From NCBI GenBank assembly GCA_025455775.1, contig JALOLT010000053.1:1-38175 (forward strand): DNA of 38,175 bases, in the 5' to 3' direction. Under the pieces are notes generated by a model. The model had not been told where the DNA came from. It worked only from the letters and a program-made list of their open reading frames with translations, and searched no databases. This document shows positions 1 to 38,175 of this stretch, piece by piece. Position numbers and translations under genes: made by a program. The DNA is from Fimbriimonadaceae bacterium (lineage in GTDB: Bacteria; Armatimonadota; Fimbriimonadia; Fimbriimonadales; Fimbriimonadaceae). Position 1 is the first letter of the stretch. Each line of letters starts with the position of its first letter.

Positions 1-2
1 AG

Positions 3-431
3 CAAAACATCGTCTGTGCTCTCATGCAGGGGCCAGAAGAAGACTATGAGTCTTGCGAAGAATTGGCGAAGCAGATGTACAGGCCCGTCATGAGAAGTCA
101 TCGAATCACAGTTGAGCAGATGGCGATTCTTGAGCCAGCAATGGCAGAAACGGTCACTGCCATGTGTTGCACTATTATCAAGGAGGCGATGGACGAGGCA
201 ATCGCCAGAGGGGTTCCGGCCGAAGCAGCCAAGGACTTTCTCTATGGTCACGTCAACATCCCTCTCGCCATTGTTTTTGGCGAAGCAGGGAACCCCTTCA
301 GCGACGGAGCCAAGCTCATAATCGAATACGGCAAAAAACGCATCATTCAGCCAGATTGGAAGAAGGTATTCGAACCAGAGAGTGTCCGTGAACAAGTCGA
401 AGCGATCGTCAAAGGCAAGCCCAAGGAATGA
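3..431 (+). CDS. Phosphogluconate dehydrogenase C-terminal-domain protein (5' truncated by window)
   Basis: Only the C-terminal part is present; the frame is open to the left edge, so the start lies outside the window. The visible 142 residues are helical and resemble the C-terminal (PGDH_C) domain of 6-phosphogluconate-dehydrogenase-like, NAD(P)-dependent beta-hydroxyacid dehydrogenases. They include a GPEEDYESCE segment, HRITVEQMAILEPA and an ending with PDWKKVFEPESV. The NAD-binding Rossmann domain would be upstream. The stop overlaps the next gene's ATG (ATGA), and the next two genes are also sugar-metabolism enzymes, so a role in oxidising or isomerising a sugar acid is likely. The exact substrate cannot be read from the sequence. 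Family assignment is from recall of the family's C-terminal signature. Confidence 0.7.
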   Translation, partial: QNIVCALMQGPEEDYESCEELAKQMYRPVMRSHRITVEQMAILEPAMAETVTAMCCTIIKEAMDEAIARGVPAEAAKDFLYGHVNIPLAIVFGEAGNPFSDGAKLIIEYGKKRIIQPDWKKVFEPESVREQVEAIVKGKPKE

Positions 432-1168
432 GATTCGGGATTGGAACTTACAGTCTGCCCCGGACGATCTGGGCTGGCGAGATTGACGAGGAGGGCTTGC
501 TCGCACTGGCAACCGACCTTGGGTGCGATGCTGTGCAATTCTGTGAGAACATGCCCTGGACAGGGAGGCTGACTCCGCCCAGTGGTCTCGTCGTCGAAAC
601 TGGCACGCGGGGAATCGACCCAGAGGATCTCGTTCGTCATCTGCGCTGGGCAACCCAGCATGATTCTGGCTTCGTCCGACTCGTGGTAGATCAGGCCGAG
701 TTTGAGCCCTCGCCATCAGAAGTTGTGACCCTCCTCAAGCCGATTGTGCGAGAGTACGCGGAAGCAGGAGTTCGTCTCTGTCTCGAGAATCACGACCGGT
801 TTACGAGCCCTGTCCTAAAAAGCATCATCGACGATTTGGGTGAAGGCGCAGGGGTCGTGATCGATTCCGCCAATTCTCTCGGTGCCCTGGAGGGACTTGA
901 CCAAGTGGTTGATAATCTGGGCAGTGCTTGCCTGAATTTTCACGCCAAAGACGTCAAGGCTGTTCGGAAGCCAGACTTGCTCGGATTTGACGTGATCGGA
1001 ACGACGTGCGGTGAAGGCCAAATTGACTTCCCAGGGATCTTGCCCCGCCTGGCGAATTGCGTGAGCGTCACCCTGGAGCAGTGGGTGCCTGCCGGGTTTG
1101 ACGACCAGGGTCGAGAATTAGCTGGTCTGAAGAATGGGGTTACTTACCTCAAAGGGGTGATGACCTGA
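428..1168 (+). CDS. Sugar phosphate isomerase/epimerase (xylose isomerase-like TIM barrel)
   Basis: A 246-residue protein with the layout of the AP endonuclease family 2/xylose-isomerase-like TIM barrel. It starts with a first strand MRFGIGTYSLP. Metal-ligand-type segments follow: LCLENHDR at about 119-126 (Glu), VVIDSANS at about 145-152 (Asp), NFHAKDVK at about 172-179 (His/Asp), and a late TLEQW (Glu). Members isomerise or epimerise sugars, inositols or keto-sugars with a divalent metal in the cytoplasm. The ATG overlaps the stop of the upstream dehydrogenase by 4 nt, and its own stop overlaps the presumed start of the next oxidoreductase. The three are therefore probably one translationally coupled catabolic operon. 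The substrate is unknown. Confidence 0.75.
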   Translation: MRFGIGTYSLPRTIWAGEIDEEGLLALATDLGCDAVQFCENMPWTGRLTPPSGLVVETGTRGIDPEDLVRHLRWATQHDSGFVRLVVDQAEFEPSPSEVVTLLKPIVREYAEAGVRLCLENHDRFTSPVLKSIIDDLGEGAGVVIDSANSLGALEGLDQVVDNLGSACLNFHAKDVKAVRKPDLLGFDVIGTTCGEGQIDFPGILPRLANCVSVTLEQWVPAGFDDQGRELAGLKNGVTYLKGVMT

Positions 1169-2172
1169 GGATTGGGGTGATCGGTGCTGGCTTTTGGGCT
1201 CCGACCCAGATTTCTGGATGGCAGGAGATTCCAGGGGTAACGGTCGTTGGAGTCATAGACCGCGAATTTAGCCGAGCCAGAAAGGTCTCATCCCTAGTTG
1301 GTTCTGTCGCCTATGAGTCGATTGCTGAGATGGTCGAGAAGGGAAAACCAGATGTCCTGGACATTGTGACGAGCCCTGGCAGTCACCTCGGCGTTTTCCA
1401 AGAGTCTCTTCCCTTTGGCCTGCCCATCATCTGTCAAAAGCCACTGGCTGATAGCTTCACAGAGGCAAGGGAAATGGTAATGCTGGCCGAGAAAGCTGGC
1501 GTTCCTTTGCTGGTGAACGAGAATTGGCGTTACCAAGCGCCGATCCAAGCCCTTGCTAAATCACTCGAAGAGGGAGTCATCGGTCAAGTCAAACGAGCAA
1601 GAATTCAATTCTCGACTAGCTTTCCCGTCTTTGAAAATCAACCCTTCTTGGCAGCAATCGAGAGGTTCATCCTAGCCGACGTGGGTAGCCACCTGTTTGA
1701 TACGGCTCGCTTTCTTTTTGGCGAGGCCACGGAAGTCTACGCGCGGGTCGGCAAGATCAATCCGATGATCTCTGGGGAAGATATCGCCACTGTCATTCTG
1801 AAAATGACCAGGTGCGACTGGTTGACCGTAGAACTGAGCTACGGGTGTCCCTGGCGCGGCGAGGCCTTCCCTCAGACCTTCTTTTTTGTGGAAGGTTCGC
1901 TCGGAATACTGGAGCTTAAGAAAGACTATCGCTTGATCACCACGACAAAGAAAAGGCGATCCGAGACAGTCGTCGCTCCCCATTTGTATGACTGGGTGAA
2001 TCCTGACTATCTTGTAGTCCATAGTTCGATCGTTGCTTGTCAAGAGGCCCTCGTTGCTGACCTGAGAGGCGAAGGCAGGAGTGGATTACGGGGAAGCGAG
2101 AATCTTCGGTCGATGGCTCTGGTTGAAGCTGCCTATGAATCAGCTCAGACTGGAAAACCAGTCTTGGTCTAA
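1165..2172 (+). CDS. Gfo/Idh/MocA family oxidoreductase
   Basis: NAD(P)-dependent sugar/inositol dehydrogenase family protein. It has an N-terminal Rossmann fold with the GAGFWA turn, then VVGVIDRE, then the family hallmark CQKPLADS (catalytic Lys of the EKP-type motif), and a C-terminal alpha/beta substrate domain with DVGSHLFD, where His is the usual catalytic residue. The first ATG/GTG-type start (GTG at 1177) would delete the first beta strand before the glycine turn. Reading from CTG at 1165 gives the expected N-terminus (M)RIGVIGAGFWA and overlaps the upstream TGA as CTGA, so I prefer the rare CTG start. Length is about 335 residues, usual for the family. Substrate not determinable; the operon context suggests a sugar or polyol. 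Confidence 0.8.
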   Translation: MRIGVIGAGFWAPTQISGWQEIPGVTVVGVIDREFSRARKVSSLVGSVAYESIAEMVEKGKPDVLDIVTSPGSHLGVFQESLPFGLPIICQKPLADSFTEAREMVMLAEKAGVPLLVNENWRYQAPIQALAKSLEEGVIGQVKRARIQFSTSFPVFENQPFLAAIERFILADVGSHLFDTARFLFGEATEVYARVGKINPMISGEDIATVILKMTRCDWLTVELSYGCPWRGEAFPQTFFFVEGSLGILELKKDYRLITTTKKRRSETVVAPHLYDWVNPDYLVVHSSIVACQEALVADLRGEGRSGLRGSENLRSMALVEAAYESAQTGKPVLV

Positions 2173-2250
2173 CACCATGTGGAACTCTGTTGGGGAAGTA
2201 GTGCTCGACTCCCGCGATCCCCATTTGGTTTGGTAACCTGCGAATCAGCC

Positions 2251-3390
2251 ATGAAAGACCCCCGCGTGACACGCCTCGCTGAGCTACTCTGCAACCATTC
2301 GACCGATCTTTCCAGCAGTGACTCGGTTCTCATTCACGCCATCGACATCCCGGATCAGGTCACGGCGGAGCTCGTTCGCGTCGCTCTTGCCACAGGAGCA
2401 AAAGTTCACACCAAAATAGAAAGCACCCAGGTGCAGCGGGCCTTACTGAGAGCTCAATCTTCCGAGAACATGGCCCAGCAAGCAGAGATCGATCTTCATG
2501 AAATGAAGAAGATGACCGCTTATATCGCCCTTCGCGGAAGCGAAAATGCGATGGAACTCGCGGACGTCCCAATGAGCCAGAGAGAAAACTGGCAAAAGCT
2601 CCATGGAACGCCGGTCCATCTTGAACAAAGAGTGCCAAAGACGAAGTGGGTTGTCTTGCGCTGGCCTTTGCCCTCAATGGCTCAGATGGCGAGCCTCTCC
2701 ACCGAAGCCTTTGAAGACTTCTACTTTGATGTATGCACGATCGACTATTCTAAGATGCAAAAAGCCGCTCTTCCTTTGGTCGAACTGATGAACCAAACAG
2801 ATCAGGTTCACCTGAAAGGGCCAGGAACGGATCTCACCTTCTCCATCAAGGGTATCGGAAGCAAGTCCTGCCACGGCACCAGGAACATCCCAGATGGAGA
2901 GTGCTTCTCTTGTCCGGTTCGAGAATCAGTGAATGGAACAGTGCAATACAACACCGTTTCCTTGTACCAATCAATCGAGTTCAAGAACATTCGATTCGTT
3001 GTGAAGGATGGCAAGATCATCGAGGCGACTTGTGAGGGGAATAGCGAAAAGCTGAACCAGATTCTCGATACCGATGAAGGGGCGAGGTACTTTGGGGAGT
3101 GGTCGCTGGGATACAACCCGACCGTGCTCCACCCAATGAAGGACACTCTCTTTGATGAGAAGATCAGCGGCTCCTTCCATCTCACGCCTGGCAACGCTTA
3201 CGAAGGGCCGGGAGGGAACGGGAACAAGAGCGCGATTCACTGGGACATCGTTTGTATCCAACGAGCCGATTATGGGGGTGGTGAGGTGTGGTTTGACGGA
3301 CGTCTGATTCGCAAAGACGGAATCTTTGTCGTGCCGGAGTTGGAAGGGCTCAACCCGGAGCATCTGGGCGGTGACGGTCGCAGGGGATGA
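2251..3390 (+). CDS. M29 family metallo-aminopeptidase (aminopeptidase T type)
   Basis: A 379-residue cytoplasmic aminopeptidase of clan MQ that removes N-terminal residues from peptides using two co-catalytic metal ions. The expected ligand segments occur in order: PDGE (Glu at about 217), FGEWSLGYNP (Glu), GSFHLTPGNAYEG (His) and IHWD (His about 330, Asp about 332). The open frame extends 24 codons upstream, but ATG 2251 gives the family-like start MKDPRVTRLAELL and I use it. There is no obvious Shine-Dalgarno. The gene lies 78 nt after the oxidoreductase and just before an M42 aminopeptidase. The two peptidases probably work together in peptide recycling (inference). Confidence 0.85.
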   Translation: MKDPRVTRLAELLCNHSTDLSSSDSVLIHAIDIPDQVTAELVRVALATGAKVHTKIESTQVQRALLRAQSSENMAQQAEIDLHEMKKMTAYIALRGSENAMELADVPMSQRENWQKLHGTPVHLEQRVPKTKWVVLRWPLPSMAQMASLSTEAFEDFYFDVCTIDYSKMQKAALPLVELMNQTDQVHLKGPGTDLTFSIKGIGSKSCHGTRNIPDGECFSCPVRESVNGTVQYNTVSLYQSIEFKNIRFVVKDGKIIEATCEGNSEKLNQILDTDEGARYFGEWSLGYNPTVLHPMKDTLFDEKISGSFHLTPGNAYEGPGGNGNKSAIHWDIVCIQRADYGGGEVWFDGRLIRKDGIFVVPELEGLNPEHLGGDGRRG

Positions 3391-3457
3391 GAGGAAGAAT
3401 CACCCAAGCAACACAACTGCCAAATGGGTGCTAAGCCAGGTAACGTTAGTCCATCCC

Positions 3458-4531
3458 ATGAGAGACCAGTCACTGGACTTCCTCAAGTCACTCGTCAACA
3501 CTCCATCACCCAGCGGATACGAAGAACGCGTCGCCCAGGTGTATCGAGAGTACACCTCGTCCTACGCTCATCAGGTCAATACAGACTTCCACGGCAATAC
3601 CTGGGCAGTGCTCAACCCAGACGCGGAGATGAAGATCATGCTCGCTGGCCACATGGACGAAATTGGTTTTATTATCCACTACATCAGCGACGATGGCTTC
3701 TTGCACTTCAGCCCGGTTGGAGGCCACGACCCCACGATCCCCCTCGGACAGAGGGTTTGGGTGCATGGCAAGGAAAGGGTGGCAGGAGTGATTGGGCGAA
3801 AACCAATTCACCTGCTCGAACCAGGCGAGAGAGATAAAAAGCCAGAATTGCACGAGTACTGGATCGACATCGGGGCAACAAAAAGAGAAGAGGTTGAAGA
3901 GCTGATTGAGCTGGGCGACCCTGTTACCTTCCAGGTTGAGTTTCAGCACCTTTTGGGAGATCGGGCTGTCGCCCGCGGCTTCGACAACCGGGTCGGATCA
4001 TTCATCGTCGCAGAGGCTTTGCGTCTGCTGGCAGAAGAAGGAGGATTGGATGGAGGCGTCGGGGTCTACGCCGTCGCCACGGTCCAGGAAGAGATCGGCC
4101 TTCGAGGGGCACGCACCAGCGCCTTCTCAATCGACCCCCAGAGTGGAATCGCTGTGGATGTGAACTTCGCCATCGACCACCCAGGTCTCTCCAAAGCTCG
4201 CTATGGCCAGCTGGATATCGGAAAGGGTCCGAGTGTGGGGCGCGGGGCCAATATCAACCCAATCGTCTACCGCATGATTAAAGAGGCAGCAGCCCAAAAC
4301 GAGATTCCCATCCAGATTTCCCCCGAACCAGGTGGAACAGGGACTGACGCAAACGCGATGCAAGTCTCCCGGAGTGGCATGGCAACCGGTTTGTTGGGAG
4401 TTCCTTTGCGCTACATGCACACTCCCTGCGAGTTATTGAGCCTCACTGACGTGGAGCAGTGCGCTAAGCTCATGGCAGGCTATTGCCGACTCGTCAAACC
4501 AGACACAGACTTCACTCCGCGAGTCTTTTAA
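3458..4531 (+). CDS. M42 family metallopeptidase (glutamyl/deblocking aminopeptidase, TET-like)
   Basis: A 357-residue member of the M42 family, which forms large TET-type aminopeptidase shells with two zinc or cobalt ions per subunit. Visible ligand segments are LAGHMDEIGFI (His 65, Asp 67), RGFDNRVG (bridging Asp), QEEIGLRGA (catalytic and ligand Glu pair), VDVNFAIDHP (Asp) and RYMHTPCE (His). The frame continues upstream into the previous gene, but ATG 3458 gives the typical N-terminus MRDQSLDFLKSLVNTPSPSG, where PSPSGYE is a family hallmark. It probably acts on peptides released by larger proteases. A strong terminator follows immediately. Confidence 0.9.
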   Translation: MRDQSLDFLKSLVNTPSPSGYEERVAQVYREYTSSYAHQVNTDFHGNTWAVLNPDAEMKIMLAGHMDEIGFIIHYISDDGFLHFSPVGGHDPTIPLGQRVWVHGKERVAGVIGRKPIHLLEPGERDKKPELHEYWIDIGATKREEVEELIELGDPVTFQVEFQHLLGDRAVARGFDNRVGSFIVAEALRLLAEEGGLDGGVGVYAVATVQEEIGLRGARTSAFSIDPQSGIAVDVNFAIDHPGLSKARYGQLDIGKGPSVGRGANINPIVYRMIKEAAAQNEIPIQISPEPGGTGTDANAMQVSRSGMATGLLGVPLRYMHTPCELLSLTDVEQCAKLMAGYCRLVKPDTDFTPRVF

Positions 4532-4536
4532 GGATT

Positions 4537-4569
4537 TTGGGAGAGGTTTCCCTCTCCCAATTGCTTTTG
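4537..4569 (+). terminator. Intrinsic terminator after the M42 peptidase gene
   Basis: A perfect 10-bp stem (TTGGGAGAGG at 4537-4546 pairing with CCTCTCCCAA at 4551-4560) with a TTTC loop, followed by the T-rich tail TTGCTTTTG. It begins six nt after the stop codon and ends the 1-4531 transcription unit. Confidence 0.85.
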
Positions 4570-4623
4570 CCTAACCGCAAGTCCCATCGAAAAGGCGTAT
4601 CCTAGCGAATAGCGATTATTGCG

Positions 4624-6222
4624 ATGTCTGCTGTTTCTCCTGCTCCCGCTGCTCCCCTCCACAATCCGGCAAAGTTCGTTCCTGTCCTCTATTTGATGCA
4701 GTCGATGCCAATCTTCCTGGTTCAGGAAGTGAGTGCCACGATTTTCAAGAGCCTAGGAATTGCGAACTCCGACGTCGCGACTTGGTCAGCCCTCCTGGCC
4801 CTGCCCTGGTCTTTCAAGCTCCTTTGGGGCCCAGTGATCGATATCAACGGGACGAAACGGAAGTGGATCACGTGGCTCCAGGTTGCCATTGTCTTGGGGC
4901 TGATTTTGTCTGGTCTCGCCCTCAATGCTCCTCAGTTTTTTGGGGTCACCTTGGCGGTCTTGGCGACAGTGGCGATCCTGAGCGCGACAGTCGATATCGC
5001 GACGGACGGCTTCTATCTCCTGGCTAGCACTAGGCAGCAGCAGCAAGCGTTTGTCGGATGGCAATCTCTGTTCTTCCGCTTGGGGAGATTGATTGCCACC
5101 TTTGGCGTTCCCTTTGTCGCTGGGGCCCTGATTGATCGCGGGACACCAGAACAACAAGCGTGGATGTTTGGCATTTTCGCCCTTGCAGTTCTCTATGGGG
5201 TCGGGGCCTTGGCAAACAGAAAGCTTTTGCCTTTCCCTGAGAAGGATTTGGCCCACCAGCCTGCCGTGGGAGAAAACAAAGCCAACTTGGGGAGGCTGGT
5301 CATCATCCTAGGTGCCGCTGGGTTCGGCTGGGTGGCTCTGGGAAGCGTTTTTGCCTTTTTGGGCTATGGCTTGCACCTCCTCTTTCCCGAAGCTCTCAAG
5401 TTTTGGACCTTCCCCGAAACTCCCGAGAAGTTCATTCTCCTCTTTGTCACCCTTTACGAAGGCCCGGCGGTAGTTGTTCATGGTCTGCGCCTTGGTGTGG
5501 GGGGGCTGTTGGCGGTCCTGCTGGGGTGGCTCGCAGGAAAGTTCGTCGGCAAAACAGAGATGGGGAGTGCCTTCAGTACCTTCTTTCGGGGTGAGAAGCT
5601 CTTCGGAATTCTCGCCTTCATGCTTTTCTATCGGTTTAGCGAGGCGATGCTGGGCCGCATTACCCCGATCTTTTTGCAAGATGTGAAAGAGAATCCAGCC
5701 GACCCTACCGGCGGGCTCGGATACACAGTGACTCAGGTGGCTTTCGTTAATGGTGCAGCAGGGCCAATCGGGTTGGTTTTGGGAGGGGTCGTCGGGGGTC
5801 TCGTGGTGAGCCGGCTAGGAATCCGCAAGAGCTTCTTGCTCCTGGTGGCAGCAATGCAGATTCCCAATTTGCTCTATGTCTGGGCAGCATCAGCTAAGCC
5901 AGTGCCGGAAGTCATGGCCGGGGTTCTCGCTTTTGACCAGTTTGGCTATGGTTTTGGCTTTGCTGGGTACCTCATTGCCCTCCAATACATCGCTCAAAGG
6001 AATCCGCGTTACGTCACGGCACACTATGCGATCGGAACTGGGCTCGGAGCTCTCTTCATCGCAGCTTCTGGAACTCTTGGGGGAGCTTTGATGAACGTGA
6101 TGGACTTTCAGCAGATCTTCATCTTCGTGCTATTCCTTTCAATCCCATCTCTCCTGACGATCTTTTTTGTTCCCGTTGATCCAGATCAAAAGGTTGAGGT
6201 CAGGGACGTGGACGTGGATTAG
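4624..6222 (+). CDS. MFS transporter, PAT/AmpG-like
   Basis: A 532-residue integral membrane protein with about 12 hydrophobic helices. The N-terminal half carries VLYLMQSMPIFLVQEVSAT and LLALPWSFKLLWGPVIDIN. This matches the PAT (AmpG-like) branch of the major facilitator superfamily, where LPW..K..W.P..D is the usual loop 2-3 signature. AmpG proteins import anhydromuropeptides for cell-wall recycling, while other PAT members move acetyl-CoA or peptides. The extended loop and insertion in the middle (about residues 220-310) make it longer than E. coli AmpG. The gene stands alone after a terminator. The substrate cannot be assigned; peptide or muropeptide import would suit the nearby peptidases. 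Confidence 0.75.
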   Translation: MSAVSPAPAAPLHNPAKFVPVLYLMQSMPIFLVQEVSATIFKSLGIANSDVATWSALLALPWSFKLLWGPVIDINGTKRKWITWLQVAIVLGLILSGLALNAPQFFGVTLAVLATVAILSATVDIATDGFYLLASTRQQQQAFVGWQSLFFRLGRLIATFGVPFVAGALIDRGTPEQQAWMFGIFALAVLYGVGALANRKLLPFPEKDLAHQPAVGENKANLGRLVIILGAAGFGWVALGSVFAFLGYGLHLLFPEALKFWTFPETPEKFILLFVTLYEGPAVVVHGLRLGVGGLLAVLLGWLAGKFVGKTEMGSAFSTFFRGEKLFGILAFMLFYRFSEAMLGRITPIFLQDVKENPADPTGGLGYTVTQVAFVNGAAGPIGLVLGGVVGGLVVSRLGIRKSFLLLVAAMQIPNLLYVWAASAKPVPEVMAGVLAFDQFGYGFGFAGYLIALQYIAQRNPRYVTAHYAIGTGLGALFIAASGTLGGALMNVMDFQQIFIFVLFLSIPSLLTIFFVPVDPDQKVEVRDVDVD

Positions 6223-6260
6223 TCTGGTGGTTCTGAGGGCAAAAGTGGAAAAAGACCAGT

Positions 6261-6779
6261 GTGAGACTGGGGAAGTCAGAGCAGGCTGGTTGGACCCTAG
6301 CAGAAATGCTGGTGGTCGTTGCGGTTCTGGGTCTGCTCTTTGCGATTGCAGTTCCCCAGATCTCACGGGCCGGCAAAGCAGCCAGGGAACAGAAGCTCAG
6401 AGCTGACCTTCAGACCGTGAGAGATGCGATGGAGAGGATGGCGGCTGATACTGGCTTCTATCCGGAGTATCCGACGGATCTGCTTTCCCAGTCCCCGCCT
6501 TCCAATGGCTACCAGGCAGCACCTGTTCCTGGAGGTTGGATCTATGCTCCCTTGCCTGGTGCACTCTGGAAGGGCCCCTATTTGAAGTCATACCCAAAAC
6601 TTCCTGCCGAGTTTGGTGGAGATGATGACGGTTCAAAGAGCGTCATCCACCGAACGACAGGAAATCGATTTGAGTATGGTTGGGTCTACGATTCTTGGAA
6701 TCCCTCCACCAGCGGTCATGCCTTCCGGCTCCCTCTCTCGACCTTGGGAACCGACGGAACACCTTACAACTCCTGGTAA
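6261..6779 (+). CDS. GspG-like type II secretion pseudopilin
   Basis: A 172-residue prepilin-like protein. A short basic leader ending in Gly is followed by a class III signal, then WTLAEMLVVVAVLGLLFAIA with the key Glu at +5 after the cleavage site. The mature +1 residue is Trp instead of the usual Phe. The globular part includes AREQKLRADLQTVRDAMERM, a Gly/Pro-rich loop (KGPYLKSYP) and an Asp-rich DDDG segment typical of major pseudopilins that bind calcium. Start is GTG 6261 with a weak GGAAAAAG upstream. It sits 38 nt after the transporter gene and is not surrounded by other secretion genes, so it probably serves a T2S or type IV pilus machine encoded elsewhere. Confidence 0.8.
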   Translation: MRLGKSEQAGWTLAEMLVVVAVLGLLFAIAVPQISRAGKAAREQKLRADLQTVRDAMERMAADTGFYPEYPTDLLSQSPPSNGYQAAPVPGGWIYAPLPGALWKGPYLKSYPKLPAEFGGDDDGSKSVIHRTTGNRFEYGWVYDSWNPSTSGHAFRLPLSTLGTDGTPYNSW

Positions 6780-6894
6780 CAGCGGAGCAACCAAGAAGTC
6801 GCTTTCTGGCTCATTCAGCGTGGGCCGGAGAGTGCGAACCGGAACCGGAGCAAAAACGTCTTTCATACAGATCAAGGCGTAAATCTCTAAGACC

Positions 6895-7332
6895 ATGAAA
6901 ACCAAGACCCTTCGAATTCTCGTCGTTCTGGGAGCGACCCTCGCTGTCGCTGCTATCGCTGCCCCTCAAGTTCGAGAGGCGATCAAGATTTTTGGAGTTG
7001 CAGCGGCTGTTCGTCAGTTCTCTCCCGATATCAATCGCGCGATCAATGGCCTCAGTGGTCACAAAGACAGTGACTCTGCTTTTACCAAGGTCGTCCCGAT
7101 CATCACGGTTGGCATCAACAGCCGAAATGCGGTTGGTGCCGCTCAAGTGACTGGCAGTCGCAGGAATGTGGAACGGGTGCAAGCCGTCGCGGCGCCAGAG
7201 GCAGACCTATTCGGCCGCGAGATCCGCATCCGCGCTCTCATCCCAGTTGGAGTGTCGGAAGTCCGCAACCGCGACGACATCAAGGCGATTCAGGGTGTCG
7301 GGGTGAGCGGAATCGTTGACCTAAAGCTCTAA
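6895..7332 (+). CDS. Hypothetical exported protein
   Basis: A 145-residue protein that I do not recognise. It has a clear signal peptide or N-terminal anchor: MKTKTLR followed by ILVVLGATLAVAAIA, with AIAAPQ as a possible cleavage region. The rest is a soluble alpha/beta-looking domain with repeated Val/Ile-rich strands (VVPIITVGINS, IRALIPVGVSEV). It ends with GVSGIVDLKL. It lies between a pseudopilin and a tricorn-like protease, on the same strand. No catalytic motif is visible. Confidence 0.6.
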   Translation: MKTKTLRILVVLGATLAVAAIAAPQVREAIKIFGVAAAVRQFSPDINRAINGLSGHKDSDSAFTKVVPIITVGINSRNAVGAAQVTGSRRNVERVQAVAAPEADLFGREIRIRALIPVGVSEVRNRDDIKAIQGVGVSGIVDLKL

Positions 7333-7406
7333 CTTTTCTGAAAATCTGAGGCGGAAAAGAAGGAAAGGGCTGACAAGACCCCCCTCTTTTCCAGTAGAAC
7401 TACACC

Positions 7407-10400
7407 ATGAGCTTTTGCCGAGTGCTAGCCCTGGCGGCTAGTGCGGTCTTAACTGTTTCCCTTTCCTCATTGGCCTTTGCCGATTCGATCAAGCGAACGA
7501 CTGATCCGACGATTTCCCCCGATGGAACTCGGATCGCATTTGTTTGGCAAGGAGACATCTGGACTGTTCCCGTGGCTGGCGGAGTCGCCACGCGCCTCAC
7601 CGTTCACCCAGCAGACGAAACTTGGCCAGTTTGGACCCCAGATGGCCAAGGCATCGTCTTTAGCAGCAATCGCACTGGCAATGCAGATGTGTACATCATG
7701 TCGGCACAAGGCACAAACCTTCGGCGCCTGACCTTTGATAGCTCTAGCGAGCAACCGACAGCTATTTCTCCCGATGGCCAGTTTGTCTATGGCTACAGTA
7801 ACTCCTGGGGCAGAAGCAACCTCTTTCGGGTGCCGATCTCTGGGGGAGACCTCCATCGTCAAACCTTCCACCCTCTGGAAGCCCAGTACTATCCCGACGT
7901 TTCGCCCAATGGCATGATGGTCGCCTACAACGGAGGCGGGGGAGCCGGGTCTTGGCGGAGTCCCAACCCAACCGGAGCCAACACAAGCGAAGTCTGGATT
8001 GGGGCTGTCGGATTCCCCCTTGGGAACCTGCGTCAAGTCACCAGGAACCAGGTGAACGATCACTTTCCCAGGTTCTTGAGCGATACCGAACTTTTGGTCG
8101 TCAGTAACCGTGACGGAGTGCAGAACCTATGGCGCATCCCGGCTCAAGGCAATGGCGGGCGCAAGGTTACAAACTTCACAAGCGGGACCCTGCGAGCCCT
8201 CACGGTCAGTCGCCGCGCCCAGATCGCTGCCTATCAGAGAGACAGTGTGATCTGGACGACTGACCTCAGATCTGGCCAAAGCAGGGCGGTTTCGATCTCC
8301 GCGCCGAACGATGCCAGAAGGAACACGAGGCCTGAGATCAGCCTGCAGCAAGGGGTGGAGGAATATGTGCCTTCACCAAATGGACGCAGAATGGCTCTCG
8401 CGATCCGAGGCGACATCTTTGTCATGCCAGAAGGGGGTGGCACAACAAGGCGACTCACGACCAACCCAGGGATGGATCGCAACCCAGTTTGGCTCGATGA
8501 CGCCACCATCCTCTACGTCGCGGCTGGCCCAGACGGGAAGCGTAGCCTGAAAACTGTCACGATGGACGGCACAGTTTCCGATCGTCTGAACGACGCCAAA
8601 GACCTGATGGGAATGGAGAAGAGCCCTGACGGAAAGTGGATCGCCTTTCATCGCGGCGACCGTGAAATCATGGTGATGCCGACCGCAGGGGGAACTCCAA
8701 CCCTGGTGGCGACAGGAGATTTTTCCGGTGCCTACATGGGTGGCCAAAGCTATAGCTGGTCACCAGATAGCGAATGGCTCCTGATTGGGCGCCAGCTCAC
8801 CAGGTCGGCCGAGGCGTCGCTTGTTTCACGCGATGGCAGTCGGACGATTTCTGTGGCCAGAGCGAGCAAAGGCCTCTCGACGCCAGTTTTTGTTGGCCCC
8901 CGCACGATCGCTTTTGCTGCGGTTGACGGGCTGGACTACGACGAAGCGCGCAATAGTCGAACTGCTCTCTACACAGTCGATCTCGTTCCGCCCGCCGTTA
9001 CCTTTACGGAAGACGACTTAGACAAAATCGACGAGCCAGCCGCTCGGCCAGACCCCAACGCCGCACCAACTCCTGTTCGGGTGGAGACAAGGGGCCTGGG
9101 GGATCGCCGGCGCAAGATCTTGCCGGAGGGCCTGGGAGGTGCCTGGCCAGCGGCAGATGGTCGTTCCCTCTATGCCAATGTCTCTGGCCAGTTTAGCCAG
9201 ATTCTCTTGCCCAGCGGCACAGTTCGCCCGATTCCCGGTGTGACTGGGGCAGTGAGCAGTGTCCTTGCGGTGAAGAACAAGGTTTACGTCGTTCAGGCAG
9301 GTCGATTGTTTTCTCTCAACCCAACTGGTCTGACTCCGCACGCCTTCAATGCAAGATACACCCTCGACATTGCTGCCGAGGAGATGGCCCTCTTTACGGA
9401 GGCCTGGTGGGCGATGGATCGCATGTTTTACGACCAAACAATGCACGGCAAATCGTGGGCCGGAATCAAGGAAGAATTCGCCCAGCTTGTTCCATTCGTC
9501 CAGTCTCGGGATGACTTCTATTCCCTCATGACGGAGATGGTCGAGCGGCTGGATTCTTCCCACCAAGGAGCGACTTCACCTGAGCCTTTCCGCAGTGACG
9601 CTCCAGAAACAACCGCTTGGCTTGGTACCGAGTGGGATTGGACGAGGCTTGCCGAAGGGCAATATGTCGTCGGTCAAGTAATGGAGGGAACTCCAGCTGC
9701 CCATCCCGAAAGCACCCTGTTGCCTGGTGACGTGATTCTCTCCATCAACGGTGTTGCCCCTGGACCCCTAAATCCAGTTTCTGCGCTCCTTCGCGACCAG
9801 GCTGGCAGGAAGGTTCGGCTCAAAGTTCAGCGAAAGGGTGAAAATGTAGACATCACGATCCGCCCTAGCACCCTGGCTGCCCGCTCTGCCTCCAACTACG
9901 ATAACTGGCTTGCTTGGCAAAGGGCAGAGGTTTTGCGCCTTTCGAATGGTCAACTCGGCTACATTCACATTCGAGGGATGGACGCTCCTTCGCTGGACGT
10001 GTTCTTGCGGGAGATTGCGACCGAGCTCGAGGGCAAGAAAGGTGTGATCGTTGACGTTCGCTTCAATGGGGGTGGATTTACAAGCCACATTATCTTGAAC
10101 ATCATGCGAAAGACGCCGTGGCTGATCCGAACCAACCGCGACCTGCCTGGCGTGCGCTTCAGCGAGAACCAGTTCCGGGGCAATGCCCTGGAGATGCCTT
10201 CTGCCCTTCTGACCAACGAGTACAGCTTCAGCAATGCCGAGATCTTTAGCGAGGGCTTCCGCCGCATGAAAATCGGCCCTGTCATTGGCGAAGCAACGGC
10301 TGGCGGAGTGATTGGCACTGGCTCCTACCGGCTCTGGGATGGCGGTGCGATTCGAATGCCAGGCAGCGGGGCATTTGATATGGATGGCGAGAACCTGGAA

Positions 10401-10514
10401 GGGAATGGCCGCAAGCCAGACATCGACGTCCAGTACGACCCTGTTCTTTGGATGCAGGGCCGCGACAACCAGCTAGAGCGAGCTGTAGCGGAGCTGCTGC
10501 GAATCGTTCGCTAA
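7407..10514 (+). CDS. Tricorn-like S41 family peptidase with N-terminal beta-propeller
   Basis: A 1035-residue exported protease. Residues 1-26 form a signal peptide (VLALAASAVLTVSLSSLAFA). Residues about 27-600 contain TolB/PD40-type propeller repeats, with recurrent (S/A)PDG(R/K/T) turns such as TISPDGTRIAFV, VWTPDGQGIVF and KSPDGKWIAF. After a helical tricorn-type domain (FTEAWWAMDRMFYD) come a PDZ domain (LPGDVILSINGV) and the S41 protease domain. Catalytic candidates are Ser718-His719 (DSSH), the nucleophile Ser about 942 (YSFSNAEIF) and Glu about 998 (ENLEGNGRKPD), the tricorn tetrad arrangement. It is likely to degrade peptides or proteins in the periplasm or at the cell surface. The size matches bacterial tricorn homologues. 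Confidence 0.9.
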   Translation: MSFCRVLALAASAVLTVSLSSLAFADSIKRTTDPTISPDGTRIAFVWQGDIWTVPVAGGVATRLTVHPADETWPVWTPDGQGIVFSSNRTGNADVYIMSAQGTNLRRLTFDSSSEQPTAISPDGQFVYGYSNSWGRSNLFRVPISGGDLHRQTFHPLEAQYYPDVSPNGMMVAYNGGGGAGSWRSPNPTGANTSEVWIGAVGFPLGNLRQVTRNQVNDHFPRFLSDTELLVVSNRDGVQNLWRIPAQGNGGRKVTNFTSGTLRALTVSRRAQIAAYQRDSVIWTTDLRSGQSRAVSISAPNDARRNTRPEISLQQGVEEYVPSPNGRRMALAIRGDIFVMPEGGGTTRRLTTNPGMDRNPVWLDDATILYVAAGPDGKRSLKTVTMDGTVSDRLNDAKDLMGMEKSPDGKWIAFHRGDREIMVMPTAGGTPTLVATGDFSGAYMGGQSYSWSPDSEWLLIGRQLTRSAEASLVSRDGSRTISVARASKGLSTPVFVGPRTIAFAAVDGLDYDEARNSRTALYTVDLVPPAVTFTEDDLDKIDEPAARPDPNAAPTPVRVETRGLGDRRRKILPEGLGGAWPAADGRSLYANVSGQFSQILLPSGTVRPIPGVTGAVSSVLAVKNKVYVVQAGRLFSLNPTGLTPHAFNARYTLDIAAEEMALFTEAWWAMDRMFYDQTMHGKSWAGIKEEFAQLVPFVQSRDDFYSLMTEMVERLDSSHQGATSPEPFRSDAPETTAWLGTEWDWTRLAEGQYVVGQVMEGTPAAHPESTLLPGDVILSINGVAPGPLNPVSALLRDQAGRKVRLKVQRKGENVDITIRPSTLAARSASNYDNWLAWQRAEVLRLSNGQLGYIHIRGMDAPSLDVFLREIATELEGKKGVIVDVRFNGGGFTSHIILNIMRKTPWLIRTNRDLPGVRFSENQFRGNALEMPSALLTNEYSFSNAEIFSEGFRRMKIGPVIGEATAGGVIGTGSYRLWDGGAIRMPGSGAFDMDGENLEGNGRKPDIDVQYDPVLWMQGRDNQLERAVAELLRIVR

Positions 10515-10528
10515 GACTGTTGAGAACA

Positions 10529-10590
10529 GGCTCTCCTCTCCTCTTGGTGCTCACAGGGGGATGGGGGAGCCTTCTCGTTTCTCTCTCGTT
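10529..10590 (+). terminator. Possible terminator after the tricorn-like protease gene
   Basis: GGCTCTCC (10529-10536) pairs with GGGGAGCC (10564-10571) with one G-U pair and a loop of about 27 nt. A pyrimidine-rich tail (TTCTCGTTTCTCTCTCG) follows. There is no uninterrupted T run, so it is only a candidate. Confidence 0.4.
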
Positions 10591-10634
10591 AGCCAGGAAC
10601 TTCTGGTCGAGTTTCTTGCATGATAGAAGGAAAG

Positions 10635-11630
10635 ATGTTGCGTCTCACTCATTTGGTAGCGAAAGGCGGATGTGCGAGTAAGTTGGCTCAGGCCCAATTG
10701 AAAGAAGTCCTTTCCGCCCTCCCTGTTCAAAAGGATCCCAACGTCTTGGTTGGATTTGAGACAAGCGACGATGCTGGGGTTTACCTCTTGCCTGGCGGGG
10801 TCGCGCTCGTCCAGACGATGGACTTTTTCACCCCCATTGTTGATGATCCCTACAGGTACGGGGCGATTGCCGCGACGAATGCTCTCAGTGACGTTTACGC
10901 GATGGGGGGCGAGCCGATCACTGTGATGAATATCGCCTTATTCGATCCGGAGGTTGCTCCTCCTGCGGTTTGGGCGGAGGTTTTTCGCGGGATGGGGGAG
11001 AAGGTGAGTGAGGCAGGGGCGACCACGGTTGGCGGCCACTCGGTCGTGGATAAGGAGCCTAAGTTCGGCCTTTCCGTTACAGGTTTGGTTGATCCCGAGC
11101 GAGTCTTTAGTAATCGAAACGCTGAAGTTGGCGACCAAATTTGGCTCACCAAACCTCTCGGCACTGGGATCGTGACGACCGGGATGAAGTTTGACGATGC
11201 TACTGAGGAAGATGCGGCAGAGGCGATTCGTTGGATGACCACTCTGAACAAAGGGGCGAAGGATTCGGCTCTTTTGGCTGGGGTGAGATGTGCGACGGAC
11301 GTGACTGGTTTTAGTTTGGTAGGCCACCTTGGCAACATCTGCCGGGCGAGCGACGTTTCCATTCGGCTGGTCGCATCCGCTCTGCCGCACTTTTCGTCTG
11401 TTGAGCGGTTGGTCGAAGCGAAATGCACGACTGGAGCAGCCGTTCGAAATCGCGAGGCAGTTTCCGATTTGCTGAGTTACGAAGAAGGGGTGCCGGAGTG
11501 GTTGATTCAACTCACTATCGACCCTCAGACGAGTGGCGGTCTTGCTCTCTTTTCGCGCCAGGAGATTCCTGGCGCGACCTGGATTGGAGAGGTTACTGGG
11601 ACTGGCGCTGGAATTCGCGTCAGTCAGTAG
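10635..11630 (+). CDS. selD: Selenide, water dikinase
   Basis: Makes selenophosphate from selenide and ATP for selenocysteine or selenouridine synthesis. The N-terminal active-site loop KGGCASKL carries Cys13 and Lys16, which correspond to the catalytic Cys/Lys pair, so this is a Cys and not a selenocysteine form. Further family features are FETSDDAGVY, VQTMDFFTPIVDDPYRYGAIAATNALSDVYAMGG (the ATP/Mg-binding Asp region), GGHSVVD and CATDVTGFSLVGH. ATG 10635 has GAAGGAA just upstream and gives MLRLTHLVAKGGC, as in relatives; an in-frame ATG at 10620 would add five residues. No selA, selB or selenoprotein gene is seen in the window. Confidence 0.9.
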   Translation: MLRLTHLVAKGGCASKLAQAQLKEVLSALPVQKDPNVLVGFETSDDAGVYLLPGGVALVQTMDFFTPIVDDPYRYGAIAATNALSDVYAMGGEPITVMNIALFDPEVAPPAVWAEVFRGMGEKVSEAGATTVGGHSVVDKEPKFGLSVTGLVDPERVFSNRNAEVGDQIWLTKPLGTGIVTTGMKFDDATEEDAAEAIRWMTTLNKGAKDSALLAGVRCATDVTGFSLVGHLGNICRASDVSIRLVASALPHFSSVERLVEAKCTTGAAVRNREAVSDLLSYEEGVPEWLIQLTIDPQTSGGLALFSRQEIPGATWIGEVTGTGAGIRVSQ

Positions 11631-11639
11631 GGGTAGCAG

Positions 11640-11691
11640 AACCCCCCTCTCTCCCGAATTCTGCCAAGCTATGTTCGGGGAGAGGGGGGTT
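11640..11691. terminator. Bidirectional hairpin between convergent selD and pnp
   Basis: A perfect 12-bp inverted repeat (AACCCCCCTCTC at 11640-11651 and GAGAGGGGGGTT at 11680-11691) lies between the stops of two convergent genes. It is very GC-rich, with runs of six C and six G, and lacks a T tract on either side. It could act as a pause or terminator for both strands, or as an mRNA 3'-end stabiliser. Confidence 0.6.
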
Positions 11692-11701
11692 AGGCCTTCC
11701 T

Positions 11702-14056
11702 TCAGCGGCGAGGTCGGAACTTGGCGTTCACGTCTTCGCTTGATCCGCCGCCTTCGCCCTCTTCGGTCACGGCTTTTCGCTCTTCGTAGCTCGGTCGGTT
11801 ACCGCGATCTCGGTCTCGGCCTCCGCTGAATCCACCTCTGCCTCCGCGATCTCGGTCACGTCCACCGCCAAAGCCACCCCTTCCACCGCGATCTCCTCGA
11901 TCTCCCCTGTCGCCGCCACCGGTGCTTTCGGCAGGAGGTTCTTGGCCACTGAGGCGGGGATGGTCTGGGTTCATGCCAAGAGCTGTAAGGTTCACCCGGC
12001 CCATAGCGTCAACTTCAACCACTCTCACGTTAATGATGTCTCCTTCTGCGACCACTTGTTCTGGGTGTCGAATTCTGGCAGAAGCGATGAGTTGGTCGAC
12101 TTGTACCATTCCGTCCTTGCCGTTGGGCATTTGAACCATTGCTCCGCGGCCCATCAGGCGGGTCACTGTTCCTGTGAATTCTGCCCCGACTTCGAGAGTC
12201 ATTGTCGAAGACTTGATCATCTGGATAGCGCGATCCATCGCGGCTCCATCGGTCGAAGCGACCAACACGCGGCCGTCTTGTTGGACGTCGATTTCTGCTC
12301 CACTCTCTTCGGTGATCTTGCGGATATTGGCTCCGCCAGGTCCGATGAGGGCCCCGATCTTTTCTGGGTTGATCTGAACGGTTTGGACGCGCGGAGCGGT
12401 TGGGGCAAGGTCTTTTCTGGGAGCCGCGATTTCAGCCTCAATGACATCCAGAATTTGCATTCGGGCGACTCTGGCTTGTTCGAGGGCGTCCTTCAAAACC
12501 TGGTCGGGGATTCCGTCCAACTTGGTGTCGAGTTGGAGGGCAGTGATCCCGGCCCTGGTTCCTGCGACCTTAAAGTCCATGTCTCCGCTGAAGTCTTCGA
12601 CGCCTTGGATGTCGGTGAGAACCTTGAACTTTTTGCCGTCACTCATCAGGCCCATGGCGATGCCTGCCACAGGGGCTTTGATGGGGATTCCTGCATCCAT
12701 GAGGGCGAGGGTTGAACCACAGACGGAGGCCATAGAGGTCGATCCGTTGCTCTCGAGCACTTCAGAGATCAGGTGAAGAGTGTAGGGGAAGTTCGGGTCA
12801 TCGATTGGCACAACGGCTCTGAGTGAGCGTTCGGCCAAGGCACCATGCCCGACTTCTCTGCGACCTGCACCGCGCAGCATTCGCACTTCGCCCACCGAGT
12901 AGGGGGGGAAGTTGTAGAAGTGCATGTATCGCTTGTCTTCTTCTTCCTCGTCCAGGGTATCCATCATTTGGGCATCTTTCGGGAGGCCAAGGGTGAGGAC
13001 TGTCATGACTTGGGTTTGGCCTCTGGTGAAGAGTCCGGAGCCGTGGACGCGAGGGAGTAGTCCTGCGACTGCTTCGAGGGGTCGGATCTCAGTTGACTTT
13101 CTGCCGTCTGGTCTCTTGTCGTCTTCGATGATCGCTTTGCGCAGGAGTCCTTTGACTGCCTTATCGACCGCGCCAGGGATTTGCTTGAGCATGGCAGGGT
13201 CGTCAGCATACTTTTCCTTGTACTTTGCACTGACTTCCTTGATCACGTCGTCCATGGCACTTTCGCGCTTGGCCTTATCGGGATCGAAGAGTCCTGCTTC
13301 GATGGTCTTGGCTTCTTTCTTTTTGATTTCTTCGACCAGCTTTTCGTCTGGGATATCAACGATTGGCTCTCGCTTTTCCTTACCAGCGATCTTGGCGAAC
13401 TTTTCAAATTCACCGCAGATGGTTTGGATGGTTTCGTGGGCGAGTTTGAGGGCGTCCACCATTACGTCTTCCGTGACTTCGGTTGCGCCACATTCGACCA
13501 TGGAGATGGCTCCCTTGTGTCCTGCCACGATGAGATCCAGGTCACTTGACTTGAGTTCTTCGTTGCTGGGGAAGAGGATAAATTCGCCGTTGATTCTGCC
13601 GACTCGGACACAGGCGATGGGGCCACTGAAGGGAACATCGCTGACAGCGAGGGCGGCACCAGCGGCATTGACTGCCATGACATCCGGTGGAACTTGCTTG
13701 TCCACGCTGAAGGCCATGGTGATGACCTGGACGTCATTTCTCATCCCTTTGGGGAAGAGTGGGCGGATGGGTCGGTCGATCAGGCGGGAGACGAGAACAG
13801 CTTTGTCACTGGGGCGGCCCCCTCGCTTGATGAATCCGCCTGGGATTTTGCCGATGGCGTACTTTCGCTCTTCAAAATCGCAGACGAGGGGGAGGAAGTC
13901 GATGCCTTCTCGGGCGGTTTTGGACATGGTGGCTGTTCCGAGAACAACTGTTTCTCCCATGCCGAGAAGGACTGAGCCTCCCGCTTGCTTGGCTACTCGG
14001 CCAGATTCCAGCGAGAGAGTTTTGCCGCCTACTTCGAAGGTGTAGGTATGGATCAT
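11702..14056 (-). CDS. pnp: Polyribonucleotide nucleotidyltransferase (PNPase)
   Basis: A 784-residue 3'-5' phosphorolytic exoribonuclease. Domains in order: a first RNase PH domain (about 1-215, with GSVLLGMGETVVLGTA and DFLPLVCDFEERKYAIGKIPGGFIKR-type motifs), a helical linker, a second RNase PH domain (about 310-545, TRGQTQVM and LPRVHGSG), a KH domain with IGPGGANIRKI (GxxG), an S1 domain (GAEFTGTVTRLMGRGAMVQM), and a low-complexity tail from about 715 rich in Arg, Gly and Asp (repeats of GDRGDRGG and GRDRDRGG). The tail resembles RGG-type RNA-binding tails and is longer than in E. coli. A good Shine-Dalgarno (AAGGAAAG) lies 9 nt before the ATG and overlaps a palindrome. rpsO, a common neighbour, is not directly upstream. 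Confidence 0.95.
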   Translation of the reverse strand: MIHTYTFEVGGKTLSLESGRVAKQAGGSVLLGMGETVVLGTATMSKTAREGIDFLPLVCDFEERKYAIGKIPGGFIKRGGRPSDKAVLVSRLIDRPIRPLFPKGMRNDVQVITMAFSVDKQVPPDVMAVNAAGAALAVSDVPFSGPIACVRVGRINGEFILFPSNEELKSSDLDLIVAGHKGAISMVECGATEVTEDVMVDALKLAHETIQTICGEFEKFAKIAGKEKREPIVDIPDEKLVEEIKKKEAKTIEAGLFDPDKAKRESAMDDVIKEVSAKYKEKYADDPAMLKQIPGAVDKAVKGLLRKAIIEDDKRPDGRKSTEIRPLEAVAGLLPRVHGSGLFTRGQTQVMTVLTLGLPKDAQMMDTLDEEEEDKRYMHFYNFPPYSVGEVRMLRGAGRREVGHGALAERSLRAVVPIDDPNFPYTLHLISEVLESNGSTSMASVCGSTLALMDAGIPIKAPVAGIAMGLMSDGKKFKVLTDIQGVEDFSGDMDFKVAGTRAGITALQLDTKLDGIPDQVLKDALEQARVARMQILDVIEAEIAAPRKDLAPTAPRVQTVQINPEKIGALIGPGGANIRKITEESGAEIDVQQDGRVLVASTDGAAMDRAIQMIKSSTMTLEVGAEFTGTVTRLMGRGAMVQMPNGKDGMVQVDQLIASARIRHPEQVVAEGDIINVRVVEVDAMGRVNLTALGMNPDHPRLSGQEPPAESTGGGDRGDRGDRGGRGGFGGGRDRDRGGRGGFSGGRDRDRGNRPSYEERKAVTEEGEGGGSSEDVNAKFRPRR

Positions 14057-14069
14057 TTGATTGTGCTTT

Positions 14070-14083
14070 CCTTGCGCGCAAGG
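14070..14083 (-). promoter_or_regulatory. Palindrome overlapping the pnp Shine-Dalgarno
   Basis: CCTTGCGCGCAAGG is a perfect 14-bp palindrome. On the pnp mRNA its right half supplies the AAGG of the Shine-Dalgarno AAGGAAAG, so a small hairpin (CCTTG, loop CGCG, CAAGG) could hide the ribosome site. E. coli pnp is autoregulated through its 5' leader, which makes a regulatory role plausible but unproven here. Confidence 0.45.
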
Positions 14084-14283
14084 TGCAGGCGCCGTGTTGG
14101 GACGTTCCCCTGCGCATTTTTGGCCAAGGAGTCTGAATGCCGCTCTTTACAATCTTCTTGAAGTTTCTTATATCAAAAAGGCTCTAAAGAACGGCACGCA
14201 TCCAGTTCTTGGTCTTTTGGAGGTTACCAGGTTCATGTGTAGCTCTGTTGGGGCTCTACAGAGGTTGTAAATTAATTGTCTTC

Positions 14284-14344
14284 GCCGCCTGGGCCCGAGC
14301 CACGCCCTCGCCCCGACTCCGTCGGGGCTCCGCCCCCAGGCGGC
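14284..14344. repeat. Nested GC-rich palindromic element between pnp and the redoxin gene
   Basis: Outer arms GCCGCCTGGG (14284-14293) and CCCAGGCGGC (14335-14344) are perfect complements. They enclose a second perfect hairpin, GCCCCGAC TCC GTCGGGGC (14310-14328). The element lies 12 nt beyond the stop of the redoxin gene on the minus strand. The rest of 14057-14355 shows no coding signal. It could be a terminator or a REP/MITE-like repeat; there is no T tract, which favours a repeat. Only one clear copy is seen in the window. Confidence 0.6.
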
Positions 14345-14355
14345 TCAAGCCAGCC

Positions 14356-15042
14356 CTACGCACCCTCGGCAGGATCGTCCCGGAAGAAGTAGCAGCCGCT
14401 CGTCATCTCGTCCGGCGCCATCTTAAAGTCCACTTCCAAAGTTGGAATCTGAAGTCGCTCCGCCAAGAGGCTCGAAAGCTCAACCAAAGTCGTGCGAGAA
14501 TAGCCAGGCCAAACCTTCTCGATCTCACCTTTTGGGCCAATCAAGAACGTGTAAACCGATTGCTTAGCGTCCCAGGCCTGAAAAGTGGACTCCTTCGGAG
14601 CCGACAAGATCGGATAGGGAACCGAAAAGTCAGAGTGGAACTTTGCCGCTCCCGCCCGCTCTTGGTCGATGATGCCGATGAACTGCACCTGATCCCCATA
14701 GGCCCTGGCGATCTGGTTAAAGAAGGGTTGTGATTCGATATTGCAGGGACAGCCCTCCTTGACCATGACAACCACAAGGGGCTTTTGGCTAGCGAGCTTC
14801 GCCAAATCCACTTCCTGGCCAGATTGGTCAGGAAGTACAGTGGCTGGCATGAGACGACCCTGGCGGGCAGTAGCGTCCGTCTTCATCTCACCTGTCACAG
14901 GGTGGCGAGGAACTTCGCGCAAGTTCGGCTGCTCGCTCGTCACCACGACTGGCCGGTTGGCGTTCAGAATGTTGATTGCGACGGTGCCGGTCAGCATGAT
15001 CCCTATTGACAGGAAGATGAGTGCCTTCGGATTGTTTTTCAT
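14356..15042 (-). CDS. Membrane-anchored thioredoxin-fold (redoxin/AhpC-TSA-like) protein
   Basis: A 228-residue protein with an N-terminal anchor (MKNNPKALIFLSIGIMLTGT) and an exported thioredoxin-like domain. The active-site region is VVVMVKEGCPCNIESQPFFN, with Cys98 and Cys100 in a CPC motif at the position of the peroxiredoxin/TlpA catalytic cysteine, instead of the usual CxxC. The later part follows the redoxin pattern (QFIGIIDQE, VPYPILSAP, TFLIGPKGEIEKVWPGYS). It probably reduces disulfides or peroxides outside the cytoplasm. It starts 33 nt after the stop of the next gene upstream and is likely cotranscribed with it. A TACACT box lies 12 nt before the ATG. Confidence 0.65.
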   Translation of the reverse strand: MKNNPKALIFLSIGIMLTGTVAINILNANRPVVVTSEQPNLREVPRHPVTGEMKTDATARQGRLMPATVLPDQSGQEVDLAKLASQKPLVVVMVKEGCPCNIESQPFFNQIARAYGDQVQFIGIIDQERAGAAKFHSDFSVPYPILSAPKESTFQAWDAKQSVYTFLIGPKGEIEKVWPGYSRTTLVELSSLLAERLQIPTLEVDFKMAPDEMTSGCYFFRDDPAEGA

Positions 15043-15075
15043 ACACCCGGACTAAGTGTATCAGGAAGACAATCT

Positions 15076-16755
15076 TTACGCAGCCAATGCGATAGGCCTA
15101 AACCTCATCGCAATTTGCGAGCGGCCATCGATATCGATCGTCGCACAGGTGAAGAGGTGGTTGTAGCGGCGCATCTGAGCGATGTTGTGCTTCTTGCCTG
15201 CTGTTTCTGGTTGGAGATCGTCGCCTGTCACCATCACTGTCAAATCCTTGATCGTCACATCAGTGCGGATCACGAGGCACTCGCCATCCTGCCGCCACTG
15301 GAGAGTCCGTCTGGCCTTTTCATAGTGGAAGATCCGTTCCAGCGTGAATTGGCTCATCCGTCTGTGTCTGGCAGTAGAGAGGGCAGTACTGAGCCCAGAC
15401 TCAAAGTCAAGGTCGTTTGCTCCAGAAGTGCTGAGAGTCAGATGGAAGATTCCGTGGGAGAAGTGTGCCTGACTCACCAGGTGATCGAGACCTGCCAGAG
15501 GAGTCGTGACCCCTGGATTATTGCTGGCAAAGGGAAACTCTAAGACATTGAATGGCTTACCGCCCCGGCGTATCGGGAAAAACGGCCGAGCCGTGCCAAA
15601 GAGATAACCGCTAGTGCCTGGCTGAACGCCTCCTTTTGTGGCGCAAATCTTGGCCCCCGCTGCCTCGGCTGCTTCATAAAGAGTGGTTAAGCCATGCCAA
15701 AAGTTATCGAACCCTCTCAGGGTCAAAATGCTCCGAGGGGCTGCTCTCAGAGTCTGAAGGTATTGCACCCTCATGTGCTCTTCCAGCGGGCCAGGCTCTG
15801 GGCGAAACAGAAGACCAGTTTCGTGATCCCACTTATCAAGGGCTTTATACACGTCTTGAGGGAAACCAGGGGAAGCGACGAGCCAGGTTGCTGGCATCCC
15901 GTACTTCATAAGGCCTCCCGCCACTTTTCGAATGTTTTCTGTCGCAGCAGAGGAGCAATCCACCGAGCAAACAATTGCCGAGTGGGCATTTTCCGGGAGG
16001 TGCCAGGCGATTGCTGTCCGTAAGTCAATCTCTTCGAGGGCTTCAATCAGAGAAGCTGCCCAAAGATTCCGCAAAGAGTCGATGTGAGGTTCGCCGAAGA
16101 TCGGGGCACTGTCGCCCAGCTCGACTCGATCCTGGTCGAACCTGAGATTCGTTCCCGACTCGGATCGCACTTGGCCATGCATCGTGTCGGCACTTCCGTC
16201 GCCTGGGCCGATGATGTCATTGCCGACTGCTCTGCCCCCGCCGATCAAGGCAAGGGTTTGCCCCAGATGAGGGGCGAAAAAGTAACAACTGCCTCGCTTT
16301 GTCAGGAGGGCTTCGCCGGTTGCACTCTTAACCAAGGGGAGCGAGGTCGAAGCGCAAGCCTTGGTACCACCCACAAACAAGATGCGGTTTGCCCCCTCTG
16401 GCCAAATCGCTTCAGGAGCATCTCCTGGGACTGCGTGATTTCTGCCGTACCAAAGAGGATTACGGGGAGCTTCAAGCCCAAGAACCGACTCAAAACCAAA
16501 GGCAGAGCCACAGGCAAACAGAACTTTTTTGCCTGAATGATGCCACTGCAGGATGGCTTGGAAAAGAGAGGGGGCCAGACTGTGGCTAGAACCGAACATC
16601 ACGAGTCCGTCAAACTCAGGCAACCTTTCGATCTGAGAAGAATCGATCCACTCAGAACAAAAGCCCACTGCTTCGACACATTCCTTTGTCCAGGATGAAT
16701 AGCTATCACTTGGATCAAGCCAAAAGGCAAGTTTTGCAATTCGTCTGGTCGCCAT
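15076..16755 (-). CDS. Uncharacterised protein with GATase1-like and deacetylase-like regions
   Basis: About 559 residues from ATG 16755, which has GGAGG 11 nt upstream; the frame extends to a GTG at 16872 that would abut hisG. Residues 1-200 look like a class I glutamine-amidotransferase-like Rossmann domain (KLAFWLDPSDSY, DGLVMFGSSHSLAPS, KKVLFACGSAFGFESVLG). Residues about 260-400 resemble a polysaccharide-deacetylase (NodB) barrel (SAIVCSVDCSSAATENIRKVAGGLMKYGMPATWL-type order). However, the metal motif is degenerate: the usual Asp pair reads VDCSS and no HxxxH is visible. The last about 110 residues look like a beta sandwich. Function is unknown; surface-polysaccharide modification is only a guess. 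It is divergent from hisG. Confidence 0.5.
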   Translation of the reverse strand: MATRRIAKLAFWLDPSDSYSSWTKECVEAVGFCSEWIDSSQIERLPEFDGLVMFGSSHSLAPSLFQAILQWHHSGKKVLFACGSAFGFESVLGLEAPRNPLWYGRNHAVPGDAPEAIWPEGANRILFVGGTKACASTSLPLVKSATGEALLTKRGSCYFFAPHLGQTLALIGGGRAVGNDIIGPGDGSADTMHGQVRSESGTNLRFDQDRVELGDSAPIFGEPHIDSLRNLWAASLIEALEEIDLRTAIAWHLPENAHSAIVCSVDCSSAATENIRKVAGGLMKYGMPATWLVASPGFPQDVYKALDKWDHETGLLFRPEPGPLEEHMRVQYLQTLRAAPRSILTLRGFDNFWHGLTTLYEAAEAAGAKICATKGGVQPGTSGYLFGTARPFFPIRRGGKPFNVLEFPFASNNPGVTTPLAGLDHLVSQAHFSHGIFHLTLSTSGANDLDFESGLSTALSTARHRRMSQFTLERIFHYEKARRTLQWRQDGECLVIRTDVTIKDLTVMVTGDDLQPETAGKKHNIAQMRRYNHLFTCATIDIDGRSQIAMRFRPIALAA

Positions 16756-16875
16756 ATCCCACAAATCCTCCCCGTCATGAGGCGAGGCTCCAGAAGTGAT
16801 CATCGGTCGAAATGATCCTGATCCCAAGCCTTCCCAGAGGAAAAGACTTGTGCCAGGTACCTTGACAACCACGTT

Positions 16876-17745
16876 ATGAAAATTCGACTTGGGATTCCAA
16901 AGGGGAGCCTGGAAGAGGCGACTTATTCGCTCTTTCGCCGCGCTGGCTGGGAGATCCGAGTGGCCTCACGCTCCTACCAGCCGATCATTGACGACGAAGA
17001 GATCGAGCCGATCCTGCTCCGACCGCAAGAAATCCCCCGCTACATCGACACGGGGATTATCGACGCGGGACTGACGGGACTTGATTGGATCAAGGATTGT
17101 GAGGCAGATCTCCACGAAATCTGCGAACTTCGGTACAGCAAACTCACCAGTAATCCAATCCGAGTCGTTCTAGCTGTTCATCAGGAGAGTCCCTACCAAA
17201 CAGCGGAAGACCTAGTCGGGAAAACAGTCGCGACGGAGTATGTTTCGATGGCAAAGAGGTTTTTTGAGGAGAAAAAGACAGGAGTCAAGGTCGAATTCTC
17301 CTGGGGAGCCTGCGAAGTCAAAGTCCCGGAGCTTGTGGATGCGATCGTGGTGAACACCGAAACTGGCTCCAGCCTAAGGGCTCACAATCTACGCATCATC
17401 GAAACCTTGGTCACATCGACCACCCGTTTTGTCTGTGCCCATTCCGTTTGGGCTGACCCAATACGGCGCGACAAACTCGAAGCGATGGGCATCCTCCTGA
17501 CGGGAGCGATCAATGCCACAAAGCTTGTGGGCCTGAAAATGAACTTGCCGAAGTCGATCCGGTCCGACGTGATGGCCATTCTCCCTGCCCTCAAAAATCC
17601 GACGATCTCTCCCCTCGCAGACGAGGATTGGATGGCGATGGAGATCATTGTCGGGGAAAGAGAAGCTCGCCTGCTGATTCCCCAACTCAAAAAAGCAGGG
17701 GTCTCGGGCCTCGTGGAATACCCTTTGAACAAAGTCGTCTATTAG
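16876..17745 (+). CDS. hisG: ATP phosphoribosyltransferase, long form
   Basis: First enzyme of histidine biosynthesis, joining ATP and PRPP. The 289-residue length and layout match the long, hexameric form: a catalytic periplasmic-binding-like domain starting IRLGIPKGSLEEA, then GIIDAGLTGLDWI, the KTVATEYVSMAKRFF loop and VVNTETGSSLRAHNLRII (PRPP-binding region). A C-terminal regulatory domain of about 75 residues follows (INATKLVGLKMNLPKS to the end), which in this family binds histidine for feedback inhibition. No other his gene is adjacent. The gene is divergent from the GATase-like gene, with about 120 nt between the preferred starts. Confidence 0.92.
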   Translation: MKIRLGIPKGSLEEATYSLFRRAGWEIRVASRSYQPIIDDEEIEPILLRPQEIPRYIDTGIIDAGLTGLDWIKDCEADLHEICELRYSKLTSNPIRVVLAVHQESPYQTAEDLVGKTVATEYVSMAKRFFEEKKTGVKVEFSWGACEVKVPELVDAIVVNTETGSSLRAHNLRIIETLVTSTTRFVCAHSVWADPIRRDKLEAMGILLTGAINATKLVGLKMNLPKSIRSDVMAILPALKNPTISPLADEDWMAMEIIVGEREARLLIPQLKKAGVSGLVEYPLNKVVY

Positions 17746-17780
17746 CTAGATATCCGCCTTTAGAAGAAACGTTCGAAAAT

Positions 17781-17806
17781 TTCAGGCAAGAATCAGCCTG
17801 AACTTT
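17781..17806 (+). terminator. Possible terminator after hisG
   Basis: TTCAGGC (17781-17787) pairs perfectly with GCCTGAA (17796-17802) around an 8-nt loop, followed by CTTTG. The 7-bp stem with a short T tail makes it a weak candidate. Confidence 0.45.
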
Positions 17807-17852
17807 GACCCACCACCAGCCATACTTTCTACAGGAACAGTGAGCATTTAAG

Positions 17853-18245
17853 ATGAATCCACAGAGAGTCGCGGTAATCGACGACAGTGCGGAAGACGGC
17901 GACTTGATCCTTCGCGCCCTGCGGGAATGTCCCGTCGTCGATGAAGCGATTCACTATCTTGACCCGGAACAAGCAGTCGAGGCACTCAGGACAGCCCCAG
18001 AGCAAAGTCCGCGTCTGGTTCTTGTCGACATCAAAATGCCTGGCCTGGATGGGTTTTCCGTCATTCGGAACTTGCGCACCTCCCTGCCTGTGGAAAAATG
18101 CCACTTTGCCGTGCTGAGCTCCAGCCAGGATCCTGAGGATGTCCACCGAGCTCACGCCTCTGGCGCTAACACCTACTTGGTTAAGCCAGTCGAGTTTCAG
18201 CAACTCAAAACCATGCTCTGCTCTCTCTGCGATACTTGGCTCTGA
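17853..18245 (+). CDS. Stand-alone response regulator receiver domain (CheY/RcpA-like)
   Basis: A 130-residue single-domain receiver. The acidic pair is VIDDS at about residues 9-11, the phosphoacceptor is Asp59 in LVLVDIKMPG, the switch residue is Ser in AVLSSSQ, and the conserved Lys is 111 in YLVKPVEF. No output domain follows, so it must signal by protein contact, like CheY or the small RcpA-type receivers paired with phytochrome or hybrid kinases. No kinase gene is nearby. AGGAAC lies about 16 nt before the ATG and a TACTTT box is slightly further upstream. Confidence 0.9.
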   Translation: MNPQRVAVIDDSAEDGDLILRALRECPVVDEAIHYLDPEQAVEALRTAPEQSPRLVLVDIKMPGLDGFSVIRNLRTSLPVEKCHFAVLSSSQDPEDVHRAHASGANTYLVKPVEFQQLKTMLCSLCDTWL

Positions 18246-18296
18246 ACCAGGGGCCAGTCACTAGGCCATCCGACACTTTCACGCAAACTGAGAGAC

Positions 18297-20288
18297 ATGG
18301 CAAAGGCTCCCGTGAAACCAGAAGATCTGATGAAGTTCCACTTCATCAGTGATCCCCAGATCTCCCCGGATGGTTCCGAAATTCTGTTCCACAAAGGGGT
18401 GATCACCGAGAAGAACAAGGTTCTTAACCACCTGTGGCTCCTCGATTGCCACACTCGGCACAGCCGACAACTCACCCAAGGTGAGAATGGGGTAGGCAGT
18501 GGAAGATGGTCGCCCGGCGGCAAAGAGATCGCCTTTGTGAGTGGGCGCGAAAAGCCAAGCCAACAGATTTATCTCCTTCCCCGCGAGGGGGGTGAGGCAC
18601 GGAAACTCACCAACCTCCCGGAAGGAGCCTTAAACGGACTCACCTGGTCACCAGACGGCAAGCTCCTTGCCTTCCAGTTCCGAGCCGTTCCTCACGAAAG
18701 GACCACCGCAGCCTCCAAGGAGAGAGAAGAAAAGGGCCTCTCCACCCCCCCTTGGGTTCTTGAGGATCTCTTCTACAAGCTCGATGGCGATGGAGTCTTT
18801 GGCGGTGCGCGCCACACCCTCTGGGTCGTGTCGGTTGAAACCGGCGAGATGCGAGAAGTTTACAAAGGGGATCCCACTGGCTTCGGATCTTTCGAGTGGC
18901 TGCCTGATTCCTCTGGATTCATCGTCGCCCACTCAGCCCATCGCGAGCCGATTCTCCACGACCCCAACGATCAGCTCTTTTTTGTTCCTTTGGAAGGCGA
19001 ACCGGAGCAAATCACCCAGTGGGAAGGAGTCACGATTAACAGGATTGCTGTCTCCCCCGACGGTCGGCGCATTGCCTTCTTGGGCGACACTGATCCCAGA
19101 GATGTTTGGGGTACAAGAAACGTAAAGGTTTATGGCTTGAACCGCAACGGGGCGGAGCTCCGTTGCCTATCGCAAGATGACTACTGCCTGTCTGTCCCGA
19201 GCCTTTCGGATACTGGGGCTGGGGGCGAGCCATTTCTTTCCTGGCTTCCCGACTCCGAGACTCTCCGCGTGATGGTAGGGTGGTGGGGCGAAGCTCATAT
19301 CGCGACGGTCAGTTGGAGTGAGCCGGGAGTTAAGCCCCTCACCTTTGGCAAGTTTGTTCTCGGCTTAGGCAACCTTTCCCAAGATGGCACGAAGCAAGCC
19401 CTGGTTCATGCCACCAAAACGACCCTCAATGAAGTCGCCTTGTGGGATGGACACTCGGTTCAAACTCTCACTGACTTCAATGGCCCAGTCTTAGCTGAGC
19501 TGGATTTGGTCGAGCCGGAAGATCAGACCTTGGTCACGGAGGACGGCTCCACCCTTCACTTCTGGGTCATGCAACCCAAGTCAGCCGCCAAGATCCCCGC
19601 TATCATCGAGATTCACGGAGGGCCTCACACCCAGTACTGTCACGCCTATTTCCACGAGTTTCAAGTGCTCTGTGCTGCTGGATACGCAGTGGTCTTCAGC
19701 AACCCTCGCGGGAGCAAAGGCTACGGGGAAGCCCATACCAGGGCGATCGAGCGGAACTGGGGAGATAAGGATTGGATCGACATCAGATCCTTGCTGGAAT
19801 GGCTCAAGGGTCAGTCGTGGGTTGATCCAGGCCGAATCGGTGTAATGGGGGGAAGTTACGGCGGCTACATGACCAACTGGGCCATCGGTCACACCACGGA
19901 CTTTCGCGCGGCGATCACCGATCGCTGCGTCCTGAACTGGACCAGTATGGCTGGCTCCTGTGACTTCCCCTTGAATCGCAAAGGCTACTTTGGGGCGAAT
20001 GCGTGGGAACCCCACGAAGCCATTAGCCATCTCTGGCAACAATCGCCCCTCAGTCACTGGCACAAGGTGAATACTCCCACGCTTGTTATCCATTCGGAAG
20101 GCGATTTGAGATGTCCGATTGAACAGGGGGATCAAGCCTTCGCCACCCTCAAGGCATTGGGGGTCAAGACGCGCTATGTTCGGTACCCAGCGTCGACCAG
20201 CCATGGGCTCAGTCGCACTGGCCCGCCAGATTTGCGGTTACATCGCCTCCACCAGATTTTGATCTGGTGGGACGAGCATTTGGCTTAG
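18297..20288 (+). CDS. S9 family peptidase (acylaminoacyl-peptidase/prolyl oligopeptidase type)
   Basis: A 663-residue serine peptidase. Residues 1-400 form a beta-propeller with PD40-type turns (QISPDGSEILF, RWSPGGKEIAFV, TWSPDGKLLAFQF, AVSPDGRRIAFLG). Residues about 410-663 form the alpha/beta-hydrolase domain. The catalytic triad is Ser520 in GGSYGGYM, Asp603 in HSEGDLRCP and His636 in STSHGLSR, with the HGGPH oxyanion segment upstream. No signal peptide is seen, so it is probably cytoplasmic, cleaving short or N-acylated peptides. Its stop at 20286-20288 overlaps the inferred original stop of the convergent GH30 gene. Confidence 0.93.
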   Translation: MAKAPVKPEDLMKFHFISDPQISPDGSEILFHKGVITEKNKVLNHLWLLDCHTRHSRQLTQGENGVGSGRWSPGGKEIAFVSGREKPSQQIYLLPREGGEARKLTNLPEGALNGLTWSPDGKLLAFQFRAVPHERTTAASKEREEKGLSTPPWVLEDLFYKLDGDGVFGGARHTLWVVSVETGEMREVYKGDPTGFGSFEWLPDSSGFIVAHSAHREPILHDPNDQLFFVPLEGEPEQITQWEGVTINRIAVSPDGRRIAFLGDTDPRDVWGTRNVKVYGLNRNGAELRCLSQDDYCLSVPSLSDTGAGGEPFLSWLPDSETLRVMVGWWGEAHIATVSWSEPGVKPLTFGKFVLGLGNLSQDGTKQALVHATKTTLNEVALWDGHSVQTLTDFNGPVLAELDLVEPEDQTLVTEDGSTLHFWVMQPKSAAKIPAIIEIHGGPHTQYCHAYFHEFQVLCAAGYAVVFSNPRGSKGYGEAHTRAIERNWGDKDWIDIRSLLEWLKGQSWVDPGRIGVMGGSYGGYMTNWAIGHTTDFRAAITDRCVLNWTSMAGSCDFPLNRKGYFGANAWEPHEAISHLWQQSPLSHWHKVNTPTLVIHSEGDLRCPIEQGDQAFATLKALGVKTRYVRYPASTSHGLSRTGPPDLRLHRLHQILIWWDEHLA

Positions 20289-22106
20289 CGACTCGCCAGA
20301 AGGGCGATGCTCCTGGCTGGGAGTGTGAACTCTACCTTGCCATCTGGCTTGTGCCCCAGTTGAGTTTCTCGCTTGGAGCTTATAGCTGGTTCCGACTCCC
20401 ATTCCTGCAATGGTGAGGGTTTTCGGGCCAGTTTCGTTGGCGAGGAGAATTGCCATCTTTCGCCCGGTTGGATCAAGAGAGGCCAGGTGTTCGACGTCAT
20501 CGGAAGTGATGCTGCTGTTGATCACAGACCAGCCGGGGGCGAAGGCAGTCTCCATCATCTTCATCGCGTGGAACGCTGGGTAAGGGGCCAGGCTCTTGGG
20601 ATCTACCAGGGTGTAGTTGTCTTGATATGTCCAATAATCAAGCCGTGAGGCACCAGATAACCTGGCACTCCTTGCGTAGGCCTTCGTGAGGCGGAGGGCG
20701 TTTTCCCACGAAGCCCAGGGATCGGGCCTCTGCCACAGTTGGGCATCGTGTCCTGCTTCAGTTCCCCAGATTGGCTTATTGAACTTTCTCCCCAAATCAC
20801 GAATCTTTTCGTAGGTGGAAGCCTCCACGCTCAGAGCATCCCAGGTGTGGTAGGCGATTGGCCCAAGAACGTCCTGAAGATCTGATGCCGCCATCTTGGC
20901 CTCGACGTAGGGGGGAAGGGCAGCCCCGCCTGCCGTATCTCCGATCAGGAACTTGATCTTGATACCCTTTGCTTCCCAAGCTTTCCGCGCGTCGCGAATG
21001 AATCGCACATACTCTTGGGGGCTCAGCTTTACATTGATGCCGTAATCTGGCTCGTTGAAGGAGAAGTAGTCTGGCTGAACTCCGTAGTACTCCTTCGCGG
21101 TGCGCAGGTACTCGCCAATGATCTCGATTAAGGTGTTCCATTCCGCCGCGGGAATCGAGAGGCCTCCCTGTTCTTGGCTTCCCCCCATTAGCCAGCGCGG
21201 AGGTTCCCAGACGCTCGCCATCACGGGAATTCCCTTGCTCTTCAGCTGCTTCATCGCCTCAAAACTTGCCCTCGCTTGGCCTTTTTCACTGTAGAGGCCT
21301 CGTTGGGGTGCCCAATGGTTGAGGGGGATCCCGATGCGAGCCGCCTTTACGTCCAAAGATTCAAGGATCTTTTTCCCGACCCCGTCCATCGCTTCTTGTG
21401 AGCCATATCGGGGCTGGCAGAAGTTTCCGCCGAGTCCCGCCAGGGTTTGATACTTCTGACTCTTGTTGAATGTGAGGGTCACAGGCTCGGGAGATGACGC
21501 TCCATAGACCTTTGAGTAGAGTTGCTCAAGGGTGAGAGTTTTCTGATAGTTTTCAACTGTGAAGCCTGCCAAGAACACCTCTTGGGCAGCAAAGGCAAAG
21601 CGAAAACTAAACATCGCTTCCCCAGGCCCGTAGCTCTGAGCCGAAACGAATGGGATCTCGACTTTGCGCCAGGCAATAGGATTTTGGGGTGCCCTCACCA
21701 TCCGCACGACGCTCTTTGTCCAGGGATCCGTTGCTTTTTCAAAGTAGAACTCCAGGACAGATGAGTTTCCGTCGATTCTTGTCCCTCTCATCCAGAAGGT
21801 AGCGAGCAGCAAATCACCCTGGCTCACGGCTGACTTATTGAGGATCGTGAGTTGGGTGGCGTTGGTTTCTGGGTCTCCCCTGCCGACCTTCACCAAAAGA
21901 GCTTCCCGGAAGGGCTGACTCGTGATCGGGACGACTTGGGTTGTGGTGGAAGTCCGCTCTATCCCTGTCACTGGGGTGGTGAGAAGATCTCTTGGGCCAA
22001 CGACGGCAGTCCCTTCGGTCTTGGTGGCTTGATTCCCTTGGTTGAGCAAAGCAGGGATATAGAAACCAGCCAGGGCGGCGATGCCCAGGCAAAGTGCGCC
22101 TTTCAT
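20238..22106 (-). CDS. GH30-type glycoside hydrolase (frameshifted near the C-terminus)
   Basis: Exported glycosidase: anchor or signal peptide (MKGALCLGIAALAGFYIPAL), a beta-sandwich region to about residue 190, then a GH30 beta/alpha barrel starting QTLAGLGGNF. Catalytic residues are acid/base Glu352 in FSFNEPDYG and nucleophile Glu450 in IWGTEAGH. The barrel is followed by the usual beta domain. As written the frame runs to 20238 with an unlikely tail. Removing one base from the CCCC run at 20354-20357 (GGGG on the coding strand) gives NSTGHKPDGKVEFTLPARSIALLASR-type ending at 20285, which is what GH30 C-termini look like. Likely substrate is a glucosyl, xylosyl or fucosyl glycan. A TAGAGT box 6 nt before the ATG suggests a leaderless mRNA. 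Confidence 0.8.
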   Translation of the reverse strand: MKGALCLGIAALAGFYIPALLNQGNQATKTEGTAVVGPRDLLTTPVTGIERTSTTTQVVPITSQPFREALLVKVGRGDPETNATQLTILNKSAVSQGDLLLATFWMRGTRIDGNSSVLEFYFEKATDPWTKSVVRMVRAPQNPIAWRKVEIPFVSAQSYGPGEAMFSFRFAFAAQEVFLAGFTVENYQKTLTLEQLYSKVYGASSPEPVTLTFNKSQKYQTLAGLGGNFCQPRYGSQEAMDGVGKKILESLDVKAARIGIPLNHWAPQRGLYSEKGQARASFEAMKQLKSKGIPVMASVWEPPRWLMGGSQEQGGLSIPAAEWNTLIEIIGEYLRTAKEYYGVQPDYFSFNEPDYGINVKLSPQEYVRFIRDARKAWEAKGIKIKFLIGDTAGGAALPPYVEAKMAASDLQDVLGPIAYHTWDALSVEASTYEKIRDLGRKFNKPIWGTEAGHDAQLWQRPDPWASWENALRLTKAYARSARLSGASRLDYWTYQDNYTLVDPKSLAPYPAFHAMKMMETAFAPGWSVINSSITSDDVEHLASLDPTGRKMAILLANETGPKTLTIAGMGVGTSYKLQARNSTGAQARWQGRVHTPSQEHRPSGESLSQMLVPPDQNLVEAM

Positions 22107-22261
22107 TCTGTTACTCTATCCGACTCACAGCAAGAATCCACTCAATCAGAAAGGTCATTTGACTGGATCGTCAGAGACGCTGAGAGAAATCTTAGGTTCC
22201 CGTGGCTTTTGAGGGTTGATCGGCGCGAAATGCCTCTTCACGACACCAACCGGAGGAAAGA

Positions 22262-22293
22262 ACAAAACCTCCACTCAAGGCAGAGGTGGAGGT
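22262..22293 (-). terminator. Terminator after the nitroreductase gene
   Basis: On the minus strand ACCTCCAC and GTGGAGGT (22286-22293 and 22267-22274) form an 8-bp stem with a partly paired 11-nt loop. A TTTGTTCTTT tail follows. It lies about 55 nt after the nitroreductase stop and before the GH30 start. Confidence 0.65.
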
Positions 22294-22347
22294 CTTGAGC
22301 CCATCCCTGGAGGTATCTCGCAGGTCATGGGGTGGGAGTTTGTTGGC

Positions 22348-22956
22348 TCAAACGAATCGGACGAATCGTTCTTGTGGATGGCGGAACGTGGGGAATCCTT
22401 CTTCGTCCTTGCGTCCCATCGCGACGAGGGCCGGGATCTGGACGTGGCTTTCGAAGCCAAAGAGCTCCCGAACCTGATCCGGAACGAAACCCAGCATCGG
22501 AGACGTCGCATAACCGTGAGCTTCCGCTGCCAGCAAAAGGTAGGACATGAAGCTGTAACCCTGGGCTTTTCCCCACCAGTGGAGATCTGCCTCGCTGTAA
22601 GAGTCGAAGTGGCCCAGGATCTGGCCCTTTACTCCCTCAGCTGCCCCTTCGTCATAGCCAGGATGGATCGTGTCCGCGACGTTTGCGAGGACATCATTCA
22701 TATCGGTGGCGATGACGAATACGACGGGAGCGGAACCGACCTGGGGTTGGCCAAAGGCTGCTGCCATTAACTTCTGCTTGGTTTCTTCATCGGTCACGGC
22801 AATCACGCGCCAGGGTTGCAAGTTCCACGGCGAGGGAGCAAGGCCTGCAACCCGGATGATCTCCGAAATAGTCTCGCGAGAGACAGGCTCGCTTGTGTAC
22901 TTGCGGATAGAACGTCGTGATTCGGCAGCTTGGGTGACGGTAAGTTCGTTGCTCAC
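22348..22956 (-). CDS. Nitroreductase family protein
   Basis: A 202-residue FMN-dependent oxidoreductase of the nitroreductase superfamily. Family features are RRSIRKYTSEPVSRETI at about 14-30 (FMN phosphate-binding Arg residues), APSPWNLQPWRVIAV at about 41-55, and the C-terminal GFVPDQVRELFGFESHVQIPALVAMGRKDE pattern in order. Such enzymes reduce nitro compounds, quinones or flavins with NAD(P)H in the cytoplasm; the natural substrate is unknown. The start is GTG 22956 with TAAACT only 6 nt upstream and no Shine-Dalgarno, suggesting a leaderless transcript. Confidence 0.88.
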   Translation of the reverse strand: MSNELTVTQAAESRRSIRKYTSEPVSRETISEIIRVAGLAPSPWNLQPWRVIAVTDEETKQKLMAAAFGQPQVGSAPVVFVIATDMNDVLANVADTIHPGYDEGAAEGVKGQILGHFDSYSEADLHWWGKAQGYSFMSYLLLAAEAHGYATSPMLGFVPDQVRELFGFESHVQIPALVAMGRKDEEGFPTFRHPQERFVRFV

Positions 22957-23074
22957 GCAATCAGTTTACTCTTCCGTCAGGCTTGCCCTGGGTCTGAGCT
23001 AAAGTGCCTCCAACCCATTCTCTGTAATAAAGAACCGGCAGTGATTGGGATGTCACCTGCCGGTCTCGTAAACT

Positions 23075-23160
23075 TGGTGCGCAGAAAAGGACTCGAACCT
23101 TCACGCCTTGTGGGCACTACCACCTCAAGGTAGCGTGTCTACCAATTCCACCATCTGCGC
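23075..23160 (-). tRNA. tRNA-Leu (GAG)
   Basis: Read on the minus strand: a 7-bp acceptor stem GCGCAGA/TCTGCGC, D-arm GGTGGAATTGGTAGACACG, anticodon stem CTACC/GGTAG around the loop TTGAGGT (anticodon GAG), a long class II variable arm (TGCCCACAAGGCG), T-arm with GGTTCGAGTCC, discriminator A and an encoded CCA (23075-23077). The long variable arm and A73 identify leucine. No other RNA gene is adjacent. Confidence 0.96.
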
Positions 23161-23248
23161 GTGGACTCGCATTGTACCACCGCAATCTAAGGTTTGGGCC
23201 TGGTCCCTCTAGGCATGAAATTCCTGGTCAGATTAAGATTCGAGTTGG

Positions 23249-24850
23249 ATGGCTCACTTTAAATGTCGCTCTGGTTGCGATGAAGTCCCGCAATGGGATT
23301 TTGCCGAATTCACTCTTCAGAAGGATGTCCCAACTCGAGGGAATCCGTTTCGCGACTGCTCCCTGGTGGCCAGAGTGACGGAGCCGGACGGAACCCAGTA
23401 TAAAATCACTGGTTTTTGCGACGATGAACAAGGATTAGTCTTTCGGCTCCGCCTGATGGCAAGGAAGGTCGGAACCACGACCCTTGAAATTGCTTTTCGC
23501 GAGGGAGAAGAGGAATTCCATCACCAGACAAGCTTCGTGACAACCGAAAGCGATAGTCCCGGCATGGTCGTTGCGGAAAACTGGCACTTCGTTTGGTCTG
23601 GGACAGGCCTGCCTTTTTGGTGGAACAGCACGACTGCCTACTTCTTGTTGGGTCTGGAAGAAAATGTAATGGAACGGGCGGTGCATCGCCTGGCCGATCA
23701 GGGTATCAACCGGATCAGGGTGGCGCTTTGCCCCTCTCGACAGAAGGATGGGAATCGTTGGCTAGAGCCGAGTGTCCAGGAACGAGAGGATTTCACTTTT
23801 CTCTATGGTCCTTGGCCGAGCCTGAACCCAGACTCTTGGGACGATCCGCAATATGATGTGACCAGATTCGATCTCGCCCATTGGCGCAAGTTTGAACGGA
23901 TGCTGCGCCTCGCGGAGAGCAAAAACATGGTGGTGGCTGTCATCTTTTTCGTCGATGGCCAAGAGGCTCAAAACTATCCTTTTAATCGCGACAAGGTAGG
24001 AGACGACCCAGACGAGATTGCCTATTACGAGACAGCAATTGCCAGGTTGTCAGCCTTCCGGAACGTCGAGTGGGCGATCACAAACGAGTGGGCTCTCTTC
24101 CGCCCCGACGAGTGGGTTGAGACAAGAGGCGAGCACCTTTCCCAGATTGATCCTTATGGTCACTTGCTCAGCGTTCACGGTCACGGTCACTTCCCCTTTC
24201 GGGCGAGCCGATGGTGCACCCATTGTCTCTTCCAGGTCTGGGACGAGCATGGTGGCTATGACTGGGGGATCAGGATGAGAAAGGAGCAAGACGCGGCTGG
24301 CGTGGCAAAACCACAGATCAACGAAGAATTTGGCTACGAAGCTCACTACCCGTACCCCTGGGGCGAGGGACGAAAGGCACCAGCTCGGTCGACAGAAACA
24401 AGGGTGCGAATGGCCTGGGAGCTTGCCTTTGCTGGCTGTTTTGCGACCACCGGCGAAGAATCTAGTTCTGGCCATGGAGGCTGGATCAATGGCTTAGCGG
24501 AAGGCGACAGTGACCTTTGGATGGGCCATAAGCGACTCAAAGACTTTATGACTGCCTGGAATTGGCACTCAGCCGTTCCCCGTGCCGATCTGGTGGCAGG
24601 CTACGGGAGATGCTTGGCGGTGGATGGCGACAGCTACGCGATCTATCTTTACGGAGGAGGAACTGTTGCACTAACCCTCCCCCATGCGGAGAACTGGCAA
24701 GTCGATCAGTTTGATCTAGCCACCGGAGAGTGGACGCCCCTTTCTTCTGGCGAGCCCTTGGAAAAGGATCCTGGTTCTCCTGGGATCGTTTTCCCCTTTC
24801 TGCCTTTCGGCTCTCAGATGGCTTTCTTGGTGAGAAGAGTCTTGATCTAA
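23249..24850 (+). CDS. Putative glycoside hydrolase with DUF5060 and TIM-barrel (DUF4038-like) domains
   Basis: A 533-residue protein. Residues 1-95 form an Ig-like beta domain beginning VPQWDFAEFTL, typical of DUF5060. Residues about 110-440 form a TIM barrel of the apiosidase-like DUF4038 type: FWWNSTTAYFLL, NRIRVALCPSR, WRKFERMLRLAESKNMVVAVIFF, VEWAITNEW (likely acid/base Glu) and PQINEEFGYE (likely nucleophile Glu). A final beta domain covers about 445-533. No signal peptide is seen at ATG 23249, which is unusual for a family often exported; it may act in the cytoplasm on imported oligosaccharides. A TAAGAT box lies 9 nt upstream. Substrate unknown. Confidence 0.75.
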   Translation: MAHFKCRSGCDEVPQWDFAEFTLQKDVPTRGNPFRDCSLVARVTEPDGTQYKITGFCDDEQGLVFRLRLMARKVGTTTLEIAFREGEEEFHHQTSFVTTESDSPGMVVAENWHFVWSGTGLPFWWNSTTAYFLLGLEENVMERAVHRLADQGINRIRVALCPSRQKDGNRWLEPSVQEREDFTFLYGPWPSLNPDSWDDPQYDVTRFDLAHWRKFERMLRLAESKNMVVAVIFFVDGQEAQNYPFNRDKVGDDPDEIAYYETAIARLSAFRNVEWAITNEWALFRPDEWVETRGEHLSQIDPYGHLLSVHGHGHFPFRASRWCTHCLFQVWDEHGGYDWGIRMRKEQDAAGVAKPQINEEFGYEAHYPYPWGEGRKAPARSTETRVRMAWELAFAGCFATTGEESSSGHGGWINGLAEGDSDLWMGHKRLKDFMTAWNWHSAVPRADLVAGYGRCLAVDGDSYAIYLYGGGTVALTLPHAENWQVDQFDLATGEWTPLSSGEPLEKDPGSPGIVFPFLPFGSQMAFLVRRVLI

Positions 24851-24970
24851 AGCGATTGGGGAGCAACAAGAATCTTGGCAACGGGGGGGCTAGACCTTGA
24901 ACGGGGCAAAAAGGGACTTCAGTTTTTTTTCAAGGCAAAGAGTGTGGAGCTTCTAGTTGGGAAGGCCGAG

Positions 24971-24997
24971 AGCCCAAGGCTTAATCAGCCTTGGGCT
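24971..24997 (-). terminator. Hairpin containing the stop codon of the Arc-like gene
   Basis: AGCCCAAGGC (24971-24980) and GCCTTGGGCT (24988-24997) are perfect 10-bp complements around a 7-nt loop. The loop holds the minus-strand stop codon, and the last codons of the gene lie in the stem. There is no T tract directly after it. It may end transcription from both converging genes. Confidence 0.55.
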
Positions 24998-25151
24998 TCT
25001 TGGTGTCCTTTCGCCTTTTTTGAACCGCCTCCCGGAGGAGCACTTCGATTTGCGCGTTCACGCTCCGCAAGTCTGCAGCAGCGAGTCGCTGGATCTCATC
25101 ATAGAGCTCGGGAGGCAGACGAAGGAGGAAAGGTTTGCGCTCATTTGCCAT
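24981..25151 (-). CDS. Arc/HicB-like ribbon-helix-helix small protein
   Basis: A 56-residue protein. Sequence order: MANERKPFLLRLPPELYDEI, then QRLAAADLRSVNAQIEVLLR, then EAVQKRRKDTKKPKAD. The segment KPFLLRLPPELYDEIQRLAAADLRSVNAQIEVLL is the Arc-type ribbon-helix-helix pattern in order: beta strand, Pro-Pro turn, helix and the SVNAQI-type second helix. It has a strong Shine-Dalgarno (GAGGAGG, 10 nt before the ATG). It starts 25 nt after the SPFH stop, so the two form one operon. It may be a DNA-binding regulator of that operon, or a partner of the membrane protein; it has no adjacent toxin gene. Confidence 0.8.
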   Translation of the reverse strand: MANERKPFLLRLPPELYDEIQRLAAADLRSVNAQIEVLLREAVQKRRKDTKKPKAD

Positions 25152-25176
25152 CTGCCAATTTCCTCCTCTGGTTTCC

Positions 25177-26019
25177 TTAACTGTAGAGCGTGCCAGTGTT
25201 GACGACCGGGTGAACGCCGCTTTCGCTGCACAGAACGACCATGAGATTACTCACCATCGCCGCTTTGCGCTCGTCGTCCATCTCGATCACACCTTCACTC
25301 TCGATTCTCTGCAGGGCCATCTCCACCATCCCAACCGCACCATCGACGATCATTTGACGAGCCGAAATCACAGCGCTCGCCTGCTGACGGCGAAGCATGA
25401 CCCCGGCGATTTCTGGTGCATAGGCCAAATGAGCAATCTTTGTCTCGATGACCTTGATTCCAGCGATTCCAAGCTTTGACTGGAGCTCATCCCGAATCGC
25501 AACGCTCACCTCATCCGCATTCTGCCTGAGCGACACAACATGGTCGGCTGCATCGTAGGGATAGCTGCTGGAGGAATGGCGCAAAGCTGTCTCGCTCTGC
25601 AAAGTTACATAGTCCTCATAAGCATCGACCTCGAAGGAAGCAGCGTAAGTGTCCGTCACTTGCCACACGACCACCATGCCAATTTCAATCGGGTTCCCTG
25701 TCAAGTCGTTCACCTTGAGGGTGCCACTGTTGAGAGTTCTGACCCTGAGCGAGAGGTTTCTTTTGGTGAGGAAGGGGTTTGCCCAATGAAAACCAGCTTG
25801 CTTCACGGTTCCAACGTATCGACCAAACAACAAAAGCACTTTGCTCCCGTTCGGCTCTACGATGAAAAGTCCCGCCAGCCAGGTTGATCCGAGAACAAGA
25901 AGGAGACAGGCGATCAGGATCTGGTCGGCAATGATGCCCCAGATTCCTCCCCCAAGCATTGCTAGACCAATCAAAAGGCCAAGGCCCCCATTCATTACAG
26001 TAATGTTCTTTTCATTCAT
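25177..26019 (-). CDS. SPFH/Band 7 domain membrane protein
   Basis: A 280-residue protein. Two hydrophobic N-terminal segments (GGLGLLIGLAMLGGGIWGII and ILIACLLLVLGSTWLAGLFIV) are followed by the SPFH domain (VEPNGSKVLLLFGRYVGTVKQAGFHWANPF, DLTGNPIEIGMVVVWQVTDTYAASFEVD in order). A helical region with QQASAVISARQMIVDGAVGMVEMAL then a C-terminal segment complete it. Such proteins oligomerise at the membrane as scaffolds, often under membrane stress. The frame extends upstream, but ATG 26019 has GAAGAAGG 9 nt before it. A palindrome at 26040-26060 lies just upstream and probably regulates the SPFH/Arc-like pair. Confidence 0.85.
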   Translation of the reverse strand: MNEKNITVMNGGLGLLIGLAMLGGGIWGIIADQILIACLLLVLGSTWLAGLFIVEPNGSKVLLLFGRYVGTVKQAGFHWANPFLTKRNLSLRVRTLNSGTLKVNDLTGNPIEIGMVVVWQVTDTYAASFEVDAYEDYVTLQSETALRHSSSSYPYDAADHVVSLRQNADEVSVAIRDELQSKLGIAGIKVIETKIAHLAYAPEIAGVMLRRQQASAVISARQMIVDGAVGMVEMALQRIESEGVIEMDDERKAAMVSNLMVVLCSESGVHPVVNTGTLYS

Positions 26020-26039
26020 TGATAAAAACCTTCTTCGAG

Positions 26040-26060
26040 GTGATATTGATATGATATCAC
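26040..26060 (-). promoter_or_regulatory. Operator-like inverted repeat before the SPFH gene
   Basis: GTGATAT (26040-26046) and ATATCAC (26054-26060) are perfect complements around the 7-nt spacer TGATATG. The site is AT-rich and 21-41 nt before the SPFH start codon, a usual place for a repressor site. The cotranscribed Arc-like protein is a candidate binder (inference). Confidence 0.5.
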
Positions 26061-26101
26061 GTTGATAGCAAAAACAGAAGATGGATAAGCGAGATGATAG
26101 G

Positions 26102-27022
26102 TCAAAGGGGAAGCCAGTGACGCCAAATCGAACCTGGTCGTGAGTCCCAGAAAGATTCAAGGGCTTCCCAGCGAACTTGACCAGTCCAGCTCAACCAGTC
26201 TCCCGTCCAGGGCCTGGCGAAGTCCGCGACCACGCGGCAGAAATGGGCTTGCATCAGGCGTCCGGCGAAGGCTTCGTCCACAGACCCACCAGCCGCGGAG
26301 TAACCCTCGATGAGCCCTGGAAGTAACGGGGCCATCAGGCAGTGGAAGTCTAAGACTGGGTCTCCGAAGCCAGCATCGCCCCAGTCAATGATCCCAGCCA
26401 GCTTGGCGGCGTGGGTCACCATCACATTGCCAGAGTGCAGATCGTTGTGAAGAAACACGGAAGGGGCCTCGGTGGCGAGGGAGGTATCCAGGTGAGTGCC
26501 ATAGGATCGAAACCAGGCTTCGTCGCGGGGCAAAACTCTGCCTTCTCTCAGGGCTCTTTCTAAAGAGGGCTCCCACGAATCGTGGGTAGGAATGTCGAAG
26601 TGGGGATGAGGGGGCGAAGTGAGGTTCTGCCACTCTGCGATCTGGGCTCCCAGATCTCTGGCCATTTCATTCCAGCGCTCTGGCTGCCACGTTTGGCTCG
26701 CGAGAGGTTCGCCGCTGGCATAGTCCCAGATCGCGACGATCCCTGGAAACTCGCTGCGCGAGTCGTCCCAGTGCAAGAGACGAGGGGTCCAAACCTGTGA
26801 CCCAATCAGAACGGAAGCTGCAGCTCTCTCTGTCAAAAAGTCCTCTTCCAGTTCTGGATCGATGGATATCTTGACCGCTAGCTCACCAGGCGAAACAGCA
26901 ACAAAGCTCGTGATCCCTTGCCGGCTGGCAGGGGCAAGCGATCCAGAAATCGGAAACCCAATCTTGGCCAGATAAGAGGATATCTGGTCGAGTTCAGGCC
27001 AGGATCGCTGGGCGTTCGCCAT
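26102..27022 (-). CDS. APH-family phosphotransferase (aminoglycoside/homoserine kinase-like)
   Basis: A 306-residue protein with the kinase-like APH fold. The Brenner motif LHNDLHSGNV at about 191-200 supplies the catalytic Asp194, IIDWGDAGFGDP at about 211-222 supplies the metal-binding Asp213, and the N-lobe has ELAVKIS with the ATP-anchoring Lys at about 51. The family phosphorylates small molecules such as aminoglycosides, choline, homoserine or methylthioribose; the substrate here is unknown. The start overlaps the end of the Fic/Doc-like gene by 29 nt, indicating coupled translation. This is the last gene of the run that begins at 28858 or further upstream. Confidence 0.85.
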   Translation of the reverse strand: MANAQRSWPELDQISSYLAKIGFPISGSLAPASRQGITSFVAVSPGELAVKISIDPELEEDFLTERAAASVLIGSQVWTPRLLHWDDSRSEFPGIVAIWDYASGEPLASQTWQPERWNEMARDLGAQIAEWQNLTSPPHPHFDIPTHDSWEPSLERALREGRVLPRDEAWFRSYGTHLDTSLATEAPSVFLHNDLHSGNVMVTHAAKLAGIIDWGDAGFGDPVLDFHCLMAPLLPGLIEGYSAAGGSVDEAFAGRLMQAHFCRVVADFARPWTGDWLSWTGQVRWEALESFWDSRPGSIWRHWLPL

Positions 27023-27464
27023 TCAGCAGCTCTGAGCAGGTATGGGGAAACTGAGCCATAACCATCTTGGCAGCTTCCTGGGAATCAGGTGCCCCTAGCC
27101 TTCCGTGCAGGTGAGCTTCCTGTAGTTTGGATTCCAGAAAGGCAACATCTTTGGACTTGACCAATTCTTTCAAAAACTCTCCGGCTTCCTGGTCTGAGAG
27201 CGTGAGCTGCTTGCCATTCATCAAAAGAAATGAGGCAAAGCCGACAAAGGCACAGGCTTGGTTGCCATGGACGAAGGGCTTTAATTTGGGGAAGTCGCTC
27301 AAAAACCGGATGGCCTGGGATAAAAGGTCACCGCTGGCCCCGTAACTGTATTGCAAAAAGGTCGCCTCTTCTAACGTCGCGAAGTTGTAGCGATGGCTCT
27401 TTTTGGTGATCTGCAAATTGATCCAGAGCATATCGGGAACGGTGAGGAAATGGAGAGACGACAT
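26994..27464 (-). CDS. Degenerate Fic/Doc-fold protein
   Basis: A 156-residue protein resembling Doc (death-on-curing) Fic-fold proteins: FLTVPDMLWINLQI at the start, then ATFLQYSYGASGDLLSQAIRFLSDFPKL and KPFVHGNQACAFVGFASFLLMNGKQL in order. The last stretch aligns with the Fic active-site motif HxFx(D/E)GN(K/G)R. Phe64, Gly67 and Asn68 are kept, but the catalytic His is Lys62, the acidic residue is His66, and the Lys-Arg pair is Gln-Ala. AMP-transfer or kinase activity by the usual mechanism is therefore unlikely. ATG 27464 is preferred over TTG 27503. It overlaps the downstream APH kinase gene by 29 nt. The role is unknown. Confidence 0.6.
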   Translation of the reverse strand: MSSLHFLTVPDMLWINLQITKKSHRYNFATLEEATFLQYSYGASGDLLSQAIRFLSDFPKLKPFVHGNQACAFVGFASFLLMNGKQLTLSDQEAGEFLKELVKSKDVAFLESKLQEAHLHGRLGAPDSQEAAKMVMAQFPHTCSELLNGERPAILA

Positions 27465-27536
27465 GGTGGGTTCGTCGCTATTATGACGCAAGCCAGTCGC
27501 CAAAGCCTTCTTCTAAGTGGGCCGTTCTTGCCACGG

Positions 27537-28427
27537 CTAGTGGCGATCCGCCAGACCGGAGAAAGAGTGCTTTTCCATCGCTCCATCTCTGGCAACCCAA
27601 AGCTGAAATTCTCCGGTCGAGATGGCAGCTCCCCATTCGCCGCCTGGCGAGAGAGCGAACACCACGCAAGGGAGAGAGGTTGCTTTGGGCTGGCGCCGAA
27701 TCATGTGTCGGATCACTTTTTCACAGGCTTCCTGGGGAGAGTCGCCCCCTCTCATACATTCCACCACCCGGAAAGAAGCACAGGCCTTCCAAAGTTCTTC
27801 ACCGAGTCCCGTAGCCCCGGCACAGCCTGCTTCGTCGTCTGCATAGACCCCTGCTCCAATGATCGGCGAGTCTCCGACCCTTCCCGGGAGCTTAAAGGGC
27901 ATTCCACTCGTACTCGAAGCAGCGGCGCACTGACCTCCCTCTGTTGCGAGCATGGTCACAGTGTCGTGGCCTTCGTTGTCATCGATGACATGGACGTAGT
28001 CTTTGGCCTTCTTGGATCCTGCCAAGAACTCTTCATAGCGGTCGATCATGCCAGAAGTCATGAGGTTCTGAGGAGAGAAGCCATGAGCGATGGCAAACCG
28101 TCTGGCTTGTTCTCCCGCCAGCATCACATGGGGAGTTGTTTCCATCACTTTGCGAGCCACTGAGATGACAGGGAGGATTCCGCGAACGCTGCAGACAGCT
28201 CCCGCTTCCAGGGTCGTTCCGTCCATGATGGAGGCATCGAGTTCTAGCTCGCCGTCGCTGTTGGGGATCGATCCTCTCCCAATCGCCACGAGGTTTGGGT
28301 CTTCTTCTGCCGCTGCCAGTCCTCTTTCGAGGCAGTCGAGCAACGAGCCCCCGTTTTGGCTCGATGTGACTGATGCCTGGATCGCGACTTCGCCTGGTCG
28401 ATCCCAGGTCGCCAAGATTGTTCTCAT
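27537..28427 (-). CDS. Glycosylasparaginase / isoaspartyl peptidase-type Ntn hydrolase
   Basis: A 296-residue N-terminal-nucleophile amidohydrolase of the asparaginase 2 family. The self-cleavage site is EGHDTVTM, with Thr156 as the predicted new N-terminal nucleophile, matching the HDT(I/V) motif. GRVGDSPIIGAGVYADDEAGCAGATGLGE follows in order and supplies the substrate loop. Precursors cleave themselves into alpha and beta chains, then hydrolyse N4-(beta-N-acetylglucosaminyl)-asparagine or related amides. No signal peptide is visible. It starts 11 nt after the stop of the 28439-28858 gene and is in the same operon. The exact specificity between glycoasparagine and isoaspartyl peptides cannot be fixed. 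Confidence 0.88.
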   Translation of the reverse strand: MRTILATWDRPGEVAIQASVTSSQNGGSLLDCLERGLAAAEEDPNLVAIGRGSIPNSDGELELDASIMDGTTLEAGAVCSVRGILPVISVARKVMETTPHVMLAGEQARRFAIAHGFSPQNLMTSGMIDRYEEFLAGSKKAKDYVHVIDDNEGHDTVTMLATEGGQCAAASSTSGMPFKLPGRVGDSPIIGAGVYADDEAGCAGATGLGEELWKACASFRVVECMRGGDSPQEACEKVIRHMIRRQPKATSLPCVVFALSPGGEWGAAISTGEFQLWVARDGAMEKHSFSGLADRH

Positions 28428-28438
28428 GGCGGAGGAGC

Positions 28439-28858
28439 TTACTCTCGGCGCCTAGCTTGTTGTTTGCCGAACCACTGGCTGTTCTCTTTTGGTGTGAGGG
28501 AGTCTTTGAAGGTAGCAATGAGGTCTTCTGCCTCTGACTCGAAGCAGTAGGATCCACTGATTTCACCTTGCCAAATGGTCTCTACGACCCACCCTGGCAC
28601 TGGCAGAAAGACGACCCTTTCGGGGGGAGCAACGTCCACCGTGAAAACCAGGGCCGAAGTTGTTGGGTCGTGGAAGACAAACTCGAGTCCGAGGGAGTGG
28701 GGCTCGTAGGTTGTCGCTCCCATCTGGGGTTTTCCTCTGAGCTTGGCAAGACGCAGTAGCTCCTCGTCGTAGGTTCCTTCTCTGGGAGCCTTGCCTGCCG
28801 TCAAGTCCTCAAAGATCTCTCGCTTCTTTTGAGCGACAAAGGTGTTGAGCTTGGCCAT
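28439..28858 (-). CDS. Conserved-looking hypothetical protein
   Basis: A 139-residue soluble protein that I do not recognise. A Lys/Glu-rich N-terminal helix (MAKLNTFVAQKKREIFEDL) is followed by a beta-rich middle (LEFVFHDPTTSALVFTVDVAPPERVVFLPVPGWVVETIW in order) and a basic C-terminus. No motif is seen. TATACA ends 4 nt before the ATG with no Shine-Dalgarno, so it may have its own leaderless transcript. The glycosylasparaginase gene follows after 11 nt. Confidence 0.65.
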   Translation of the reverse strand: MAKLNTFVAQKKREIFEDLTAGKAPREGTYDEELLRLAKLRGKPQMGATTYEPHSLGLEFVFHDPTTSALVFTVDVAPPERVVFLPVPGWVVETIWQGEISGSYCFESEAEDLIATFKDSLTPKENSQWFGKQQARRRE

Positions 28859-28903
28859 CTGATGTATAGTTTATCGGATTGATTCTGGAAGTCTGGGCAC
28901 AGA

Positions 28904-30070
28904 TCACCGATGGCGTGTGGTGTGACCTCTGATCACCTCGCGATAGACGGTTAGGATGTTTGCTGCCATATCGGGAATCGAGAGTCGCTCGGCTGTCTGG
29001 ATCGCCTCGGAGGCCAGCCTTTTATAAGTGCGGTTATCACTTAGGAGGTTAAGGATATCGCTTGCCATCTCTGCGGGATCGTTTGCGCACAAGAATCCGT
29101 TCACGTTATCCTCCACTTGTTCACCAGCTCCGCCATAGCGAACCACAACTGGAGGGAGTCCATAGCTCATCGCTTCTGCGACAACAAGGCCTTGGGTTTC
29201 GGTCATAGATGGAAAGACAAAGACGTCTGCCGCTGCATAAAAAGGATCAAGGTTTTCGCGTGGAACGAAACCAACAAACTTCACGCAATCGCCGACCCCA
29301 AGGCTTCTTGCGAGTTCCAGATACTTCTTGTTGGCAGGCCCGTCACCGACGATCAAAAGCTGGGCGTGCTTTTCTTTCTCGATCACAATCTTGAATGCCT
29401 GAAAAATGAGTTCGAGATTCTTCTCGGTCGCGATCCTGCCAGCATAAAGGAGCACCGAGTCATTTGGGTCGATTTTGAGTCTAGCGCGGCACTCGCTTCG
29501 GTTAAGTTGGCGCGCAGGAGGCACTCCAGTTGGCACGATGGTGAGTGGCGTTACCACCTTGTGTTTTTCGAGCCACCGGAGCGACGAGTGACTGGGGGTC
29601 AGAACATGATCGACAGAGTTGTAGTACCGCGTGGTGTGACGAGCAATGATGCGTCGGACGATCTTCTTGGGGATGATCGGGACGTAGTGAGTGTACTTAT
29701 CGTACTGGGTGTGATAAGTCGAAACGATCGGGATCTCTTGGAGCTTCGCCCAAGCCAAACCAATACAGCCGACCGTAAAGGGTGTATGGGTGTGGACAAT
29801 ATCAAACTTTGCTTCGCAAAACTCTCGAAGAAACGGAGCAAAGGGTGGAAAGGCAAAGGGATAGTCTGGTGCAAAAGGTGTAATGGCTGAGTAGAAACGG
29901 TGAGTGTTAGGATCGGTTTCTTTGTATCGAGGGTAGCCAGAAGTGAAAAGATGTACCGAGTGTCCCTGTCGGCGAAACTCTTCGATGAGCGCCGCGATAC
30001 TCACGCTCACACCATTGAGAATTGGGAGAGCACTATCACTGAAGAGAGCAATGGAAAGTTTCTGCTTCAC
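28904..30070 (-). CDS. Glycosyltransferase family 4 (GT-B) protein
   Basis: A 388-residue retaining glycosyltransferase. The N-terminal Rossmann domain has the acceptor-side PILNGVSVSIAALIEEFRRQGHSV and FDIVHTHTPF. The C-terminal donor domain has LLYAGRIATEKNLE (about 208-220) and the family EX7E motif with Glu291 and Glu299 in ETQGLVVAE. The pattern is typical of GT4 enzymes related to phosphatidylinositol mannosyltransferases and glycolipid glucosyltransferases, acting at the inner face of the membrane. Donor and acceptor are unknown. The start is GTG 30070, with TATTGT only 4 nt upstream and no Shine-Dalgarno. An upstream terminator separates it from the HTH gene. Confidence 0.9.
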   Translation of the reverse strand: MKQKLSIALFSDSALPILNGVSVSIAALIEEFRRQGHSVHLFTSGYPRYKETDPNTHRFYSAITPFAPDYPFAFPPFAPFLREFCEAKFDIVHTHTPFTVGCIGLAWAKLQEIPIVSTYHTQYDKYTHYVPIIPKKIVRRIIARHTTRYYNSVDHVLTPSHSSLRWLEKHKVVTPLTIVPTGVPPARQLNRSECRARLKIDPNDSVLLYAGRIATEKNLELIFQAFKIVIEKEKHAQLLIVGDGPANKKYLELARSLGVGDCVKFVGFVPRENLDPFYAAADVFVFPSMTETQGLVVAEAMSYGLPPVVVRYGGAGEQVEDNVNGFLCANDPAEMASDILNLLSDNRTYKRLASEAIQTAERLSIPDMAANILTVYREVIRGHTTRHR

Positions 30071-30098
30071 TGTGACAATACCGGCGAATAAAAATAAT

Positions 30099-30134
30099 TA
30101 AGTGGTGGGAAGACTTCGCTTTCCACCACTTAAA
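30099..30134 (-). terminator. Strong intrinsic terminator after the HTH gene
   Basis: A 14-bp stem (30099-30112 with 30121-30134, one G-U pair) with an 8-nt loop. On the minus strand it is followed by TTATTTTTATT. It ends transcription of the 30155-30661 gene. Confidence 0.9.
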
Positions 30135-30154
30135 CTTTGTGAAAGTGTGTCGAC

Positions 30155-30661
30155 TTAGTCTTGGGGTAGACGGCCGTGTTCACTCACAAATTTCACCACG
30201 TGGCTAAGGCGGAAACGACGCTGTCCACCCTCAGTTCTTTGGTGTTCCAGCCAACCACGATTTGTGTAGCGGCGGACGGTCGCTGGGCAAACGCCGAGCA
30301 ATCGGCTTGCCTCTTCTAGGGTCAAAACTGGGTCAAGAAGACGCCTGATCAGGTCTTCGCGAGACTCCTTGAAGTCACCCTCGTAATAGTTTGAAGTAAC
30401 GGAGTCGTTGAAAAACCTGCCTAAGAATTCAATATTCTTCGGCAGCAGTTCCAGCAGCTCCTTCAGGTGGGGATCAAGGACAGTCTGGGAGGGAACATCC
30501 TTGCTCCGTCGGGGTCGAGGGGCGCTCAGTTGGGTCTTGCGAAACTTGACGGCTTTTGAGTGACCGTTACGCTCTGCCTTACCGTTGGCGTCCTTGCCAG
30601 GGCGATCTAAGAAAGCGTTTTCAATATAGGCGAGCGGATCGAATTCCTTTGTCGTGGCCAT
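30155..30661 (-). CDS. Excisionase/MerR-type helix-turn-helix protein
   Basis: A 168-residue protein. The N-terminal about 60 residues are basic and low in structure. A helical middle (HLKELLELLPKNIEFLGRFFND) follows. Residues about 112-160 form a HTH_17 (excisionase-type winged) domain: LTLEEASRLLGVCPATVRRYTNRGWLEHQRTEGGQRRFRLSHVV in order, with the R(R/Y)TNRGWL recognition helix. It is likely a DNA-binding regulator; no integrase is nearby. It has its own sigma70-like promoter (30680-30708) and a strong terminator, so it is a single-gene unit. Confidence 0.8.
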   Translation of the reverse strand: MATTKEFDPLAYIENAFLDRPGKDANGKAERNGHSKAVKFRKTQLSAPRPRRSKDVPSQTVLDPHLKELLELLPKNIEFLGRFFNDSVTSNYYEGDFKESREDLIRRLLDPVLTLEEASRLLGVCPATVRRYTNRGWLEHQRTEGGQRRFRLSHVVKFVSEHGRLPQD

Positions 30662-30679
30662 CTTTGGTAGTCCGAGTTA

Positions 30680-30708
30680 GCTATATTACACAAGTCCAGA
30701 CGTGGCAA
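30680..30708 (-). promoter_or_regulatory. Sigma70-like promoter of the HTH gene
   Basis: On the minus strand TTGCCA (30703-30708) and TATAGC (30680-30685) are separated by 17 nt. The overlapping TAATAT is an alternative -10. The leader before the ATG would be about 10-15 nt, without an obvious Shine-Dalgarno. Confidence 0.5.
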
Positions 30709-30721
30709 GGGGGCCAAAGGG

Positions 30722-31732
30722 TCAAAGAATTAACATCGAATCGCCAAAACTGAGAAAACGGTACCGAGATTCGACGGCTTGACGATAGGCTTCAAACAAA
30801 GAATCAGGCCCAACAAGGGCGGCGAGCATCAAAAGCATCGTCGTTCGGGGCATGTGAAAGTTTGTGAACATTCCATCCACAACCTGGTATTTATAACTGG
30901 GCACGATGAACAGGCGACTGACCATCTCGCCGCTTCGAATCTGGCGAGGGCCAGTAGCAAAGCTCTCAAGGGTTCGAACGCTTGTGGTACCGACAGCGAT
31001 GATTCGACCCTGGCACTCCGAAACAGCTCTCACTGTCTCCTCCGGCACTCGGCAGACCTCACCGTGCATCACGTGATCCTCGACCGACTCTGATTGAACA
31101 GGTCGGAAGGTGTCGATACTCACATCCAAACTGACATGGGCTAGCTTGACTCCCTTTTCCTGCAGCTGATCCAGAATCTCTGGCGTAAAGTGGAGTCCAG
31201 CGGTAGGGGCTGCTGCACTCCCTGGAACAGAGGCATAGACTGTGTTGTATCGCTCCCGGTCCGAAAGTGTGTGACGGATATAGGGGGGCAGGGGAGCCAG
31301 TCCAATCACATCCACTTTCTTTCGCCAGTCGCTCTGGGTGTCGAATTGGATGAGTTTCTGGCCCTCACCCAAATCCTCTCGAACTTCTGCCATGAGATCC
31401 TCTCCAAAGAGAATTTTTGAGCCAGGAGCCAGCTTCTTAGCAGGCTTGGTGAGGGCGATGAACGAGCCATCCTTCACTTCTTTCAGGAGGAGAGCCTCAA
31501 CCTGGCCACCAGTGGGGCGATGCCCCAGAAGGCGCAAGGCAGTCACCCGCGTATTGTTCATCACTAAGAGGTCGCCTGCCTCGAGGAGGGAAAGGCAATC
31601 CCGAAACTGCCGATGGTGAACGTGCCCCCATTTTCGATCTAAATGTAAAAGTCGTGAAGCTGTGCGATCGGCCAAGGGTTCTTGGGCGATGAGTTCTGGG
31701 GGGAGGAAGTAGTCCAGATCCTCGACTCTCAT
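30722..31732 (-). CDS. queA: S-adenosylmethionine:tRNA ribosyltransferase-isomerase
   Basis: A 336-residue enzyme that transfers and isomerises the ribosyl part of SAM onto preQ1 in tRNA during queuosine synthesis. Family signatures are present: DLDYFLPPELIAQEPL at the N-terminus, LVMNNTRVTALRL, PLPPYIRH, YNTVYASVPGSAAAPTAGLHFT, VSLDVSIDTFRPV, and a C-terminal VDGMFTNFHMPRTTMLLMLAALVG in order. The length is normal. The ATG overlaps the HAD gene stop (ATGA), so the two are coupled. No other queuosine gene is in the window. Confidence 0.95.
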   Translation of the reverse strand: MRVEDLDYFLPPELIAQEPLADRTASRLLHLDRKWGHVHHRQFRDCLSLLEAGDLLVMNNTRVTALRLLGHRPTGGQVEALLLKEVKDGSFIALTKPAKKLAPGSKILFGEDLMAEVREDLGEGQKLIQFDTQSDWRKKVDVIGLAPLPPYIRHTLSDRERYNTVYASVPGSAAAPTAGLHFTPEILDQLQEKGVKLAHVSLDVSIDTFRPVQSESVEDHVMHGEVCRVPEETVRAVSECQGRIIAVGTTSVRTLESFATGPRQIRSGEMVSRLFIVPSYKYQVVDGMFTNFHMPRTTMLLMLAALVGPDSLFEAYRQAVESRYRFLSFGDSMLIL

Positions 31733-32430
31733 CCTACGAACTCCAAAACTTGCCTTAGGTCATTGATCCGTCCCGGTCCAGGTTCTGCTCCACGGTCAAT
31801 GAGGAGTGTTCCCATTCCCAGGGCTCTGGCTCCCTGCACATCGTCGATCGGATTGTCCCCGATGTGGAGAATCTCGCCCGGGGGCAAGCCGAGGCGGTCT
31901 AGCGCCACCCTGAAGAGTTTGGGATCTGGCTTTTCAGCCCCTTCTTCAAGCGAGGCCAGGGCGAAGTTAAAGAAGCCTGAGAGTCCAAAGTGATTCAGAA
32001 CGCGGTGGAGGCTTGCATCCCAGTTGCTGATGACAATAAGGGGGTAGTCGCGTTCCTTGAGGCCTTGCAAGGTGGGAATCACATCTTCATAAAGTCGGTA
32101 CACCTCAGATGGGGTGCCGAAAAAGACCTCGTCAGATACTCTGATGAGTTCTGGGGCAAGGGCGATATCTTCACCGAGCTGTTTGAGCCAATCCTCGCTC
32201 AGGGTGAGCCAGAAGTCTTCGAGCACCTTTGGATCCCTCCTTTGGTTCAGCAGACCATAGTGGGCCCAACGACTCCCGATCAGGCGCGAATAGGTTTCGG
32301 CTGCCACTTGTTCGTCCAGGGCGAGTCCGACTTTTCTGGCACACTTGAGGGCCACGACCGGAGGCACCCAATCCACTTCGACGAGGGTTTGGGCACAATC
32401 GAAGCTGACGACTCGGAAGGGGCTTGCCAT
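31729..32430 (-). CDS. HAD-superfamily hydrolase
   Basis: A 233-residue HAD protein with a cap domain (residues about 17-100). Motif I is VVSFDCAQTL: the nucleophile Asp11 is present, but the usual second Asp at +2 is Ala13. Motif II is LIVISNWDAS, motif III includes the Lys in EKPDPKLF, and motif IV is ILHIGDNPIDDVQGARALG. The missing +2 Asp, the general acid in phosphatases, hints at another reaction or a slow phosphatase. ATG 32430 is chosen; ATG 32442 is also possible. It is divergent from the 32479 gene and coupled to queA. Confidence 0.82.
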   Translation of the reverse strand: MASPFRVVSFDCAQTLVEVDWVPPVVALKCARKVGLALDEQVAAETYSRLIGSRWAHYGLLNQRRDPKVLEDFWLTLSEDWLKQLGEDIALAPELIRVSDEVFFGTPSEVYRLYEDVIPTLQGLKERDYPLIVISNWDASLHRVLNHFGLSGFFNFALASLEEGAEKPDPKLFRVALDRLGLPPGEILHIGDNPIDDVQGARALGMGTLLIDRGAEPGPGRINDLRQVLEFVG

Positions 32431-32462
32431 TGCTCTGCCCATTAAACCCAACCCCCCGCGAG

Positions 32463-32474
32463 TACAATAGGGGC
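32463..32474. promoter_or_regulatory. Possible shared -10 for divergent HAD and 32479 genes
   Basis: The segment GTACAATAG reads TACAAT on the plus strand (10 nt before ATG 32479) and TATTGT on the minus strand (about 20 nt before ATG 32442). One near-symmetric box could therefore serve both directions. No clear -35 is seen on either side. Confidence 0.35.
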
Positions 32475-32478
32475 AGGT

Positions 32479-32811
32479 ATGTCAAAGGTCAAAGAAGGCG
32501 ACCGCGTGAAAATCGTGGCGCGCACGCTCTCCGCTCAGGATAAGAAGGTCAATTCTTTCTTTGGTCACATGCAGGGGCTCACGGCGAAAGTGGCGAACTA
32601 TTACAGTGACGAAGAGATTGCCATTGAGGTTGACTTGGAGACTTTACCGGACATTCAACTCTCGGTTCACGAGAGTGCGACGCGCCGCATGAGAGCCAGA
32701 TTTGAAAATGAGGCCACTGAGGAAGCCAAGAAGATCCTGACGAAAGAAGAGCTGGCCTTCACTCCTCACTACATGCTTCTGGTGACAGCGGCAGATATTG
32801 AGAAGATCTGA
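32479..32811 (+). CDS. Small hypothetical protein with SH3/KOW-like start
   Basis: A 110-residue soluble protein. The first about 60 residues look like a small beta barrel (VKEGDRVKIVARTL, LTAKVANYYSDEEIAIEVDL), similar in flavour to KOW/SH3-like domains. A charged helix (RMRARFENEATEEAKKILTKEEL) and a hydrophobic end (HYMLLVTAADIEKI) follow. I do not recognise a family. AGGGGCAGG before the ATG may act as Shine-Dalgarno. It is the only plus-strand gene between 24851 and 34527. Confidence 0.65.
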   Translation: MSKVKEGDRVKIVARTLSAQDKKVNSFFGHMQGLTAKVANYYSDEEIAIEVDLETLPDIQLSVHESATRRMRARFENEATEEAKKILTKEELAFTPHYMLLVTAADIEKI

Positions 32812-32823
32812 GTTCTTCGGCTG

Positions 32824-32865
32824 GGCCTGGGTGAGAGGGCTTAAGGCACAGTAGGCTCCCTGGCC
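32824..32865. terminator. Weak hairpin between convergent genes
   Basis: GGCCTGGG (32824-32831) and CCCTGGCC (32858-32865) pair with one mismatch, between the stops of the 32479 gene and LtrA. No T tract is present; low confidence. Confidence 0.3.
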
Positions 32866-34115
32866 TAGCTCGCCCCTTTGTCTCGGCGTGACTCAGCAAA
32901 ATCCTCAATGTCAAAGCTGGCACCAGGCTCCTTTTCAGCCTTGTTGCCGGCAGTCTCTTCTCGCAGACCCAACATCACCTGGGTGATCCAGAGCAGAGCA
33001 ACCCAAAGAACAAGGATCCAGGCAGGAAGAGCCTTTGCCAGGGGCAAGCCGACCAGAGGCATGAGGGCGACCACTTGATGGGCCCGGACAAAGCGAATGA
33101 CTGCTTGAGTGCAAGTACCAGTTGGAACCGTGCGGTAAATGACCGTCATGGTGATCATTGACACAAAGCTACAAAGGAGAAAGATCACGCCACTGTCGCC
33201 TTTGAAGGCCTGGGTCGCGTCTAGCTTGATCGCACTCTTTACCCCGATCGCCATTCCTACGATGCCGAGCACCAAGGGGAGGTGAGAGTACATCCAAACG
33301 CGAAAACTCCTGCCGCTAGACCGATCGACAATCGCCCGAGCCTCGGCCCCGCGGATCCCCTCGAAGTAACTCCACCATGCTCCGAAAGCGATGATCCATC
33401 CCAAAATTGCCACGAGCCAATCGTGACTGTCCAGCTTTACTGATTGAAGACCAAGTACAACCGCGATGATGCTTTCACCGAGAACAACAATCGTGAACAG
33501 TCCGAAGCGTTCTGGGAGGTGGTGAATGCGGGGTGGGGCTTTAAAGTTTGCTCCCCCGGCCAAAAAAGGAGTGACAAAGTCGATCACAATGGCGGTTCCC
33601 CAAAGCCAAAACCGCCCAGGCGACGGCTGCCAAACGCTCGCGAGCCAAATCAAAGCAGCCAAGGAAAAACCTGCGATGTAGACTCCGGTCAGGGCCTGCG
33701 TTTCTGGCATTGCCCTGTGAGCTCGGACGTATTCGAACACCAAGATTGCCCGGATCGCGACGTAGGCAAGTGCGAAACCGCCAGCTTGGGCACCCATTGC
33801 CCCTTGTACATTCAGGGCGAGAGCGGCAACCGCAAACATCTGAGTCACAGTCAAGACCTTGTGTACCATGTCGTCAGAGTCAAAGCGAGTCAGATAGAAG
33901 GTCTGGCCGATCCACGCCCACCAGATGGCAACGAGGATGACCACAAACTGCCCAAAGCCAACCCAGCCATAGCTCCCATACAGGAAGAGGGCTGCCTGGC
34001 CGACTGCTACCACAAAGATCAGGTCAAAGAAGAGTTCTAGCCAGGTGACCTTGCGCTCATTGGTTCCCCCCGATTGGAGTGACGGGGGAACCACTAGGCC
34101 CGGACGAAACTTCAT
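32865..34115 (-). CDS. Low temperature requirement A (LtrA) family membrane protein
   Basis: A 416-residue protein with about 11-12 hydrophobic helices. The family start is clear: RKVTWLELFFDLIFVVAVGQAALFL, then later HLPERFGLFTIVVLGESIIAVVLGL, both hallmarks of the LtrA family. The role of LtrA proteins is poorly known; Listeria ltrA was found in a low-temperature growth screen. The frame continues 26 codons upstream, but ATG 34115 gives MKFRPGLVVPP and has TACTAT 6 nt before it with no Shine-Dalgarno, suggesting a leaderless transcript. It is monocistronic. Confidence 0.88.
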   Translation of the reverse strand: MKFRPGLVVPPSLQSGGTNERKVTWLELFFDLIFVVAVGQAALFLYGSYGWVGFGQFVVILVAIWWAWIGQTFYLTRFDSDDMVHKVLTVTQMFAVAALALNVQGAMGAQAGGFALAYVAIRAILVFEYVRAHRAMPETQALTGVYIAGFSLAALIWLASVWQPSPGRFWLWGTAIVIDFVTPFLAGGANFKAPPRIHHLPERFGLFTIVVLGESIIAVVLGLQSVKLDSHDWLVAILGWIIAFGAWWSYFEGIRGAEARAIVDRSSGRSFRVWMYSHLPLVLGIVGMAIGVKSAIKLDATQAFKGDSGVIFLLCSFVSMITMTVIYRTVPTGTCTQAVIRFVRAHQVVALMPLVGLPLAKALPAWILVLWVALLWITQVMLGLREETAGNKAEKEPGASFDIEDFAESRRDKGAS

Positions 34116-34527
34116 GGCCTCATAGTATCCGATACACGAATTCAGAATCTTCGTTAATTTTTTAGGAGACAGCCCGACTCCCCGAGGCCACACCCTTCCC
34201 TCCGCTCACGCTCCGGGACTGCGCCTCGGCGGGCCAGGAGACTGGAGAAGCAGTCGCTCCTTTTTCCCTTCCCCAAGACTTTTCGGAGCGGAAGGGTGGG
34301 GATGGGAGGCAGATTTGTTAGATCGAATCCATCTGAGAAACAGAACTTTGAGCCTGAATCCCCAGTTCTTTCACAAAAGACCTCCATCCCGACCGACGCG
34401 GCCACGAGAACCGGCAGCCATCACCCACCAAACTCAGGGACCAAAGTTCGAGATCGGGGTGCACCGCTCCGTCTCGCCAGAAACATATTAGGGCGACGTG
34501 ATGTGTTTTTGGGGCGTAGAACAAGAG
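34116..34527. other. 412-nt intergenic region with GC-rich hairpin
   Basis: No credible gene. It holds the LtrA -10-like box (34122-34127), a T-rich patch (34157-34162) and an inverted repeat CCGAGGC (34182-34188)/GCCTCGG (34223-34229) within a GC-rich stretch of the same flavour as the 14284-14344 element. A second pair, CGCTCC (34255-34260)/GGAGCG (34285-34290), follows. Short antisense frames here look like noise. Confidence 0.4.
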
Positions 34528-35037
34528 ATGATCACCTCGCTTATCCTTGTTCTCATGCAGGCCGACCAAAAATCCCCTTCTGACGCCAAGGTTGTCGACC
34601 TCAAAGACGGCTACGTTTTGGTTGTTTCTGCTTCCTATTCGATCGAGGTGCCGAAGGGCTGGGTGGTGAGCGAGGAGACCCGTTGGGGCCAGAGGAAGGC
34701 TGCTCCTGAGGAGGGGAGGGGAGAGCTTGGGGTGATGACGGCTCCTCCGGGGCGACAGACCTGGGATCAGCTGTACCGCACTTCCCTCTACTTCATTCTG
34801 CGCGAGGATGATGGGAAGGCAACCCCCTATAAGGTGACGAAGCTGGAGAATGGGCTTGAGGCTGCGACCTTTGAAGTTCTGAACAAAGAGGGCTTCGCCA
34901 ACCGCCGCTACGTCTTGGTTCGCCATCCCGAAAAAGGCCTCCTCGCCCTCTCAGTGAGGATTCCTGGAAAGGATCAAGAGAAGGAGTGGCAAAAGCACTT
35001 TGAGCGCATGGTGAAGTCGGCGAAGTTCTTGGGCTAA
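34528..35037 (+). CDS. Hypothetical exported protein (PsbP/DcrB-like pattern)
   Basis: A 169-residue protein from ATG 34528; an upstream in-frame ATG at 34498 is possible but gives a poorer leader. A very short hydrophobic signal (MITSLILVLMQADQ) is followed by one soluble domain: YSIEVPKGWVVSEE, LGVMTAPPGRQTWDQLYR, TFEVLNKEGFANRRYVLVRHPEKGLLALSVRI in order, then a C-terminal helix (QKHFERMVKSAKFLG). The 'sxxxPxGW' start and the final helix recall the PsbP/DcrB/Mog1-like fold, which is inference only. Function unknown. Confidence 0.6.
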   Translation: MITSLILVLMQADQKSPSDAKVVDLKDGYVLVVSASYSIEVPKGWVVSEETRWGQRKAAPEEGRGELGVMTAPPGRQTWDQLYRTSLYFILREDDGKATPYKVTKLENGLEAATFEVLNKEGFANRRYVLVRHPEKGLLALSVRIPGKDQEKEWQKHFERMVKSAKFLG

Positions 35038-35056
35038 GCAAGGGGTTCTTTCATCA

Positions 35057-35080
35057 CTCCGCTGGGGAGCCTTTTTGTTG
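35057..35080 (+). terminator. Weak terminator after the 34528 gene
   Basis: A short hairpin (CTCC 35057-35060 with GGAG 35066-35069) followed by CCTTTTTG, about 20 nt after the stop. The stem is only 4 bp, so it is a weak call. Confidence 0.35.
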
Positions 35081-35142
35081 TCAGAGTCAAAAAGTGATTC
35101 TGTTGTGGTCGAAGCGGGGGGAGTTGCTTTATACTTAGGGTG

Positions 35143-35767
35143 ATGAGGCAAAGTCTCTCGAAAACCAGCCTAAGCATGGTGGTTGTGGCACTCTGTGCCA
35201 TGGCCCTCGCCCCCCCCCCGCGCGATTCAAGTAAACGGTGATACGTGGTTGCCTCCCGATATCCAGGCCTGGGCAACGAATGGATCCCGCCCACTTAACT
35301 CCCATGAACGTCAGATTGTTCTGGACACAATCGCTCAGTTGCGCGCTTCAGGGCGCAACGAGGAGGCGGATCAGCTTCAGGCGATGTTGGATGCCGGAAA
35401 CATCAGGTTCACTCCGAACGACCAGTTCCCGGCAGTGACCGTGGTTGACAATGTGAACGGCGTGCCGACGGTGAGGATCTACCTCTCACCTCTCTTCTTT
35501 AGGGCACGAACCTACAACGGGCCATGGGCCAAAAAGATGTGGCGAGCGCTCGTGCTTTTCCACGAACTGGGTCATGTCCAGCAACTGATCGGCGCCAGTC
35601 CGATGCCACCCAACATGAAGCAACGTGAACTTGCCGTGCTTTAAAGACAAATTGCGTTGCTGAATATCTTGCTCAGCCAGACAGCTGACCCCGTGTTTCG
35701 CGGGATTCTCAACGACCTCATTGATGAAACCCAGGGACTCATCAACCACTGGAACAGCCAACCATGA
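35143..35767 (+). pseudogene. Broken or switched-off exported HELGH metallopeptidase
   Basis: The start is ATG 35143, with TATACT 7 nt upstream. It encodes a signal peptide (MRQSLSKTSLSMVVVALCAMALA), then a run of ten C (35210-35219). As written the frame stops at 35240-35242. With one C fewer it continues into IQVNGDTWLPPDIQ and a zincin-like domain with LFHELGHVQQLIG (HExxH zinc motif). A second lesion, TAA at 35642-35644, interrupts RELAVL*RQIALLN, where GAA (Glu) would make a natural AVLERQIALL. Downstream the frame stays open to TGA 35765-35767, which overlaps the next ATG as ATGA. This overlap supports the longer ancestral gene. Two lesions argue for a pseudogene; the C tract alone could be phase variation or read error. 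Confidence 0.7.
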
Positions 35768-36231
35768 AAAAAGAACTCAAACTCGCCTTAGCCTTCTCGA
35801 CCATCGCCCTTGCCGGAGTCCTGATTCTGGCTACCCGGAAGGGTGTCACGCAGACGCCGCCTCAAACAGATCCCTACTTCGGGGTTGGCTATCCCAATGA
35901 CCGACCTGCTGCGGGTGAGTATGGTGCCCTCCTTGAGGAGGCCTCCCGACGTCAAGGCTCGGTGGTGGCCCTCGGTTCCAAGTCGCCAATTTTGGCATTC
36001 GAAACGGCTCTGGGCCGCCCGCTGGATAACTTCGAGCGCGGCATTTTATCCTGGCATCAGCGTCAGTCCTACCGCTACGAAGTCGTGCCCTCGATGATTG
36101 GCATGCCGGTAGCGAATCTCACTGGCGAAATGAAGCTCGCCCGGGCAGTCGGTCTCCCACCGGTTCCCTTCTATGTTTCAGGCACTTTCGAAGTGTGGGT
36201 GGACAAGGATCCCTTGCCAGTCCAGCCTTGA
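35764..36231 (+). CDS. Hypothetical membrane-anchored or exported protein
   Basis: A 155-residue protein. Basic start MKKELK followed by a hydrophobic helix (LALAFSTIALAGVLILA) with no clear cleavage site, so it is probably anchored. The soluble part has SPILAFETALGRPLDNFERGILSWHQRQ and VANLTGEMKLARAVGLPPVPFYVSGTFEVWVD in order; I recognise no family. Its ATG overlaps the stop of the broken metallopeptidase gene by 4 nt, so the two were translationally coupled and may act together (for example as enzyme and partner or inhibitor), which is a guess. Confidence 0.6.
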   Translation: MKKELKLALAFSTIALAGVLILATRKGVTQTPPQTDPYFGVGYPNDRPAAGEYGALLEEASRRQGSVVALGSKSPILAFETALGRPLDNFERGILSWHQRQSYRYEVVPSMIGMPVANLTGEMKLARAVGLPPVPFYVSGTFEVWVDKDPLPVQP

Positions 36232-36433
36232 GCTGAGGAAGCAATCGAGAATTGAGCGTTGAAGCGCACGACTTTGTTTTGTTCAGCTTGGTTGGGATGT
36301 CCTCCTCAGGGTTGGGTGGCCGGAAGCTTGGCAGTCAGGAGGTGGCCAGTATTCGTGGCTTCCGACTTGTCACGTGTCGGAGCAGAAATGTAATAAAGTC
36401 TCTTCTGATTCAGGCAATCCTGTGGGAAAATGT

Positions 36434-36441
36434 TATATAAT
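36434..36441 (+). promoter_or_regulatory. -10 promoter box before the repeat-containing gene
   Basis: TATATAAT (36434-36441) contains an exact TATAAT at 36436-36441 and has TG one base before TATATA, an extended -10 form. A start of transcription near 36448 would leave a leader with AGAGGAAAA before ATG 36467. No clear -35 is seen. The preceding 36232-36433 holds no credible gene, only a 6-bp hairpin (TCCGAC/GTCGGA, 36361-36381). Confidence 0.5.
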
Positions 36442-36466
36442 GAATGAAAGAGGAAAATGCCAGAAC

Positions 36467-37274
36467 ATGCTTTTAGCCGTACTCCTCACTCAACTCAACT
36501 CAACTCAACTCAACTCAACTGAACTCAACTGATTGGTGGCGAACGCATCTCGAGTTCGAACCTCCTTCGGCTCCACCTGTTGGGGATGATCCCACTCCAG
36601 TCTTCGAGGAGGTATACGTGTTCCCTGCCTGGCGGTACCAGATAACGATGTCGATCACTCTCGTCCGCTTAGTGGAACTGGAGGCACCTGACACAGCATA
36701 TGGAAACGCAAGGAGTGAGGGGCGCGAAGGACGGCTAGTCCTTTACGCTGGGCCAAGGGACTCAGGCAATGTATCTGCTCCTCCCACCGCCTGGATCAGG
36801 GTGGAGAAGCACTGGGCTCATGGAGTGTTTGGTGGAGCTGCACCGGGAGAGCCTTCCTTTATGAATCCCGGGCCGCCTCCGGTTTTTTTCTTGGATACTA
36901 GGGGAGCTTCAGCCGACGCAGCATCCAATCTTTCTGGTGCGCCACGGTCGATCTTGTATAGGGGTGGCTATCCCCGCGTGTTACCTGACTTCGCCTCTGT
37001 CGGTCTCCCCCTGCAAGTCACAACGGAGCCTAGTCAGGTGATTCAGCTTCCTCTTGTGCCGCTCGAGTCGGAGATCGCAGGTAAGGAGTGGGCGACCCAC
37101 AAGGCGGAGTGGGTTCCACCATTCACGGCCACTTGTTCGGTGGAAGCCAAGTGGCTGTCGCCACCCTCGGGAACTTACAACTGTACAGCCAGAGCCGAGT
37201 CCGATGAAGCGTGGAGAATACTAGGATATGGCGCTGAGTCGACTGTTCAACCCCCTCCTCGGAGAAAATCATGA
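36467..37274 (+). CDS. Hypothetical exported protein with pentanucleotide repeat in its leader (frame OFF as written)
   Basis: ATG 36467 starts a hydrophobic leader, MLLAVLLT, followed by QLNST repeats coded by (CAACT)n. An in-frame ATG at 36440 could add MNERGKCQN. As written this frame stops at TGA 36530-36532. The body lies in another frame, open from 36477 to 37274. It reads TDWWRTHLEFEPPSAPPVG after the repeats and then about 220 residues, with GTG 36618 as the only start-like codon near its beginning. One extra CAACT, or two fewer, joins leader and body. The body is Pro/Gly-rich, with FPAWRYQITMSITLVRLVEL and a possible disulfide pair (TCSVEAK, YNCTARA). The family is unknown. Its stop overlaps the next ATG by 4 nt. 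Confidence 0.6.
36491..36530 (+). repeat. Pentanucleotide simple-sequence repeat (CAACT)n
   Basis: Six perfect tandem CAACT units (36491-36520), then GAACT and one more CAACT. A 5-nt unit changes the reading frame with each gain or loss. All three frames of the repeat encode cyclic forms of the same pentapeptide QLNST, without stops, so it can sit harmlessly in a coding sequence in any frame. Confidence 0.95.
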
Positions 37275-37858
37275 TCACAACCCTTATCACTATCGCTGCT
37301 TTGCACGGTCAGCAACCTCGCAATGGAGACGTGCGCCCTGGTCCAATACGCTACCCGAGCTACGAGATGCCAGAAGTGCCTCGATTCAGTGGCTTTTCCC
37401 TCGATCGGCTTGGCGATGGTTACTTGGGCTGGTCCCGTGATCTGACTTGGCCGAAGTGGGTTCCACTTGAAGAGGGCCAGAAGGACATAGACTGGCGAGA
37501 GCTTCGCATTCGGCCTGAGCCCTCTACCCTCGTTTGGGATTCAGACATCCGCTTCGGGATCGGAGTTGCCAAGGTGCCTGCAAGCTCACTTGGAAAGAAG
37601 CTTCGCATCGGCATGAGAGTGCAGGCGCGAGCGACTGGCCGTCTTGAGCCAGCCCTTATAGGGCCTAGGGGAAAGGCGAAGTCAATTTCGTTGACCAGCG
37701 AGTGGCAAGACGTTCCGGCTATGGATCTCATTGTTGAGGTCAAAAAGCATGTGGAGCCAGGCAAGCTTCTCGGTGGACGCGTCTATTATCGTGTGCAATA
37801 CCAGGGAAATGGCGAACTTTTCCTGAGGTTCAAACCCACCTGGGAGATCGTTAACTGA
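37271..37858 (+). CDS. Hypothetical exported protein
   Basis: A 195-residue protein. A very short signal-like start (MITTLITIAALHGQQ) resembles that of the 34528 gene. The mature part has a Pro-rich start, then GFSLDRLGDGYLGWSRDLTWPKWVPLEEG. A likely beta-sandwich domain follows (IRFGIGVAKVPASSLGKKLRIGMRVQARATG, VYYRVQYQGNGELFLRFKPTWEIV in order), similar in appearance to carbohydrate-binding or jelly-roll domains, though no family is recognised. It overlaps the stop of the repeat-containing gene by 4 nt (ATGA), so its expression probably depends on translation of that gene. Confidence 0.65.
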   Translation: MITTLITIAALHGQQPRNGDVRPGPIRYPSYEMPEVPRFSGFSLDRLGDGYLGWSRDLTWPKWVPLEEGQKDIDWRELRIRPEPSTLVWDSDIRFGIGVAKVPASSLGKKLRIGMRVQARATGRLEPALIGPRGKAKSISLTSEWQDVPAMDLIVEVKKHVEPGKLLGGRVYYRVQYQGNGELFLRFKPTWEIVN

Positions 37859-38175
37859 GCGGTAGTCACCTCAAGAAAAGGGGGGCGAATGGCCAAGACT
37901 CGTCCCCCGAGATTTTCGTCGGGACTATTGCACGGGGCCTGGAACCGCAGTCTTGAATCTGAGATGCCTCCAAAAGTCCAGGCGTTTGGCTTTCCCACCG
38001 AGTAATTTGTCGGAAAGGGTCCCGGTGCCGTATTCTTGGGGCAAATTGGGGCCTACAATATCCGAGACGCCGAAAGGCGCGCAGAGGTCGCAAGAAAGTT
38101 AAAAAAACTGACTAGGACCCCTTGACCTGAGCGAGAGTGACGGTCTACAATTTTCTTCGCCCCCAAGAGAGGGGT
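37859..38175 (+). other. Intergenic region to the window end
   Basis: No credible gene in these 317 nt. A short imperfect hairpin occurs around 37900-37926 (GTCCC/GGGAC). TTGTCG (38007-38012) and TATTCT (38031-38036) are spaced 18 nt, and a better promoter lies at 38122-38151. The region probably carries the regulatory DNA of a gene beyond the window. Confidence 0.4.
38122..38151 (+). promoter_or_regulatory. Sigma70-like promoter facing out of the window
   Basis: TTGACC (38122-38127) and TACAAT (38146-38151) with an 18-nt spacer are close to consensus. Another TACAAT lies at 38054-38059. The transcribed gene would begin past the right edge. Confidence 0.55.

Follow-up and report, generated by a model that had tools for sequence, protein, structure and literature searches.

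A tract of CAACT repeats in the genome of a Fimbriimonadaceae bacterium (Armatimonadota) lies between the code for a short hydrophobic leader and a long open frame, and we tentatively regard it, with slightly less than an even chance of being right, as an opa-like translational phase-variation locus of an exported-protein operon. The division of leader and body by a repeat is an arrangement familiar chiefly in pathogens. The window analyzed is the whole of one contig (C96; 38,175 nucleotides) from a 2.99-Mb MAG of 170 contigs and 98% completeness, and the features of the locus and its surroundings are given in Table 1. Among named relatives, those closest to a QueA protein encoded in the window come from Fimbriimonadaceae/Armatimonadetes MAGs.

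Table 1. Positions of the features at and around the CAACT tract (window coordinates)
Feature	Position	Strand	Description
Upstream neighbor	35143..35768	+	Leader MRQSLSKTSLSMVVVALCAMALAPPP; body with HELGH motif in another frame; ATGA overlap with 35764
C10 tract	35210..35219	+	Within the signal-peptide code of the neighbor, at the frame break; out of frame
Candidate -10 box	36436..36441	+	Exact TATAAT; sole exact copy in the window on either strand
Leader code	36467..36493	+	MLLAVLLTQ; fits the short leader type of the genome
Pentanucleotide tract	36491..36530	+	CAACT x6 (36491-36520), GAACT, CAACT
Body frame (ORFan)	36525..37274	+	249 codons counted from the tract end; terminates in ATGA
Rival translation start	36607..36620	+	AGGAGG, then GTG 36618; perfect Shine-Dalgarno, 5-nt spacing
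Partner gene	37271..37858	+	Leader MITTLITIAALHGQQ; product of 195 aa, with a beta-sandwich predicted for its C-terminal part

The perfect period-5 run extends over 33 bp (36488-36520), and TRF describes the tract as period 5 with 8.6 copies. The frame opened by ATG 36467 encodes MLLAVLLTQLNSTQLNSTELN and terminates at TGA 36530, and the body is read in another frame, which is free of stops for 265 codons (36477-37271) and overlaps ATG 37271 in an ATGA. Adding one unit or removing two brings the body into the frame of ATG 36467. The sequence-only reading had anticipated this joining, and it had also correctly described the TATAAT box, the start codon, the leader and its stop, the body of about 265 codons and the overlap with the next gene. 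Its count of six CAACT units was right, but of the two further units that it took as near copies, one is imperfect (GAACT) and the other exact. The repeat had also been described as stop-free in all frames, and this needs correction: TGA 36520 and TGA 36530, formed from the near unit GAACT and the tract end, close both of the nonbody frames, so that the exit from the tract is open in the body frame alone. Two more start codons lie upstream. ATG 36440 shares the frame of the leader but coincides in part with the TATAAT box, and ATG 36457 opens the third frame, ends at TGA 36520 and joins the body at -1 or +2 units. As a start at ATG 36457 gives no hydrophobic leader, the tract might produce three states, with the protein exported, not exported, or off.

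To judge the rarity of the tract, repeat tracts were surveyed over 1.89 Mb (63% of the genome) and compared with ten order-3 Markov simulations, each 1.89 Mb long. The longest perfect period-5 run was 33 bp in the observed sequence and 15 to 18 bp in the simulations, and no other pentanucleotide array in the surveyed sequence reached four units. Across the whole genome, four consecutive CAACT units occur at this locus only, and the corresponding 20-mer is present in 1 of 84 other genomes of the family, belonging to a different genus (G027; CAACT x5, contig C5:1560-1584). A tract far beyond chance expectation, built of units whose length is no multiple of three and placed exactly at the leader/body junction, argues for phase variation, and so does a body frame that stays open from the tract to the ATGA overlap.

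The region upstream points in the same direction, the leader resembling those of 35 other ORFs and the TATAAT box standing directly before it. The box ends 25 nt before ATG 36467. The motif is scarce in the genome (86 sites on both strands of the 1.89 Mb) and enriched upstream of ORFs, being found at most 70 nt from the first ATG in 12 of 1116 cases, compared with 2 for random positions. Unusually short leaders, built as M-hydrophobic(8-12)-Q, are frequent, a simple rule identifying them in 35 of 1473 ORFs, including MLSALLLLTQVSPPP, MMTSLAILLLVQTP and the leader of the partner gene. In the MLLAVLLTQ leader, the hydrophobic stretch has just 8 residues.

In the opa genes of Neisseria, CTCTT repeats lie in the code for the leader peptide, an out-of-frame copy meets an early stop, and a change in the number of units restores the exported protein (PMC3960869). 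The CAACT locus is similar in having a pentanucleotide tract at the leader code and an early stop that depends on the frame. It differs in phylum and in the repeat, which is CAACT and not the CTCTT of the Opa family; its body is not recognizably an outer-membrane barrel, and the units of its tract number 6 to 8, one of them imperfect. More generally, SSR contingency loci are found in Haemophilus, Campylobacter, Helicobacter and Neisseria, and the deciding criterion for calling a locus phase-variable is reversible, high-rate switching in the absence of selection (PMC11868660). The CAACT locus shares with them a tract exceeding chance, a unit that is not a multiple of three and a putatively exported product, whereas the low number of tracts in the genome, the nonpathogen lineage and a body gene lacking homologues set it apart.

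If the locus functions like opa, transcription would begin from the TATAAT box and translation from ATG 36467 with the short export leader. Slipped-strand mispairing within the tract would alter the number of units, by 5 bases per step. In one phase of three (+1 or -2 units in comparison with the assembly), leader and body would be fused and the protein exported; in the remaining phases, translation would run into an early TGA, turning the gene OFF and lessening the coupling to the gene at 37271. The assembled copy would then represent the OFF state. Slippage in vivo, export, an ON/OFF phenotype and an effect on the 37271 gene by ATGA coupling are what we infer for such a locus.

What supports the body as a gene is the length of its open frame, together with the ATGA overlap and a position within a row of similar ORFan operons. 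Its codon score is low, at 0.026 bits per codon, where ORFs of similar size have a median of 0.206 (2nd to 5th percentile), and is not above that of an antisense frame. We found no convincing homologues in 61 relatives, viral contigs, plasmids and phages, and none in 84,980 species genomes searched with back-translated patterns; 291 genomes of the phylum gave chance-level partial matches at most, and neither Pfam nor NCBIfam gave a match. The anatomy expected of an opa-like switch is present, and the proposal gains from the short-leader style of the genome and from two further leader tracts, but homologues of the body with the leader in frame, sought as a check on it, were found in none of the searched sets. 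The structure predicted for the body from the single sequence (pLDDT 32.5) is too poor for judging the fold or a beta-barrel. The missing homologues, the poor codon score and the 8-residue hydrophobic stretch weaken the case for phase variation. For the partner gene, a fold search with the predicted model gave no better than mid-scoring matches to beta-sandwiches (highest Z 7.3), and we therefore name no family.

Two sister tracts in leaders, C10 and (CT)11, favor opa-like phase variation over coincidence. The (CT)11 tract (contig C90:4232-4253) is located in the signal-peptide code MGRKLALSLSLSLLASLARAQ of a 245-aa putatively exported ORFan (L124:4216-4953) and is in frame. It is the longest dinucleotide tract in the surveyed genome, 22 bp in comparison with a simulated maximum of 16 bp. 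The gene is followed by a leader-bearing ORFan of about 200 aa, an order resembling the CAACT locus; paralogy of this follower with the partner gene seemed apparent by eye but was unsupported by BLASTP (E 0.9). The C10 tract belongs to the upstream neighbor, an exported ORFan and candidate for a second switch or a pseudogene. As for the body, searches gave no convincing homologues for the HELGH gene, the (CT)11 gene or the partner gene. Homopolymers of at least 10 nt numbered 8 to 13 in the simulations, so C10 by itself is within chance, and the other C9-C11 tracts of the surveyed genome are mostly intergenic or outside leader code, so poly-C on its own is not evidence. By the simple rule, leader code makes up about 2.1% of the sequence and contains 3 of about 11 long tracts, giving a binomial P value of about 0.0014 that is rough and post hoc, as leader code has low complexity and the tracts to be counted were picked after viewing. 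A leucine-rich leader code is moreover inherently inclined to CT-rich repeats, which weakens the argument from the tracts, as does the chance-level frequency of C10.

The same neighbor makes gene decay a serious rival, although we consider it unlikely. A chance slippage would have shifted the frame and left a young pseudogene, with any switching back unselected. The HELGH body frame of the neighbor contains, in addition to the C10 frame break, one in-frame TAA near 35642, behind which the coding signal persists; the neighbor may thus be a pseudogene, and its TAA weighs against phase variation. The weak codon signal of the body and the fact that the local genes are ORFans also fit decay. On the other hand, the body is stop-free over 265 codons and retains its ATGA overlap, the tract is much longer than a chance frameshift needs, and the gene with (CT)11 in its leader is in frame.

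Somewhat less probable still is that the body begins at GTG 36618, giving a nonexported protein of 218 aa, with the ORF across the repeat being an upstream ORF or noise. An AGGAGG stands 5 nt ahead of this GTG, and five-base Shine-Dalgarno cores do precede first ATGs in this genome (84 of 1116, compared with 30 random sites). However, the motif covers the in-frame codons GAG GAG and may stem from coding, and the body frame remains open back to the tract. Leaders on the partner gene and on the neighbors, and a genome-style leader with the only TATAAT of the window just upstream, also speak against this start. An assembly or base error, with the real number of units different and the frame permanently intact, is improbable: the MAG is in 170 contigs, only 1.6 kb separate the tract from a contig end and the in-frame TAA of the neighbor might be an error too, but the long ORFs of the window with Pfam matches that were checked are intact, and at 43 bp the tract fits within a usual short read, so the number of units should be right.

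Beyond the single phase-variation locus, it is conceivable, if doubtful, that CAACT, C10, (CT)11 and perhaps a G11 tract form a small phasome switching exported ORFans and surface sugars via slipped-strand mispairing. G11 is the longest homopolymer seen (contig C13, L047:4365-4375) and lies in the gap between divergent genes for a GT2 glycosyltransferase and a hexapeptide transferase. Such a phasome, if true, would mean slipped-strand switching outside pathogens and commensals, and a contingency tract in a leader, accompanied by sister tracts, would provide a direct test case in a little-studied phylum. In agreement with the sequence-only reading, no paper in the literature searched links Armatimonadota or Fimbriimonas with phase variation; the mechanism is already known, and as far as searched, the host lineage and the genes are new. 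Separately, an ORF whose start resembles a leader has the octamer GCCTTAAA five times at its stop codon (L109:19400-19440).
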